64,000 nt of DNA, taken from Aciduricibacillus chroicocephali (GTDB lineage: Bacteria > Bacillota > Bacilli > Bacillales > Amphibacillaceae). The stretch's first letter is position 1. Each line of letters starts with the position of its first letter. Location: NCBI RefSeq assembly GCF_030762805.1, contig NZ_CP129113.1, positions 1 to 64,000 on the forward strand. Direction: 5' to 3'. The notes under the pieces are model-generated. The model ran no database searches and had not been told where the DNA came from. It saw only the letters and a program-made list of their open reading frames with translations. Position numbers and translations under genes: made by a program. Of this stretch, positions 1 to 64,000 are shown piece after piece.

Positions 1-1230
1 GTGTTCACTGTCGCCGTGCTGAATGATTTCTCTCGTGATTGGCTGGAAGGACAATATACAGAAATCATAAATGACATCCTCTTTGAGCTGACCGGATCTG
101 AGCTGCACTCTCGATTCATCATCCCGGAGGAAATTGAAGAGGCACCTAAACAGAAAGCTCCACGTAATGTAACGCCTCCAGCAAAAGTTCAAAATGATAT
201 TTCCAAGCCGGCATTGAACCCGAAATATACGTTTGATACTTTTGTAATCGGAGCTGGCAACCGCTTTGCACATGCTGCTTCTCTTGCTGTCGCCGAGGCA
301 CCTGCACATGCTTACAATCCGCTTTTTATCTACGGTGGTGTCGGACTTGGGAAAACGCATTTGATGCAGGCAATTGGACATTTTGTAAAAGAACATAAAA
401 AGGACGCTAAAGTCGTCTATCTCTCATCAGAGAAGTTCACGAATGAATTCATCAATGCCATCATGGATAACAAAGCAGCCAACTTCCGCAATAAATATCG
501 GAATGTTGATGTGCTTCTAATTGATGATATTCAATTCCTTGCAGGAAAAGAACAAACGCAAGAAGAGTTTTTCCATACATTCAATACACTGCACGAGGAG
601 AATAAACAAATCATTATCTCTAGTGATCGGCCGCCAAAAGAAATTCCTACATTGGAAGACCGGCTCCGCTCCCGTTTTGAATGGGGACTGATCACAGATA
701 TAACACCGCCTGATCTCGAAACGCGAATTGCCATTTTGAGCAAGAAGGCTAAAGCTGAAGGACTCGATATTCCAAACGAAGTAATGCTATATATCGCCAA
801 CCAGATTGATACGAATATTCGTGAACTGGAAGGTGCCCTTATTCGCGTTGTCGCCTATTCTTCCCTTGTCAATGAGGATATTGACGCCCAGCTTGCAGCG
901 GATGCGCTGAAGGATATCATACCTGCCAACCGTCCACGGGCAATTACAGTAGCAGCAATCCAAGAAGTTGTTGGAGAGAAGTACAATGTAAAGCTGGAAG
1001 ACTTTGCAGCTAAAAAACGTACAAAATCTATCGCATTTCCGCGCCAAATAGCAATGTATCTCTCACGAAAACTAACAGATCTCTCTCTTCCAAAAATCGG
1101 AGAAGAGTTTGGCGGACGTGACCATACGACTGTCATACATGCCTTTGACAAGATTTCCAAATTAGTAGAAGAAGACACGTTGCTTAACAGAGAAATAGAA
1201 GAACTGACCGAACAATTGAAAAATCTCTAA
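1..1230 (+). CDS. dnaA: Chromosomal replication initiator DnaA (5' end outside window)
   Basis: AAA+ ATPase that binds DnaA boxes and opens oriC. The window begins inside the gene: the first visible residues ([15 protein letters not shown]) correspond to about residue 42 onward of the B. subtilis protein, so roughly 40 N-terminal residues (part of domain I) are missing and the GTG at position 1 is an internal Val codon. Visible in order: rest of domain I, a variable linker, the AAA+ core with Walker A GGVGLGKT (visible residues 112-119) and Walker B LLIDDIQF (about 172-179), sensor/arginine region RLRSRFEWG, and the C-terminal box-binding signature [11 protein letters not shown] (about 370-380). 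dnaN follows across the origin unwinding region. Confidence 0.98.
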
Positions 1231-1281
1231 CGTTAGCTTGCTGTGTAAACTGTGAATAGCGAGTACACATGTATGCACACT

Positions 1282-1366
1282 CTATCCACATGTGGACAAC
1301 AGCATCAAAACAAGGTTGAGTCGCTTATCCACATAATCACAGGCCCTATTACTACTATTACTATTT
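1282..1366 (+). other. oriC unwinding region: DnaA boxes plus DnaA-trio array
   Basis: Origin segment between dnaA and dnaN. A perfect DnaA box TTATCCACA lies at 1325-1333. Two one-mismatch boxes lie back to back at 1282-1290 (CTATCCACA) and 1291-1299 (TGTGGACAA, minus strand TTGTCCACA). Thirteen bases after the perfect box, 1346-1366 reads as consecutive triplets CTA TTA CTA CTA TTA CTA TTT, whose complementary strand is a 3'-GAT/AAT-5' series: the DnaA-trio motif known to engage DnaA during strand opening in B. subtilis. An AT-rich stretch follows to about 1392. The boxes normally found upstream of dnaA are outside the window. Confidence 0.85.
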
Positions 1367-1416
1367 TTCTTTATTAAATTAATATATTTATAGACTGCTA
1401 AGGAGGATTTCTCGAA

Positions 1417-2553
1417 ATGAAATTTGTAGTCCAGCGTGACCCGCTTTTAAAAAGTGTTCAAGATGTAATGAAGGCCATTTCATCAAGAACTGCCATTCCC
1501 ATTTTGACTGGGATGAAAATAGAAGCGAAACAGAATGGAATCGTCCTTACAGGAAGCGACTCTGATATCTCTATTGAATCTCACATCCAGGCTGAAGCAG
1601 ATGGAATTGTCAATGTAGAACAAATAGAGGAAGGCAGTATTGTCTTGCAAGCCCGCTACTTTTCAGACATTGTCCGCAAACTTCCTGAACAATCAATTGA
1701 GATTGAGTCGGATGAGCAGCATAATGTCACGATCCGCTCAGGGAAAGCTGAATTTAACTTGAATGGGCAAGATGCTGAAGAATATCCTCAATTGCCCAAA
1801 TTAAATACAGACGATAGTCTTGAACTGCCTACAGACTTGCTCAAAAGCGTTATTAAACAAACTGTTTTCGCTGTCTCCACAATGGAAACAAGACCAATTC
1901 TCACAGGGGTTCATTTGAAACTTGAAGATGGGAAATTGAATTTCACAGCTACAGACAGCCATAGACTTGCTTCAAGAGAAATTCCTGTCGAAGAAACAAA
2001 TGTAGATTTCTCAAGTGTTGTCATTCCGGGAAAGAGTTTGAATGAATTGTCAAAAATTCTTGTCGATAACGATGAAACCGTTGATATTCGTGTCACACAA
2101 AACCAAATTCTTTTCCGCACAAAAAATCTTTACTTCTTATCCCGATTACTTGATGGGAATTATCCGGAGACATCCCGTCTCATCCCAGATCAGAGCAAAA
2201 CATCAATTCATCTGAATACACGTGATTTGCTTCATACAATTGACCGAGCTTCCCTTCTTGCACGTGAAGATCGAAACAACGTAGTCAAGTTGTCCACAAA
2301 TGGAAATGGTATGCTTGAAATTACAAGCAACTCTCCAGAGATTGGTCATGTGTCTGAAGAGATCACTGCCGACTCAATTGAAGGTGAAGATTTGAAAATC
2401 TCCTTCAGTTCCAAATATATGATGGATGCGCTCAAAGCAATTGACAGCGACGAAGTGAAAATTGAATTTACTGGCGCTATGCGGCCATTCATCCTTCGCC
2501 CAGCTAACGGCGAACCGATCATTCAACTAATCTTGCCTGTCAGAACATATTGA
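1417..2553 (+). CDS. dnaN: DNA polymerase III beta subunit (sliding clamp)
   Basis: Ring-forming processivity clamp that tethers the replicative polymerase to DNA and recruits mismatch-repair and regulatory partners, including YabA encoded later in this window. The 378-residue product has full family length, begins MKFVVQRDPLLKSVQDVMKAI and ends with the usual LILPVRTY tail. ATG at 1417 follows AAGGAGG at 1400-1406. It sits directly after oriC and is closed by a strong terminator, so yaaA-recF probably has its own promoter as well. Confidence 0.99.
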   Translation: MKFVVQRDPLLKSVQDVMKAISSRTAIPILTGMKIEAKQNGIVLTGSDSDISIESHIQAEADGIVNVEQIEEGSIVLQARYFSDIVRKLPEQSIEIESDEQHNVTIRSGKAEFNLNGQDAEEYPQLPKLNTDDSLELPTDLLKSVIKQTVFAVSTMETRPILTGVHLKLEDGKLNFTATDSHRLASREIPVEETNVDFSSVVIPGKSLNELSKILVDNDETVDIRVTQNQILFRTKNLYFLSRLLDGNYPETSRLIPDQSKTSIHLNTRDLLHTIDRASLLAREDRNNVVKLSTNGNGMLEITSNSPEIGHVSEEITADSIEGEDLKISFSSKYMMDALKAIDSDEVKIEFTGAMRPFILRPANGEPIIQLILPVRTY

Positions 2554-2556
2554 TGG

Positions 2557-2597
2557 AAAAAGGAGCACCCTCTAACTTGAGGATGCTCCTTTTCTTC
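2557..2597 (+). terminator. dnaN terminator
   Basis: Stem arms AAAAGGAGCA (2558-2567) and TGCTCCTTTT (2584-2593), with a further CCTC/GAGG pairing inside, followed by a T-rich tail. It begins four bases after the dnaN stop. Confidence 0.85.
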
Positions 2598-2846
2598 TTA
2601 ATAACTTAAAAAATACATATTTTCAATTTTTCCCCAAAAGGGAGAGTGAAATTCGATGGAAATTGTCCTTTTGACATTTGAAAAATTTGTTTTCCGGCTT
2701 TCTGACGGTTTAAAAGCTAATTAAAGGGTCATCCCTTCCAAAAAGGATAAAACTTTAGTAAAATGGTTATAGAACGTTTTTAAAGGCTACTTATATTCGC
2801 TTTACAAAGCATTCAAATAGATTCTATAGGAATATGGTGAGGCAAA

Positions 2847-3065
2847 ATGCACGAACAAATTGAAATTAGTACTGAATATATTACGCTTGGCCAATTCCTG
2901 AAGCTTGCCAATATATTTGAATCAGGTGGCATGATTAAAGGATTTCTTCAGGATGAAGGCGCTATTGTCAACGGTGAGCTAGAGCATCGTCGTGGTCGCA
3001 AATTGTATCCTGGAGACGTAGTTGAAGTTGAAAACGCGGGGAGCTTCATTGTTGCCGCGGAATAA
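2847..3065 (+). CDS. yaaA: S4-domain RNA-binding protein YaaA (RlbA)
   Basis: Small 72-residue protein made almost entirely of an S4 RNA-binding fold ([18 protein letters not shown] ... [21 protein letters not shown]). It keeps the conserved dnaN-yaaA-recF neighbourhood of Bacillaceae, where the family is annotated as YaaA or RlbA; a ribosome-related role is proposed but not settled. ATG at 2847 is preceded by GGTGAGG. A possible sigma-A promoter (TTCCAA, 17 bp, TAAAAT) lies about 85 bp upstream in an AT-rich 250-bp gap. recF follows after 23 bp, so the two are probably co-transcribed. Confidence 0.92.
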
Positions 3066-3088
3066 GAACCGAAAAATGGGGCGGCAGC

Positions 3089-4201
3089 ATGCATATTGAA
3101 CAGCTCGCACTGCGCAACTACCGTAATTATGAGCGGCTGGAAATTGGTTTTGACAATAAGATCAACGTGATTATCGGTGAGAACGCTCAAGGAAAAACGA
3201 ATCTCATGGAAGCTATTTATGTGCTTGCCTTCACAAAGTCGCATCGTACACCGCGGGAAAAGGAGCTTATACGCTGGGATGCAGACTTTGCGAAGCTGAC
3301 TGGTGAAATTTCAAGAGGCGGTCAGACCCATACTCAGGAAATAATCATTTCAGCAAAGGGCAAGAAGGCTCGTCTTGACCAGATAGAGCAAAAACGTTTA
3401 AGCGACTACATTGGTGCCTTTAACGTCGTCATGTTTGCACCCGAAGATCTAACATTAGTAAAGGGAGCACCGCAAACGAGACGGCGTTTTATTGATATGG
3501 AACTTGGCCAGATTCAACCTAGATATATCTATCACCTCGCCCAGTACGGGAAAATTCTCAAGCAGCGCAATCATTTATTGCGTGAAATGCAGCGTGGGCG
3601 TTCAAAAGATAAGGTCATGCTGGAAGTGCTGACTGAACAGCTTGTCATGCATGCGGCTGATTTACTGGAACGCAGATTTGGATTTCTTAATCTGCTCAGG
3701 ACTTGGGCTGCTCCGATCCACCAAGGTATTAGCCGTGGGCTTGAGACGTTGGAGATTCGCTATGAGTCTTCAATCGAGGTATCCGAGGAAGAAAATAAGG
3801 AAAAACTGGGACAGATATATCTGGAGCGTTTTGCACAAATGCAGGACAAGGAAATAGATCGCGGAACGACCCTGCTAGGTCCTCATCGCGACGATTTGGC
3901 GTTTTTTGTAAACGGTAAAAACGTACAGACCTTTGGATCGCAAGGACAGCAGCGCACTACAGCGCTTTCTGTGAAGCTTGCGGAAATTGAACTGATTGAA
4001 AGTGAAGTCGGAGAGTATCCTGTTCTGCTCCTGGATGATGTGCTAAGCGAGCTTGATGATTATCGGCAATCACATCTCCTGAACACCATTCAAGGCAAAG
4101 TTCAAACTTTTGTTTCAACGACAAGTGTTGACGGGATTCATCATGAGACCCTCAAGCAAGCTGAGTTATTCCGTGTGAAAAATGGAGAAATTGTTAGCTG
4201 A
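3089..4201 (+). CDS. recF: DNA replication and repair protein RecF
   Basis: SMC-like ATPase that acts with RecO and RecR (recR is at 29742) to load RecA at single-strand gaps. The 370-residue product carries Walker [10 protein letters not shown] (about 30-38), the FAPEDL(T/S)LVKGAP motif, the ABC signature region around [11 protein letters not shown] and Walker [12 protein letters not shown] near residue 325. Length equals the family norm. It is spaced tightly in the yaaA-recF-remB-gyrB-gyrA run. ATG at 3089 follows a GGGGCGG-type site that is weaker than its neighbours. Confidence 0.98.
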
Positions 4202-4214
4202 CAGGAGGTAATCC

Positions 4215-4499
4215 ATGTTCGTTCATATAGGCGGCAACCATGTCATTCAGTCAGACTCCATTGTATCCATCATTGAACGGGACCTAATGACTTCATCGGG
4301 GATAACTGGAGAAATGATTTCCGAAAGTGACAGTAACGGCATGGTGCATGGGTCTCCAAGTGACGCCAAGTCCATTGTCATCACCATAGAGTCGATTTAT
4401 TTCAGCACACTTTCTGTTGCAACTTTGCAGCGGCGGGCAAGCATGATATCGACGATTAGCAAACTGGAGGACTACTCCGACGAGATTGAATTGGATTAA
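4215..4499 (+). CDS. remB: RemB (YaaB), DUF370-family DNA-binding matrix regulator
   Basis: DUF370 protein of 94 residues located between recF and gyrB, as in B. subtilis, where RemA and RemB regulate biofilm-matrix genes. The conserved start (MFVHIGGNHVIQSDSIVSIIERD) and the basic TLQRRA segment near residue 76 are visible. ATG at 4215 is preceded by AGGAGGT at 4203-4209. The family is known for a basic DNA-binding surface and ring assembly in RemA; direct evidence for RemB is thinner. gyrB begins 24 bases after the stop. Confidence 0.93.
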   Translation: MFVHIGGNHVIQSDSIVSIIERDLMTSSGITGEMISESDSNGMVHGSPSDAKSIVITIESIYFSTLSVATLQRRASMISTISKLEDYSDEIELD

Positions 4500-4522
4500 A
4501 TATAAAAAGCGAGATGATCTGA

Positions 4523-6445
<1,923 letters not shown>

Positions 6446-6517
6446 TTGTTTAGGCGAGCGGAGAGCTTGCCTTCTTTCAGGTAACTCAGGCAAAAGAAAT
6501 ATCTAGGAGGGAATTGG

Positions 6518-9070
6518 ATGGCGGAAGAACAGCGCCCGAATGTGCAGGAAATCAATCTTAGTCATGAGATGCGCACATCGTTTCTTGATTATGCAATGAG
6601 TGTAATCGTTTCCCGCGCTTTGCCGGATGTGCGAGACGGTATGAAACCTGTACATCGTCGTATTTTGTATGCGATGAACGATCTTGGCATGCATTCAGAT
6701 AAAGCACATAAGAAATCAGCAAGAATTGTTGGAGAAGTTATTGGTAAATACCATCCGCATGGTGACTCTGCAGTATACGAAGCGATGGTTCGCATGGCTC
6801 AGGACTTCAGCTATCGCTACATGCTCGTCGACGGTCACGGGAACTTCGGTTCTGTGGACGGAGACTCTGCAGCAGCGATGCGTTACACTGAAGCTCGCAT
6901 GTCCAAGATTTCAATGGAACTATTGCGTGATATTAACAAAGATACAATTGACTATACAGACAACTATGACGGCTCGGAGCGGGAGCCAGTTGTATTCCCG
7001 TCCCGATTCCCGAACTTGCTCGTCAATGGAGCGACAGGTATTGCAGTAGGGATGGCAACTAATATCCCGCCTCATAATCTTGGAGAGACCATTGATGCGG
7101 TTCTTGAAATTAGCCGCAATCCCGAAGTATCAACAGATGAACTCATGGAGAACATCATTCCTGGACCAGATTTCCCTACGGCTGGTCTAATTCTTGGACG
7201 AAGTGGCATTCGCAGAGCTTATGAAACAGGAAAAGGCTCGATTACACTCCGGGCAAAAGTTGAAATTGAAGAACATTCAAATGGTAAATCAACTATTCTC
7301 GTAACAGAGCTTCCTTACCAGGTCAATAAAGCGAAGCTTGTTGAGAAGATTGCCGAACTTGTGCGTGATAAGCGAATTGACGGTATTACTGATTTGCGTG
7401 ATGAATCCGACCGTAATGGGATGCGAATCGTAATGGAGTTGCGTCGTGATGCGAATGCCAATGTCGTGCTGAATAACCTTTATAAATACTCAGCTTTACA
7501 GACGACTTTTGGTATTAATATGCTTGCGCTCGTTGATGGCCAGCCGAAAGTGCTTCCGCTTAAGAAAAGTTTGCAGCACTATCTCGATCACCAGGTTGTC
7601 ATTATCAAGCGCCGTACTGCATTTGAGTTGAAAAAGGCAGAAGCACGTGCTCATATCCTGGAAGGTCTTCGAATTGCACTTGATCACCTTGATGAAGTCA
7701 TTACCCTTATACGGAATTCGAAAACCGCTGATATAGCAAGAACAGGTCTTATGGAGCGGTTCGGTTTGAGTGAAAAGCAGGCTCAGGCAATCCTGGATAT
7801 GCGTCTTCAGAGACTGACAGGACTGGAACGCGAGAAGATAGAGAACGAATATCAGGAGTTGCTAAAGCTTATAGCTGAACTTAAAGCAATTCTTGCCGAT
7901 GGGGAAAAAGTTCTTGAAATCATTCGCGAGGAATTGACTGAAATCAAGGAGAAGTATAATGACGCGCGCAGAACCGAAATCGTTTCTGGCGGTGCTGACT
8001 TCTTTGAAGATGAAGATCTTATTCCAGAAGAACAAATTGTTGTCACACTGACACATCAGGGATACATTAAGCGTCTGCCAGCTACAACTTATCGTGCTCA
8101 GCGTCGTGGTGGCCGTGGCATTCAGAGCATGGGAACGAACGAAGACGATTTTGTTGAGCATCTTCTTTCCACTTCCACACATGACACTCTTCTTTTCTTC
8201 ACGAACAAGGGAAAAGTGTATAAAATGCGCGGTTATGAAATTCCTGAGTACAGCCGTACTGCTAAGGGAATTCCGATTATTAATCTCCTTCAGATTGAGA
8301 AGGGTGAGTGGGTTAATGCGGTAATCACAATTGGTGAGTTTACGGAGAATAGTTATTTGTTCTTCACGACAAAACACGGCATTGCAAAACGGACAGAACT
8401 TTCCCAGTTTGCCAATATCCGCAAAGGCGGACTGATTGCAATTGGTCTAAAGGAAAGTGATGAACTCATCTCGGTACGGCTGACTGATGGCAATAAGGAT
8501 ATGATGATTGCAACGAAAATGGGCTATCTGATCCGATTTGAGGAAGAGCAAGTTCGCTCAATGGGACGTACAGCAGCAGGCGTACGCGGTATTTCACTCC
8601 GAGAGGACGATGAAGTCGTCTCGATGGAAATCATTGAGGAAGGCGCACAAATCCTTCATGTAACGAACAAAGGTGTCGGTAAACGGACTCCGGAAGACGA
8701 GTATCGCCGGACGAATCGTGGCGGTAAGGGAATCTTTACATGTAAATTGAATGAGGATACCGGTCATGTTGTGGCAGTTAAAGCTGTTACAGGTGACGAG
8801 GATATTATGCTTATTACAATTGAAGGTGTGCTAATCCGGACACCAGTACGCGATATATCCCAGACGGGACGCAGCACGATGGGTGTCAAGCTCATTCGTT
8901 TGCAGGAAAGTGAAGAAGTTGCGACAGTTGCAAAGATTGATCAGGAAGAACTTGATGAAGCAACTGAAGAAGCAGTAGAGCAAGAAATGAAAGCTGATGA
9001 AGAAGCGGCATTGGAAACGGTCGCTGAAGCAGAAGACGTCCAAGTCGATGATGCGGGCGATTTGGAATAA
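6518..9070 (+). CDS. gyrA: DNA gyrase subunit A
   Basis: DNA breakage-reunion subunit of gyrase, 850 residues. The catalytic tyrosine lies in [11 protein letters not shown] (about Tyr123). The quinolone-resistance region reads [10 protein letters not shown] with Ser at about 84 and Glu at about 88, the fluoroquinolone-susceptible state. The C-terminal domain contains the GyrA-box [11 protein letters not shown] required for DNA wrapping and ends in a long acidic Glu/Ala/Asp tail. ATG at 6518 is preceded by TAGGAGG. A terminator just after the stop also occupies the 3' end of the convergent yaaC. Confidence 0.99.
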
Positions 9071-9073
9071 ATT

Positions 9074-10060
9074 TTAATCCCGGCGTTTTGCAGCGCCGGG
9101 ATTTTTCCCGTTTTCCATAGCATTGAGCCAGGCAGCTGCTAGGAGGGGGAATTTTAGGGCAGCAGTATCAAGGTAAATACTGATTGCCTGATAGTCGAGA
9201 TCCTCTCTTAAGGAAAGGAGATCCCCCCACCATTCAGTCTCATAACGGGACAGCATACTGAGATTATAGAGCAGCAAGTAATGAATCATCATTTCTGACA
9301 TCCCGGAAGTTGTGTTTTTTACTAGACCTGTGTAAATTGTGCCATTGCCAGCTGTGAAAAAGCCAATGTTGTTCATGCAACTGGGCACTTCTTCCAAAAG
9401 TACTTCAAGACCATTCGATGTCTGGTTGTAGTGTTGGATTTTTGGCAGTCCTGAAGCAATCCGTCTTAAGAGCGTTTGCCAAGTGGCATGGTGGCCATCG
9501 CACATGGCTTCGGGCAATATAATTTGTTTACTTTGTACATTTCCGACAGCAGCAAGTGTACTGCCTTTTTGCCTTGCCAATAGTGTAATCATTTCAGGGA
9601 TTGCCGCAATGAGATCCGCCATGGGGATTTTTAGCTCAGTAAATTGAGATATACCAAAAAGGTACTCTGCGAGACAGGGAAACAGTCCCTGATGTTGGAT
9701 TTTCACTTCGTCTTGAAGAAAAACAAAATCACGTTTTTTTCGTTTGCGTGCAGAAACTCCATGTGCCAGCTGGGACGTCTGTTCAGGATAGCCGGGGCAG
9801 ACTGTAAGCAGGCAGCCTTTCACAAGATGGGCAGCTCCATAGAAATAAAGGAGCGGTTTCATTGATTGAGGAAGACGGATACCTTGTTCGTACAAATCAA
9901 GTCCTTGCGTGTTATAATGTAAAAAAGCCTGTGCGTTGGAATAGGCAAGTGCATCTGCATCTTCAATATTCCGCCTCTTATAGCAGGCGGTTAGAAAGTC
10001 ATACGATGCCTTTTGGGAAGACAGACAACTGAAGTACATGCGGGCATCCAAATGTATCAA
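9074..10060 (-). CDS. yaaC: YaaC-like family protein, function unknown
   Basis: A 328-residue protein recognised as YaaC by its position between gyrA and guaB on the opposite strand and by its general sequence (MYFSCLSSQKASYDFL ... LLYFYGAAHLVKGCLL). No catalytic motif or signal peptide can be pointed to. The start is TTG (10058-10060) preceded by AAGGAGG; no better ATG lies nearby. It is convergent with gyrA and its last codons form part of the shared terminator hairpin. No function should be inferred beyond conservation in Bacillaceae. Confidence 0.85.
   Translation of the reverse strand: MIHLDARMYFSCLSSQKASYDFLTACYKRRNIEDADALAYSNAQAFLHYNTQGLDLYEQGIRLPQSMKPLLYFYGAAHLVKGCLLTVCPGYPEQTSQLAHGVSARKRKKRDFVFLQDEVKIQHQGLFPCLAEYLFGISQFTELKIPMADLIAAIPEMITLLARQKGSTLAAVGNVQSKQIILPEAMCDGHHATWQTLLRRIASGLPKIQHYNQTSNGLEVLLEEVPSCMNNIGFFTAGNGTIYTGLVKNTTSGMSEMMIHYLLLYNLSMLSRYETEWWGDLLSLREDLDYQAISIYLDTAALKFPLLAAAWLNAMENGKNPGAAKRRD
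9076..9107. terminator. gyrA terminator embedded in the yaaC 3' end
   Basis: Ten-base arms AATCCCGGCG (9076-9085) and CGCCGGGATT (9094-9103) around an 8-nt loop, followed by T residues on the plus strand and A/T on the other side. The hairpin encodes the last residues of YaaC on the minus strand. Confidence 0.85.
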
Positions 10061-10112
10061 TTTGCACAGCCTCCTTAAGTAATTTCAATATTCAAAATCT
10101 ATTTTCTTTTGA

Positions 10113-11723
<1,611 letters not shown>

Positions 11724-11737
11724 TTTATTATGACTTT

Positions 11738-11772
11738 AAAACCCGACCTTATTTATGAGGTCGGGTTTTTTG
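11738..11772 (+). terminator. guaB terminator
   Basis: Twelve-base stem AAAACCCGACCT (11738-11749) and AGGTCGGGTTTT (11758-11769), loop TATTTATG-like, followed by further T residues. Confidence 0.9.
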
Positions 11773-12083
11773 CTTTTATAAAAATGAGAATAGAGGTGGA
11801 CCGAAGTAAGTTTTATTCAATTCTATTCTTTAAGCGGAGGATTCTATTAGCTCGGGTTATTTATCTTTATAGGATTGATAGATTTCTAACACAATTCGTT
11901 TGGATTCTTGGCACTTTCTAATTAATCCAGCATCTTTGTAGGATTATGTCTGCTAATAGCTGCTTGGCTCGTATACTTTTAACTTCGGTTTATGCATTTG
12001 CCTCTTGACGAGCCAGTTTCGCACTTAAGTTTATTATGATAAAATAGCTTGGTATATTGAATCCATTATGGAGGTAAGGTTTT
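11773..12083. other. 311-bp AT-rich gap between guaB and dacA
   Basis: No open reading frame with a ribosome binding site and no RNA gene is visible. The last 80 bases must hold the dacA promoter. TTGACG at 12005 is the best -35 match but no -10 box stands at 16-18 bp; TAAAAT at 12040 pairs only with the poor TTTCGC at 12017. Confidence 0.5.
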
Positions 12084-13427
12084 GTGAGTCATGTATATCG
12101 TAAAGTGTTGACTTTTGTTTTGCTTTCTTTGGCTTTTTGTATTCTTGTGCCGCATGGTGCGAGTGCAGAGCGCACAGTTGATGTCAAGGCAAAGGCAGCC
12201 ATTTTAGTAGATGAGAAGTCGGGTAAGATTTTATATGAAAAGAATTCGAATACTTCGTTGCCCCCTGCGAGTATGTCAAAAATCATGACGGAGTATCTTG
12301 TTTGGGAAGCTATTAAAAAAGGCGAGATCAAGTGGGATACAACGACACAGATCAGTGACTATCCTTACAGCCTTTCAGCGAACAAGGATTTCTCGGGTGT
12401 AGGGTTGCGTCAAAGCAAGGATTACAAGGTTGAGGACTTGTATAAAGCTATGGCGATCAACTCTGATAATGCGACAACAGTGGCATTGGCAGAGTTAATT
12501 GCAGGTTCGGAGACGGATTTCGTTAAGCGTATGAACAAGAAGGCTAAAGAACTGGGCATGAAGGATTCCGATTTTGTTAATGCCACAGGACTTGATAACA
12601 AGGATCTTGGAAAATATCGTCCAAAGGGTTCCAGTCCGAATGAGACGAACTTGATGTCTGCACATGATGCAGCATTGCTTGCTTATCGTCTAATACACGA
12701 TTATCCAAGAGCACTTGATATTTCGAGTATGCCGGAAACTGACTTTGATGGGCAAAAAATCCGCAACTGGAATTACATGCTCCCCCACGATGCTTCATAT
12801 TTGAAACAATTCTATTATGATGGCGTGGATGGCTTGAAGACTGGTTATACGGATATGGCTGGATACTGTTTCACAGGAACAGCTCAGCGAAGCGGTACGC
12901 GTCTTATCACAGTTGTCATGAAGACGGCCAGTGAAGATGAACGCTTCAATGAAACGAAGAAACTGCTTGATTATGGTTTTGAACAGTTTGATCAAAAGAA
13001 GATATTCCCGGCTGGTAACAGAGCGCTTACAAACAGAGACCAGGCCGACAAGTCCCTTCCGGTTGCAAAGGGTAAAGAAAGCTCAGTGCCAATTGGTCTG
13101 AAAGATGCTGTTGAAATTCCAGTCAAAAAAAATTCCTCTACCAAGTATGAGCTGAAAATAGATATAGACAAGTCTAAGCTCAATAAAGATGGAAAGCTCG
13201 AAGCCCCTGTTAAAAAGGGAACAAAGATCGGTACTGCCAAGCTTGTGAAAAAGGGCGAAAAGGATGAAGGTTACATATATTCCGACAATAAAAATGACGG
13301 TATAGATGTTATCACGACGAAACCTGTTGAAAAAGATAATTGGTTTATGCTAACATTAAAGGCAATTGGTCACTTTTTTTCGAATCTTTTCACAACTATT
13401 TTTGAAACTATAAAAGGCTGGTTCTGA
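12084..13427 (+). CDS. dacA: D-alanyl-D-alanine carboxypeptidase DacA (PBP5)
   Basis: Low-molecular-weight penicillin-binding protein that trims the terminal D-Ala of peptidoglycan stem peptides. The 447-residue product has a signal peptide (hydrophobic 8-24, cleavage likely after GASA near 28), the SxxK motif SMSK (Ser63/Lys66), SDN near 131, KTG near 254, a beta-rich C-terminal domain, and a terminal amphipathic helix ([15 protein letters not shown]) that anchors the protein to the outer membrane face. The start is GTG with GGAGG nine bases upstream; the nearby ATG at 12091 is out of frame. It lies just upstream of pdxST, as in B. subtilis. Confidence 0.97.
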
Positions 13428-13485
13428 TTCTACAGATATAATTGAAGAAAAAGCATGGCCTTGGAAAGCACAGGGGGAATATAAA

Positions 13486-14370
13486 ATGGCAAATACAGGT
13501 ACAGATCGCGTTAAACGCGGCATGGCAGAAATGCAAAAGGGCGGCGTCATCATGGACGTTGTTAACGCTGAACAGGCTAAAGTTGCTGAGGCAGCAGGTG
13601 CAGTTGCAGTAATGGCGCTTGAACGTGTTCCTTCAGATATTCGCGCAGCTGGCGGCGTTGCTCGCATGGCTGACCCGACAATTACTGAAGAAGTCATGAA
13701 TGCGGTATCAATTCCGGTCATGGCGAAATGCCGTATCGGCCATATTTCCGAGGCTCGCGTTTTGGAAGCAATGGGCGTTGATTACATTGACGAGAGTGAA
13801 GTTCTTACTCCAGCAGATGATCTTTTCCATTTGAAAAAATCAGACTACACTGTACCGTTCGTATGCGGCTGCCGCAACTTGGGTGAAGCAGTTCGCCGTA
13901 TTGGCGAAGGAGCTTCAATGCTTCGTACTAAGGGCGAACCTGGTACTGGTAATATCGTAGAAGCTGTACGTCACCTTCGTGAAGTGCAAGCTGAAATTCG
14001 TACACTTTCTGCAATGTCAGAGGATGAAGTAATGGTGTTCGCTCGTGATATCCGTGCACCGTACGAAATTCTTCTTCAAATCCGTGAAGAAGGCAAGCTT
14101 CCTGTTGTAAACTTCGCAGCTGGCGGTGTAGCTACACCTGCTGATGCAGCACTTATGATGGAACTTGGCGCTGATGGTGTATTCGTAGGTTCAGGTATCT
14201 TCAAATCTGACAATCCTGAGAAGTTCGCTCGCGCAATCGTTGAAGCAACTACTCATTATCAGGACTATGCTCGTATTGTTGAGCTTTCAAAAGGTCTTGG
14301 TACTGCTATGAAAGGCATCGAGATGAGCACTTTGACAGAAAGCGACCGCATGGCGGTACGCAGCCTCTAA
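13486..14370 (+). CDS. pdxS: Pyridoxal 5'-phosphate synthase lyase subunit PdxS
   Basis: Synthase half of the ribose-5-phosphate-dependent vitamin B6 pathway; condenses ribose 5-phosphate, glyceraldehyde 3-phosphate and ammonia to PLP. The 294-residue (beta/alpha)8 barrel shows the catalytic lysines in VMAKCRIGH (Lys81) and [10 protein letters not shown] (about Lys149). It is extremely conserved along its length. ATG at 13486 follows AGGGGGA. The glutaminase partner pdxT begins 16 bases after the stop, so they form one operon making a 12+12 complex with ammonia channelling. Confidence 0.99.
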
Positions 14371-14386
14371 GAAAGAAGGAGCATCT

Positions 14387-14974
14387 ATGACGAAAATCGG
14401 GATACTCGCATTGCAAGGAGCGGTCCGCGAACATGCTCGTGCTGTGGAAGCAAGCGGCGCGACTGCTGTTGAAGTAAAAAGAGTGGAACAGCTTTCCGAA
14501 ATTGATGGCTTGATCTTACCTGGTGGTGAGAGTACAGCGATGCGCCGTCTGATGGACCGCAGTGATTTTATTCCTGCGCTTCAGGCCTTTGGCAGATCAG
14601 GCAAACCGATATTCGGTACATGTGCAGGACTGATTTTGCTGGCCAAGGAGATTGAGGGGGCTGATCATGCCCACCTCGCTCTAATGGACATGAAAGTTGC
14701 CCGTAATGCATTCGGTCGCCAGGTTGACAGCTTTGAGACACGTCTTGATGTTAAAGATGTTGCCGGTGATCTGAACGCAGTCTTCATTCGCGCCCCTTAT
14801 GTCGTTTCTGTAGGACCGGATGTTCAGGTTCTCGCAGAGCACGAGGGCAGAATTGTCGCAGCACGCCAGGAGAATTACCTCTGTGCGGCATTCCATCCGG
14901 AACTGACAGACGACCATCGTTTTGCTGCATACTTTGTTAAAATGGTGGAAGAGGCACAAAAGGTCGCTCTTTAA
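14387..14974 (+). CDS. pdxT: Pyridoxal 5'-phosphate synthase glutaminase subunit PdxT
   Basis: Class I glutamine amidotransferase that supplies ammonia to PdxS. The 195-residue protein shows the LPGGEST oxyanion strand (about 44-50), nucleophile Cys79 in FGTCAGL and the His/Glu pair in FHPELTDD (about 170-172). ATG at 14387 follows AAGGAG. The serS T-box leader begins about a dozen bases after the stop, so any read-through from pdxST into serS would be controlled by that T-box. Confidence 0.98.
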
Positions 14975-14986
14975 TTATTATTAAAA

Positions 14987-15228
14987 AGGTAATGACAGGA
15001 TTAGTAGCTGTCAGTCCCGTTCCTCAGAGAGCCGGTATTATGGTGAAAACCGGCGAACGGATGCAGTGAATCCACCCTTGAACCGGCATGCCGACGAAAG
15101 CATGCCCGGCCCAGGCACCGTTATAAGCCGAAAAGCCGGAGGAGCGCGTGAAGCAATCCTCAATCAGGGTGGCACCGCGGGAAAGATTCCCGTCCCTATT
15201 TCCATGGGACGGGAGTCTTTCTTTTTGT
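14987..15228 (+). ncRNA. T-box leader (serine) upstream of serS
   Basis: tRNA-sensing transcription antiterminator. The T-box sequence AGGGTGGCACCGCGG is at 15166-15180. Stem I contains AGAGAGCCGG at its base and a specifier segment GTGAATCCACC, in which TCC (15071-15073) reads as the serine specifier codon. The terminator is AAAGATTCCCGTCCC (15182-15196) pairing with GGGACGGGAGTCTTT (15206-15220), followed by CTTTTTG. Uncharged tRNA-Ser(GGA) is expected to stabilise the antiterminator and turn on serS. The exact 5' boundary is estimated. Confidence 0.95.
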
Positions 15229-15295
15229 TTCTGAAAGATTCGGACAATGGCCCTTGGGGAAGTAGCATAAACAGATAAGCAATGACACATAATGA

Positions 15296-16597
<1,302 letters not shown>

Positions 16598-16600
16598 AGA

Positions 16601-16648
16601 AAAATTACTAGGGCCTCTGACACTAGAGGGGCCCTAGTAATTTTTTTA
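16601..16648 (+). terminator. serS terminator
   Basis: Long stem AAAATTACTAGGGCCTCT (16601-16618) with the opposing arm AGAGGGGCCCTAGTAATTTT (from 16625), followed by a T-run. The A-rich 5' side makes it potentially bidirectional. Confidence 0.88.
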
Positions 16649-16667
16649 TAAAAAAATACTTCAAGTG

Positions 16668-16696
16668 TTGACAATAAGACAAGCGTGCTGTATTAT
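16668..16696 (+). promoter_or_regulatory. Consensus sigma-A promoter of tRNA-Ser
   Basis: TTGACA at 16668-16673, 17-bp spacer, TATTAT at 16691-16696, ending 22 bases upstream of the mature tRNA 5' end. Confidence 0.85.
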
Positions 16697-16718
16697 TAAT
16701 CATGTTCCAATTTCACAT

Positions 16719-16808
16719 GGAGGTATACCCAAGTCTGGCTGAAGGGATCGGTCTTGAAAACCGACAGGGGTGTAACAGCCCGCGGGGGTTCGAATCCCTC
16801 TACCTCCT
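16719..16808 (+). tRNA. tRNA-Ser (anticodon TGA)
   Basis: Class II tRNA with a long variable arm. Acceptor arms GGAGGTA (16719-16725) and TACCTCC (16801-16807). Anticodon stem TCGGT/ACCGA with loop CTTGAAA gives anticodon TGA (16755-16757), reading UCA/UCN. The T-loop is TTCGAAT. CCA is not encoded. The discriminator base read from the sequence is T (16808), whereas bacterial tRNA-Ser normally has G73. It is followed by its own terminator. Confidence 0.95.
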
Positions 16809-16822
16809 CTTAACCAATAAGG

Positions 16823-16864
16823 TAGTCGCTCGCGAATTGACGCAGCGGCTATTTTATTTTTTTT
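16823..16864 (+). terminator. tRNA-Ser terminator
   Basis: Arms TAGTCGCT (16823-16830) and AGCGGCTA (16844-16851) with one G-U pair, followed by TTTTATTTTTTTT. Confidence 0.8.
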
Positions 16865-16911
16865 GCCCAAAAAGCTATAATGGAAGAAGTAGCAGAAAGG
16901 GAGTGCCATAA

Positions 16912-17733
16912 ATGTTCAAAAAAGTCGCATTTATCGGCGCGGGTTCTATGGCAGAAGCAATTATTGCGGGACTTGCCAAAGATGAGAGCCTCGTCAAACG
17001 TGAAAATATTGTCGTTACAAATAAACTAAATGAAGATCGCCTTGAAGAACTACATCATAAGTACGGCATTACGACGCTTGTCGGTAAAGCTGCAGTTGTA
17101 CGAGATGCGGATATTATTGTCCTTTCTATGAAACCAAAGGACTTGGCTGAAGCAGTGGAAGATATTAAAAACTTCGTACAGGAAGATCAAGTCATTGTCT
17201 CAGTCATTGCTGGAGCTTCATGCGAACGTATTGCTAACCTATTCGGTAAAAAGATTCCAGTGATTCGAACGATGCCTAATACTTCGGCAATGATTGGCTA
17301 TTCGGCAACAGCTCTCTCAAAAGGAGAATATGCAACAGAAAAACAATTGCAGGATGCTATTGCACTCTTCGAAACTGTTGGCTCTGCCTTTGTTGTGAAG
17401 GAAGATGAAATGCATGCAGTGACAAGCATCTCGGGAAGCGGACCGGCTTATTTCTACTTTATGGTAGAAGCGATGCAAGAAGCGGCAGGAAAAGTTGGTC
17501 TTCGTCCAGAGATTGCCCAGGATTTGATCGTCCAGACAATTGTCGGAGCGGGTCAGATGCTAAAAGTTACAGAAGAAGATGCTGGTGTCTTGCGGAAGAA
17601 CATTACAAGCCCAGGGGGAACAACGCAGGCTGCATTAGAGACACTTGCAACAGAGAATTTCCAGGAAGCTGTTATCAAGTGTGTAGAAAGCTGTTACAAT
17701 CGTTCTCGTGAAATGGGTAAGGAAAACGGCTAA
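16912..17733 (+). CDS. proC: Pyrroline-5-carboxylate reductase
   Basis: NAD(P)H-dependent last step of proline synthesis. The 273-residue protein has the N-terminal Rossmann motif IGAGSMAEAIIAGL (8-21), VIRTMPNTSAMIGYSATAL, and the signature SGSGPAYFYFMVEAM ... ITSPGGTTQAALETL. ATG at 16912 is preceded by AAAGGGAG, and TATAAT at 16876 gives a likely -10 box. Bacillus genomes carry several paralogues (ProG, ProH, ProI, ComER); which one this is cannot be decided here. The gene is not at this position in B. subtilis and belongs to the lineage-specific block after serS. Confidence 0.95.
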   Translation: MFKKVAFIGAGSMAEAIIAGLAKDESLVKRENIVVTNKLNEDRLEELHHKYGITTLVGKAAVVRDADIIVLSMKPKDLAEAVEDIKNFVQEDQVIVSVIAGASCERIANLFGKKIPVIRTMPNTSAMIGYSATALSKGEYATEKQLQDAIALFETVGSAFVVKEDEMHAVTSISGSGPAYFYFMVEAMQEAAGKVGLRPEIAQDLIVQTIVGAGQMLKVTEEDAGVLRKNITSPGGTTQAALETLATENFQEAVIKCVESCYNRSREMGKENG

Positions 17734-17737
17734 TTGG

Positions 17738-17766
17738 GGAGCTGCCTTTTTAGGTGGCTTTTTTCG
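17738..17766 (+). terminator. proC terminator
   Basis: Imperfect stem AGCTGCCT / AGGTGGCT around TTTT, followed by a six-T run, immediately after the proC stop. Confidence 0.65.
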
Positions 17767-17840
17767 TCCAGATGACAGGTGAGAGCCCAGTCCTTCCTTT
17801 TGCGGGTGTATCTGAAAAGCCTCTCTCGCACAGGAATAGT

Positions 17841-17877
17841 GTCTTTTACATAGAATTTACCCACATGTGTAAAAGAC
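17841..17877. repeat. Isolated 10-bp inverted repeat between proC and tRNA-Arg
   Basis: GTCTTTTACA (17841-17850) and TGTAAAAGAC (17868-17877) are perfectly complementary with a 17-nt loop. No T-run follows on either strand, so it is not an obvious terminator. The rest of this 264-bp gap holds no supported gene. Confidence 0.6.
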
Positions 17878-17950
17878 GTAGAGTTTGCACACATACTTCA
17901 TAATAATCATCTCGTGAGCTTTATAAAAAAGTTAGTTCAAAGGCATATTC

Positions 17951-17979
17951 TTTTCAAATACCGGCCGTTTTAGTATAAT
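17951..17979 (+). promoter_or_regulatory. Candidate promoter of tRNA-Arg
   Basis: TTTTCA (17951-17956), 17-bp spacer, perfect TATAAT (17974-17979), ending 18 bases before the tRNA. Confidence 0.5.
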
Positions 17980-17997
17980 AACATTGTTGTTTTTACT

Positions 17998-18070
17998 GCC
18001 CCCGTAGCTCAGGGGATAGAGCATCGGTTTCCTAAACCGTGTGTCGCAGGTTCGAATCCTGCCGGGGGCG
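17998..18070 (+). tRNA. tRNA-Arg (anticodon CCT)
   Basis: Acceptor arms GCCCCCG (17998-18004) and CGGGGGC (18063-18069), discriminator G. Anticodon stem CGGTT/AACCG encloses CCT (18031-18033), reading AGG. D-arm AGCTCAGGGGATAGAGC and T-loop TTCGAAT are canonical. CCA is not encoded. Confidence 0.97.
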
Positions 18071-18094
18071 TATATATTTTATATGAAAAATAGA

Positions 18095-18126
18095 AGAAGC
18101 CTTTCTCCACTGTGAGAAAGGCTTCT
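18095..18126. terminator. Terminator of the 64-aa membrane protein gene (possibly also tRNA-Arg)
   Basis: Perfect 13-bp stem AGAAGCCTTTCTC (18095-18107) / GAGAAAGGCTTCT (18114-18126). The T-run appears on the minus strand (TATTTTTC after the stem), so it primarily serves the minus-strand gene. Confidence 0.8.
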
Positions 18127-18135
18127 CTATCTATA

Positions 18136-18330
18136 TTAAGGTGTAGTCTGGTTTTCCCTTTTTTCTCTTAAGAATTTCAAGAGATTGCTGAAGAACTCCA
18201 ATAAGGTGAAAAAGGCGACGAGAGCCCAAATCCATTTAATCCCTGTTGTGTTAAGCCAGAAGCTTGAGATGACGACATAAATGAACAAAGCAGCTAGACA
18301 GCCGGAAAAAATAAGACGTTTTTTAGACAT
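18136..18330 (-). CDS. Small two-helix membrane protein, unknown function
   Basis: A 64-residue protein with two predicted hydrophobic segments (about 7-26, LIFSGCLAALFIYVVISSFW, and about 33-50) and a basic C-terminus (LKFLREKRENQTTP). It is supported as real by a strong AGGAGGGG ribosome binding site nine bases upstream of the ATG and by the perfect terminator after its stop. I do not recognise the family. It stands alone between tRNA-Arg and acsA on the opposite strand, so its neighbours give no functional hint. Confidence 0.7.
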   Translation of the reverse strand: MSKKRLIFSGCLAALFIYVVISSFWLNTTGIKWIWALVAFFTLLEFFSNLLKFLREKRENQTTP

Positions 18331-18486
18331 GATGGCACCCCTCCTATGTCAGTATAATAAAGACTATTGTAAAATAGACAGAAATTTCATGTGCTATGGC
18401 GATAAGTTAAAAGCATAAATATTTATTTATCCATCTATATTCGGCATCAATGCTAGTCAATTCAGAATAAGCATCCCGGCTTTGTC

Positions 18487-18495
18487 TGTTATAAT
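18487..18495 (+). promoter_or_regulatory. Extended -10 promoter of acsA
   Basis: TGT directly followed by TATAAT (18490-18495), the extended -10 arrangement, about 65 bp upstream of the start. No good -35 hexamer is at the right distance. Confidence 0.55.
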
Positions 18496-18559
18496 GTATT
18501 AAAGCGGTGTTTTATTGAAGCTTGGCAGAGTCTTCTGCCTATAAGGGGGATCTGTAAAA

Positions 18560-20284
18560 ATGGTATTCCAGGAAAAACATTTGCCTGCACAAGAAGGTTC
18601 ATATAATTTACAGGATTATGATACATATCGGGAGAATTTCTCCTGGGAAGATATGAAAAAGAACTTTAGCTGGAATGAAACAGGAAAGGTGAACATTGCT
18701 TATGAAGCAGTGGATCGTCACGCGCAGAATCCTGAGAAAAAGGATCAAGTGGCACTGTATTATTCCGCACCTGACCGTGAAGAACAGCTGACGTATGCTG
18801 AACTTTCCGCGAAAAGTGATCAATTTGCAAATGTTCTAAAGGCGAAAGGTGTTGTGAAAGGAGACCGTGTATTCCTTTTCATGCCGCGCAGTCCGGAATT
18901 TTATATTTCGTTCTTCGGTATTCTGAAGATTGGTGCAGTCGCTGGTCCTCTCTTTGAAGCGTTTATGGAGCAGGCTGTCCGTGATCGTCTGGAGGATAGT
19001 GAGGCAAAGGTTCTCATTACGACGAAAGAACTGGTTGGACGTGTTCCTCAGGATGAACTTCCAAAGTTGGAGAAAATCGTGATTGTCGGTGAACAGCCGG
19101 AACAGTCATCAGAGAAGTATATAGATTATGCCAAGGAAATGAACAGTGCACCAATCGATTTTGATATCGAATGGGTCGATCTTGAAGACGGTATGTTGCT
19201 TCATTATACTTCTGGTTCAACAGGAAAACCAAAGGGTGTTTACCACGTCCATAACAATATGATTCAGCACTATGCTACGGCTGAGTGGGTGCTTGATCTG
19301 CGTGATAACGATATTTACTGGTGTACAGCGGATCCAGGTTGGGTTACAGGTACAAGTTACGGCATCTTCGGACCTTGGCTGAAAGGTGTCACGAATGTCG
19401 TCCGCGGTGGTCGGTTCACACCGGATTCATGGTATCAGACATTGCAGGATTACAAAGTGACAGTATGGTATACAGCACCGACAGCACTTCGCATGTTCAT
19501 GAGCGCGGGTGAGGAAGTCAAAAATAAATATGATTTATCACATCTCCGTCATATGCTCAGTGTCGGTGAGCCACTTAACCCGGAAGTCATCGTTTGGGCT
19601 GAGGAAGCATTCGGTAAGCGAATCCATGATACTTGGTGGATGACTGAGACAGGCGCAATGCTTATCGCCAACTTGCCATCTGCAGAAATCCGCCCTGGTT
19701 CCATGGGGCGTCCGCTTCCAGGAATTGAGGCGTCAATTGTTGATGATGAAGGCAATGAAATCGGTGCGAACCAGATGGGCAATCTTGCGATCAAAGCAGG
19801 CTGGCCAGCGATGATGCGTAAAATCTGGGGGAATCCGGAGAAGTACGAGAGCTACTTTATCAATGGTTGGTATGTTTCAGGTGACAGTGCATATAAAGAC
19901 GAGGACGGCTACTTCTGGTTCCAGGGACGTGTAGATGATGTCATCAACACTTCAGGTGAACGTGTTGGCCCTTTTGAAGTTGAAAGCAAACTGATCGAAC
20001 ACCCAGCTGTTGCTGAAGCTGGTGTCATCGGAAAACCACATGCAGAACGCGGCGAAATCATTAAAGCATTCATCAAACTGAATGATGGTTACGAGGAGTC
20101 TGAGGATTTGCTTGAAGAAATCCGTCAATTTGTTAAAACAGGCCTGGCTGCTCATGCAGCACCTCGTGAAATGGAAATCAAAGATTCCATTCCAAAGACG
20201 CGGAGCGGTAAAATTATGCGCCGTCTCCTAAAGGCATGGGAACTCGGTTTGCCGACTGGGGATACTTCCACTTTGGAAGAATAA
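18560..20284 (+). CDS. acsA: Acetyl-CoA synthetase AcsA
   Basis: Two-step ligase that activates acetate to acetyl-AMP and then acetyl-CoA. The 574-residue protein is close in length and sequence to B. subtilis AcsA (572). Visible motifs are the P-loop-like YTSGSTGKPKG near 215, the adenylate motif DTWWMTETG near 358, YVSGDSAYKDEDGYFWFQGRVDD near 435-457, and the catalytic and acetylatable lysine in PKTRSGKIMRR near 550. ATG at 18560 follows AAGGGGG. In B. subtilis it is near acuABC rather than near the origin; no acuABC genes are present here. Confidence 0.96.
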   Translation: MVFQEKHLPAQEGSYNLQDYDTYRENFSWEDMKKNFSWNETGKVNIAYEAVDRHAQNPEKKDQVALYYSAPDREEQLTYAELSAKSDQFANVLKAKGVVKGDRVFLFMPRSPEFYISFFGILKIGAVAGPLFEAFMEQAVRDRLEDSEAKVLITTKELVGRVPQDELPKLEKIVIVGEQPEQSSEKYIDYAKEMNSAPIDFDIEWVDLEDGMLLHYTSGSTGKPKGVYHVHNNMIQHYATAEWVLDLRDNDIYWCTADPGWVTGTSYGIFGPWLKGVTNVVRGGRFTPDSWYQTLQDYKVTVWYTAPTALRMFMSAGEEVKNKYDLSHLRHMLSVGEPLNPEVIVWAEEAFGKRIHDTWWMTETGAMLIANLPSAEIRPGSMGRPLPGIEASIVDDEGNEIGANQMGNLAIKAGWPAMMRKIWGNPEKYESYFINGWYVSGDSAYKDEDGYFWFQGRVDDVINTSGERVGPFEVESKLIEHPAVAEAGVIGKPHAERGEIIKAFIKLNDGYEESEDLLEEIRQFVKTGLAAHAAPREMEIKDSIPKTRSGKIMRRLLKAWELGLPTGDTSTLEE

Positions 20285-20288
20285 TAAG

Positions 20289-20326
20289 AAAAAAACCACG
20301 AAGCAATATGCTCCGTGGTTTTTTTT
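20289..20326 (+). terminator. acsA terminator
   Basis: AAACCACG and CGTGGTTT arms with an inner AGCA/TGCT pairing, followed by an eight-T run; it probably also stops the convergent lipoprotein transcript. Confidence 0.88.
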
Positions 20327-20330
20327 GTCT

Positions 20331-21281
20331 TCATTGTTGAGCTTGCTGCAAATCTTCCATGGAGATTTCCTGAGCGTCTTTTTTCACATCCTCAGGCACT
20401 TCAATCTCACCGTCAAATTTCTTCAGTGAATCAAGTGTAATATCCATATCCATCGTCATTGTAGCACCATCTTGCTCCATGGAAATGCTCATTTTCTGAT
20501 TCAGTTTTTTCTGTTCGAACGTATTCTTATCTATATAGAAAACGACATTCATGCTGTTGTATTTCATTTTATCCAGTGCATCTCCAGCAATTTGCTGAAT
20601 CTGTTCTCCCATGCTTTGCTTCATAATATCTTTAGCCTGATCCTTAAGTATGGACAGCCCTTTTTCATCCAGTTCAAGAGAGATGATGTACAGACCATCT
20701 TTCTCTTCTTTCTTCACGTACTTATTCTCATCCCCAGAATCTTGAATCTCTTTCATCATCTTAGTGAATTGCTGAATCTGTTCTGAAGGATTCTGAGACT
20801 GGCTGTTTTGCTGAAGCGCTTCCAAGTCCATTCCATTAATTGCAATCCAGCCTTGCCCTGGTGCTTCCTGATACATTGTTTTATCTTTATAGTAGCTATT
20901 TACTGGAACCTTCTGCCCTTCCATAGAAACAGTTCCTGTCAGTTCCATGGCGAAAGGTTTGTTTGTCACTTTAGACTGCATGTTAAGATCCTGATTGATT
21001 TCTTGTTTCTCATCACCTTGCTGAGCAAGAATATGAGTCTTTCCTGTCATATTATAAGACATGCCTGCCCAGTTATTCATCACTTTGCTAGATTTCTCTG
21101 TAATTTCTTCAGCTGTCAGTTCTTTTTCCTTTTTCTCATCAGCTTTTGCTTCCTTGTTGGCAGTCTCTTTACTCTGATTTTCTTCTGCCTTGTTGTTGTC
21201 CTTCGCATTGTCCTGACCGCATGCTGTGGCGAACATAGAAACGAGAATAGCCATGAGCAATACTTGCATAAAACGTTTCAT
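20331..21281 (-). CDS. Secreted lipoprotein, LolA/LppX-like (DUF6612-type), function unknown
   Basis: A 316-residue lipoprotein. The true start is ATG at 21279-21281 (MKRFMQVLLMAILVSMFATAC) with a GGAAGGGG site; the longer in-frame extension upstream has no support. The lipobox ATAC gives a lipidated Cys near residue 21. A charged, repetitive Lys/Glu/Asn/Gln linker (22-60) follows, then a beta-rich domain with alternating strands (MSYNMTGKTHILAQQGDEKQ ... MTMDMDITLDSLKKF) resembling lipoprotein-carrier folds. The family assignment is from pattern only and no function is claimed. Convergent with acsA. Confidence 0.75.
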   Translation of the reverse strand: MKRFMQVLLMAILVSMFATACGQDNAKDNNKAEENQSKETANKEAKADEKKEKELTAEEITEKSSKVMNNWAGMSYNMTGKTHILAQQGDEKQEINQDLNMQSKVTNKPFAMELTGTVSMEGQKVPVNSYYKDKTMYQEAPGQGWIAINGMDLEALQQNSQSQNPSEQIQQFTKMMKEIQDSGDENKYVKKEEKDGLYIISLELDEKGLSILKDQAKDIMKQSMGEQIQQIAGDALDKMKYNSMNVVFYIDKNTFEQKKLNQKMSISMEQDGATMTMDMDITLDSLKKFDGEIEVPEDVKKDAQEISMEDLQQAQQ

Positions 21282-21536
21282 AGAAATTAAGCCCCTTCCT
21301 TTTACCCCTATTATTGGAAAACTCAGAGCTAATGTTATCGCATAAGTATTTGTGTTACAAGCAACCAAGGTCACAGAATTTACAGTTTTAGGGATAAACA
21401 TACTTGTATTTTTCCTGTGAGTTGCCAAAGAAAACAGCCATATATGTAACTTAATGATTAGAACAGTATTTACTGAATAAGGTAATTAACCTATAATTGG
21501 TAAAATAATACTAATTACGTGTGTGAAAGGGGCAAA

Positions 21537-21829
21537 TTAAAAATAAGTGTCCTGGTTAGGGTAGTACTTGAGGTGTTTCGTATTATATTTATTTTCCTAT
21601 TGCAGGGTTAGGGAGTATTGTTTTACAACAACTATATAATCGGTTCGGAGCCAATGAAGCATGGATCGGATATATTGCAATCTGGCTGAATATCTTCATA
21701 TTGTATCGGAATAGATTTCAATTTTCCGGCTGGTATAGGGGAGAAGGAAAAGTTTTATCGAAGGTTTTGACAAGAAGCCTGTTAACTTTATCTGTGTTTT
21801 TAATTATATGGCCTTTACTTATAAAGTGA
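21537..21829 (+). pseudogene. Decayed small membrane-protein gene (start lost, frameshifted)
   Basis: Conceptual translation gives KISVLVRVVLEVFRIIFIFLLQ in one frame (codons from 21537, stop TAG at 21609-21611). It continues in the -1/+2 frame as GSIVLQQLYNRFGANEAWIG and then IAIWLNIFILYRNRFQFSG to a stop at 21827-21829. Together these make one coherent protein of about 95 residues with hydrophobic segments and a YRN-FQFSGWYRG loop. A GAAAGGGG ribosome site (21525-21532) precedes the first codon, but that codon is TTA rather than ATG, GTG or TTG. Loss of start plus a frameshift suggests a dead gene. A sequencing error could explain the frameshift but not both lesions easily. Confidence 0.65.
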
Positions 21830-21863
21830 AGGTGAAATTATTAGAGGTTATTTTAAAAAAAGA

Positions 21864-21893
21864 AAAGCGCCAATCGTTTTGGATTGGCGCTTT
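21864..21893. terminator. hmp terminator (bidirectional)
   Basis: Perfect 12-bp stem AAAGCGCCAATC (21864-21875) / GATTGGCGCTTT (21882-21893), with A/T-rich flanks on both sides. Confidence 0.9.
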
Positions 21894-21901
21894 CCCTTTT
21901 A

Positions 21902-23131
21902 TTAAGCAATAGACATTCCAAGCTGTGGGCCAAAGTACTCGAAGTGACGATCTTCTTCTTTTACCCCCATTGCCTTCAAAGAATCTGAGACTGTTCTCAT
22001 GAAGTCTTCGAATCCACAGAAGTAGCAGGCAACGTCTGTTGTCGGAAGCAATTTGTTAAGCAAAGCTTCATCAACATAACCTTTGTAGTCATACTTTCCT
22101 TCATCCTCGACAAGTGGCTTGTTATAGACAAAGGTCATATGAACGTTTTTATTTTCTGTAGCAATCTGTTCCATCCGCTCTTTCATTGGGTGCATGTTGG
22201 ATGAGTAAGTTGCATAAATAAAGTAGATTTCACGTTCAGGCTGTTTGCGTGTCACTTCTTCAAGCATACTCATAACTGGAGTAAGGCCAACCCCACGGCT
22301 GATCAATACGAGCGGGCGAGCATCTTTTGTATCGACAATAAAGTCACCGGATGGAGCAGAAATTGGCAGAATGTCACCTTCCTGAACAGTTTCGTGCATG
22401 TAAGTTGAAACGATCCCGTCTGAATAATCGCCCTTTGCATCTTCACGTTTTACACTAATTCGATACATATCAGAGCCAGGTGCATCAGAAAGGCTATATT
22501 GACGCATATGAACGTATTTCTGTCCTGGTATTGTCGCTTTAACTGTAATGTACTGACCCGGCTTGTGCTTCATAATTGATTTGCCATCGACGGGTGCTAA
22601 ATAGAATGATGTAACAACATCGGATTCCTTTGTCTTGCGGACAATTTTGAAATCACGGAACCCATTCCATCCGCCTTCAGATGCAGCATCCTCTTCATAC
22701 ATACCTTTTTCGACACTGATGAAGACATCTGCAATGACTCCGTAGGCTTTAGCCCATGCGTCGATAATCTCATCAGTTGCAGCATCACCAAGTACATCCT
22801 TGATTGCTTTCAGCAAATACTTTCCAACAATCGGATAATGTTCTGCTTTGATATCAAGACTTTTGTGTTTTTCAGAAATCTGTTTTACAACAGGAAGAAT
22901 GTTTTCTAGCTGGTCAATATTTGCTGCAGCTGCATAAACAGTTGCTGCGAGGGCTTTTGGCTGGCCACCGCGTTTCTGATTTGTCTGGTTAAAGATGTTG
23001 TTCAGTTCAGGGACTTCAGAGAGCATCATTTCATAAAAGCGTTTTGTAATTGCGTTGCCGTGCTGTTCAAGTACTGGCACTGTGGATTTTACGATTTCAA
23101 TTGTTTTTGCATCCAAACCGGCATTTGCCAT
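21902..23131 (-). CDS. hmp: Flavohemoprotein (nitric oxide dioxygenase)
   Basis: Detoxifies nitric oxide to nitrate using O2 and NAD(P)H. The 409-residue product has an N-terminal globin domain (about 1-140; likely proximal heme His in SEKHKSLDI near 85, distal Tyr/Gln region near 29-53), then an FAD-binding ferredoxin-reductase domain (MRQYSLSD near 210, GDFIVD) and an NAD-binding domain (LISRGVGLTPVMSML near 276). ATG at 23129-23131 follows AAGGAGAT. It is divergent from nsrR, with a near-perfect palindrome in the shared promoter region, which indicates NsrR repression relieved by NO. Confidence 0.97.
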   Translation of the reverse strand: MANAGLDAKTIEIVKSTVPVLEQHGNAITKRFYEMMLSEVPELNNIFNQTNQKRGGQPKALAATVYAAAANIDQLENILPVVKQISEKHKSLDIKAEHYPIVGKYLLKAIKDVLGDAATDEIIDAWAKAYGVIADVFISVEKGMYEEDAASEGGWNGFRDFKIVRKTKESDVVTSFYLAPVDGKSIMKHKPGQYITVKATIPGQKYVHMRQYSLSDAPGSDMYRISVKREDAKGDYSDGIVSTYMHETVQEGDILPISAPSGDFIVDTKDARPLVLISRGVGLTPVMSMLEEVTRKQPEREIYFIYATYSSNMHPMKERMEQIATENKNVHMTFVYNKPLVEDEGKYDYKGYVDEALLNKLLPTTDVACYFCGFEDFMRTVSDSLKAMGVKEEDRHFEYFGPQLGMSIA

Positions 23132-23163
23132 TTTGAAGCATCTCCTTTGTAGGTAGGAATTTT

Positions 23164-23188
23164 AAACAAGTATTATTAATACATGTTT
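23164..23188. promoter_or_regulatory. 25-bp palindrome, probable NsrR operator between hmp and nsrR
   Basis: Arms AAACAAGTATTA and TAATACATGTTT flank one central base; only one base pair breaks perfect symmetry. Its core resembles the ATGTATTTTAAATACAT-type NsrR sites known in B. subtilis. It begins 33 bp upstream of the hmp start and overlaps the likely hmp -10 region (TAATAC on the minus strand). Confidence 0.75.
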
Positions 23189-23278
23189 AGTGTAAAACGA
23201 ATTATGGATGACTACAATAGGGAACGTAGCAAATTATGTTACAATATTGTGAAACGGTGAACAAGGAGCTTGGATTTC

Positions 23279-23713
23279 ATGAATCTGAAAAAATACACAG
23301 ATTACTCGCTGCGTGTGCTCATCTTTACGGCGACAAAAGGAGATGGTGAACTTTCCAGTATCAAAGAGATTTCGGAAGTTTACCATATCTCATCACATCA
23401 CCTCGGTAAAATCGTTTTTGAACTGAACAAGCTTGGCCTGATTGAAACAATCCGAGGCCGAGGCGGTGGTATCCGGCTTGCGAAAGACCCTGCAGAAATT
23501 AACATTGGCATGGTTGTCCGAGAGATGGAAGACGACTTCAATATCCTTGAGTGTTTTGACAAAGAGTTGAACCATTGCATTCTCTCACCTGCGTGCAAGT
23601 TGAAGCATGTGCTCAATGATGCCCTAAAGGCTTTTCTAGCTGTGCTCGACCAATATACACTCGCAGATCTTGTTTGGAATGATGATGAGCTGCGCCGTCT
23701 GTTTGGCCTGTAA
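23279..23713 (+). CDS. nsrR: NO-sensing transcriptional repressor NsrR (Rrf2 family)
   Basis: Rrf2-family winged-helix repressor that senses nitric oxide through an Fe-S cluster. The 144-residue protein begins MNLKKYTDYSLRVLIF; ATG at 23279 is preferred over an in-frame TTG at 23270 because AAGGAG (23263-23268) is correctly spaced for it. The recognition helix region (HHLGKIVFELNKLG) is followed by the wing ETIRGRGGGIRL. Three cysteines in ECFDKELNHCILSPACKLK (about 92, 100, 106) match cluster ligands. It is divergent from its expected target hmp. Confidence 0.95.
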   Translation: MNLKKYTDYSLRVLIFTATKGDGELSSIKEISEVYHISSHHLGKIVFELNKLGLIETIRGRGGGIRLAKDPAEINIGMVVREMEDDFNILECFDKELNHCILSPACKLKHVLNDALKAFLAVLDQYTLADLVWNDDELRRLFGL

Positions 23714-23819
23714 TTTTCACTATTCCCATGCTGTGAATTTTCTATTCATTGTTTCAAAATGTACAAGGCGGGAAGACATGTTTTGTGCATATAAAACAAT
23801 CGAAAAGGAGCGGATAATC

Positions 23820-24338
23820 ATGGGTAAACGAATTGCCTGTGTTGTTACAGATGAATTTGAAGATGTGGAATTTCAGGAACCTGCAGATGCCTATAAAGAG
23901 GAAGGACACGAAGTTGTTGTAATCGGCTTTGAGAAAGGTAAGAAAATCAAAGGGAAGCAAGGGGATGTCGAACTTACGGCAGATCTTGGAATTGATGATG
24001 CCAAAGCGGATGATTTCGATGCGCTCTTCATTCCGGGGGGCAACTCGCCAGACCAGCTTCGTGCGGATGACCGCTTTGTGAAGTTTGCTAAAAAGTTCAT
24101 GGATGATAAGAAACCGGTCTTCGCAATTTGTCACGGACCGCAGTTGCTCATTACGGCACGTACGCTTGAAGGCCGTGACGCAACAGGCTACAAATCGATT
24201 CAGGTGGATATTGATTATGCAAAGGCAAACTTGCATGACGAAGAGGTTGTCGTCTGCCAAAATCAGCTCGTTACAAGCCGTCAGCCAGATGACATCCCGG
24301 CGTTCAACCGTGAGTCATTAAAACTGCTTGCTTCATAA
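23820..24338 (+). CDS. DJ-1/PfpI family protein (YraA-like stress protein)
   Basis: Single-domain DJ-1/PfpI protein of 172 residues, most like B. subtilis YraA, described as a stress-related glyoxalase or deglycase of uncertain physiological role. The nucleophile elbow AICHGPQ (Cys near 104) with the upstream Glu region (EFEDVEFQEP) and IPGGNSPDQLRAD is intact. The true start is ATG at 23820 after AAAAGGAG; the 150-bp in-frame extension upstream is spurious. It follows nsrR by about 100 bp and has its own terminator. Confidence 0.88.
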   Translation: MGKRIACVVTDEFEDVEFQEPADAYKEEGHEVVVIGFEKGKKIKGKQGDVELTADLGIDDAKADDFDALFIPGGNSPDQLRADDRFVKFAKKFMDDKKPVFAICHGPQLLITARTLEGRDATGYKSIQVDIDYAKANLHDEEVVVCQNQLVTSRQPDDIPAFNRESLKLLAS

Positions 24339-24347
24339 ATAAATGAG

Positions 24348-24385
24348 AAAAGAGAGCCAATTATTAAATAGGCTCTCTTTTTTTA
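24348..24385 (+). terminator. Terminator after the DJ-1/PfpI gene
   Basis: AAAAGAGAGCC (24348-24358) pairs with GGCTCTCTTTT (24371-24381); a T-run follows. Confidence 0.85.
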
Positions 24386-24463
24386 TGCTTTCACGGCAGG
24401 TTGTAAATTTTGAAAAGTGGAAAGTTGAATTAACAAGGTAGGGATATAATTAATGTCATCCTT

Positions 24464-25750
24464 CTACTCTTTCACAATATTGAAGTTCTCTCCAAGCAGA
24501 ACCCAATTTTGAGGGAAGGCGAGACCGAGTTTCCAATAGCCTATACCGCGGAGCCCTTTTTCCTTCACAAGGTTGAATTTTGCCTGAATGGAACGTGCAT
24601 CTTCAAACCAGACTTCATGACGACGTCCTTGGTTATCTGTGTAGTTGAAGTACGGAGCTTGGCTTTTCGTGTCATATTGGATTACTGAATTCGTTTCGCG
24701 TGCGAGTGTAATGGCCTGCTGCGGGCTGAGAGCTTTGGCAAGAGTTCCACCTGGACGATACGGCAATGTCCAGTCATAACCGTATAAGTTCTGACCTAGA
24801 AGAATTTTATTTGCCGGCATAACAGAGAGTGCATAATCAACGACTCGGCGCACTTCATTTATTGGCGAGACGGCAAGTGGCGGTCCTCCTACATAACCCC
24901 ATTCATACGTCATAAGAAGGGAGTAATCTGCAATTTGGCCATGGGCTGCATAGTCATGAGCCTCAGATCCACCACCCTTTTGCGAGCTGCTTGTTTTCGG
25001 CACTAGCGTGGTAGAAATCTCGAGTCCTTCATTTTTTAAACGACTCCTTGCTTTACGCAGGAAACGATTGTACAATTCGCGATCTCCTGGAAGTAAAAAC
25101 TCAAAGTCGAAATCGACTCCGGTAAATCCAAGTCGCTTTGCTGTGTTGACAATTTCATCTAGCAGCTTATCTTGAACCGCCTGGACTGTGAAAACGATAT
25201 GAGCAAGCTCGCCGTTAAAGGAACCTTCAACTAGATTCGCAACACCCATAGTCAATGTCGTCCCCTGATTGGAGGCAATTGTCTTCAGATCGTCGAGCGG
25301 TGGCGGGATGAGTGTGCCGTCACGGTTCACTCTAAAACTGAAAGGCAGCAGATGGGTCAGATTTGGTACAGCCTTGCGAGCTGCGTTTTGCAGTGCAGGT
25401 GTAACCGTGTTGCCTTGTGGCTCTATATAGGCAACAGTTCTAGTATTTGTTTTGGGACGCGGTGGAATGTAGAGCCGCAAGCCTACTTGGAGTGGCTGAT
25501 TGACTGGAATTCGGTTGATTTCGGAAAGACGTGCAGCAGTTGTTCCATTATCGCGAGCAATTGTGTAGAGAGATTCGCCCGGTTGAACAAAATGGAATGA
25601 ACCGACAATAGGAATGACAAGAGCCTGACCGACAACGAGCTGGTTCGGCGCATCAAGCTCGTTTGCGTCAATAATAGCTTGGGGCGTCGTGCCATATGTA
25701 TTTGCAATGTTGAAAAGTGACTCATTTCTTTTTACAACATGGATTTGCAT
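24464..25750 (-). CDS. sleL: Spore cortex-lytic enzyme SleL (YaaH), LysM plus GH18
   Basis: N-acetylglucosaminidase-type enzyme that degrades cortex muropeptides during germination; deposited in the spore coat/cortex interface. The 428-residue protein has two N-terminal LysM domains (about 1-47 and 50-97) and a GH18 barrel. The catalytic strand reads GFTGVDFDFEFLLPG, with the acid Glu in DFDFE. ATG at 25748-25750 is chosen because it follows CAGGGAGG with proper spacing. That ribosome site is itself the 3' arm of the yaaI terminator hairpin. B. subtilis yaaH is sigma-E-dependent, and a sigma-E-like promoter lies just upstream. Confidence 0.94.
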   Translation of the reverse strand: MQIHVVKRNESLFNIANTYGTTPQAIIDANELDAPNQLVVGQALVIPIVGSFHFVQPGESLYTIARDNGTTAARLSEINRIPVNQPLQVGLRLYIPPRPKTNTRTVAYIEPQGNTVTPALQNAARKAVPNLTHLLPFSFRVNRDGTLIPPPLDDLKTIASNQGTTLTMGVANLVEGSFNGELAHIVFTVQAVQDKLLDEIVNTAKRLGFTGVDFDFEFLLPGDRELYNRFLRKARSRLKNEGLEISTTLVPKTSSSQKGGGSEAHDYAAHGQIADYSLLMTYEWGYVGGPPLAVSPINEVRRVVDYALSVMPANKILLGQNLYGYDWTLPYRPGGTLAKALSPQQAITLARETNSVIQYDTKSQAPYFNYTDNQGRRHEVWFEDARSIQAKFNLVKEKGLRGIGYWKLGLAFPQNWVLLGENFNIVKE

Positions 25751-25753
25751 ACG

Positions 25754-25809
25754 AAAAACCTCCCTGTTTATCACTTTTATAAGTTATGCAGGGAGGCTTG
25801 TCATATATG
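25754..25809 (-). promoter_or_regulatory. sleL control region: yaaI terminator hairpin holding the sleL SD, with sigma-E-like promoter
   Basis: Read on the minus strand, CCTCCCTG (25796-25789) pairs with CAGGGAGG (25766-25759), followed by five T: a terminator for yaaI whose 3' arm is the sleL Shine-Dalgarno. Between the arms lies CATAACTT (25788-25781), which fits the sigma-E -10 pattern CATAnnnT, with ATA about 15-17 bases upstream in ACATATATGA (25810-25801). A transcript starting there would begin inside the loop and lack the 5' arm. Confidence 0.6.
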
Positions 25810-25810
25810 T

Positions 25811-26347
25811 TTAAATCGGGTCAATATTTGCATTCATGACTTCTTTCATAATGGCGAGTGCATGGTCATTTCCAGTAACCGTTTCGGATGCCATGCAGTT
25901 TTTTGGTATCCACATTTTATAGCCAAGCATGTAGGCATCCTGGCCTGTGAATAAGAGGCAAATATCACCGGCAATCCCGGCCATGATGAGACGGTCTCTG
26001 TCCAAGTCGGAAAGCAACGACTGGAGTGGAGTTTGGAAAAAGGCTGAATGCATCGGTTTGATAAGGAAATAGTCTCCTTTATCAGGCTTGATTGCGTCCA
26101 GTATTTCTTTGTTACGCTCATTTCGACAATGATCCAATATAACATTGCGGTCCGATTCCCAAAGCTCATAATGGTCATTTACATAAATAATAGGTAACTC
26201 ATGCTCGTTTGCGAACTTCTTGAGCTTCTGTACATGTGGTACAATTTCTTTTGTGTGATTAAATAAGTTGTCGCCTCCGGGGAAGTCGAAATGGTTGATC
26301 AGGTCAACCATTAGGACTGCGGTATCTTTGAGATGATTATGGTCCAT
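25811..26347 (-). CDS. yaaI: Isochorismatase-family cysteine hydrolase YaaI
   Basis: A 178-residue alpha/beta hydrolase of the isochorismatase family. The catalytic triad can be placed: Asp in MVDLINHFDF (about 15), Lys in YFLIKPMHSAFF (about 97) and Cys in GIAGDICLLFTG (about 130). The substrate is unknown. The gene keeps the sleL-yaaI-tadA neighbourhood of B. subtilis. ATG at 26345-26347 follows GGGAGAGG on the minus strand. It is divergent from tadA with a 71-bp gap. Confidence 0.88.
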   Translation of the reverse strand: MDHNHLKDTAVLMVDLINHFDFPGGDNLFNHTKEIVPHVQKLKKFANEHELPIIYVNDHYELWESDRNVILDHCRNERNKEILDAIKPDKGDYFLIKPMHSAFFQTPLQSLLSDLDRDRLIMAGIAGDICLLFTGQDAYMLGYKMWIPKNCMASETVTGNDHALAIMKEVMNANIDPI

Positions 26348-26418
26348 AATGCCTCTCCCTTTCTTGGATGTAGCAGTATGTACATGTTTTCCTTTTTGCC
26401 AGAAATTGAAACGATAGG

Positions 26419-26895
26419 ATGAGTATTGTGACGGATGAATTTTTTATGAAAGAAGCGATTGCGGAAGCTCGTAAAGCTGAAGTAATGGCGGAAGTGCCAA
26501 TAGGGGCGTTAATCGTGCTCGATGGGGAGATTATTGGTCGCGGACATAATACACGTGAAACTGAACAGGAAACTTTGAGTCATGCGGAGTTACATGCAAT
26601 AAGGCAAGCGAATGAAGCAGTCGGCAGTTGGAGGCTCGAAGGATGTACACTTTATGCAACGTTGGAGCCTTGCCCTATGTGCGCGGGTGCAATTTTGCAG
26701 GCGCGGATTGAGCGGGTCGTATATGGAGCAGCTGACCCAAAGGCAGGGTGTTGTGGTACGTTCATGAATTTGCTTGGAGATGAACGCTTCAATCACCAGG
26801 CGGAAGTGGTTTCAGGAGTAATGGAAAAAGAGTGCGGGTCACTGCTGACGGATTTCTTTAAAGCATTACGGGAGAAAAAGAAAAGGAAAAAATAA
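26419..26895 (+). CDS. tadA: tRNA-specific adenosine deaminase TadA
   Basis: Deaminates A34 to inosine in tRNA-Arg(ACG), an essential editing step. Zinc and catalytic residues: HAE in LSHAELHAI (about His57/Glu59) and PCPMC (about Cys87/Cys90). The 158-residue length assumes ATG at 26419, whose ribosome site is weak. GTG at 26428 gives MTDEFFMKEAI, aligns better with the B. subtilis start and has AGGATGAG just before it, so the protein may be 155 residues. Convergent with the SRP RNA gene. Confidence 0.95.
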   Translation: MSIVTDEFFMKEAIAEARKAEVMAEVPIGALIVLDGEIIGRGHNTRETEQETLSHAELHAIRQANEAVGSWRLEGCTLYATLEPCPMCAGAILQARIERVVYGAADPKAGCCGTFMNLLGDERFNHQAEVVSGVMEKECGSLLTDFFKALREKKKRKK

Positions 26896-26930
26896 AAAAT
26901 CCCTGCCGATTGCTCGGACAGGGATTTTGA
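26896..26930. terminator. Bidirectional terminator between tadA and the SRP RNA gene
   Basis: AAAATCCCTG and CAGGGATTTT arms with inner CCGA/TCGG. The longer T-run (TTTTTTATTTTTT) is on the minus strand, where it ends the SRP RNA transcript. Confidence 0.85.
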
Positions 26931-26944
26931 GATTGCATATGTAA

Positions 26945-27212
26945 ACCGTGCACCCGTCTTTGTGACGGCGGTCCCAAGCGTTACTCAAGTTCATGGCTCA
27001 GCCCAGGCTTCCCTACGGCACACAAGAATTACTGCTTACTGCTGCTTCCTTCCGGACCTGACAGGGTTCGCAGGTTCCTATTGCGTAGGACCCGAACGTC
27101 AACACCAATTCCTTGAGGCAGGCCTTGCAGCCGCCGCCCCTAGGACGGGAGTTCAGCCTCGCTATAGCGGATTGCGAGTACAGGGTGCCGCTAGCTCCCC
27201 GCTTAGCACGGT
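26945..27212 (-). ncRNA. Signal recognition particle RNA (Bacillus large type)
   Basis: On the minus strand the RNA begins CCGTGCTAAGCGGGGAG and contains the universal SRP domain core CAGGTCCGGAAGGAAGCAGC, then GTGCCGTAGGGAAGCCTGGGC, and ends GGGTGCACGG, which pairs with the CCGTGC start. At about 268 nt it is the large Bacillus form with an Alu domain. A consensus promoter (TTGCAT, 17 bp, TATAAT) lies immediately upstream and a terminator downstream. In B. subtilis the scr gene sits between the same neighbours but runs in the dnaX direction; here it is reversed. Confidence 0.95.
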
Positions 27213-27219
27213 ATTCTAT

Positions 27220-27248
27220 ATTATACGGACTGAAAACGTTTTATGCAA
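27220..27248 (-). promoter_or_regulatory. Sigma-A promoter of the SRP RNA
   Basis: Minus strand TTGCAT (27248-27243), 17-bp spacer, TATAAT (27225-27220), placing the transcription start at about 27212, the RNA 5' end. Confidence 0.85.
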
Positions 27249-27629
27249 ATGAAAAGTATGGAAGTGGAGATTAAGGCAGCCGCCAGAGTATCTGTCTGTA
27301 AATGTCCAGCCATCATACTTTAAAGAACTTCCTAAGCTTCATACTAATAAGAGGTTGTCGTACCGGTTCCACATCGCTTTCAATTAAAAAATCAGTTATA
27401 ATTGTAAAGAGGCCTTATCTGTTAGATTACCTCACTCATGTTCTTCACAGGAATTCTGAAACACTACCTTTCATTGGGCTTCACTCTTGGTATAGGAAAA
27501 AGGCTAAGAGTTACAAAAAACACAGAAGCATTTTAAAATCCACATTACTGAAACACTCCGCTTTCATTTCACTTTCACCCATCTAATCGGTTATAATATT
27601 CAAGGAAATCAGTAGGAGGAACGAGCAAT
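27249..27629. other. 381-bp gap upstream of dnaX
   Basis: No supported gene; a 94-codon open frame at 27302 lacks a ribosome site and has unconvincing composition. TATAAT at 27592-27597 with TTCACT at 27568-27573 (18-bp spacer) is the best dnaX promoter candidate, about 30 bp before the start. A second TATAAT at 27397-27402 has no good -35. Confidence 0.45.
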
Positions 27630-29369
27630 ATGAGCTATCAGGCACTATACCGCACATGGCGTCCGCGGACTTTTCGCGATGTTGTCGGGCAGGAACATAT
27701 TACGCGCACGCTGCAAAACGCAATTGTTCAGCAGAAGTTTACGCATGCTTATCTATTCTCCGGGCCTAGAGGAACGGGTAAAACGAGTGCAGCCAAAATT
27801 TTTGCAAAGGCAGTTAATTGTGAGCGCGGACCGGCAATGGAGCCTTGCAATGAATGTGCGGCGTGCCGTGGTATCCAGGATGGTTCAATTTCGGATGTGT
27901 TCGAGATTGATGCTGCATCAAATACGAGTGTCGATGATATTCGCGAAATTCGCGATAAGGTCAAGTATGCTCCGAGTGTCGTTCCCTACAAAGTATATAT
28001 TATTGACGAAGTGCATATGATTTCGGTCAATGCGTTCAATGCACTTTTGAAAACGCTGGAAGAACCACCGGGTCATGTCATCTTCATCCTGGCAACAACG
28101 GAACCGCATAAGATACCACTAACAATCATCTCCCGCTGCCAGCGTTTCGATTTCAAGCCGATCTCAAATCATGCAATTGTTGGGCGCATGCAGGAAATTA
28201 CCGATTCTGAGCAGGTCGCTGTAACAGAAGAAGCACTGGAAACCGTAGCACTTGCTGCAGAAGGCGGGATGCGTGATGCTCTCAGCATTCTTGACCAGGC
28301 TATATCCTATAGTGAGAATGAAGTCGGGCTTGATGATGTACTGGCAGTGACCGGCAGTGTAGCTCAGTCGATGCTCGAACAGATTACGGCTTCCTTGTAT
28401 GGTGGCGAATCTCAAGAAGCACTGAGCCGTCTTGACGATATGCTGCAGGAAGGGAAAGACCCCGGTCGTTTCGTCTTTGATATGATTTACTTCTTGAGGG
28501 ATTTGCTGCTTTATCAGTCAGCGCCGGAACTTGCAGATTTGTTGGAGCGAGCGCGTGTAAATGAGACATTTAAGAAGCTCGCTGGAGAAGTGACATCAGA
28601 ATGGCTGGAGTCGGCCATTCTGGAATTCAACCGTTGCCAGCAGGAGATGAAGTGGACGAACAGCCCACGCGTTTTCATCGAGATTGCTCTTTTGCAAATT
28701 GCGGGAAGTGGACGAAAAACATTAGGCGCAGCGGGTTCGATAGCTGAATTGGATTTGCCGCAAGTGCAGCAGCTCATGGACAAAGTTTCCCAGCTTGAGA
28801 AGCAGCTTCAGAGCTTGAAGGCTAATCCAACACAGCATGAACAGAATGGTGGAGCGGCTAGAGAACAGCGACGTCCCCAAGCAAGAGCATCGAAGAACAG
28901 CTTTAAGATTCCTTACGAAAAAATTCGTACCGTGCTAGACCAGGCATCGAAGCCAAATCTGAAGGAAATTGCTGCACAATGGGGAGGTTTCCTCACCCAG
29001 TTAAAAACAGCAAGTCCGCCAGCACATGCGACAATCCTTGATTCTAAGCCTGCAGCAGCATCGGACCGGGCTCTTGTCGTTGCATTCAAATATGAGATAC
29101 ATTGCTCACTGTTCATGGATAACCGCGAGCTTGTAGAAAATGTTCTCTATCAGCAGCTGGGCAAGCAGCTAGAAATTATTCCAATCCCGCAGGAGGCATG
29201 GCAGGAGCTGCGTGAGCAGTACTTGGCAAGCCATGACAAGGCACAAGAGCATGATGGTGACGCAAGTGAAGGTACAGAAGGAGCGGTACAAGCTGAAATA
29301 GCTGATCCGCTCATTGAAGAGGCCCGTAAGCTTGTCGGTGATGATTTGCTGGAAATACATGAAGATTAA
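27630..29369 (+). CDS. dnaX: DNA polymerase III gamma/tau subunit
   Basis: Clamp-loader ATPase subunit that loads the DnaN ring. The 579-residue protein has Walker A GPRGTGKT (45-52), a four-Cys zinc module (CERGPAMEPCNECAAC, about 64-79), Walker B/DEVHM near 126, the SRC arginine finger near 169, and a C-terminal tau-like region with coiled-coil character around 370-395. ATG at 27630 follows GTAGGAGG. No slippery frameshift heptamer was identified. It heads the dnaX-yaaK-recR-yaaL run. Confidence 0.98.
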   Translation: MSYQALYRTWRPRTFRDVVGQEHITRTLQNAIVQQKFTHAYLFSGPRGTGKTSAAKIFAKAVNCERGPAMEPCNECAACRGIQDGSISDVFEIDAASNTSVDDIREIRDKVKYAPSVVPYKVYIIDEVHMISVNAFNALLKTLEEPPGHVIFILATTEPHKIPLTIISRCQRFDFKPISNHAIVGRMQEITDSEQVAVTEEALETVALAAEGGMRDALSILDQAISYSENEVGLDDVLAVTGSVAQSMLEQITASLYGGESQEALSRLDDMLQEGKDPGRFVFDMIYFLRDLLLYQSAPELADLLERARVNETFKKLAGEVTSEWLESAILEFNRCQQEMKWTNSPRVFIEIALLQIAGSGRKTLGAAGSIAELDLPQVQQLMDKVSQLEKQLQSLKANPTQHEQNGGAAREQRRPQARASKNSFKIPYEKIRTVLDQASKPNLKEIAAQWGGFLTQLKTASPPAHATILDSKPAAASDRALVVAFKYEIHCSLFMDNRELVENVLYQQLGKQLEIIPIPQEAWQELREQYLASHDKAQEHDGDASEGTEGAVQAEIADPLIEEARKLVGDDLLEIHED

Positions 29370-29406
29370 AATATGAATAATACAAACAATTAGGAGGCGT
29401 TTTATT

Positions 29407-29730
29407 ATGAAAGGCATGGGCAATATGGGCAATATGATGAAACAGATGCAAAAAATGCAGAAGAAGATGGCACAGGCGCAGGAAGAATTGTTTGAATCAA
29501 CTTTCACAGGAACTGCAGGCGGCGGAATGGTAACTGTGACGGCAAATGGTAAGAAGGAAATTACAGATATCGAAATTAAAGAGGAAGTCGTTGATCCAGA
29601 CGATGTTGAAATGCTTCAGGATTTGATTATCGCTGCGACGAATGATGTTTTGAAACAAATTGATGAAAAAACGGCTGATACTATGGGACAATTCACGAAA
29701 GGTTTGAACTTGCCTGGAGGAATGTTCTAG
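29407..29730 (+). CDS. yaaK: YbaB/EbfC-family nucleoid-associated protein
   Basis: DNA-binding dimer of 107 residues that coats DNA and influences nucleoid structure. The N-terminus is Gly/Met/Gln-rich ([21 protein letters not shown]) and forms a long helix; the rest is the compact YbaB fold ([18 protein letters not shown] ... [10 protein letters not shown]-like). It is conserved between dnaX and recR in most bacteria. ATG at 29407 follows TAGGAGG; recR begins 12 bases after the stop. Confidence 0.96.
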
Positions 29731-29741
29731 GAGGCGACGGA

Positions 29742-30338
29742 ATGTACTATCCGCAACCAATTTCAAAGCTGATTGACAGCTTTACAAAATTGCCAGGAAT
29801 CGGTCCTAAAACGGCCTCACGCCTGGCTTTTTACGTGTTGAATATGAAAGAAGACGATGTCCTTGAATTCGCACGGGCGCTTGTCAGTGCGAAACGTGAA
29901 CTGACACATTGCTCTGTTTGCGGGAACATAACAGATACGGATCCGTGTCGAATATGCCAGGATACTTCCCGTGATAGCTCGGTGATCTGTGTAGTTCAAG
30001 ATCCGAAAGACGTCATCGCGATGGAGAAAATGAAGGAGTTCCGTGGCAAGTATCATGTCTTGCATGGTGCCATTTCTCCAATGGATGGTATTGGACCAGA
30101 AGATATAAATGTGCCATCCCTGCTTAATCGGCTGAAGGATGAGGAAGTAAAAGAAATCATCCTTGCGACAAATCCGAATATTGAAGGGGAAGCGACGGCT
30201 ATGTATATTTCCCGTCTTGTCAAACCGTCTGGCATCCGCATAACAAGGATTGCTCATGGACTTCCAGTTGGCGGAGACCTTGAATATGCTGATGAAGTGA
30301 CATTGTCCAAGGCCCTTGAAGGAAGAAGAGAATTATAG
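29742..30338 (+). CDS. recR: Recombination mediator RecR
   Basis: Ring-forming DNA-binding protein that works with RecF and RecO to load RecA. The 198-residue product has an N-terminal helix-hairpin-helix ([15 protein letters not shown], about 18-32), a four-Cys zinc finger [16 protein letters not shown] (about 57-72), a TOPRIM domain starting [15 protein letters not shown] and the C-terminal Walker-B-like segment [19 protein letters not shown] at 29742 follows AGGAGGCG overlapping the end of yaaK. Confidence 0.98.
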
Positions 30339-30355
30339 AAAACAGGTGATGCAAT

Positions 30356-30568
30356 TTGGCGAAGAAATTGAAGAAAAAGATCGTCGACAATGAGCTGCTT
30401 GATGCTATCTTCAAGATTGAGCGCGAGTGGAAACAGGTTCAGAACATTGTGGAGAAAAGTATCGATCCGAATGATATTAGCATCCACTTTGAAAAGCTTG
30501 CACGTGAGAAGTACTTGTACCTGCTGCGTGAGGCGCGCCACCGCAAGATTAGTGCTGTCCGTTACTAG
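30356..30568 (+). CDS. yaaL: YaaL-family protein (DUF2508), unknown function
   Basis: A 70-residue, highly charged, probably all-helical protein (LAKKLKKKIVDNELLDAIFKI, then EREWKQVQ). The start is TTG at 30356 after AGGTGAT; no ATG is available in frame. It lies 17 bp after recR, as in B. subtilis, and directly before bofA. Its function is unknown; conservation in this slot is the only evidence for importance. Confidence 0.85.
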   Translation: MAKKLKKKIVDNELLDAIFKIEREWKQVQNIVEKSIDPNDISIHFEKLAREKYLYLLREARHRKISAVRY

Positions 30569-30646
30569 TCAGTACTGATTCCAGTTCTAATTCCTTTGCC
30601 AAATCCATATATAAGTAACAGGGTAAAGGAAAGGAGTGGACGTTTC

Positions 30647-30910
30647 TTGAGTTCCACACTTGTCATTGCAGCGATGCTTGTACTTATTGTCATACTGCTT
30701 CTAGCAGGTGCACCGATCAAGCCTGTCCGTTTTGCCGGACAGGCTCTCGTGAAACTGGGGATTGGTGCCATGCTGCTGTTTTTCTTGAACGTCTTCGGCT
30801 CCGAGTTCGGACTGTATGTGCCGATTAATTTGTTCACGACAATCGTGACTGGGTTCCTCGGTGTCTTCGGTCTTGCATCACTTGCAGCAGTTAATTTCTT
30901 TATATTGTGA
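30647..30910 (+). CDS. bofA: Pro-sigma-K processing inhibitor BofA
   Basis: Integral membrane protein that holds the SpoIVFB protease inactive in the forespore outer membrane until the engulfment checkpoint is passed. The 87-residue product matches the B. subtilis length only if translation starts at TTG 30647 (AAAGGAG ten bases upstream); a longer in-frame extension to 30596 is rejected. Two hydrophobic segments are evident (about 3-20 and 33-48), and the C-terminal motif NVFGSEFGLYVPINLFTTIVTG is the conserved inhibitory region. Confidence 0.93.
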   Translation: MSSTLVIAAMLVLIVILLLAGAPIKPVRFAGQALVKLGIGAMLLFFLNVFGSEFGLYVPINLFTTIVTGFLGVFGLASLAAVNFFIL

Positions 30911-30913
30911 GGA

Positions 30914-30946
30914 AAAGTCCGGATGTGTCCGCATTCGGGCTTTTTA
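30914..30946 (+). terminator. bofA terminator
   Basis: AAAGTCCGGATG (30914-30925) pairs with CATTCGGGCTTT using G-U wobbles; a T-rich tail follows. Confidence 0.8.
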
Positions 30947-31027
30947 TTTTTGCCCAGCATCACAGCCCAAGCTGCCTCTGCATAATCTGTCTTGCAAATA
31001 ACTTTTTCAAAGAATCTCTTATTCTAT

Positions 31028-31056
31028 GTATAGGACTTAGGAGATTGGGAGAAGCT
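31028..31056 (+). promoter_or_regulatory. Candidate sigma-F promoter of csfB
   Basis: GTATA (31028-31032), 15-bp spacer, GGAGAAGCT (31048-31056), which fits the sigma-F -10 pattern GGnnAnAnT except at one position. Spacing is identical to the fin promoter at 52777. csfB is a sigma-F gene in B. subtilis. Confidence 0.5.
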
Positions 31057-31086
31057 AGTTATAACAAAACATGGAGGTGGCGGAAA

Positions 31087-31278
31087 ATGGAAAGAGTCAT
31101 TACTGCTGAACGTTGTGGGATTTGCGAAGAGGAAAAGGAGCGAGGAATTCATATCTTGCATATGTTCATCTGTGAAGCTTGTGAAAGAGCGATTGTGCAA
31201 ACTGAGCCGGAACAGACAGAATATGATCGATTTGTTGAGAAATTAAGAGATATTAATAAACCAAGACTTTATTCTTAA
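31087..31278 (+). CDS. csfB: Anti-sigma factor Gin (CsfB)
   Basis: Forespore zinc protein that binds sigma-G (and sigma-E) to prevent premature activity. The 63-residue product contains the two Cys pairs CGIC (10-13) and CEAC (about 30-33) that bind zinc and ends KPRLYS, like the B. subtilis protein's PPLYS. ATG at 31087 follows GGAGG (31073-31077); the long in-frame upstream extension is spurious. It stands directly after bofA; in B. subtilis an rRNA operon separates the two. Confidence 0.93.
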   Translation: MERVITAERCGICEEEKERGIHILHMFICEACERAIVQTEPEQTEYDRFVEKLRDINKPRLYS

Positions 31279-31280
31279 TC

Positions 31281-31316
31281 AAGCCCCCGCTGACATGCTG
31301 CGAGGGCTTTCTTTTT
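31281..31316 (+). terminator. csfB terminator
   Basis: AAGCCCCCGC (31281-31290) with GCGAGGGCTT (31300-31309), followed by TCTTTTTG. Confidence 0.78.
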
Positions 31317-31346
31317 GTGTAGAGGGCAAGAATCGGCCTCGTCTAA

Positions 31347-31901
31347 TCATGCATTTTGTAATGCCCTCTTAATATCTTCATAACCCCACTGCCAGATTTC
31401 TTCTTTCGTTTCAAAGGATTCAGTTACATAGGAAACGAACTCCATAAATGCCTTCTGGTAATTGGAGTCATCTTTTGCAGGGAGCTGTTGTTTGCGGGGC
31501 TCAAGGAACATCTTCGTCTTCTCCGCAATAGGACCCCACTTTCCGACAAGCTCACCTTCCTCATCAAGAATCAGAAAAATTGGAATGGAGCGGGACTTGC
31601 CGTTTGTTAAATGCTGATCCATTAACTCTAAGTGATCATCACGGTGCAAGAAGTGGACATTGATTTTAGTTGCTTCAGTTATCCGCTTCAATACTGCGAT
31701 ATTCAATACACAATGCGGGCACCAAGGTTCTGCGAGAACGAGTACACGCAAGTTCTTCTTTTTTATCTCTTCAAAAAAGCTCCCATCCTCAGGCATCTTG
31801 AAATTATGGTAGACAGCAGTGTAAAGATTGTAGAATTTGGTTAGAGACTGTCTGTATGTCTGCAGGCTCTTTCCTTTGTCAAACCAATCGTTCAGGTTCA
31901 T
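31347..31901 (-). CDS. Thioredoxin-family protein with WCPHC active site
   Basis: A 184-residue cytosolic protein of thioredoxin fold with the redox motif EPWCPHC (about 59-65) and a cis-Pro region SRSIPIFLILDEEGELVGKWGP. It lacks a signal peptide. This type is common in Bacillaceae as an uncharacterised thioredoxin-like protein, possibly a bacillithiol- or disulfide-related reductase; the partner is unknown. ATG at 31899-31901 follows GGAGG on the minus strand; an extension to 31940 is rejected. It occupies the place of xpaC/yaaN of B. subtilis. Confidence 0.85.
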   Translation of the reverse strand: MNLNDWFDKGKSLQTYRQSLTKFYNLYTAVYHNFKMPEDGSFFEEIKKKNLRVLVLAEPWCPHCVLNIAVLKRITEATKINVHFLHRDDHLELMDQHLTNGKSRSIPIFLILDEEGELVGKWGPIAEKTKMFLEPRKQQLPAKDDSNYQKAFMEFVSYVTESFETKEEIWQWGYEDIKRALQNA

Positions 31902-32038
31902 TGTAAAACCTCCAAAGTGTTTTTTACCCAGTGTACACAATTATCGGACAATTGGAAAAGGAAGTGGCTCCCTACACTTACTCTTAAGAAATGCCTTATA
32001 ATCAAGAAAGAAATAGTAGTGGACGGAGCTGTATATAA

Positions 32039-33463
32039 TTGAGAAATTCTTATGAAACACCCTTATTTGATAAATTAAAAGACTTTGCCGGGCAAAATCC
32101 AATCTCCCTGCATGTGCCTGGTCATAAAAGTGGCGCAGTTTTCCCGGAAAAGGGACGTGAATTCTATCAAAGAATTCTCCCAATCGATCTTACAGAAGTT
32201 ACGGGACTGGATGATTTGCATGCTCCGGAGGGGGCGATTTTGGAAGCTGAGAAAGCTGCAGCGGAATTTTTTAAGGCAGATCGCTCCTTCTTTCTTGTTG
32301 GAGGGAGCACTGCAGGTAATTTGGCAATGATACTGGGGACAGTCAGAAGAGGGGAGCGAATTATTGTTCAGCGCAATTGTCATAAATCGGTGATGAACGG
32401 AATCGAACTGGCAGGCGCACTGCCTGTCTTCATAGCACCGGAGTTCGATGAGCAGGTCAGAAGGTATACACATCCTAGTAAAGAAACACTTGCGGTATCA
32501 TTAGAAAAATACCCCGATGCCAAAGCCGTGTTGCTGACATATCCAGATTACTTCGGCGGTACCTACCCGCTGCAGGAAATGATTGAGCTTTCACATGAAA
32601 AAGGGATACCAGTACTTGTCGACGAAGCACATGGGGTTCACTTTGCGTTGGGTCAACCACTCCCCCCATCTGCGCTATGTTGCGGGGCGGATATCGTTGT
32701 TCAATCCGCACACAAGATGGCCCCGGCAATGACGATGGCTTCCTACTTGCATATGCAAGGAAACCTCGTCTCAGAAAAGTCTGTCGCCCGTTTTTTGCAA
32801 ATGATCCAGTCAAGCAGCCCTTCCTATCCAATTATGGCTTCGCTTGATCTTGCTCGTTCCTTCCTGGAAACAATGACAGGAGAAGAACTTAATAGAGCAC
32901 TTGAGTCATCAGAAGAGATGAGGAAAGAAATGCGGAAATTGGATTTTTGCTCTGTTGTTGAAGCGGAGGGACATGACCCTTTTAAGATTACACTGCAAAT
33001 GGAAAAGGGATGGAACGGACTGGAGGCAATTCATGCCTTTGAAAGGGCAGGTCTTTGGCCTGAACTGGCAACAGAGGATCAAGTGCTATTCATAGCTGGA
33101 CTTGCACCACAGAAGCGGTTTGACAAGTTTATAAAAGCGCTGTCATATGTAAATGAACAATTAAAAAAAGCTGGAAATCATGCTACAATAGAAAGGGTAC
33201 AGCTTTTTCCCGATAAGATTAGGGAATTGGCATTCACCTATGAAGAGATGAATACACGTTCACATATAGAAGTACCATTTGCTGAGGCGGCGGGCCTGAT
33301 TGCCGCAGAAGCAGTCATTCCTTATCCCCCGGGCATACCGCTTATTATGCGCGGAGAGCGGATTGAGGAAGTACAGCTGAAAGCACTCGATCGGCTTATA
33401 CGGAACGGGGCAAGGCTGCAGCAGAGGCATGAGACAGGCAATCTGCTTGTTTTTACAAATTGA
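32039..33463 (+). CDS. yaaO: Orn/Lys/Arg decarboxylase-family protein YaaO
   Basis: PLP-dependent fold-type I enzyme of 474 residues, homologous to bacterial lysine/arginine decarboxylases; the substrate in Bacillus is uncertain. Visible: LHVPGHKSG near 24, [10 protein letters not shown] near 85, DEAHGVHF near 197 and the Schiff-base lysine in [12 protein letters not shown] (near 230). The start is TTG at 32039 with GGACGGAG ten bases upstream. It heads the tmk-darA-holB operon; tmk begins 14 bases after its stop. Confidence 0.9.
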
Positions 33464-33477
33464 TGGGGGCATCCATA

Positions 33478-34462
<985 letters not shown>

Positions 34463-34495
34463 AATTAATGAAGACCATAAAGGGGCGTCCGGACG

Positions 34496-34930
34496 ATGAA
34501 AATCACCCAGGAAATGCGTTCAAAAGTCGAAGCGCCAGCAATGCGTCCGGCTGTTGAGGGCAAGCAGAATTTCGGAAAAATGGTTCAGTCACAAGCTTTG
34601 AAAATGCAACAGGATGGTCTTGAGAAACTCGTTGAAGAGATAGGGAAACAAGGGAATAAACTCGCCCGCTTCCGGACATTCAAGGAGCTGACGAAATTTA
34701 AACGCATGGTGAAGAACTTCCTTCAGGACACCGTTTATAATGGTCTTGGGCTTAAACGTTCGTCTTCCTTTAATTTCGAAGGTCAGCATAGTATGCTTCA
34801 AGTTGTCGAGGAAATCGATGCGAAGCTTATTGAATTGACAGAGCAAGTCATGGGCAATGAACAGCGCTCTGTTGACTTGCTTGACTTAATCGGTGAAATC
34901 AAAGGACTCCTTATCAATCTCTATACGTAA
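34496..34930 (+). CDS. yaaR: YaaR-family protein (DUF327), unknown function
   Basis: A 144-residue protein, basic at the N-terminus, helical and rich in Lys/Glu (KLARFRTFKELTKFKRMVKNF), ending with the hydrophobic LLINLYT. It is conserved in Bacillaceae between darA and holB. No enzymatic motif is visible and the function is unknown. ATG at 34496 has a GGGGCG-type ribosome site. The holB start lies 23 bp after its stop. Confidence 0.87.
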   Translation: MKITQEMRSKVEAPAMRPAVEGKQNFGKMVQSQALKMQQDGLEKLVEEIGKQGNKLARFRTFKELTKFKRMVKNFLQDTVYNGLGLKRSSSFNFEGQHSMLQVVEEIDAKLIELTEQVMGNEQRSVDLLDLIGEIKGLLINLYT

Positions 34931-34952
34931 CAGGGAAAAGGGTGAACGACTT

Positions 34953-35942
34953 GTGAAAACGTGGTCTGAACTTGGAGAAATCCAGCCACTCGCTGCCAGA
35001 ATCTTGGAGAACAGCATAAAGCGTGAGCGTCTTTCGCATGCTTATCTCATTGCAGGAGCACGCGGGACTGGAAAGGAAGCGCTTGCGTTACTGCTCGCCC
35101 AGACGCTGTTCTGTACGAATCGTGAAGGAACGAATCCTTGTGGTGAATGCAGTGAATGCAGGCGGATTACCTCCCATAATCACCCGGATGTCCACTGGAT
35201 TGAACCGGATGGACAATCTATTAAAATCGAACAGATCAGACATCTTCAGAAGGAGTTCATCTATTCTGGAGTTGAATCGAGCCAGAAAGCATATATTATA
35301 AAGGGTGCAGAGACTCTGACTGTCAATGCAGCGAACAGGATTTTGAAGTTCCTTGAAGAGCCGAGCCGGAAGACGACAGCGATCATGTTGACGGAGAATG
35401 CGCAGGCGATGCTGGCGACAATTCGTTCGCGTTGTCAGATCATTGAACTTAAGCCGCTCGACCCATTTGCATTCAGTCGACAGCTTCAAGAAGCGGGCGT
35501 GACAGAAGGTAACGCTAAACTATTCAGCGAGTTGACAAACAATTTGCAGGAAGCTATGGATTTGAATGAAAATGAGGCATTTGCACAACAGCGAAAACTG
35601 GTGGTACAATGGGTTGAAATGCTGTCATCGGGTCGTGATGACAGCTATCTGTTTGTTCATCAGCAGTGGTTGCCTCATTTAAAAGATAGATTGGCGCAGG
35701 AGCAGGGGTTGAACCTGTTGCTTCTCGCCTTTAGAGATATACACTTTGAACAGATCGGAAATCAGGCACGCATGGCACTGTTCCAGCCGGGGGACGAGAG
35801 GCTGGAAAGGGCAGCTCTCTCATTCAACAACGTGGAATTGCTTGCCAATATGCAGGCAATTCTCCAAGCGAAGCGCCGGCTGACACAAAACATCCAGCCG
35901 ACGCTCGTTATGGAACAGCTTGCATTGCAGCTGAAGAGGTGA
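34953..35942 (+). CDS. holB: DNA polymerase III delta' subunit
   Basis: Clamp-loader subunit that partners DnaX. The 329-residue product equals the B. subtilis length when started at GTG 34953, preceded by AAAAGGGTGA; the longer form overlapping yaaR is rejected. Visible motifs are GARGTGKEAL (about 35-44), a four-Cys zinc module (CTNREGTNPCGECSEC), LKFLEEPS and the SRC motif in IRSRCQIIEL. A Lys remains in the degenerate P-loop. ricT follows within ten bases. Confidence 0.95.
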   Translation: MKTWSELGEIQPLAARILENSIKRERLSHAYLIAGARGTGKEALALLLAQTLFCTNREGTNPCGECSECRRITSHNHPDVHWIEPDGQSIKIEQIRHLQKEFIYSGVESSQKAYIIKGAETLTVNAANRILKFLEEPSRKTTAIMLTENAQAMLATIRSRCQIIELKPLDPFAFSRQLQEAGVTEGNAKLFSELTNNLQEAMDLNENEAFAQQRKLVVQWVEMLSSGRDDSYLFVHQQWLPHLKDRLAQEQGLNLLLLAFRDIHFEQIGNQARMALFQPGDERLERAALSFNNVELLANMQAILQAKRRLTQNIQPTLVMEQLALQLKR

Positions 35943-35951
35943 TTCAGATTG

Positions 35952-36776
35952 ATGGAAGTGATTGGCGTTCGCTTTAAGAGAGCGGGCAAAATATATTACT
36001 TTGATCCGGGCGAGGCCCGCATGACAAATGATGATTATGTCATCGTTGAAACAGTGCGCGGCGTAGAATTCGGCAAAGTGGAGCTGGCAGAGAAGCATGT
36101 TGACGAGGAAGATGTAGTGCTACCTTTGAAAAAAGTGATACGCATTGCAACTGAAGCGGACAAGCTTGTTGTTGCCGAGAATCAGGAATTGGCCGAAAAG
36201 GCTTTTCATATATGTACTGAAAAGATTCAGATGCATGGACTGGAAATGAGTCTAGTGGAAGTGGAATATACTTTTGACCGCAATAAGATCATTTTCTATT
36301 TCACAGCGGAGGGTCGGATTGATTTCCGCAACCTTGTAAAGGATCTTGCGGCGGAGTTCCGGACACGAATTGAGCTGCGACAGATTGGCGTTCGAGACGA
36401 GGCGAAGATGCTCGGCGGTATTGGACCGTGTGGCAGAATGCTCTGCTGTTCGACATTCCTGGGAGATTTTGAACCTGTGTCAATTAAGATGGCGAAGGAT
36501 CAGAACCTGTCATTGAATCCGGCGAAGATTTCGGGTCTATGTGGAAGGCTCATGTGCTGTCTTAAGTATGAGAATGATCAGTACGAAGAGGCGAAGCGGG
36601 AAATGCCAGATGTCGGTAAGGTCATACATACGCCGTTCGGCAGTGGTAAGGTAGTCGGCTTGAATCTGCTGGATCGCGTTATTGAAATTGAGATTGCCGA
36701 GCGGGAAAGTGTCATTGAATACACACTTGATGAGCTTGTCCGTGACGGTGTCATTCAAGCACAGGCCACAGAATAA
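35952..36776 (+). CDS. ricT: Y-complex Fe-S protein RicT (YaaT, PSP1 domain)
   Basis: Part of the RicA-RicF-RicT complex that influences RNase Y-dependent mRNA maturation, sporulation, competence and biofilm formation. The 274-residue protein carries the PSP1 domain, with conserved cysteines in GIGPCGRMLCCSTFLGDF (about 157-170) and SGLCGRLMCCLKYE (about 194-206) that ligate Fe-S clusters. Start: ATG 35952, or TTG 35949 directly before it; the ribosome site AGAGGTGAT suits either. It lies between holB and yabA. Confidence 0.95.
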   Translation: MEVIGVRFKRAGKIYYFDPGEARMTNDDYVIVETVRGVEFGKVELAEKHVDEEDVVLPLKKVIRIATEADKLVVAENQELAEKAFHICTEKIQMHGLEMSLVEVEYTFDRNKIIFYFTAEGRIDFRNLVKDLAAEFRTRIELRQIGVRDEAKMLGGIGPCGRMLCCSTFLGDFEPVSIKMAKDQNLSLNPAKISGLCGRLMCCLKYENDQYEEAKREMPDVGKVIHTPFGSGKVVGLNLLDRVIEIEIAERESVIEYTLDELVRDGVIQAQATE

Positions 36777-36790
36777 TGGAGTGAGCTGGT

Positions 36791-37144
36791 TTGGACAAAA
36801 AAAATATACTAGAACAAATCAACGATATGGAAAAACAACTGGCGGCTCTTTGCGAACAGGTTGGCGGTCTCAAAGGCGAGCTTAGCACACTGCTTGAGGA
36901 AAACCAGCGATTGACGATGGAGAATGACTATTTGCATGAGCGCATTCAGGAAGAGCGGGCTGTAAATGGCAAAGAGACAGGAAAGAAAAAGGGCGAGCGT
37001 GAATTGCCGATTCCTGGAGAAGGCTATGATAACCTTGCCCGTCTTTATGAGGAAGGTTTTCATATTTGCAGTATGCAGTTCGGTAGTACTCGACGTGGAG
37101 AAGACTGCCTGTTCTGTTTGGAATTCCTCAACAAAGCAAAGTAG
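36791..37144 (+). CDS. yabA: Replication initiation control protein YabA
   Basis: Negative regulator of initiation that bridges DnaA and DnaN. The 117-residue protein has an N-terminal coiled coil (about 5-60, leucine heptads [21 protein letters not shown]) for tetramerisation and a C-terminal zinc-binding domain [20 protein letters not shown]. The start is TTG at 36791 with a GGAGTGAG ribosome site. It lies downstream of ricT and ends in a terminator, closing the holB-ricT-yabA group. Confidence 0.95.
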
Positions 37145-37147
37145 TGA

Positions 37148-37180
37148 GAAGCTGTCTCTGAATAGGGGCAGCTTTTTGTT
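37148..37180 (+). terminator. yabA terminator
   Basis: AAGCTGTCTC pairs with GGGGCAGCTT, followed by TTTGTTTTC. Confidence 0.75.
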
Positions 37181-37262
37181 TTCTCTTTACTCGTTCGTTT
37201 CATGTAACTAGTCAATCCAATATGAAAAAGTAGATTATAAAGATTCAAAAGGAGGGATTCTT

Positions 37263-38003
37263 ATGGTAGAACTCTTTGGTGATGAACGGCTTGATTATCT
37301 GTTATACGATGAGTCGATGCGGATCATTCAGAGTCCGACAGTCTTTTCCTTCTCTCTTGATGCCGTACTGCTTGCTCACTTTGCAAGCATTCCGATAGCA
37401 CGTGGAAGCATTCTGGATTTGTGCACGGGCAACGGTGTAATTCCGCTATTTTTAGCGCGGAAGTCGAAGGCGCATATTACTGGAGTGGAGATTCAGGAAC
37501 GTCTGCACGGAATGGCTGTACGGAATGCTGCAATCAATGGTCTGGATAAGCAGATTGAATTCATACATGGTGATTTAAAAAATATGCAAGGCGTGCTCAG
37601 CCATAGCTCATTTGACGTTGTCACGTGCAATCCTCCATATTTTCCTACACCTAAGGAAACCGAACATAATCTGAATGAACATTTGACGATTGCACGCCAT
37701 GAAGTAATGTGTACACTGGAAGATGTCGTAAAGGCCTGCAAACTCCATGTACGGCCAGGGGGCAAAGTTTCAATTGTTCATAGACCAGAAAGGCTCGTTG
37801 ATATACTTGAACTGTTCCGGAAATATAAGCTTGAGCCGAAAAGAATGCAGCTCGTTTATCCGAAAAGGAACAAAGAGGCAAACACGTTGCTTATCGAAGG
37901 AACACGTGATGGTAAACCGGGGCTGAAAGTTCTGCCGCCTCTTTACATTTATGAAGCAGACGGCTCCTATACCGCGGAAGCAGAGGCACTCTTTAATGGG
38001 TAA
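37263..38003 (+). CDS. yabB: tRNA1(Val) A37 N6-methyltransferase-like protein YabB
   Basis: Class I SAM-dependent methyltransferase of the TrmN6/RsmC type, 246 residues. SAM motif I is [15 protein letters not shown] (about 55-69) and the N6-adenine motif is CNPPYF (about 121-126). The family acts on A37 of tRNA-Val in E. coli; the Bacillus substrate is inferred. ATG at 37263 follows AAGGAGGG. The next gene yazA begins inside its last codons. Confidence 0.9.
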
Positions 38004-38292
38004 TGAACATATCGTCTATATGCTGATTTGCAATGATCAGTCTCTTTACACTGGCTATACGAATGATATGGATAAACGCCTGCACATGCATAACAGCGGC
38101 AAAGGGGCAAAATATACGCGTGGACGCGGGCCGTGCCGAGTTGTCTACCAGGAATACCATGAGACGAAGGAAGCGGCTTTGAAGCGTGAATATGCGATCA
38201 AGCGCATGCCTCGAAAAAAGAAGGTCGGGCTTATTGCCCGGCAGTTGAAGGAAGTGACTCAGAATGCAAGTTCAAAAAAGTTACCAGAATGA
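37996..38292 (+). CDS. yazA: GIY-YIG nuclease-superfamily protein YazA
   Basis: A 98-residue single-domain GIY-YIG protein ([18 protein letters not shown] near 5-22, then [11 protein letters not shown]). The canonical GIY/YIG strands appear as VYM and YTG; the catalytic Arg is in [11 protein letters not shown]. Biological targets are unknown for YazA/UPF0213 proteins. ATG at 37996 overlaps the yabB stop by eight bases, and its own 3' end overlaps rsmI by 29 bases, showing tight translational coupling. Confidence 0.9.
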
Positions 38293-39145
38293 ACAGGAAA
38301 CAGGCAGTCTGTATATAGTACCGACTCCTATCGGCAATCTGGAAGACATTACGTATCGGGCTTTGAATATTCTTAAGGAAGCCGATCTTATTGCAGCTGA
38401 GGATACACGCAATACAAAACGTTTACTCAATCATTTTGAAATAAGTAGCCCCCTAGTCAGTTATCATGAACATAACAAGTTGGCGCGTGAGGGACAGTTG
38501 CTTGAGAAATTGCGCAGTGGAAGTCTTGTTGCCATTGTTAGCGATGCAGGGATGCCGGCTATTTCTGATCCCGGACATGAGATTGTCCATGCAGCAATTG
38601 CTGAAGGTATACCAGTAGTTGTGCTTCCCGGGGCGAATGCGGCAATCTGCGCCCTTGTCGGCTCAGGCCTGGAAACTCAGGCCTTCACATTCTACGGCTT
38701 TTTGCCAAGAAAGAAAAAAGAACGGAATGGAGAATTGGAGAGGTTGGGGAAACTTTCTTCTACGTTATTGTTTTATGAATCCCCTCATCGCTTAAAGGAA
38801 ACATTGCATGCCATGCATGATGTGCTCGGTTCGAGACAAGCGGCACTTGCCCGCGAACTGACGAAGAAATTCGAGGAATATATACGCGGTTCTCTGGAGG
38901 AACTTGTCAGTTGGGCAGAAGCAAATGAACCACGCGGGGAGTTCTGTATCGTCGTCGAGGGGAACCCATTCGAGGAAACAGAGGAACCAGGTGAAACTTG
39001 GTGGGCAGAACTCACAATGGTTGAGCATGTCGATACAATTATGAGGGATAAAGGTCTCTCGAATAAGGATGCAATCAAAGAGGCTGCCCGCGAACGTAGA
39101 CTGCCGAAGCGTGACGTCTATCAGGCGTATCATGTGGAACAGTGA
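38264..39145 (+). CDS. rsmI: 16S rRNA (cytidine(1402)-2'-O)-methyltransferase RsmI
   Basis: Tetrapyrrole-methylase-fold enzyme that 2'-O-methylates C1402 in the ribosomal P site. The 293-residue product starts GSLYIVPTPIGNLEDITYRAL and contains AEDTRNTKRLLNHF (about 45-58), VSDAGMPAISDPG near 98 and LPGANAAICAL near 122. ATG at 38264 lies inside the end of yazA with a GAAGGAAGTGA site. It is the last gene of the run and is convergent with abrB. Confidence 0.96.
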   Translation: MQVQKSYQNEQETGSLYIVPTPIGNLEDITYRALNILKEADLIAAEDTRNTKRLLNHFEISSPLVSYHEHNKLAREGQLLEKLRSGSLVAIVSDAGMPAISDPGHEIVHAAIAEGIPVVVLPGANAAICALVGSGLETQAFTFYGFLPRKKKERNGELERLGKLSSTLLFYESPHRLKETLHAMHDVLGSRQAALARELTKKFEEYIRGSLEELVSWAEANEPRGEFCIVVEGNPFEETEEPGETWWAELTMVEHVDTIMRDKGLSNKDAIKEAARERRLPKRDVYQAYHVEQ

Positions 39146-39219
39146 GCCGGATGATTTACCTCTTGAAGTGACATTCAAAAACCGTAAAGACTGATCGACA
39201 TTACGTATCCAGATCATAG

Positions 39220-39258
39220 AAGAAGACCCGGACAAAAAATCGCCCGGGTCTTCTTTTA
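39220..39258 (+). terminator. rsmI terminator
   Basis: AAGAAGACCCGG (39220-39231) / CCGGGTCTTCTT (39244-39255), followed by TTA-rich sequence. Confidence 0.85.
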
Positions 39259-39321
39259 TGAGTCATCATATATGGACATACTTGAGCTATGTGCCACTGT
39301 GTCCGTCGGATTAAGTACTTA

Positions 39322-39597
39322 TTATTGTGACTTTCTTTGGATCTCTTCAAGAAGTTGTTCTGCGCCCTCTTTGCTGAGAATCAATTTTCCGTCAGCAAGA
39401 GTCATATTATCGTCATTCACTTCTCCAGTGATATGACAAGCCATGTTCGGCTTATATTTCTTGAAGATGATTTTGTCGTTGTCGATGAAAATTTCCATCG
39501 CGTCTTTTTCGTGTACATCCAGTGTTCGTCGCAATTCTACTGGGATTACGACACGTCCCAATTCGTCAACCTTGCGCACAATACCTGTAGATTTCAT
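39322..39597 (-). CDS. abrB: Transition-state regulator AbrB
   Basis: Global repressor of stationary-phase genes, including spoVG-type promoters. The 91-residue protein has the swapped-hairpin AbrB DNA-binding domain (MKSTGIVRKVDELGRVVIPVELRRTL, then DAMEIFIDNDKIIFKKY) and a C-terminal dimerisation domain. Residue Cys54 lies in MACHITGEV. The related SpoVT is at 56861. It is transcribed against rsmI. A convincing Spo0A box was not found in the promoter region, although B. subtilis abrB is repressed by Spo0A. Confidence 0.96.
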   Translation of the reverse strand: MKSTGIVRKVDELGRVVIPVELRRTLDVHEKDAMEIFIDNDKIIFKKYKPNMACHITGEVNDDNMTLADGKLILSKEGAEQLLEEIQRKSQ

Positions 39598-39934
39598 AGT
39601 ACTGTTTCTCTCCCTCTAGGCTTGTCTCTAATCTCTAATAAAACCTATGCCAATGGCATGTTCCGTTTGGATGACTGGCATTTCGCCGTTGAATGACAAG
39701 TTCCTACATATCATCGTACCAATAGTTACCAATATTGTCTATTATATTTTACCGATTTTGTGTGGTAATTTATTACAAGTGATAGGAATAACGGCGTAAC
39801 ACAAAGTATACAAAGTCATAATTAATACTGCAAGTATTTATAACACCTATAATGGAAATTTTGCTAAAAAGCCTTTACAATGAAGGAAGGCAGATTATTG
39901 CGGAATTTTTGTACCATAAAGAGGAGCGAAATAG
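39598..39934. other. 337-bp divergent region between abrB and metG
   Basis: No gene. On the minus strand TTACCA (39768-39763), 16 bp, TATAAT (39746-39741) is a plausible abrB promoter. For metG, TATAAT at 39848-39853 lacks a good -35 hexamer. No T-box or SAM riboswitch signature was seen upstream of metG. Confidence 0.45.
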
Positions 39935-41890
<1,956 letters not shown>

Positions 41891-41902
41891 TATAAAATGA
41901 AA

Positions 41903-41941
41903 AATGTCTTGCGCGCATTGAACCGCGTGCAGGACTTTTTT
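41903..41941 (+). terminator. metG terminator
   Basis: GTCTTGC-GCG pairs imperfectly with CGCGTGCAGGAC (one bulge), followed by a six-T run. Confidence 0.75.
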
Positions 41942-41982
41942 AAATTACAGCAAGTGTTTACGAAATGAGGAGGAATATTAGG

Positions 41983-42753
41983 ATGTTGTTTGACACACAT
42001 GTCCATTTGAACGCCCGAGACTTCTTTGAGGATCGTGATGAAACAATACAGCGAGCACGTGAAGCAGGCGTTGAATATATGACGGTTGTCGGCTTTGATC
42101 GGGAGACCATTAAACTCGCTATTGAGATTGCTAAACAGGATGAGAAGATATTCGCTGCTGTAGGATGGCATCCTGTTGATGCGATTGATATGTCAGATGA
42201 AGATCTGAAATGGATAGAAGAACTTTCCCAACATCCAAAAGTTGTAGCAATCGGTGAAATGGGTCTTGATTATCACTGGGACAAGTCTCCGCATGAGGTA
42301 CAGAAAGAAGTATTCCGCAAACAGATTCGTCTAGCGAAAAAGGTGAAGATGCCCATTATCATTCATAACCGTGAGGCGACGGAAGATGTACTTGCGATTC
42401 TGGAAGAGGAGAGCGCACAGGAAATTGGCGGTATTATGCATTGCTATAGTGACTCAGTAGACTATGTTGATCGAATTCTTGCCTTGAACTTCCACATATC
42501 CCTTGGGGGTCCTGTTACATTTAAAAATGCCAAACTGCCTAAGGAAGTAGCTGTCCAAGTTCCGCTAGAGAAGCTACTCGTTGAAACTGATGCACCATTT
42601 TTGGCTCCCCATCCAAATAGAGGAAAGCGAAATGAGCCTGCATATGTAAAGCTTGTTGCAGAGAAGATTGCTGAGCTTCGAGAAATGAGCTATGAGGAAT
42701 TGGCGCGTGTTACTACAGAGAATGCATTCAGACTTTTCAACATCAAAGGCTGA
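41983..42753 (+). CDS. tatD: TatD-family metal-dependent deoxyribonuclease YabD
   Basis: TIM-barrel metal hydrolase of the TatD family, implicated in 3'-5' DNA processing and oxidative damage repair. The 256-residue protein has the metal ligands HVHLN (about 6-10), Glu in IGEMGLDYHWD near 92, HNRE near 128, MHCYSD near 152 and TDAPFLAP near 202. The start ATG 41983 follows GAGGAGGA; an earlier ATG at 41965 lies upstream of that site and is rejected. In B. subtilis yabE follows, but here rnmV comes directly. Confidence 0.94.
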   Translation: MLFDTHVHLNARDFFEDRDETIQRAREAGVEYMTVVGFDRETIKLAIEIAKQDEKIFAAVGWHPVDAIDMSDEDLKWIEELSQHPKVVAIGEMGLDYHWDKSPHEVQKEVFRKQIRLAKKVKMPIIIHNREATEDVLAILEEESAQEIGGIMHCYSDSVDYVDRILALNFHISLGGPVTFKNAKLPKEVAVQVPLEKLLVETDAPFLAPHPNRGKRNEPAYVKLVAEKIAELREMSYEELARVTTENAFRLFNIKG

Positions 42754-42786
42754 AAAAGGCATTTTGAAATAGAAAGAGGAGTCCAT

Positions 42787-44221
<1,435 letters not shown>

Positions 44222-44284
44222 GCACATAACCTTCTGTACCTTGCATATGATGTTTTATTCACCCGAAGCAGCGAGGTGTCAGGA

Positions 44285-45160
44285 ATGGTTTTTTCAATAG
44301 GTGATTGTGTTACGAGGAAGTCCTATGGGCATGATTTGCTTTTCAGAATTGCGTCGTTAAGTGCGACTGAAGCAATTCTGCACGGAGAGGAAGTACGTCT
44401 TGAAGCTGATGCGCCCCTTGAAGATTTGCAAATTGTAGAAGAGCGCGACTTGAAGCGTAGAAAGCATGCTTTGCAGAAGAAGGAAGAGAGTTCTTACAAA
44501 TTGTTTAGGCAGGACTATAAGCTGATGAAGGAAAAGCGGGACTATGCAAATGCGACCGGATATGAGCATAATACGCCGTCCTTCCAGTTACCTGTTAAGG
44601 TCCTTCACGTTGATGGCGACCCGGAGTATTTAAAGAAATGCCTCGCCTTGTATAAAAGACTTGGATTGAAGGCATATGGCATCCATATGCAGGAGAAAGA
44701 AATGCCGGAGCAGGTCGCAGCACAGCTCAGGCAAATTCGTCCTGATTGCCTTGTAATTACTGGGCATGATTCTTACTCAAAGAACAAAGGGAGCAAACAT
44801 GATGCCCGTGCATATCGTCACTCGCGTTATTTTGTCCGGACTGTTCGGGAAGCACGGGAAATCGAGCCGGATCTGGATAAGCTGATCATCTTTGCAGGTG
44901 CTTGCCAATCCAACTTTGAGTCGCTGATTGGGGCAGGTGCCAATTTTGCAAGCTCCCCGTACCGAGTCAACATCCATGCGTTGGATCCTGTGTACATTAT
45001 GGCAAAGGTAGCGTGCACTTCATTTATGGAAAGAGTCAAGGTTTGGGATGTCCTGCGCAATACGCTGACAGGTGAGAAAGGTATGGGTGGGGTTGAAACA
45101 AAAGGCTTGCTCAGAACAGGATTACCTTATATCCCCCCAGCGTATTCGGAAAATGAATAA
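44285..45160 (+). CDS. yabG: Sporulation-specific protease YabG
   Basis: Coat-associated cysteine peptidase that processes spore coat proteins (SpoIVA, YeeK and others in B. subtilis). The 291-residue protein is close to the family length with ATG 44285 (MVFSIGDCVTRKSYGHD), whose ribosome site GAGGTG is six bases upstream; the GTG at 44276 is part of that site and rejected. Conserved segments GHDSYSKNKGSKHDARAYRHS and IFAGACQSNFESLIGAGANFASSP are intact. A sigma-K-like -10 (CATATGATG, 44244-44252) lies upstream, with only a loose -35. Confidence 0.93.
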   Translation: MVFSIGDCVTRKSYGHDLLFRIASLSATEAILHGEEVRLEADAPLEDLQIVEERDLKRRKHALQKKEESSYKLFRQDYKLMKEKRDYANATGYEHNTPSFQLPVKVLHVDGDPEYLKKCLALYKRLGLKAYGIHMQEKEMPEQVAAQLRQIRPDCLVITGHDSYSKNKGSKHDARAYRHSRYFVRTVREAREIEPDLDKLIIFAGACQSNFESLIGAGANFASSPYRVNIHALDPVYIMAKVACTSFMERVKVWDVLRNTLTGEKGMGGVETKGLLRTGLPYIPPAYSENE

Positions 45161-45277
45161 GGAGCAAAATGGCAGCTAGGAAACCAGTTGACACGTTCCT
45201 TCCCACTAAGCTTCTGTGCAAAACGTACAAAAAACATCGCGTTCCTTATCAAACTGTATAAAATGAGACATTTGTTA

Positions 45278-45348
45278 TTGACATGTAAAAAGGGATATTG
45301 ATATAATATTATATTTTATTTGACCAACTGTTGAATATATGTTACAAT
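45278..45348 (+). promoter_or_regulatory. Tandem sigma-A promoters of veg
   Basis: First: TTGACA (45278-45283), 18 bp, TATAAT (45302-45307). Second: TTGACC (45320-45325), 17 bp, TACAAT (45343-45348), whose start site would fall about 16 bases before the veg GTG. B. subtilis veg is also driven by unusually strong sigma-A promoters. Confidence 0.85.
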
Positions 45349-45370
45349 TAAGGCAGTGAGGTGGGGTATA

Positions 45371-45634
45371 GTGAAATCATTAATCGAGATCAAGCAGACT
45401 CTTGATGGCCAGATTGGGAAACGTTTGCAGCTGACTGCCAATGGTGGTCGTAGAAAAACGGTTATCCGTTCCGGGGTCCTCGCGGATACGTATCCATCGG
45501 TATTCGTTGTTGAACTGGATCAAGACGAAAATGCATTCGAACGTGTTTCCTATAGCTATGCTGACATTTTGACCGAAGCCGTAGAAATTAACTTCCTTGA
45601 TGATTTAACTACAGCAATGGCTGCCGAGCAGTAA
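45371..45634 (+). CDS. veg: Veg protein, biofilm and sporulation-related small protein
   Basis: An 87-residue product very similar to B. subtilis Veg ([20 protein letters not shown], then [29 protein letters not shown] split by the track reading). Veg stimulates matrix gene expression, possibly via SinR. The start is GTG at 45371 with GAGGTGGGG (45358-45366) upstream. Two strong promoters precede it, and its stop codon lies inside the terminator stem. Confidence 0.94.
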
Positions 45635-45660
45635 ACCATTCCGGTTTACTGCTCTTTTCT
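45626..45660 (+). terminator. veg terminator overlapping its stop codon
   Basis: Perfect 12-bp stem GAGCAGTAAACC (45626-45637) / GGTTTACTGCTC (45643-45654), then TTTTC. The veg TAA is inside the 5' arm. Confidence 0.9.
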
Positions 45661-45718
45661 TTTTCCAAATAATGAATCCCTCAACTTTCCATGTGTTCTC
45701 ATGCCGAATTTGCACAAG

Positions 45719-45773
45719 CTAGGATTGTCGTTAAACAGCTTTACAGAGCACTCATAAAGTGCTCTAATCCTAG
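45719..45773 (+). repeat. Nested hairpin just upstream of sspF
   Basis: Outer arms CTAGGATT (45719-45726) and AATCCTAG (45766-45773) enclose an inner perfect stem AGAGCACT (45745-45752) / AGTGCTCT (45758-45765); the inner 3' arm abuts the outer 3' arm with no gap. It ends 24 bases before the sspF ATG, with the ribosome site between. Confidence 0.65.
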
Positions 45774-45796
45774 ACAATTTGAAAGGGGACATTTGC

Positions 45797-45979
45797 ATGG
45801 CCAGACGAGGCGGCATCATGTCAGACCAATTAAAAGAGGAAATTGCTAAGGAACTGGGCTTTTACGACACTGTACAGAAAGAGGGCTGGGGAGGCATCAG
45901 GGCGAGAGACGCTGGAAACATGGTGAAACGAGCCATCGAAAAAGCCGAAGAAGCAATCGCGCAAAAAGGACACAGCTAA
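45797..45979 (+). CDS. sspF: Alpha/beta-type small acid-soluble spore protein SspF
   Basis: DNA-saturating spore protein of 60 residues. The conserved block [20 protein letters not shown], then [20 protein letters not shown], contains the GPR protease site region and the DNA-binding GNMVK segment, a variant of the usual GxMVK motif. ATG at 45797 follows AAAGGGG; the longer frame from 45779 is rejected. The gene keeps the veg-sspF-ispE order. A clear sigma-G promoter could not be placed, partly because a nested hairpin fills the expected region. Confidence 0.93.
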
Positions 45980-45984
45980 ATGGA

Positions 45985-46025
45985 AAAAACAGGAAGCCCG
46001 GCCAGGCTTCCTGTTTTTATTTTTA
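45985..46025 (+). terminator. sspF terminator
   Basis: AAAAACAGGAAGCC (45985-45998) / GGCTTCCTGTTTTT (46005-46018) with extra T residues. Confidence 0.9.
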
Positions 46026-46092
46026 TGCTTAAGTATTTGAAGAATCTTAAACTGCACTTTTTAACGAGTTTTCATCATATAGGTTCAAATTG

Positions 46093-46372
46093 GCAGTCGC
46101 TTTCACACTTGGTTTTATCCAGCAAAGAGCTCCTAGAGACTGGCGTCACAAGTCTTTCCCTTCCAAGGTTCCAAAAGCAGAACCTTTCCAGTGAAATGCT
46201 TGTGAGCTACGTCTCTGAGCAGTCGCTTTTACACTTAGTAATGTCATCCGGTTCAAGCTCCTAGAAGCTGCCGACATAAGCAGGGTTGTTGCAAGTTTGC
46301 AAAGTACACAAACTTTACACAATCCTGCTTATGCGTTCGCTTCTGAGCAGTCGCTTTCACACTTGGTTTTAT
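46093..46372 (+). repeat. Tandem structured repeat (two hairpin units, three linker copies) upstream of ispE
   Basis: A linker GCAGTCGCTTTyACACTTrG occurs at 46093, 46219 and 46347 (periods 126 and 128 bp). Between copies lie two imperfect hairpins starting GCTC-CT-AGA and closing TCT-GAGC. Unit 1 stems: AGAGAC/GTCTCT (46135/46211), TCACAAG/CTTGTGA (46146/46199), AAGGTTC/GAACCTT (46165/46180). Unit 2 stems: AGAAGC/GCTTCT (46263/46339), CATAAGCAGG/CCTGCTTATG (46275/46324), AAGTTTG/CAAACTT (46293/46309). At least five positions differ between units by compensatory pairs, strong evidence that the structure is selected. No coding potential. The strand is assigned from the downstream gene and is not proven. 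Confidence 0.8.
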
Positions 46373-46402
46373 GTTAATATCTACTTAACATTTTTGTTTT
46401 TT
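46372..46402 (+). terminator. Weak terminator-like hairpin before ispE
   Basis: TGTTAA (46372-46377) / TTAACA (46385-46390), followed by a 12-base T-rich run ending just before the ispE ribosome site. The stem is short and AT-only, so function is uncertain. Confidence 0.4.
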
Positions 46403-46420
46403 AAAGGGGGGAGGTTTTGG

Positions 46421-47272
46421 ATGGTTCTTTATGAGAAGGCTCCGGCAAAGGTGAATTTGCTGCTTGATGTGCTTGGTAAGCGGACGGATGGGTATCATGA
46501 AGTGGCAATGGTGATGACAACAGTTGATTTGTTTGACCGGTTGGAGTTTCACGAGCTAAAGGAAGATAGGATTGAAGTATTGCTGGAAAGCCGGTTTGTT
46601 CCAAGCGATGAACGGAATTTGGCTTATAAAGCCGCAGCTGCATTAAAGAAGAAGTATGGAATCAAGGAAGGGATTCAGATTAAAATTGAAAAAAGCATTC
46701 CTGTTTCAGCAGGACTTGGCGGAGGAAGCAGTGATGCAGCTGCAGTTCTAAGAGGTCTGAATCGTCTTTGGTCACTAAATCTATCGAATGATGAGCTTGC
46801 AGATTTGGGAGCCGGAATTGGTTCAGATATTCCTTTCTGTGTACATGGCCGTACTGCTCTGGCGACCGGTCGAGGGGAGAAAATCCAGGAGCTTCCATCG
46901 CCACCGCCATGCTGGGTAGTGCTGGCTAAACTGGATATCGGTGTTTCTTCCCGTACTGTTTTTGAAAACTTGGAATTGGACGGTATTCCACATCCGAATC
47001 TTGAACGAATGCTCAAGGCAATTGAGGATAAAGATTTTGCAGGAGTTTGCGCTAACCTGGGAAATGTGCTGGAGTGCGTGACGTTGGATCTTCATCCGGA
47101 TGTGGCAACTTTGCGTAAAAGGATGGAACAGCTAGGGGCAACAGGTGTCCTGATGAGCGGAAGCGGGCCGACAATTTACGGACTTGTTTCTCAAGAGGCG
47201 AAAGCCCACCGTCTATATAATGGGTTGCGAGGATTTTGTGATGAAGTCCACGTTGTTCGTATGCTCGGTTAA
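46421..47272 (+). CDS. ispE: 4-diphosphocytidyl-2-C-methyl-D-erythritol kinase
   Basis: GHMP-family kinase of the MEP isoprenoid pathway. The 283-residue protein has [12 protein letters not shown] (about 5-16), the GHMP P-loop [21 protein letters not shown] near 90-110, GSDIPFC near 133 and the C-terminal [16 protein letters not shown] at 46421 follows a very strong AGGGGGGAGG; a longer frame starting in the repeat region is rejected. The 400-bp upstream gap holds the tandem structured repeats, so ispE may have a regulated leader. Confidence 0.97.
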
Positions 47273-47290
47273 ATTGTTAATTTGATTATA

Positions 47291-47353
47291 AGCCGACATT
47301 CAATTGCCGAAATACGTATAATAGTGTTATATTATTTATAAATATTCGGTTTT
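47291..47353 (+). promoter_or_regulatory. purR promoter with candidate PurBoxes
   Basis: TATAAT at 47317-47322 with CCGACA about 18 bp upstream. CCGAA on the plus strand (47307-47311) and the PurBox-like ACCGAATATTT on the minus strand (TTCGG at 47345-47349) are inverted about 38 bp apart, resembling PurR control regions and suggesting autoregulation. Confidence 0.5.
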
Positions 47354-47365
47354 TGGGGTGCAAAT

Positions 47366-48175
47366 ATGAAAAGAAGTCAGCGTTTAGTCGCTTTGACAAA
47401 TCATTTTTTGGAAAGTCCATTTGAACATGTCCAGCTTCCTTATTTTTCAAGTAAGTTTAAGGCGTCCAAATCCTCTATTAGTGAGGACCTGGATATCATA
47501 GATGATATGTTTCGCAATGAAGGGATCGGCTATTTGAAACGTATCGCCGGGGCTTCGGGTGGTGTTAAATACATCCCTGATTATCCTAAAGAGAAAAGTA
47601 TTGAGATCATTGATGAGTTATGCCGTCTTTTGGAGGATCCGGTAAGAATTTTGCCAGGCGGATATTTGTACATGAGTGACATTCTTGGTGATCCGAAAAC
47701 TGTACGCAAAATCGGCCGTGTTTTTGCTTCGGCCTTTGCCCATCTCGATATTGATGTGGTCATTACAGTTGCTACTAAGGGAATACCGCTTGCTTATGCA
47801 GTTGCAACATTTCTTGACGTACCCGTGGTCATTGTACGGAGAGATACAAAAGTGACAGAAGGCTCTTCAGTTAGCATCAACTATGTCTCAGGCAATTCAC
47901 GAATTCAGACAATGGTATTGCCAAAGCGCAGCTTGAAAGAAGGCTCGAATGTATGCATCATTGATGATTTCATGAAAGCTGGGGGAACGATTACTGGCAT
48001 GAAGAGTTTACTGGAAGAGTTCCATGCAAATGTGAAGGCAATTGGTGTTCTTGCTGAAGCTGATGATGAAGAGGATGAGCGTGTTGTTGATGACTATACA
48101 TCACTTCTCAAAATTACGAACGTGGATACAAGAGGAAAACAGATTGAAGTAAAGCGAGGAAATTTTAATAGTTGA
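47366..48175 (+). CDS. purR: Purine operon repressor PurR
   Basis: Winged-helix DNA-binding domain (about 1-73) fused to a phosphoribosyltransferase-like domain that binds PRPP, which releases it from DNA. The 269-residue product contains the PRPP motif CIIDDFMKAGGTITGM (about 197-212) without enzymatic function. ATG at 47366 follows TTGGGGTG. prs, which makes PRPP, lies 2 kb downstream. The usual neighbour ridA (yabJ) between purR and spoVG is absent. Confidence 0.96.
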   Translation: MKRSQRLVALTNHFLESPFEHVQLPYFSSKFKASKSSISEDLDIIDDMFRNEGIGYLKRIAGASGGVKYIPDYPKEKSIEIIDELCRLLEDPVRILPGGYLYMSDILGDPKTVRKIGRVFASAFAHLDIDVVITVATKGIPLAYAVATFLDVPVVIVRRDTKVTEGSSVSINYVSGNSRIQTMVLPKRSLKEGSNVCIIDDFMKAGGTITGMKSLLEEFHANVKAIGVLAEADDEEDERVVDDYTSLLKITNVDTRGKQIEVKRGNFNS

Positions 48176-48216
48176 ATTGGACAGGAGATTGTTTCTCCTG
48201 TCCAATTTTCTTTTTT
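48175..48216 (+). terminator. purR terminator
   Basis: Perfect 14-bp stem AATTGGACAGGAGA (48175-48188) / TCTCCTGTCCAATT (48194-48207), then T-rich sequence. Confidence 0.92.
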
Positions 48217-48240
48217 TTGCAATTTTTTTTTGATAAAAAA

Positions 48241-48268
48241 GAAGGAATCCCTTTTTCTTTGTAGAATT
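48241..48268 (+). promoter_or_regulatory. Sigma-H promoter of spoVG
   Basis: GAAGGAATC (48241-48249) matches the -35 pattern RnAGGAwwT, and GTAGAAT (48261-48267) matches RnnGAAT. The AGGA-to-GAAT distance is 21 bp, as in B. subtilis spoVG. An A/T-rich tract (48208-48240) directly upstream resembles the AT box required there and may bind AbrB. Confidence 0.75.
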
Positions 48269-48300
48269 ATACAAACAACCAAAGAAAAGGGGTGTACAAT

Positions 48301-48594
48301 ATGGAAGTTACTGACGTAAGATTGCGCCGAGTAAATACAGACGGAAGAATGCGCGCGATTGCATCCATTACATTTGACGAGGAGTTTGTTATCCACGATA
48401 TCCGTGTAATTGATGGCAACAGCGGACTATTTGTAGCAATGCCTTCAAAGCGCACACCGGATGGGGAATTCAGAGATATCGCACATCCGATCAATTCTGG
48501 TACACGAGCGAAGATTCAGGACGCTGTACTTGAAGCTTATGAGCGCGCTGGAGAAGAAGAAGCAGTTGAACTCGAAGAAATTGGCGTTTCTTGA
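48301..48594 (+). CDS. spoVG: Septation/sporulation regulator SpoVG
   Basis: Small nucleic-acid-binding regulator affecting asymmetric septation and many post-exponential traits. The 97-residue protein has the conserved beta-sheet core ([30 protein letters not shown], then [10 protein letters not shown]) and an acidic C-terminal helix. ATG at 48301 follows AAAGGGGTG; an earlier ATG at 48292 lies inside that site. A sigma-H promoter and AT box are well conserved upstream, consistent with AbrB repression and early-sporulation induction. Confidence 0.96.
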
Positions 48595-48622
48595 ATTTTA
48601 AAAAGAAAGCGCTATCAAACAA

Positions 48623-48657
48623 CAAGGTCTACTCCAAGAGTTAGGCCTATTTTTTTG
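48623..48657 (+). terminator. spoVG terminator
   Basis: AAGGTCTA-CTC pairs with GAG-TTAGGCCT, followed by a seven-T run. Confidence 0.78.
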
Positions 48658-48867
48658 TCCGAAAATCCTCTTTCCCAGCCCCAGCATCAATTCACCTCTC
48701 CCCAGTACGATGCCGCATTTGTTGAAACAGCGTTCCATTTAAGATATATTCAGTATGGTTGGTGGACTTATTGCCAGTTAATTGGGGAACATAAAAGATA
48801 TTTTCATAATATAGAGAACTGCCGTCGTACTTAAAGGGCAGTTATTTTCATGGGAGGAGCAACTCAG

Positions 48868-50238
48868 ATGTCAAATCGTTTTGCAGTAATTCTTGCTGCG
48901 GGAAAAGGTACCCGAATGAAATCGAAATTATATAAAGTGCTGCACCCGGTCATGGGGAGACCGATGGTTCAGCATGTAATCACACAGCTTCAGCCAGTTG
49001 ATCTTGAGGAAATTGTAACAGTGGTCGGTTTTGGTGCGGAGCAGGTCGCAGAAGTTGTTGGCGACGCAAGCAAATTCGCAATCCAGGAAGAACAGCTGGG
49101 CACAGGCCATGCCGTACAACAGGCTGAGGAAGTTATCGGCAGCAAAGAAGGAACAACAATTGTAGTATGCGGAGATACACCACTTATTACAGCAGAGACA
49201 TATCAGGCATTGTTTGAGCATCATGAAAAAGAAGGCGCGAAGGCGACAATCCTGACAGCTTGTGCTGATAATCCTGCGGGCTACGGTCGTGTCATTCGTG
49301 ATGCTGATGGAGAAGTGTCACGAATTGTTGAGCATAAGGATGCGAATGCTGAAGAACTGAAAATAAATGAAATCAACACGGGTACTTATTGTTTTGACAA
49401 TGAATTGCTATTTGCAGCCCTGAAAAATGTTTCTAATGAAAACGCCCAAGGTGAATACTATTTGCCGGATGTCATTGAGATTTTGCGTGAACAAGGTGAG
49501 AAAGTCACTGCATTTATGACTGGTGATTTTGCCGAGACTTTAGGTGTCAATGATCGGGTGGCGCTTGCGGAAGCAGAGAAGACAATGAGAAGAAGAGTGA
49601 ATGAGCAACATATGCGCAATGGCGTTTCCATTATTGACCCAGAAAATACTTATATTGGTCCAGATGTGGAAATTGGGCAAGATACGGTCATACATCCGGG
49701 TACAGTCATCTCTGGGGAGACAAAAATTGGTTCTGAATCCGTTATTGGACCGAACAGTGAAATTATTAATTGCATCATTGGAGATTGTACAACTGTAAAG
49801 CATAGTGTAGCGGCTGACAGCCGTATCGGTGATAAGGTAAATGTCGGCCCGTTTGCCCACTTGCGTCCGCAATCAGATATTGGAGATGAAGCGAAAATCG
49901 GCAACTTCGTCGAAATTAAGAAGTCGGAAATTGGCCACGGCAGCAAAGTTTCACACCTGAGTTATATAGGAGATTCCGAAGTTGGGAAGAAAGTTAACGT
50001 CGGATGTGGTACAATTACAGTAAACTATGATGGCCAGAATAAATTCGTAACGAAGATAGAGGATGAAGCCTTCATCGGCTGTAACTCAAATCTTGTTGCG
50101 CCTGTTTCAGTAGGTAAAGGGGCTTATGTAGCAGCTGGGTCGACTATTACTGCTAACGTGCCAGCAGATGCTATGTCCATTGCCAGGTCAAGACAGACGA
50201 ATAAAGAAGGCTATGCCTTAAAACTGAAAAAAGATTAA
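48868..50238 (+). CDS. glmU: Bifunctional UDP-N-acetylglucosamine pyrophosphorylase / glucosamine-1-phosphate acetyltransferase
   Basis: Makes UDP-GlcNAc for peptidoglycan and teichoic acids in two steps. The 456-residue protein equals B. subtilis GlmU. The N-terminal uridyltransferase has [13 protein letters not shown] (about 9-21), and the C-terminal left-handed beta helix shows hexapeptide repeats ([19 protein letters not shown] onward) with the acetyl-transfer His in [11 protein letters not shown] near 362. ATG 48868 follows GGGAGGAG; 48850 is rejected. prs follows 16 bp later. Confidence 0.98.
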
Positions 50239-50254
50239 CGGAGGGTATTATTTC

Positions 50255-51208
50255 ATGACATCTCGCTACAAGGATCCATCACTGAAGTTGTTTTCTCTTA
50301 ATTCCAATCATAAGCTGGCAGAGGATATTGCGGCACATATCGGAACACCGCTCGGTAAGTGTTCTGTAAATACTTTCAGTGATGGCGAGATCCAGATCAA
50401 CATTGAAGAAAGCATTCGCGGGTGTGATGTTTACGTTATCCAGTCAACATCTGCTCCGGTGAACCAGCATCTTATGGAAGTGCTGATCATGATCGATGCA
50501 TTGAAACGCGCATCTGCACGTTCTATCAACATCGTCATGCCTTATTACGGCTATGCAAGACAGGACCGGAAAGCTCGTTCACGTGAACCGATTACAGCTA
50601 AATTGGTGGCAGATCTTCTTGAGACAGCCGGTGCTGACCGTGTCATCACGCTTGACTTGCATGCACCGCAGATCCAGGCATTCTTCGACATTCCAATCGA
50701 CCATCTTCAGGCAGTCGGCCTACTCTCCGACTACTTTGCATCCAAGCAGCTTGAGGATATCGTTGTTGTATCTCCGGATCACGGCGGCGTTACAAGAGCA
50801 CGTAAGATGGCCGATCGCCTTAAGGCACCAATCGGCATCATTGACAAGCGACGTCCACGTCCGAATGTAGCAGAAGTCATGAATATCGTTGGTAATATCG
50901 AGGGAAGAACAGCTATCCTGATTGATGATATCATTGATACAGCAGGCACAATTACACTTGCTGCCAATGCTTTGATTGAGAATGGTGCGAAAGAAGTTTA
51001 TGCATGCTGTACGCATCCGGTTCTTTCTGGACCTGCGATTGAGCGCATTGACAACTCTGCAATCAAGGAGCTTGTTGTAACGAACACGATTACATTGCCA
51101 AGCGAGAAAAATATTGAAAAAATCACCCAGCTATCCGTAGCACCGCTCATCGGCGAAGCGCTTATTCGCGTCCATGAGCAACAGTCAGTCAGCAGTCTTT
51201 TCGATTAA
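50255..51208 (+). CDS. prs: Ribose-phosphate pyrophosphokinase
   Basis: Makes PRPP from ribose 5-phosphate and ATP for purine, pyrimidine, His, Trp and NAD synthesis. The 317-residue protein has the class I motifs [17 protein letters not shown] (about 95-111), the divalent-metal loop [12 protein letters not shown] near 130 and the PRPP-binding loop [13 protein letters not shown] near 220. ATG at 50255 follows CGGAGGG. It pairs functionally with the PRPP-sensing PurR just upstream and is co-transcribed with glmU. Confidence 0.99.
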
Positions 51209-51370
51209 TGCAGATTAGATGCATTGGAATTGGGGTATAGCTTATGTATGGCCCGCTTACAGATTTACATAAAAGCGGAGTGAATGCAGTTTAAAGGTAT
51301 TCCTGAATTTGTTTGCATTAAACTTGAGGGACTAACCCTCAGGTGTCTAAATAATTGGAGGATGATGAAC

Positions 51371-52006
51371 ATGGCAGTCACACTTAGTGCAAAATCAAGA
51401 GAAAATTTGAAGAAATCAGCTACGAAACACATTCGCAAGGAAGGACTTGTTCCTGGAGTCGTATACGGCAGGGAAGAAGCTTCGCAACCGATTTCCATCA
51501 ATGAACTTGAGCTTGTCAAAACGGTGCGAGATGAAGGGAAAAATGCAATCATTTCACTAAATGTGGAAGGGAGCAAATCCTTCGATGTCATGCTTCATGA
51601 CTATCAGATGGACCCAATCAAGAATGAACTGACTCACGTTGATTTCTTTGTAGTCAACATGTCTGAGGAATTGGAAGCGACTGTACCAGTCCAGGTGGTT
51701 GGAGAAGCAAAAGGCGCCAAAGAAGGCGGAGTCCTTCAGCAGCCAGTCTTTGAGCTTGTCGTCAGTGCCAAACCTAAGGATATTCCAGAAACAATTGAAA
51801 TTGACGTCAGTGCACTTGAAATCGGTGATGTTCTGACAGTCGCTGATTTGCCAAAAGATGCAAATTACAGAGTGGTTGACGATTCGGATTCGACACTTGC
51901 GACAGTAACAGCACCAACTGTTGTTGAAGATACAGATACTGCTGACGCAGAAGGAAGTGCCGAGCCGGAACGTGTAGGTGAGAAAAAAGAAGAAGCTGCA
52001 GAATAA
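51371..52006 (+). CDS. ctc: General stress protein Ctc (ribosomal protein bL25 family, long form)
   Basis: 5S rRNA-binding ribosomal protein of the bL25/TL5 family, 211 residues: N-terminal bL25 domain (about 5-95, EGLVPGVVYGREE), C-terminal beta domain (about 100-185) and an acidic tail. ATG at 51371 follows GGAGGATG; the longer frame from 51284 is rejected. B. subtilis ctc is sigma-B-controlled. Here GGGTAT at 51233-51238 with GATTAG 14 bp upstream is only a weak sigma-B candidate. A small hairpin (TGAGGG/CCCTCA) lies in the leader. Confidence 0.95.
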   Translation: MAVTLSAKSRENLKKSATKHIRKEGLVPGVVYGREEASQPISINELELVKTVRDEGKNAIISLNVEGSKSFDVMLHDYQMDPIKNELTHVDFFVVNMSEELEATVPVQVVGEAKGAKEGGVLQQPVFELVVSAKPKDIPETIEIDVSALEIGDVLTVADLPKDANYRVVDDSDSTLATVTAPTVVEDTDTADAEGSAEPERVGEKKEEAAE

Positions 52007-52041
52007 TCCATGCCTGCTTCTTACGATAAAGAGAAAGCAAT

Positions 52042-52102
52042 GCGGACAGGTACCGTGCATGTCGAAACAACAGACTATGCGCGGTACCGAGTCCGCTGTT
52101 TT
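52042..52102 (+). terminator. ctc terminator
   Basis: GCGGAC-GGTACCG-GCAT (52042-52060) pairs with ATGC-CGGTACC-GTCCGC (52077-52096), followed by TGTTTTCC. Confidence 0.7.
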
Positions 52103-52180
52103 CCATGTACAGGGATTGCGAGGCATCTTATTTAGGTGAATGCAATTCATTGATTTTAACTAATAGAAAGAGGATAAACT

Positions 52181-52747
52181 ATGAAATGCATTGTTGGCCT
52201 CGGAAACCCGGGCAGAAATTATGCGAAAACCAGACATAATATCGGCTTCATGGCTATTGATGAACTTCTAGACCGTAACGGCTGGAAGCTCGATAAATCA
52301 AAGTTTAATGGAATTTATGCACTTGAACATTTCTATGGGGATAAAATAATCCTTCTGGAACCGCAAACTTACATGAATCTTTCTGGTGAATGTATTCGTC
52401 CGCTTATGGACTTTTATGATATACCAATTGAGGATCTGATTGTAATTTATGATGATCTGGACTTACCTTGCGGAGAAATCCGTTTACGTGAAAAGGGAGG
52501 CCATGGTGGTCATAACGGTATTCGCTCCATGATTGATCATTTGGGGACTAAGGATTTCAAGCGTATACGTCTTGGAATTGGGCGTCCTAGAGGTGGCATG
52601 GCTGTTTCAGATTACGTACTCGGCACTTTTTCTAAAGATGAGACAGAATTGGTCGGGGCCAGTGTCAAGCTTGCAGCTGATGCATGTGATGCTTTTCTTA
52701 AGAAGCCTTTCCCTGAAGTCATGACTGAATTCAATACAAAAGCATAG
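52181..52747 (+). CDS. pth: Peptidyl-tRNA hydrolase (SpoVC)
   Basis: Releases tRNA from prematurely dropped peptidyl-tRNAs. The 188-residue protein has VGLGNPGRNYAKTRHNIGFM (catalytic His near 20), PQTYMNLSGE near 63-72, the IYDDLDLPCG loop with catalytic Asp near 93, and GGHGGHNGIRSM near 106. ATG at 52181 follows AAAGAGGA. It is known as spoVC in B. subtilis because a mutation blocks sporulation. fin follows about 100 bp later from its own sigma-F promoter. Confidence 0.98.
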   Translation: MKCIVGLGNPGRNYAKTRHNIGFMAIDELLDRNGWKLDKSKFNGIYALEHFYGDKIILLEPQTYMNLSGECIRPLMDFYDIPIEDLIVIYDDLDLPCGEIRLREKGGHGGHNGIRSMIDHLGTKDFKRIRLGIGRPRGGMAVSDYVLGTFSKDETELVGASVKLAADACDAFLKKPFPEVMTEFNTKA

Positions 52748-52776
52748 CGGCGACTGCCTGCGCATATGTTTCAGAT

Positions 52777-52805
52777 GTATGCAAGCGCTGCCTCCGGGGT
52801 AAACT
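52777..52805 (+). promoter_or_regulatory. Sigma-F promoter of fin
   Basis: GTATG (52777-52781), 15-bp spacer, GGGTAAACT (52797-52805), a full match to GGnnAnAnT. fin is sigma-F-dependent in B. subtilis. Confidence 0.7.
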
Positions 52806-52846
52806 AGAGAACAATCATTTTGGATATTCTTCAGGAGGTTCAGCCA

Positions 52847-53080
52847 ATGGCCATCATCTACTACAAATGCAGGCATTGTCAACAGGAGATTGGTAAGCTG
52901 GAAAAACGGGAAGTCGACGCATCAATGCTCGGTCTCCATGTGCTTTCAGATTCGGAAAAAAGTGAAATGATCGAACACGCAGAAAGTGGTGAGATGCACA
53001 TTAGGTCAATTTGTGATCAATGTGAATCCACATTAAAGAAATATCCGCAATACTATGAACTTGATTATTTTATACATTAA
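52847..53080 (+). CDS. fin: Anti-sigma-F factor Fin
   Basis: Forespore protein that binds sigma-F and helps the switch to sigma-G. The 77-residue product has two Cys pairs for zinc, CRHC (about 8-11) and CDQC (about 54-57), and the conserved end YYELDYFIH. ATG at 52847 follows CAGGAGGTT; the frame from 52820 is rejected. With CsfB (31087) it gives this window both known forespore sigma switches, each behind a matching sigma-F promoter. Confidence 0.94.
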   Translation: MAIIYYKCRHCQQEIGKLEKREVDASMLGLHVLSDSEKSEMIEHAESGEMHIRSICDQCESTLKKYPQYYELDYFIH

Positions 53081-53090
53081 AAGCATATGA

Positions 53091-53128
53091 CAAAAACGCT
53101 TTGGTCTCTTGAACCAAGGCATTTTTGT
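53091..53128 (+). terminator. fin terminator
   Basis: CAAAAACGCTTTGGT pairs with ACCAAGGCATTTTTG (one mismatch), with T residues in the 3' arm, immediately upstream of mfd. Confidence 0.75.
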
Positions 53129-53151
53129 GCTTTCCATGCAGGGGGTTTGAC

Positions 53152-56100
53152 ATGAAAGGGATTATACAATTGCTTCAGGAAAAAGAAGACTTCCGCTCCA
53201 TTGTCGATGGATTCAAGGGAGGAATGAAAGAACAGTTGGCTGCTGGTTTGTCCGGCTCTGCACGCAGCCTGCTCGTGTCAATGCTTGACGCGTCATTGAA
53301 AAAGCCCGTACTGATTGTTACACATCAGCTTTCCCAGGCACAGCAACTCTATGATGATCTAAGTGAGCTTGCGGGACGCGATCATGTCCATCTTTATCCG
53401 GTGAATGAGCTGATTGCATCGGAAATTGCTATTGCCAGCCCTGAGTTAAAAAGTCAGCGCATTGATGCCTTAACGGCCTGGTCCAAGTCGGACTCGGGTA
53501 TTTTGGTAGTACCAGTTGCTGCATTGAAGCGAATATTGCCGCCTGTTGAATACTGGTCTTCTTATCAGCTCAGGTTCGTACTTGGCGAGGATATCCCTAT
53601 TGATGATTATCTGACATCTCTCGTTGATATGGGATATGAACGGGTGCCCATGGTTACAGCACCTGGTGAGTTCAGTGTGCGTGGCGGTATTATTGATATT
53701 TATCCAATTACAAGTGCTAATCCAGTTCGTATTGAGCTTTTTGATGAAGAAGTTGATTCAATTCGCTATTTCGACGCTGATACACAGCGTTCTCTTGAAA
53801 AACTCGAACAGATTTTGATTGAACCTGCTTCTGAAATGCTTGTCACCCACCGTGATATGAAAGCCGCGTCGGAAAAGCTGGAGGCGGCATATGAGGACAC
53901 CTTTAAGAAACTGAAAACTCAGGAAGAGAGAGATAAGCTTGACGCTTCCATGCTTCACGATATTGAGCGGCTGAAGCAAGGAGAACATTTCCAGGAGATG
54001 TATAAGTATGCGAGTTATTTATACGAGAAACCTGCTAGCCTGCTTGATTATTTGCCGAAGCAGGGATTGATTGTATTCGATGAATTGAGCCGTATCCAGG
54101 AAACAGCTCATCATTTAGACAAGGAAGAGGCAGAATGGCAAATTAGCCTGCTTGAATCCCAACAGCTTGTTCCAGGAAGCAGGCTTTCCTTTGACTGGGA
54201 AACAATTCGCTCCTCGTTCAAGCATCAGCGTCTATATTTGTCCGTATTCCTACGTCATATTCCGAATACGCAGCCTGAGAACATCATTAATCTGTCCTCG
54301 AGGGCGATGCAGGAATTCCACGGGCAAATGAGTTTGCTTAAGACGGAAATGCAACGCTGGGAAAAGGGTGGTTTTTCTGTCGTTATTCTCGCAGCCGATC
54401 ATGAGCGGGCGGAGAAAGTCCATTCAATTCTAGGAGACTATGATATTGAAGCAACTGTTACGGATGATCTGGAGTTTCCGCTCCAAATACCAGTAATTGT
54501 TACAGGCAGTCTTTCCAATGGTGTTGAACTGCCGATGCACAAACTCGTGCTTTTAACAGATCAGGAATTGTTTAAAATGAAGCCGAAACGGCGAAAGCGC
54601 CGACAGAAAATTTCCAATGCCGAACGGATTAAGAGCTATCAGGAATTGAAAGTCGGTGACTATGTCGTCCATGAAAATCATGGGATCGGAAAGTACATCG
54701 GTATTGAAACGCTTGAAATGAACAAGATGCACAAAGACTATATGCTCATCAAGTATTCTGGAGATGATAAACTCTTTGTGCCAATTGACCAGATTGATCT
54801 CGTCCAAAAGTTTGTCGGATCGGAAGGCAAAGAGCCTAAACTGTACAAGCTTGGCGGAACTGAGTGGACAAAGGTTAAACGTAAGGTTCAGACTACTGTT
54901 GAGGATATAGCTGACGATCTTATTAAACTTTATGCCGAGAGAGAAGCTCGCAAGGGTTATGCTTTTTCGCCGGATTCGGACATGCAGCGTGCTTTTGAAA
55001 CGGCGTTCCCATACCAGGAAACAGAGGATCAGCTCCGTTGTATTGAAGAAATCAAAATAGATATGGAAAAGGCGCGTCCAATGGATCGCTTGCTCTGTGG
55101 AGACGTAGGTTATGGCAAGACGGAAGTAGCAATTCGTGCTGCCTTTAAAGCAGTCGCGGATGGCAAGCAAGTTGCAATCCTTGTGCCGACAACAATTCTT
55201 GCCCAGCAGCATTTCGAAACGATTCAGGAGCGATTCCAAGATTATGCGATCAATATTGGCCTTCTAAGTCGTTTCCGTACGAAAAAACAGCAAACTGAAA
55301 CGATTGAAGGTTTGCGTAAAGGTCTTGTAGATGTCGTTGTCGGGACACACCGTCTGCTGTCCAAGGATATTATCTATAAGGATCTTGGATTGCTTATTGT
55401 CGATGAAGAACAGCGTTTTGGTGTGAAACATAAGGAGAAAATTAAACAGTTAAAAACAAATGTCGATGTGCTGACTCTTACAGCTACGCCGATTCCGCGT
55501 ACACTTCATATGTCAATGCTCGGTGTCCGTGATCTTTCTGTTATTGAGACACCGCCGGAGAACCGTTTCCCAATCCAGACATATGTCATGGAGTATAATC
55601 CTGTATTCGTAAGAGAAGCAATAGAGCGGGAAATGGCACGAGGAGGGCAGGTTTTCTACCTCTATAATAGAGTGGAAAATATCGAACGTGTCGCACAGGA
55701 AATCGGAACACTCGTAGAAGGTGCACGGGTCGGTTTTGCTCACGGTCAGATGAATGAGTCTGAATTGGAGAACGTCATGCTTGGTTTCCTTGAAGGTGAA
55801 TTCGATGTCCTTGTCAGTACGACAATCATTGAGACCGGAGTTGACATTCCAAATGTAAACACTCTTATCGTTCACGATGCTGATAAGATGGGTCTCAGCC
55901 AGCTCTATCAGCTGCGCGGCAGAGTCGGACGTTCCAATCGTGTAGCATATGCCTATTTCACATACCAAAAGGATAAAGTGCTAACAGAAGTCGCCGAAAA
56001 ACGTCTTCAGGCAATCAAGGAATTCACGGAACTTGGTTCTGGATTCAAGATAGCAATGCGAGACTTATCAATCCGAGGTGCAGGGAATCTTCTCGGTTCT

Positions 56101-56676
56101 CAACAACATGGGTTTATCGACTCGGTTGGTTTCGACATGTATTCGAAAATGCTTAAAGATACAATTGATGCTAAAATTGCAGGCAAGGAAATCGATGAAG
56201 TACGGACATTTGAGCCAGAGCTCAATTTGCGTATTGATGCTTATATTCCGGATTCTTATATCTCGGATGAGAAGCAGAAAATCGATATTTATAAGCAGTT
56301 CCAAGCGTTGGAAAATAGCGAGGATGTCATTGCGCTTCGTGAAGAGATGATTGATCGTTTTGGTGATTATCCTCAGGAAGTAGAGAACTTGTTCATCGCA
56401 ACTTCACTTAAAATGGCGGCCAAGGCAGAACGTGTTGAAACGATCATTGAGAAGCCGCAGCAGATTGATTTGCGCATAGAAGAGGCTCGCAGCAAGCAAA
56501 TTGACGGTTCGAAGTTGTTCGATATGGCAACGGAATTCGGCAGAAATGTTCAGCTCGGTACAGAGAAAAACAATCTGAAAGCTGTTTTCAAATGGAAGAA
56601 GGAGAGCGCGGAAGAACGCTATGAGCTTGTCCGGAAATTCATTACAAAGCTGGAGGGACTTAATCGCGCAGAATAA
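53152..56676 (+). CDS. mfd: Transcription-repair coupling factor Mfd
   Basis: DNA translocase that removes stalled RNA polymerase and recruits UvrA. The 1174-residue protein has a UvrB-like N-terminal module (about 1-350), an RNAP-interaction domain (about 500-570, [20 protein letters not shown]), the helicase core with Walker [15 protein letters not shown] near 650, DEEQRFG near 750 and [13 protein letters not shown] near 778, the TRG motif, and the D7 autoinhibitory domain at the C-terminus. ATG 53152 is chosen after GCAGGGGG; 53125 is rejected. Confidence 0.98.
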
Positions 56677-56690
56677 TTCCTCCGCTTGCA

Positions 56691-56720
56691 TGCATACTTC
56701 ACTGGAGATGATTCATACTA
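56691..56720 (+). promoter_or_regulatory. Sigma-G promoter of spoVT
   Basis: TGCATA (56691-56696), 17-bp spacer, CATACTA (56714-56720), a full match to the sigma-G consensus. The predicted start leaves a leader of about 135 nt. Confidence 0.85.
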
Positions 56721-56860
56721 ACATCACAGCTGGTTTATTTTGCACTTCATAAAGCAAATAGGAAACAGAGGCAGGAATCAGCCGCTGCCGACTTATCTGT
56801 TTTCCAGGAATGAAGGAATCATAAGACCAAACATCATGTGAAAGTGAGGCTCCAAGAGGT

Positions 56861-57394
56861 ATGAAAGCAACAGGTATTGTAAGGCGCATTGATGATCTGG
56901 GCAGGGTCGTCATTCCAAAGGAGATCAGGAGGACACTCCGCATCCGGGAAGGAGACCCGCTTGAGATTTTTGTCGACCGAGAAGGTGAAGTAATCCTTAA
57001 GAAGTACTCTCCAATTCATGAACTTGGTGCGTTTGCACAGGAATACGCCGATGCACTGTTTGATTCACTGCAGAATCCGGTATTCATTGCAGATCGTGAT
57101 GAGATCATTGCCATTGCAGGGGAATCAAAGAAAGATTATTTGAACAAAAGCATCAGTAGAGATATTGACCGTATGATTGAAGCGCGTCAACCTCAGTTGT
57201 ATTCTGAAAACAAGAAACTTGAAATTGTTGATGACAGAGAAGAAGAACTTGCCGCGTATTGTGTAAGCCCGATTATTGCCAATGGAGATCCAATCGGTTG
57301 TGTTATGATTTTCTCCAAAGAAGACAAGCTTGGGCTTGTGGAGGAAAAGTCGATCGTTACGGCGGCTAGTTTTCTTGCGAAGCAAATGGAGTAG
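56861..57394 (+). CDS. spoVT: Forespore transcription regulator SpoVT
   Basis: AbrB-type DNA-binding domain (MKATGIVRRIDDLGRVVIPKE, about 1-50) fused to a GAF-like C-terminal domain (about 60-177). It tunes sigma-G genes late in the forespore. The 177-residue length is one short of the B. subtilis protein. ATG at 56861 has a weak CCAAGAGG ribosome site. The first 50 residues closely resemble AbrB at 39597, an ancient paralogue pair. Driven by a consensus sigma-G promoter. Confidence 0.97.
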   Translation: MKATGIVRRIDDLGRVVIPKEIRRTLRIREGDPLEIFVDREGEVILKKYSPIHELGAFAQEYADALFDSLQNPVFIADRDEIIAIAGESKKDYLNKSISRDIDRMIEARQPQLYSENKKLEIVDDREEELAAYCVSPIIANGDPIGCVMIFSKEDKLGLVEEKSIVTAASFLAKQME

Positions 57395-57395
57395 A

Positions 57396-57456
57396 AAGCA
57401 ATGTATGGACAAATTGCGGCTGAACCAGCGCATTTTGTCCATTTTTGCTTTTTAGA
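57396..57456 (+). terminator. spoVT terminator
   Basis: AAAGCAA and TGGACAAA on the 5' side pair with TTTGTCCA and TTGCTTT on the 3' side, with an inner TGCG/CGCA, followed by TTT. Confidence 0.8.
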
Positions 57457-57535
57457 AACATGGTTCTTTCAGAATTCCGGTTTCAAGACAATCATTTCCC
57501 ATACTTAGCTGTCAAAAGACCCTTGGAAAGGGCTA

Positions 57536-57544
57536 TGCTATAAT
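57536..57544 (+). promoter_or_regulatory. Extended -10 promoter of yabM
   Basis: TGC followed by TATAAT (57539-57544), 28 bp upstream of the ATG; no -35 hexamer at standard distance. Confidence 0.55.
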
Positions 57545-57571
57545 AAGGTAAAGATTGTAAAGAGGAAGTCT

Positions 57572-59149
57572 ATGCATAATGATGGTTCTAAAAAATTAGT
57601 CAAAGGTGCCCTCATTCTTGCTGGTGCCGGTTTGATCGGCAAAGTTCTTGGAGCTAGCTATCGTATACCGCTTCAGAACCTGCTCGGCGATGAGGGTTTT
57701 TATATATATCAGCAAATATATCCAATCCTTGGGTTGGCTCTTATGCTCTCGCTTTATGGCTTCCCTTCAGCTGTTGCAAGAATTGCTGCTGAGCATGGGG
57801 AAAAAGGTGAAACAGTTGGCTGGCGGAATTACTTTCTGCCGGCATGGGTAGTACTGGCAGGTACCTCTATAATCTTTGCAGGAATGCTTTTTATAGGGGC
57901 GGATAGGCTAGCAGAAATTATAGGTGACGACCAGCTTGTGTCGCTTTACCGTTCTGCATCTTTCGTATTTCTTGCAATTCCCATTACTGCGATTCTAAGA
58001 GGGGCCTGTCAGTCCCAGGCAGAGATGGTTCCAGTTGCGCAGTCACAGCTTATTGAACAATTTCTCAGGGTAGTGATCATTATTGCAGCAGCTGCTGTAA
58101 TCGGTAAGTCTGGCGATGATCTGTACAAAATCGGCATGGCTGCAGTGTGGGCTGCGGTCATCGGGGCTGTTGGCGCTATTGGCATCCTGTTATTTCGTAC
58201 AAAGCAACCGGCTCTTGGTACAGCAAAGTTTTCATGGGGAAGACATAGTCGCGCTCTGCTTGGAATCGGTCTTGTAGCGACTCTAAATCATGCACTCTTA
58301 CTGCTTATACAGTTTGGCGACATGCTAACATTGCTACCATCACTCCGCGAGTACGGACTCAGCTTTGCCGCGGCAGTTCAGGAGAAGGGGATATTTGACA
58401 GGGGGCAACCGCTTATCCAGATTGGAAGCGTGCTCGGATCCTCGCTCGCTCTTTCTGTGATGCCTTCCATCTCGAAGGGAAAGCTGGAGCGTGAACCTGA
58501 TTTGTATGGCCCTTTTATGCTCGTTGCCTTTAAGCTCAGCTTGGCTATTGGGATAGGGGCTGCAGCTGGTCTTATTGTTATTTTTCCCGAAGTAAATACG
58601 CTTCTGTTTGAAAATTCTTCAGGAACCGGTAGCTTGCGTCTGCTTATGCTTGCGGTTTGCGTCTCCTCGGTTGCAATAACCCTTGCTGCAATGCTCCAAG
58701 GGCTAGGTCTTTACAGGAGAACAGCACTCTACATTACACTAGCTCTGTTGGTTAAAGTCTTTCTTAATTTCACGCTTGTAAGAATGTATGGCATTTATGG
58801 AGGGGCGGCTGCAACAGTGCTTGCACTAGTATTGATGCTTACGCTTGCTTCGTTTGACCTTTCCCGACAAACAGCATTATTTAGTGGTATGCGAAGAGTT
58901 TCATGGCCCCTTGTTTTATCTGCAGGGAGCATGGTTATTTACCTTTTTGCTGGAAAATGGTTTTTCCAGTTCATGCTGCCTAGTATGACAAGAGGTATGC
59001 TCGTTTTGGAAGTGATTGTACTTGTAACTGGTGGAGCAATTGTTTATCTTGTTTTGCTGTTCAGGAGCAAGGAGTTTTTTAGAGAAGAGGAAGTAAGTCT
59101 GCTGCCAGCCAGCAAATTATTTCTCCTTATCCGCAAAAATATTAAATAG
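57572..59149 (+). CDS. yabM: Polysaccharide/lipid flippase-family membrane protein YabM (MOP superfamily)
   Basis: A 525-residue polytopic protein with roughly 14 hydrophobic segments, of the MOP (oligosaccharidyl-lipid flippase) superfamily to which SpoVB and MurJ belong. The N-terminal signature LVKGALILAGAGLIGKVLGASYRIPLQNLLG is typical. The transported lipid is unknown. ATG at 57572 follows AAGAGGAAG. It heads the yabM-yabN-rqcP-yabP-yabQ-divIC cluster; SpoVB itself is encoded elsewhere in B. subtilis. Confidence 0.92.
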   Translation: MHNDGSKKLVKGALILAGAGLIGKVLGASYRIPLQNLLGDEGFYIYQQIYPILGLALMLSLYGFPSAVARIAAEHGEKGETVGWRNYFLPAWVVLAGTSIIFAGMLFIGADRLAEIIGDDQLVSLYRSASFVFLAIPITAILRGACQSQAEMVPVAQSQLIEQFLRVVIIIAAAAVIGKSGDDLYKIGMAAVWAAVIGAVGAIGILLFRTKQPALGTAKFSWGRHSRALLGIGLVATLNHALLLLIQFGDMLTLLPSLREYGLSFAAAVQEKGIFDRGQPLIQIGSVLGSSLALSVMPSISKGKLEREPDLYGPFMLVAFKLSLAIGIGAAAGLIVIFPEVNTLLFENSSGTGSLRLLMLAVCVSSVAITLAAMLQGLGLYRRTALYITLALLVKVFLNFTLVRMYGIYGGAAATVLALVLMLTLASFDLSRQTALFSGMRRVSWPLVLSAGSMVIYLFAGKWFFQFMLPSMTRGMLVLEVIVLVTGGAIVYLVLLFRSKEFFREEEVSLLPASKLFLLIRKNIK

Positions 59150-59166
59150 GTAGGAGGCATTGCAAA

Positions 59167-60618
59167 ATGTCCTTTAAAATACAAATTGCCGGTCTTGGAG
59201 CTGGTGACATTGAACAGCTTCCGCTCGGTATTTATCGCAAATTACTAAACCATGATGGTATTATTCAGGCACGCACACTCGACCATCCAGTAATTGAAAC
59301 ACTTATGGAGGAAGGGGTAACATTTGCTTCCTTTGACGATTACTACGAAGAAGAGGCTGGTTTTGAACGGGTCTATGAGCGGATTGCTGCTAAGCTGTTA
59401 GAAATGGCGCAGACGGAAAATGTTTTCTACGTTGTCCCAGGTCATCCGAGCCTTGCCGAGATGTCAGTAAAACTGCTCCAGGAACAGAAGGAAGTTCCAG
59501 TTGAAATTATTGGAGGCCAGAGCTACCTCGATGATTTATTCGCCTCATTGCAAATTGACCCTATTGAAGGTTTTCAATTCGTAGATGCAACAAGCTTCCA
59601 AAGGAATGAGCTTAATTATCGTAACCATTTGGTTTTTTGTCAGGTTTATGACCAAATGAGTGCATCCAATGTGAAGTTGGAACTGCTTGAGGATTTGCCG
59701 GCAGACTATGAGATCATCCTCATCGAAGCGGCCGGAACTGACAAAGAGAGAAAAGAACAGATACCGCTAGAAGATCTTGATCGTGTCACCAGTATTAGCA
59801 ATCTTACATCGGTCTATATACCGCCTGTACCGGAGGAATTGCTTACACATGAGTTTGCATCTTTACGCAGCGTTGTTCGTATTTTGCGTAGCCCGGATGG
59901 ATGCCCATGGGACAAGGAACAGACACATGAATCATTGCGTCGCTACTTGATCGAGGAAGCGTATGAGCTAATAGATGCGATCGAAGAAGAGGACGATGAA
60001 GGAATTATTGAGGAAATGGGTGACGTACTTCTCCAAATTATGATGCACGCGCAAATTGGCGAAGATGACGGCTATTTCACAATTGATGATGTTATACGCG
60101 GCATAACTGAGAAGATGATTAATCGTCATCCGCATGTTTTTGGTGATGTACATGTTGAATCAACTGAAGACGTAAATGCAAATTGGGAAAAAATCAAGAA
60201 ACAGGAGAAGCAGGAGCGCGATTCTATTCTTGATGGGATTCCGCGTAGTCTTCCAGCGCTTATGCGCTCAACTAAACTTCAGAAAAAAGCTCGAAAAGCA
60301 GGATTCCAATGGGAAAGCGCCGAAGAAATTTGGGAAAAGTTTAATGAAGAAGTACAAGAATTCCATGAAGCGCTTGAATCAGGTAACAAGCGGGAAATGG
60401 AAGAGGAATACGGTGACATCCTGTTCATACTCGTGAATCTCGCTATATTCCACAAAATTGAGGCGGAACAAAGCCTCACATATGCGAATGAGAAGTTCAT
60501 TTCCCGCTTCCATCATATTGAACATTCCTTGAAAAAATCGGGGAAGGAACTTGAGGATGCTTCTCTTGAAGAAATGGATGCCCTTTGGGATGAGGCAAAA
60601 AGAAAGGAGAGAGAATAA
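59167..60618 (+). CDS. yabN: Fusion protein YabN: tetrapyrrole methylase-like domain plus MazG NTP pyrophosphohydrolase
   Basis: A 483-residue two-domain protein. The N-terminal domain (about 1-220) is of the SAM-dependent tetrapyrrole methylase fold (IAGLGAGDIEQLPLGIYR, FYVVPGHPSLAEMSV); its substrate is unknown. The C-terminal MazG part has EEAYELIDAIEEEDDEGIIEEMGD (metal-binding EExxE ... ExxD) and a second MazG-like segment near 380-430. MazG hydrolyses non-canonical NTPs or dNTPs. ATG at 59167 follows TAGGAGG. Its stop overlaps the rqcP start by one base. Confidence 0.95.
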   Translation: MSFKIQIAGLGAGDIEQLPLGIYRKLLNHDGIIQARTLDHPVIETLMEEGVTFASFDDYYEEEAGFERVYERIAAKLLEMAQTENVFYVVPGHPSLAEMSVKLLQEQKEVPVEIIGGQSYLDDLFASLQIDPIEGFQFVDATSFQRNELNYRNHLVFCQVYDQMSASNVKLELLEDLPADYEIILIEAAGTDKERKEQIPLEDLDRVTSISNLTSVYIPPVPEELLTHEFASLRSVVRILRSPDGCPWDKEQTHESLRRYLIEEAYELIDAIEEEDDEGIIEEMGDVLLQIMMHAQIGEDDGYFTIDDVIRGITEKMINRHPHVFGDVHVESTEDVNANWEKIKKQEKQERDSILDGIPRSLPALMRSTKLQKKARKAGFQWESAEEIWEKFNEEVQEFHEALESGNKREMEEEYGDILFILVNLAIFHKIEAEQSLTYANEKFISRFHHIEHSLKKSGKELEDASLEEMDALWDEAKRKERE

Positions 60619-60878
60619 TGCGTTTAGATAAATTTTTAAAAGTATCCCGTCTGATTAAACGTCGCACCTTGGCCAAGGAAGTAGCTGATCAGGGACGGAT
60701 TAAAATTAACGGCAACCCTTCCAAGGCTGCATCAAAGGTGGCAGTTGGAGATGAACTTGTCATCCAGTTCGGGCAAAAGCTTGTTACTGCAGAAGTGCTA
60801 AGTCTGCAAGAAACGGTCAAAAAGGAAGAAGCCGCGAACATGTATAAAATCGTTAAAGAGGAAAAAGTGAACGCTTAA
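60618..60878 (+). CDS. rqcP: Ribosome quality-control protein RqcP (YabO), S4 domain
   Basis: Small S4-domain protein that works with RqcH in poly-alanine tailing of stalled nascent chains. The 86-residue protein opens MRLDKFLKVSRLIKRRTLAKE (S4 motif), then VADQGRIKINGNPSKAASKV. ATG at 60618 overlaps the yabN stop (ATAATG), so translation is coupled; the ribosome site AAAGGAGAGAG is inside yabN. Confidence 0.95.
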   Translation: MRLDKFLKVSRLIKRRTLAKEVADQGRIKINGNPSKAASKVAVGDELVIQFGQKLVTAEVLSLQETVKKEEAANMYKIVKEEKVNA

Positions 60879-60948
60879 TCTGCCAAAGGCAATTGGTTCT
60901 AAACTTGTCCCCTGCTTCATAAAGTGAAGTAGCAAGGAGGACGAGCAG

Positions 60949-61254
60949 ATGAACTATTATTCAAAAGACCAGGCACCTGTAACACGTGCCCCTCAAGACC
61001 ATAATGTCAGGATTAACAATCGCAAGGAAATGGAAATAACCGGTGTCAAGGAAGTGGATAGCTTTGACAATGAGGAGTTTCTGCTTGAGACCGTCATGGG
61101 CTACATGATTATAAGGGGTCAGAATTTACAACTGAAGAATCTTGATGTCGGATCAGGTGCGGTATCCATCAAGGGTAAAGTTTATGAACTTTCTTATGTG
61201 GATGGAGATTCCCAGGAGAAGGCTAAAGGGTTCTTTGGCAAGTTATTCAAATGA
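60949..61254 (+). CDS. yabP: Sporulation protein YabP
   Basis: A 101-residue protein of the YabP/YqfC family required for normal sporulation, expressed in the mother cell in B. subtilis. The core HNVRINNRKEMEITGVKEVDS, then FLLETVMGYMIIRGQNLQLKNL, is clear. ATG at 60949 follows CAAGGAGG. An 8-bp hairpin (CTGCTTCA/TGAAGTAG) sits just upstream of the ribosome site; CATAAAGT in it resembles a sigma-E -10 but no -35 element was found. It overlaps yabQ by four bases. Confidence 0.92.
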   Translation: MNYYSKDQAPVTRAPQDHNVRINNRKEMEITGVKEVDSFDNEEFLLETVMGYMIIRGQNLQLKNLDVGSGAVSIKGKVYELSYVDGDSQEKAKGFFGKLFK

Positions 61255-61853
61255 CTTCGCTGAATGTGCAATTTGCAACGATGATCACCATGATCGGTGG
61301 CGGCTTCTATCTTGGAATGGCGCTGGATACATTCCGGCGCTTGACTATCAACTTGCGGCGCCCGATATGGCTTCTATACACAACGGAAATCGGTTTTTGG
61401 CTTTTGCAGACAGCTATTCTCTTCATCATGCTGTTTACGGCCAATAAGGGTGAAATCCGCTTTTACATATTTTTTGCCGGTTTACTCGGCTTTGCCGCTT
61501 ATCAAGTACTCGGCAGGAAATGGTACAGGCAGCTGCTCGAAATTCTGATCCGTATTTTTATGGCAATTGTGCGTTTTATCGCAAATGCTGTACGAATTCT
61601 TATTGTCATACCGATTAAAGGGTTGTTCGCCATAATTGTCGCTGTACTGCTATTTCTTATCCAAGCGATTGTAACTGTCATTCGATTCCTTCTGATAGTC
61701 ATATTCCTGCCTATTAAATGGCTGTTCGCTATTCTATGGCGTCTCATGCCGAAACGTGCAAGAAACTTTGTGCACAAATGGTGCAAGGTTTATAGTACAA
61801 TGAAGGAAAGTTGCAGCAAATTCCTGAAATGGATCAAGTTCAGAAGGAGGTAG
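61251..61853 (+). CDS. yabQ: Spore cortex protein YabQ
   Basis: Integral membrane protein needed for cortex formation. The 200-residue product has about five hydrophobic segments (roughly 8-22, 37-60, 70-82, 95-130, 135-155) and a basic cytoplasmic C-terminus (MPKRARNFVHKWCKVYSTMKE). ATG at 61251 overlaps the yabP stop (ATGA), a sign of coupled translation. divIC follows five bases after the stop; its ribosome site is within yabQ. Confidence 0.93.
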   Translation: MTSLNVQFATMITMIGGGFYLGMALDTFRRLTINLRRPIWLLYTTEIGFWLLQTAILFIMLFTANKGEIRFYIFFAGLLGFAAYQVLGRKWYRQLLEILIRIFMAIVRFIANAVRILIVIPIKGLFAIIVAVLLFLIQAIVTVIRFLLIVIFLPIKWLFAILWRLMPKRARNFVHKWCKVYSTMKESCSKFLKWIKFRRR

Positions 61854-61858
61854 CAGAC

Positions 61859-62239
61859 ATGGCTGCTGATCACAACCCGATTTCGAAGCTTCATACGCAG
61901 TTTGCAGAGCAAAATAACGCTCAGATGGAGAGACAGAAACGGAAGAAGCAGCGTCTGATGCGCAGACTCGTGCTCCTTTCCGTTTTTGTCGCCATTCTGA
62001 TAGGTACCTTTACGACTTTCCATTTGAAGCAGCGCCATCTCCAGGCCGAAAAACGGACCGAACTTGCGGAGATGAAGAAAGAGTATGCCGCTGTTCAGAA
62101 GAAGGGGAAGGAATTGAAGCAGGAACGTGATTTACTTAAAGATGAAGACTATGTATTGGAAATTGCCCGGACGAATTATTTCTTCTCTAAAAAAGGAGAA
62201 CTGATTTTTAAAATACCGGATGAAAAGCCATCCTATTGA
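61859..62239 (+). CDS. divIC: Cell-division protein DivIC
   Basis: Bitopic divisome protein that forms a complex with FtsL and DivIB. The 126-residue product has a basic cytoplasmic N-terminus (RQKRKKQRLMRR), one transmembrane segment (about 38-55, LVLLSVFVAILIGTFTTF), an extracellular coiled coil (about 60-95) and the conserved end DEDYVLEIARTNYFFSKKGELIF. ATG 61859 has AAGGAGG at 61843-61849; the frame starting at 61811 is rejected. Its stop codon is inside the yabR -35 box. Confidence 0.94.
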   Translation: MAADHNPISKLHTQFAEQNNAQMERQKRKKQRLMRRLVLLSVFVAILIGTFTTFHLKQRHLQAEKRTELAEMKKEYAAVQKKGKELKQERDLLKDEDYVLEIARTNYFFSKKGELIFKIPDEKPSY

Positions 62240-62271
62240 CACAGTTTCATAACCTTCGCTATAATATAGCG
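62236..62271 (+). promoter_or_regulatory. Sigma-A promoter of yabR with a palindrome across the -10
   Basis: TTGACA (62236-62241), which includes the divIC TGA, 18-bp spacer, TATAAT (62260-62265). The perfect palindrome CGCTATA-A-TATAGCG (62257-62271) covers the -10 element. Confidence 0.8.
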
Positions 62272-62313
62272 TAGGACTATATAATTTTATGGCATCTTTG
62301 TCCATTTGGGTAT

Positions 62314-62383
62314 TCCAGCCCCGGACAAAGGGAACAGGACCCTGGATTTTGTCGGAGTCCGGGCCCTGGATTCCAGAAATTTT
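62314..62383 (+). ncRNA. Structured 5' leader of yabR with alternative pairings
   Basis: TCCAG-CC-CCGGAC at the 5' side pairs with GTCCGG-GCC-CTGGA at the 3' side. The same GGACAAA can instead pair with TTTTGTC in the middle, closing an inner GGG/CCC hairpin. CCCTGGATT occurs twice, 24 nt apart. No T-run terminator; the ribosome site follows directly. Function unknown. Confidence 0.5.
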
Positions 62384-62402
62384 AAGGAGGAGCATTTTTT
62401 TT

Positions 62403-62831
62403 ATGTCAATCGAAGTAGGCAGCAAGCTGCAGGGTAAGGTAACGGGCATTACGAATTTTGGTGCATTTGTCGAGATCGGCGATAGCGAGAAGAAGACCGG
62501 TCTTGTCCATATCAGTGAAGTTGCCGATAGCTATGTCAAAGACATCAACGAGCATCTTAAAGTTGGCGATGAAGTAACTGTTAAAGTCATCAATGTCGAG
62601 AAAGACGGCAAAATCGGCCTTTCTATTAAAAAGGCGATAGACCGCCCACAACGGGAAGGTCGCCCGCAAAGGGAAGGCCGCCCGCAGCGTCAACAAAGAC
62701 CACCAAGAGAACGCGCAGAAACCTTCGAATCCAAGATGAACCGTTTCCTTAAGGACTCGGAAGATCGTCTTGCCTCTTTGAAGAAACACACTGAAGGCAG
62801 ACGCGGAGGACGCGGTGCAAAAAGAGGATAG
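62403..62831 (+). CDS. yabR: S1-domain RNA-binding protein YabR (general stress protein 13 type)
   Basis: A 142-residue protein with one N-terminal S1 domain (about 1-74: GSKLQGKVTGITNFGAFVEI, LVHISEVAD, DGKIGLSIK) and a basic Arg/Gln/Pro-rich tail. The tail includes three imperfect repeats of REGRPQ (about 80-100) and ends RRGGRGAKRG. Likely RNA-binding; no defined role. ATG 62403 follows AAGGAGGAG; the 114-base extension upstream covers the leader and is rejected. It has its own strong promoter. Confidence 0.93.
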   Translation: MSIEVGSKLQGKVTGITNFGAFVEIGDSEKKTGLVHISEVADSYVKDINEHLKVGDEVTVKVINVEKDGKIGLSIKKAIDRPQREGRPQREGRPQRQQRPPRERAETFESKMNRFLKDSEDRLASLKKHTEGRRGGRGAKRG

Positions 62832-62874
62832 CAGCAGCTGTCTACTTGTAAACAATGCTCTTAATAGATAATGG

Positions 62875-62927
62875 AAAAGAGAGCGGAAGCGCATAGTTCA
62901 TATGTGCTTCCGCTCTCTTTTTTTGAC
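62875..62927. terminator. yabR terminator, also facing the VOC-family gene
   Basis: Long stem AAAAGAGAGCGGAAGCGCAT with ATGTGCTTCCGCTCTCTTTT (one wobble), then a T-run on the plus strand and four T on the minus strand. Confidence 0.92.
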
Positions 62928-62990
62928 TTTTAACGGTATCAAAGAATTAGCAGAGAGGACTTATCATCATTCAAGTAAGGCGGCTGGTAT

Positions 62991-63395
62991 CTATCTCACT
63001 GTGAATACCCAATCTACGCCAAACTTATCCCTCAATGAGCCATGCTGTTTTGCAAAGAATGTCTGTTGCAGTTCCATTCCTACTTTTGCATCTTCTTTGA
63101 GTGTGTTCCAAGCCTTTTGAGCTTCGATTTCGGAGTCGAACTCAACACTTATGGAGACCTTTCCTTCTCCTGTAAGGTTATTTCTCGTATCAGACCCCAT
63201 AATGATTCCTGAACCGGTCAATTTCATTTCAAGATGCAAGATCAGTTCTTTATCTTCCTTAAGTATAGGGAAGTTAGGATTGGCAGGCATATCACCATAT
63301 TTTTGTATTTTAATAATTTCACCATCAAAAGCAGTTTTATATAACTCAAAAGCCTTGGCAGCTTCACGATTGAATTTCAAATACGGTCTGATCAT
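62991..63395 (-). CDS. VOC-superfamily protein, PhnB-like
   Basis: A 134-residue protein of the vicinal-oxygen-chelate fold, PhnB/glyoxalase-like (MIRPYLKFNREAAKAFELYKT, GDMP ... LHLEMKLTGSGIIMGSD ... GSLRDKFGVDWVFTV). The catalytic metal ligands cannot be assigned with confidence, and PhnB-like members often lack known function. ATG at 63393-63395 follows GAGGAGCTG on the minus strand. It is not part of the B. subtilis gene order here (spoIIE region) and may be a recent insertion. Confidence 0.88.
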   Translation of the reverse strand: MIRPYLKFNREAAKAFELYKTAFDGEIIKIQKYGDMPANPNFPILKEDKELILHLEMKLTGSGIIMGSDTRNNLTGEGKVSISVEFDSEIEAQKAWNTLKEDAKVGMELQQTFFAKQHGSLRDKFGVDWVFTVR

Positions 63396-63498
63396 TTTAT
63401 TCAGCTCCTCGTTCTACTATCTATAAAGTCTACCCACTATAAATAACAAAGAATACTTTCGTTCAACCAATTGTTTTATAACAAAGTTTGAAACAAAA

Positions 63499-63533
63499 AA
63501 AGAGAACTCTTACAAATAGTAAGAGTTCTCTTT
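63499..63533 (-). terminator. tRNA-Met terminator
   Basis: Perfect 15-bp stem (AAAGAGAACTCTTAC / GTAAGAGTTCTCTTT) with a seven-T run on the minus strand. Confidence 0.92.
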
Positions 63534-63540
63534 AAAATGA

Positions 63541-63614
63541 TAGCGGCGGAGGGAATCGAACCCACGACCTCACGGGTATGAACCGTACGCTCTAGCCAGC
63601 TGAGCTACACCGCC
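63541..63614 (-). tRNA. tRNA-Met (anticodon CAT, elongator type)
   Basis: Minus strand begins GGCGGTGTAGCTCAGCTGG, anticodon loop TTCATAC giving CAT, T-loop TTCGATT, ending CGCCGCT + A73; CCA is not encoded. It is nearly identical to the B. subtilis elongator tRNA-Met next to yabR. The G1-U72 terminal pair is as in B. subtilis. The T-stem has GTGGG opposite CCCTC, leaving a U-U mismatch at 50-64. It lies on the opposite strand from B. subtilis. Confidence 0.95.
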
Positions 63615-63713
63615 ATGATTATTAACACAAGTGTTATCTTACAATATGGCAGACAAGTTGTCAAATGGTTTTTGCAAAAAAAAGTACAGGCAGCCTGATT
63701 GCTGCCTGTTTAA

Positions 63714-64000
63714 TTATTCAGCGCGAGAGAATTCGTGCACCCACACTTTCATTTTGGGTAACCACTTCATGCCGGGATGTAAGGCAAGAATTGAATCTTT
63801 ATAGGCTTCGAGAGTTTCGAATCCTTCTTTCTTCGCGTCATTTTCTGTTACTTCTCCGAGAGACTGTCTATATACACGCTCCACGACAAAGCGGTTGTCG
63901 CCAAGTTCCATGACTTCTCCAATATCGGCGTAGCGTCCATTGCGGCGTGTTGCTGTTTTGATGCCTGCAATTACTTTTTCAACATCGGCAGGCTTCGTAA
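63714..64000 (-). CDS. ASCH-domain protein (5' end outside window)
   Basis: Reading the minus strand from the window edge gives an uninterrupted frame: KPADVEKVIAGIKTATRRNG, then RYADIGEVMELGDNRFVVERV, ending VWVHEFSRAE. TKTATRR-like and the following GD-x-G-E pattern are typical of ASCH domains, which bind RNA or modified nucleosides. The internal ATG at 63909-63911 is not the start, since conserved domain sequence lies before it. The N-terminal part, perhaps 20-30 residues, is beyond 64000. Specific function unknown. Confidence 0.8.
   Translation of the reverse strand, partial: TKPADVEKVIAGIKTATRRNGRYADIGEVMELGDNRFVVERVYRQSLGEVTENDAKKEGFETLEAYKDSILALHPGMKWLPKMKVWVHEFSRAE

Follow-up and report, generated by a model that had tools for sequence, protein, structure and literature searches.

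REP, BIME and REPIN elements are short, non-coding intergenic palindromes that occur in many chromosomal copies, are often clustered and go together with RAYT (Y1) transposases. The attC sites of integrons are characterised by variable stems and unpaired landmarks. In the accessible part of one description, REPs are given a length of 20–40 bp (PMC3733652). The interspersed repeats bcr1–bcr18 of the Bacillus cereus group are 100–400 bp long according to the available passages on them, which restrict the first bcr element to this group and mention plasmid copies of some bcr repeats. A TTTAT target motif is a mark of bcr1. The SLS families Bhal-1 and Bant-1, stem-loop repeats of intergenic DNA, are abundant in Bacillus halodurans and B. 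anthracis, and the available part of the source gives models of 72–74 bp for them (PMC2267715, Table 3).

The repeat considered here, two units of which lie upstream of ispE in Aciduricibacillus chroicocephali, resembles REP/BIME/REPIN elements in being non-coding, intergenic, palindromic, multi-copy and often clustered. However, its units are ~120-bp multi-stem structures arrayed head-to-tail in 44 of 45 arrays, rather than single palindromes of 20–40 bp as in the REP description available, and, unlike in the REP/RAYT system, Y1 is absent from the own genome and shows no correlation with the units in 30 others. With integron cassette arrays, as far as the available accounts of them go, the repeat shares folded DNA hairpins recognised as such and modular, rearrangeable arrays, but no gene lies between its hairpins, whose starts are 120–128 bp apart (113 bp in one case), and it is scattered over the chromosome. 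It is an interspersed repeat like bcr1–bcr18; however, it spans many genera with one plasmid record, and is set apart from bcr on the strength of the descriptions at hand. The contrast of ~120-bp units with the 72–74-bp Bhal-1 and Bant-1 models given in the accessible part of that paper is one of size only, and identity or partial overlap is possible (PMC2267715). Our main reading, to which we give a probability of about 60%, is that the region consists of two members of a dispersed, structured DNA hairpin module of Bacillus-like bacteria, perhaps exapted at ispE.

Anatomy of the region upstream of ispE

The window is the whole stretch of 64,000 nucleotides that was analysed, and the features described in this paragraph all lie on its + strand. 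The upstream gene encodes an alpha/beta-type small acid-soluble spore protein (45797–45979; Pfam SASP PF00269, E 1.9e-7) and is followed by an inverted repeat forming a terminator-like hairpin (45985–46018), the one site returned by a terminator scan of 45950–46450, against 0.7 expected in shuffles. Downstream lies ispE (46421–47272; TIGR00154, E 8.4e-97), the gene for 4-(cytidine 5′-diphospho)-2-C-methyl-D-erythritol kinase. Between them, positions 46093–46372 hold, in this order, a stub, a unit, a spacer and a unit. The stub (46093–46118) is a truncated 3′ arm of a unit, identical over 26 nt to 46347–46372; unit 1 (46118–46237) is matched by model R1 with 98.9 bits (E 1.3e-24), and unit 2 (46247–46365), which is of a different subtype, with 106.9 bits (E 6e-27), both units being members of the 15-unit R1 training set and both recognisable by their fold. 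The gap between the two R1 matches (46238–46246) is a variable inter-unit spacer. At 46370–46380, beginning 5 nt past the 3′ end of unit 2, the motif TATGTTAATAT is a likely extended −10 box of the ispE promoter, judged from its recurrent position in the ispE loci of relatives; a scan of 45950–46450 by a two-hexamer rule reported no sigma-70-type promoter and likewise left this box unreported.

The initial annotation had described tandem units with a common linker, and this was borne out by a repeat search, which found the 26-nt linker three times, at 46093, 46219 and 46347, at spacings of 126 and 128 bp, the first copy being exactly the third and the second 81% identical. A second block common to both units, AGCTCCTAGA..., lies at 46128 and 46256, and the stem pairs named at the time (AGAGAC/GTCTCT and others) are found in the sequence. 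The third linker copy thus stood; the "short hairpin with a T-run" beside it did not, being an A+T palindrome that overlaps the likely −10 box, and it had been missed that the first "linker", 46093–46118, is the truncated 3′ end of a unit.

Each of the two units forms one long interrupted hairpin, and its folding is not equalled by any of 200 dinucleotide shuffles (RNA folding z of −4.3 for unit 1 and −3.2 for unit 2); with DNA parameters the + strand gives z of −3.0 and −5.4, and either strand beats all 200 shuffles. The closest relatives of unit 1 are the own-genome units a2, a6 and c2, at 71–74% identity, and that of unit 2 is b1, at ~1,659.8 kb of the own genome, at 74%. Across 15 own-genome units, the length is ~117–121 bp with several stems, and one strand folds as a long hairpin with a variable outer stem outermost and a variable apical stem at the tip. 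From 5′ to 3′, a unit has a TCC-type start, the outer stem, CTAG, a second stem and an asymmetric internal loop; inward of this loop follow a conserved CATAAG/CTTATG stem, an interrupted stem, the apical stem and the return to the 3′ end, which reads, for example, CAGTCGCCT..CTTTTC or GAGCCGCTTTCACACTTG.

The RNAalifold consensus of these 15 units shows two-sided change in 25 of its 32 pairs, and the CATAAG/CTTATG stem is nearly invariant among 112 non-redundant units. In 40 matches from 23 loci (38 distinct rows), 94.4% of the cells pair, compared with 68.4% after shuffling. The covariation score is 0.692; it falls to 0.200 on shuffling and does not exceed 0.144 when the alignment is slid. 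A count of further pair types (73 vs. 67.9 shuffled) is less telling, as 33 of 500 shuffles reached it. By eye, L181 (~2270–2305) and L208 (~1385–1424) contain short derivatives with the outer stem arms only, the inner hairpin being lost, and the one in L181 resembles an intrinsic terminator. A second repeat type, which shares the TGTCTAGCT-like start but then diverges (GGCAGGCTGCGCGAGTTGCTTC...), is found downstream of units in L105, L107 and L108 of genome G045 and is perhaps a related element.

A known Rfam RNA was rejected as the identity of the units: in the comparison with Rfam, in which the Bacillaceae-1 family suggested at the outset was included, no family matched over them. The window yielded five matches, none at the units, and in five unit-bearing loci the sole match over the cut-off was an L31 leader outside the units, the others being below it. 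Elsewhere in the window lie a T-box leader (14983–15200, +; 114.5 bits against a cut-off of 93) and a bacterial large SRP RNA (26946–27211, −), relatives' copies of which served as RNA control.

Dispersal, arrays and genomic context

Searched at the DNA level, the own genome yielded 19 matches with E ≤10, 12 of them with E <1e-6, i.e., 11 elsewhere once the query is discounted. Model R1 was built from an alignment (A1) of 15 hand-delimited own-genome units and, run on the 2.73-Mb own genome, found 16 full units at 7 places, with scores that are partly so by construction because 15 of the 16 are training units. These places are at 46 kb (two units), 1,659.5 kb (three), 2,130.7 kb (four), 2,132.5 kb (two), 2,166 kb (two), 2,191.7 kb (two) and 2,277.7 kb (one), and an extra 3′ part of a unit is found at 1,600.3 kb. 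At E 0.01, R1 matches 29 of 61 genomes, the own included, with per-genome counts that are lower bounds, at most 59 candidates having been scored in each. The counts are 89 (G006) and 66 units in two congeneric genomes that each consist of a single contig. In a sample of 250 genomes of the class, 17 match, 8 of them, counting the own genome, in the own order and 9 in a single other family; these, too, are lower bounds, given strict filters and 14 candidates scored per genome. An exact-pattern scan of named genomes returned at least 120 matching stretches, and the genera among the matches listed are Bacillus, Thalassobacillus, Jeotgalibacillus, Mesobacillus, Cytobacillus, Sutcliffiella, Sporosarcina, Planococcus, Halobacillus, Neobacillus, Virgibacillus, Peribacillus, Rossellomorea, Aquibacillus and others. 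The initial annotation had also considered a mobile or intergenic repeat of the lineage, of which the dispersed intergenic part holds (16 units at 7 places and many in relatives), while mobility is something that we only infer; the many copies at other places, in the own genome and in relatives, speak for a repeat and not for an ispE-only leader.

Plasmid or phage carriage was rejected: blastn with one unit as query gave 1 plasmid and 0 phage records, and the window region as query gave 0 plasmid records. The exact pattern had 0 occurrences in viral contigs. Word searches of the literature found no description of the repeat, and six of its sequence pieces were absent from the paper texts searched; in these searches, we met with no name for the repeat.

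Arrays were studied in a non-random sample made up of the 120 stretches from named genomes and the best-ranking sites in G006, G052 and G045. Arrays of at least two units make up 45 of the 146 distinct sites, and 44 of the 45 have a uniform, head-to-tail orientation, with unit starts 120–128 bp apart (one case of 113 bp) and spacers of a few bp. In the own genome, none of the 16 units has its nearest relative next to it. The mean identity of the 9 adjacent pairs is 0.636, compared with 0.644 for the 111 other pairs, a value as low being reached in 2050 of 5000 label shuffles, and the order of subtypes differs between arrays, b1, b2 and b3 being closest to a4, a3 and a5, respectively. Tandem duplication was rejected as the origin of the own-genome arrays on the ground that 0 of 16 nearest relatives are adjacent. 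One array in G052 consists of near-identical units and fits tandem duplication. In G062, a congener of G052, the intergenic place orthologous to the site of this array, which has four units in G052, contains a different short tandem palindromic repeat of GCACTGAATAAGGATTCAGTGC type (L162:3400–4060).

The stub that precedes unit 1 in the window (46093–46118) is one case of a polarity seen in many arrays. With a threshold of at least 18 of 24 positions, a match to the unit 3′ end lies upstream of 68 of 220 arrays, ending 5–12 nt before the first unit in 57 of the 68, and at this threshold no upstream stub was detected in the other 152. The controls in the same 220 arrays gave 16 for the 3′ end downstream, 4 for the 5′ end upstream, 15 for the 5′ end downstream and 0 for a shuffled 3′ end upstream. 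An HMM applied to 217 arrays found 31 five-prime-truncated copies upstream vs. 7 three-prime-truncated copies downstream (40 and 17, respectively, when all hits are counted).

Overlap with an ORF of 110 aa or more is seen at only 20 of the 146 sites, compared with 519 of 620 random places. Among 124 classified sites, the flanking genes are co-directional at 75 (47 with the unit and 28 against it), convergent at 38 and divergent at 11, a classification that sets aside 19 overlapping and 3 edge sites and uses ORFs from a simple script. With respect to the replication fork, 46 sites in G006 point with it and 24 against (p 0.01; 87 of 89 units), 10 and 2 in G045 (p 0.04; 13 of 47 units) and 4 and 3 in the own genome, with origins placed from gene positions and gene direction confounding the bias. 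A comparison of G006 with G061 over 400 kb gave no usable colinearity, and the candidate loci compared included no clean empty site that showed a target duplication: the best candidates, with 210 vs. 18 bp (L216/L269) and 171 vs. 7 bp (L208/L206) between matching flanks, have no definable junction.

Recurrence at ispE

An ispE query matches 57 of the 61 genomes, 55 of them strongly, and the 72 loci scanned comprise 50 of these 55 together with those of all 22 named genomes, which were chosen for carrying units. At 7 of the 72 loci, ispE is immediately preceded by units that share its orientation: two in the own genome, two in G012, two in G024 (which has at least one further unit on another contig), one in G006, one in G026 (a weak match of 22 bits), and three each in Jeotgalibacillus alimentarius and J. 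salarius, the weakest of these having 18 and 25 bits, respectively. A unit ~285 bp upstream of ispE in G052 and one farther away and in the other orientation in Bacillus sp. MRMR6 were left uncounted.

The 3′ end of the repeat recurs in relatives as well. A GTCGN motif 19 or 20 nt upstream of a TACAAT-like box is found at 15 of 50 relatives' ispE loci, compared with 57 of 10,000 shuffled sequences; the own family, with 30 loci, accounts for all 15, and the arrangement occurs in 0 of the 20 other relatives and 0 of the 22 named genomes. Ten of the 15 have no model match there, and in the ispE loci L306 and L310 more of an element-like 3′ arm is preserved. The position upstream of ispE pointed out in the initial annotation is consequently not a one-off, with units there in several genera and the 3′-end motif in 15 of 50 relatives. 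By eye, an extended −10-like box (TATGnTACAAT and variants) precedes ispE in many of the 50 relatives, whether the repeat is present or not.

Since the motif recurs at relatives' ispE loci, the 3′ end at this site is either old in the own family or a preferred target. It lies where the −35 region would be and may have a role in the promoter, and the local ispE copy may have been taken over (exapted) for promoter function. Repeated occupancy of the ispE site could also reflect local function or inheritance instead of free movement. A general mobile promoter was rejected: TATGnTAnAAT is found at most 16 nt downstream of 5 of 213 arrays and on the other side of 0 of 213, and is not a general rule.

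DNA-type pairing and competing explanations

RNA stems accept G-U far better than A-C, and DNA folds have no such preference. Alignments A2, A3 and A4 together contain 228 aligned matches, of which a length filter of 105–130 nt kept 223 (dropping, among others, two antisense partials and one poor 141-nt match), and removal of near-duplicates left 112 units. In the 28 columns of these units that are more than 85% Watson-Crick, the 3083 cells include 2970 Watson-Crick, 20 G-U and 26 A-C pairs; with four weaker columns added, the counts are 29 G-U and 49 A-C. Because the >85% Watson-Crick rule itself disfavours G-U, a like-for-like comparison with SRP RNA was used, in which the columns taken are those where Watson-Crick, G-U and A-C together exceed 85%, duplicates being kept. 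By this rule, G-U and A-C number 33 and 60 of 3653 in A4, 14 and 14 of 1175 in A2 and 6 and 12 of 1739 in A3, whereas SRP RNA from 30 of the 61 genomes has 454 G-U vs. 8 A-C of 2517. A MAFFT alignment of the 15 own-genome units, which is not structure-fitted, has 10 G-U and 8 A-C of 477, and tRNAs of the fetched loci have 56 G-U of 993, a weaker control in that base pairing is a requirement of the finder. These counts are best explained by a fold that is kept at the level of DNA, not RNA, and an element read as RNA equally from both strands could give the same pattern.

The outer stem carries a further regularity. By a simple text rule, 18 of 119 representatives, the two units of the window among them, fall in a class with CTCC opposite GTCG (a TC:TC mismatch), 84 have a continuous stem and 17 are unclassified. 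The two pairs beside the mismatch are Watson-Crick, in four combinations, in 13 of the 18 and not fully complementary in 5. As the mismatch itself was the criterion for the class, its recurrence is no more than a hint that a shape is recognised.

These results bear on several explanations. One possibility is that the units act in the transcript as a cis-regulatory leader RNA of ispE, or belong to a family of such leaders, and control isoprenoid synthesis; a tandem cis-regulatory RNA for this pathway was one of the two readings in the initial annotation. This possibility accords with the strong conserved fold and covariation, with the same-orientation units at the 7 of 72 ispE loci (one of them the weak 22-bit match) and with the placement of both units counted in G012 at ispE. 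However, copies adjoin other, different genes, 65 of the 72 loci have no unit directly upstream, and the −10-like box sits downstream of the units, so that an ispE transcript from this start, which is predicted from sequence, would lack them. As the keeper of the fold, the leader did not hold up, with G-U scarce and not above A-C in the units as opposed to 454 to 8 in SRP RNA; an ispE-specific riboregulator is rejected as its cause by this lack of preference and by the scatter of copies, and we regard the leader explanation as a whole as highly improbable. Neutral decay combined with mutational palindrome repair, in which the arms of old repeats would be made complementary by template switching during replication and the fold would be unselected, predicts just the Watson-Crick-only covariation that is observed, with G-U no higher than A-C. 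We nevertheless consider it quite unlikely: such repair should erase internal mismatches, yet TC:TC recurs in 18 of 119 representatives beside differing pairs, though this is no more than suggestive, and the CATAAG/CTTATG stem has hardly changed.

A REP/BIME-like structural repeat, with a function in DNA or transcript such as protein binding, 3′-end protection or transcription insulation, and owing its spread chiefly to recombination between its copies, would fit the mostly intergenic sites (38 convergent vs. 11 divergent of 124) and the single plasmid record and absence of phage records for the unit query. It is, however, a rather unlikely account, as presence is patchy (29 of 61 genomes; 17 of 250 in the class), the units are larger and more structured than REPs as we know them, and the own genome is without Y1 transposase. 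The Y1 family (PF01797) was also considered as mobiliser of the hairpin module and rejected, with 0 matches in the own genome and no association in 30 relatives, where 12 of the 15 genomes that carry units have it and so do 13 of the 15 that lack them; the search, which covered this family, turned up no mobilising enzyme.

For the hairpin module, the mixing of subtypes in own-genome arrays implies that the whole unit is what moves or recombines, and the repeat probably represents a small DNA module that moves or is shuffled, rather than a dedicated ispE switch. Most likely, a unit would fold as single-stranded DNA or as an extruded cruciform, would be recognised in single-stranded form, and would then be inserted or exchanged beside the 3′ end of an existing copy. 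Insertion beside a resident 3′ end would explain why orientation and spacing are constant and why many arrays are preceded by an extra 3′-end stub. A more specific and tentative version, about which we are doubtful, is a gene-less cassette system, in which ~120-nt ssDNA hairpin modules of various subtypes would be excised and then inserted singly, in fixed polarity, beside a resident 3′ end by a recombinase, giving shuffled arrays throughout Bacillus-like bacteria; at ispE, the resident 3′ end would now be part of the promoter.

As many as 89 matches to the model are found in one chromosome, and no Rfam family covers the units of the repeat. If single units move as hairpin modules, a recombination system is still to be found. 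The strong covariation could make RNA-discovery pipelines call such a repeat a regulatory RNA, and comparing G-U with A-C against a known RNA of the same genomes provides a simple test of a DNA-level vs. an RNA-level fold. The ispE site, finally, may show how the end of a repeat gets recruited into a promoter.
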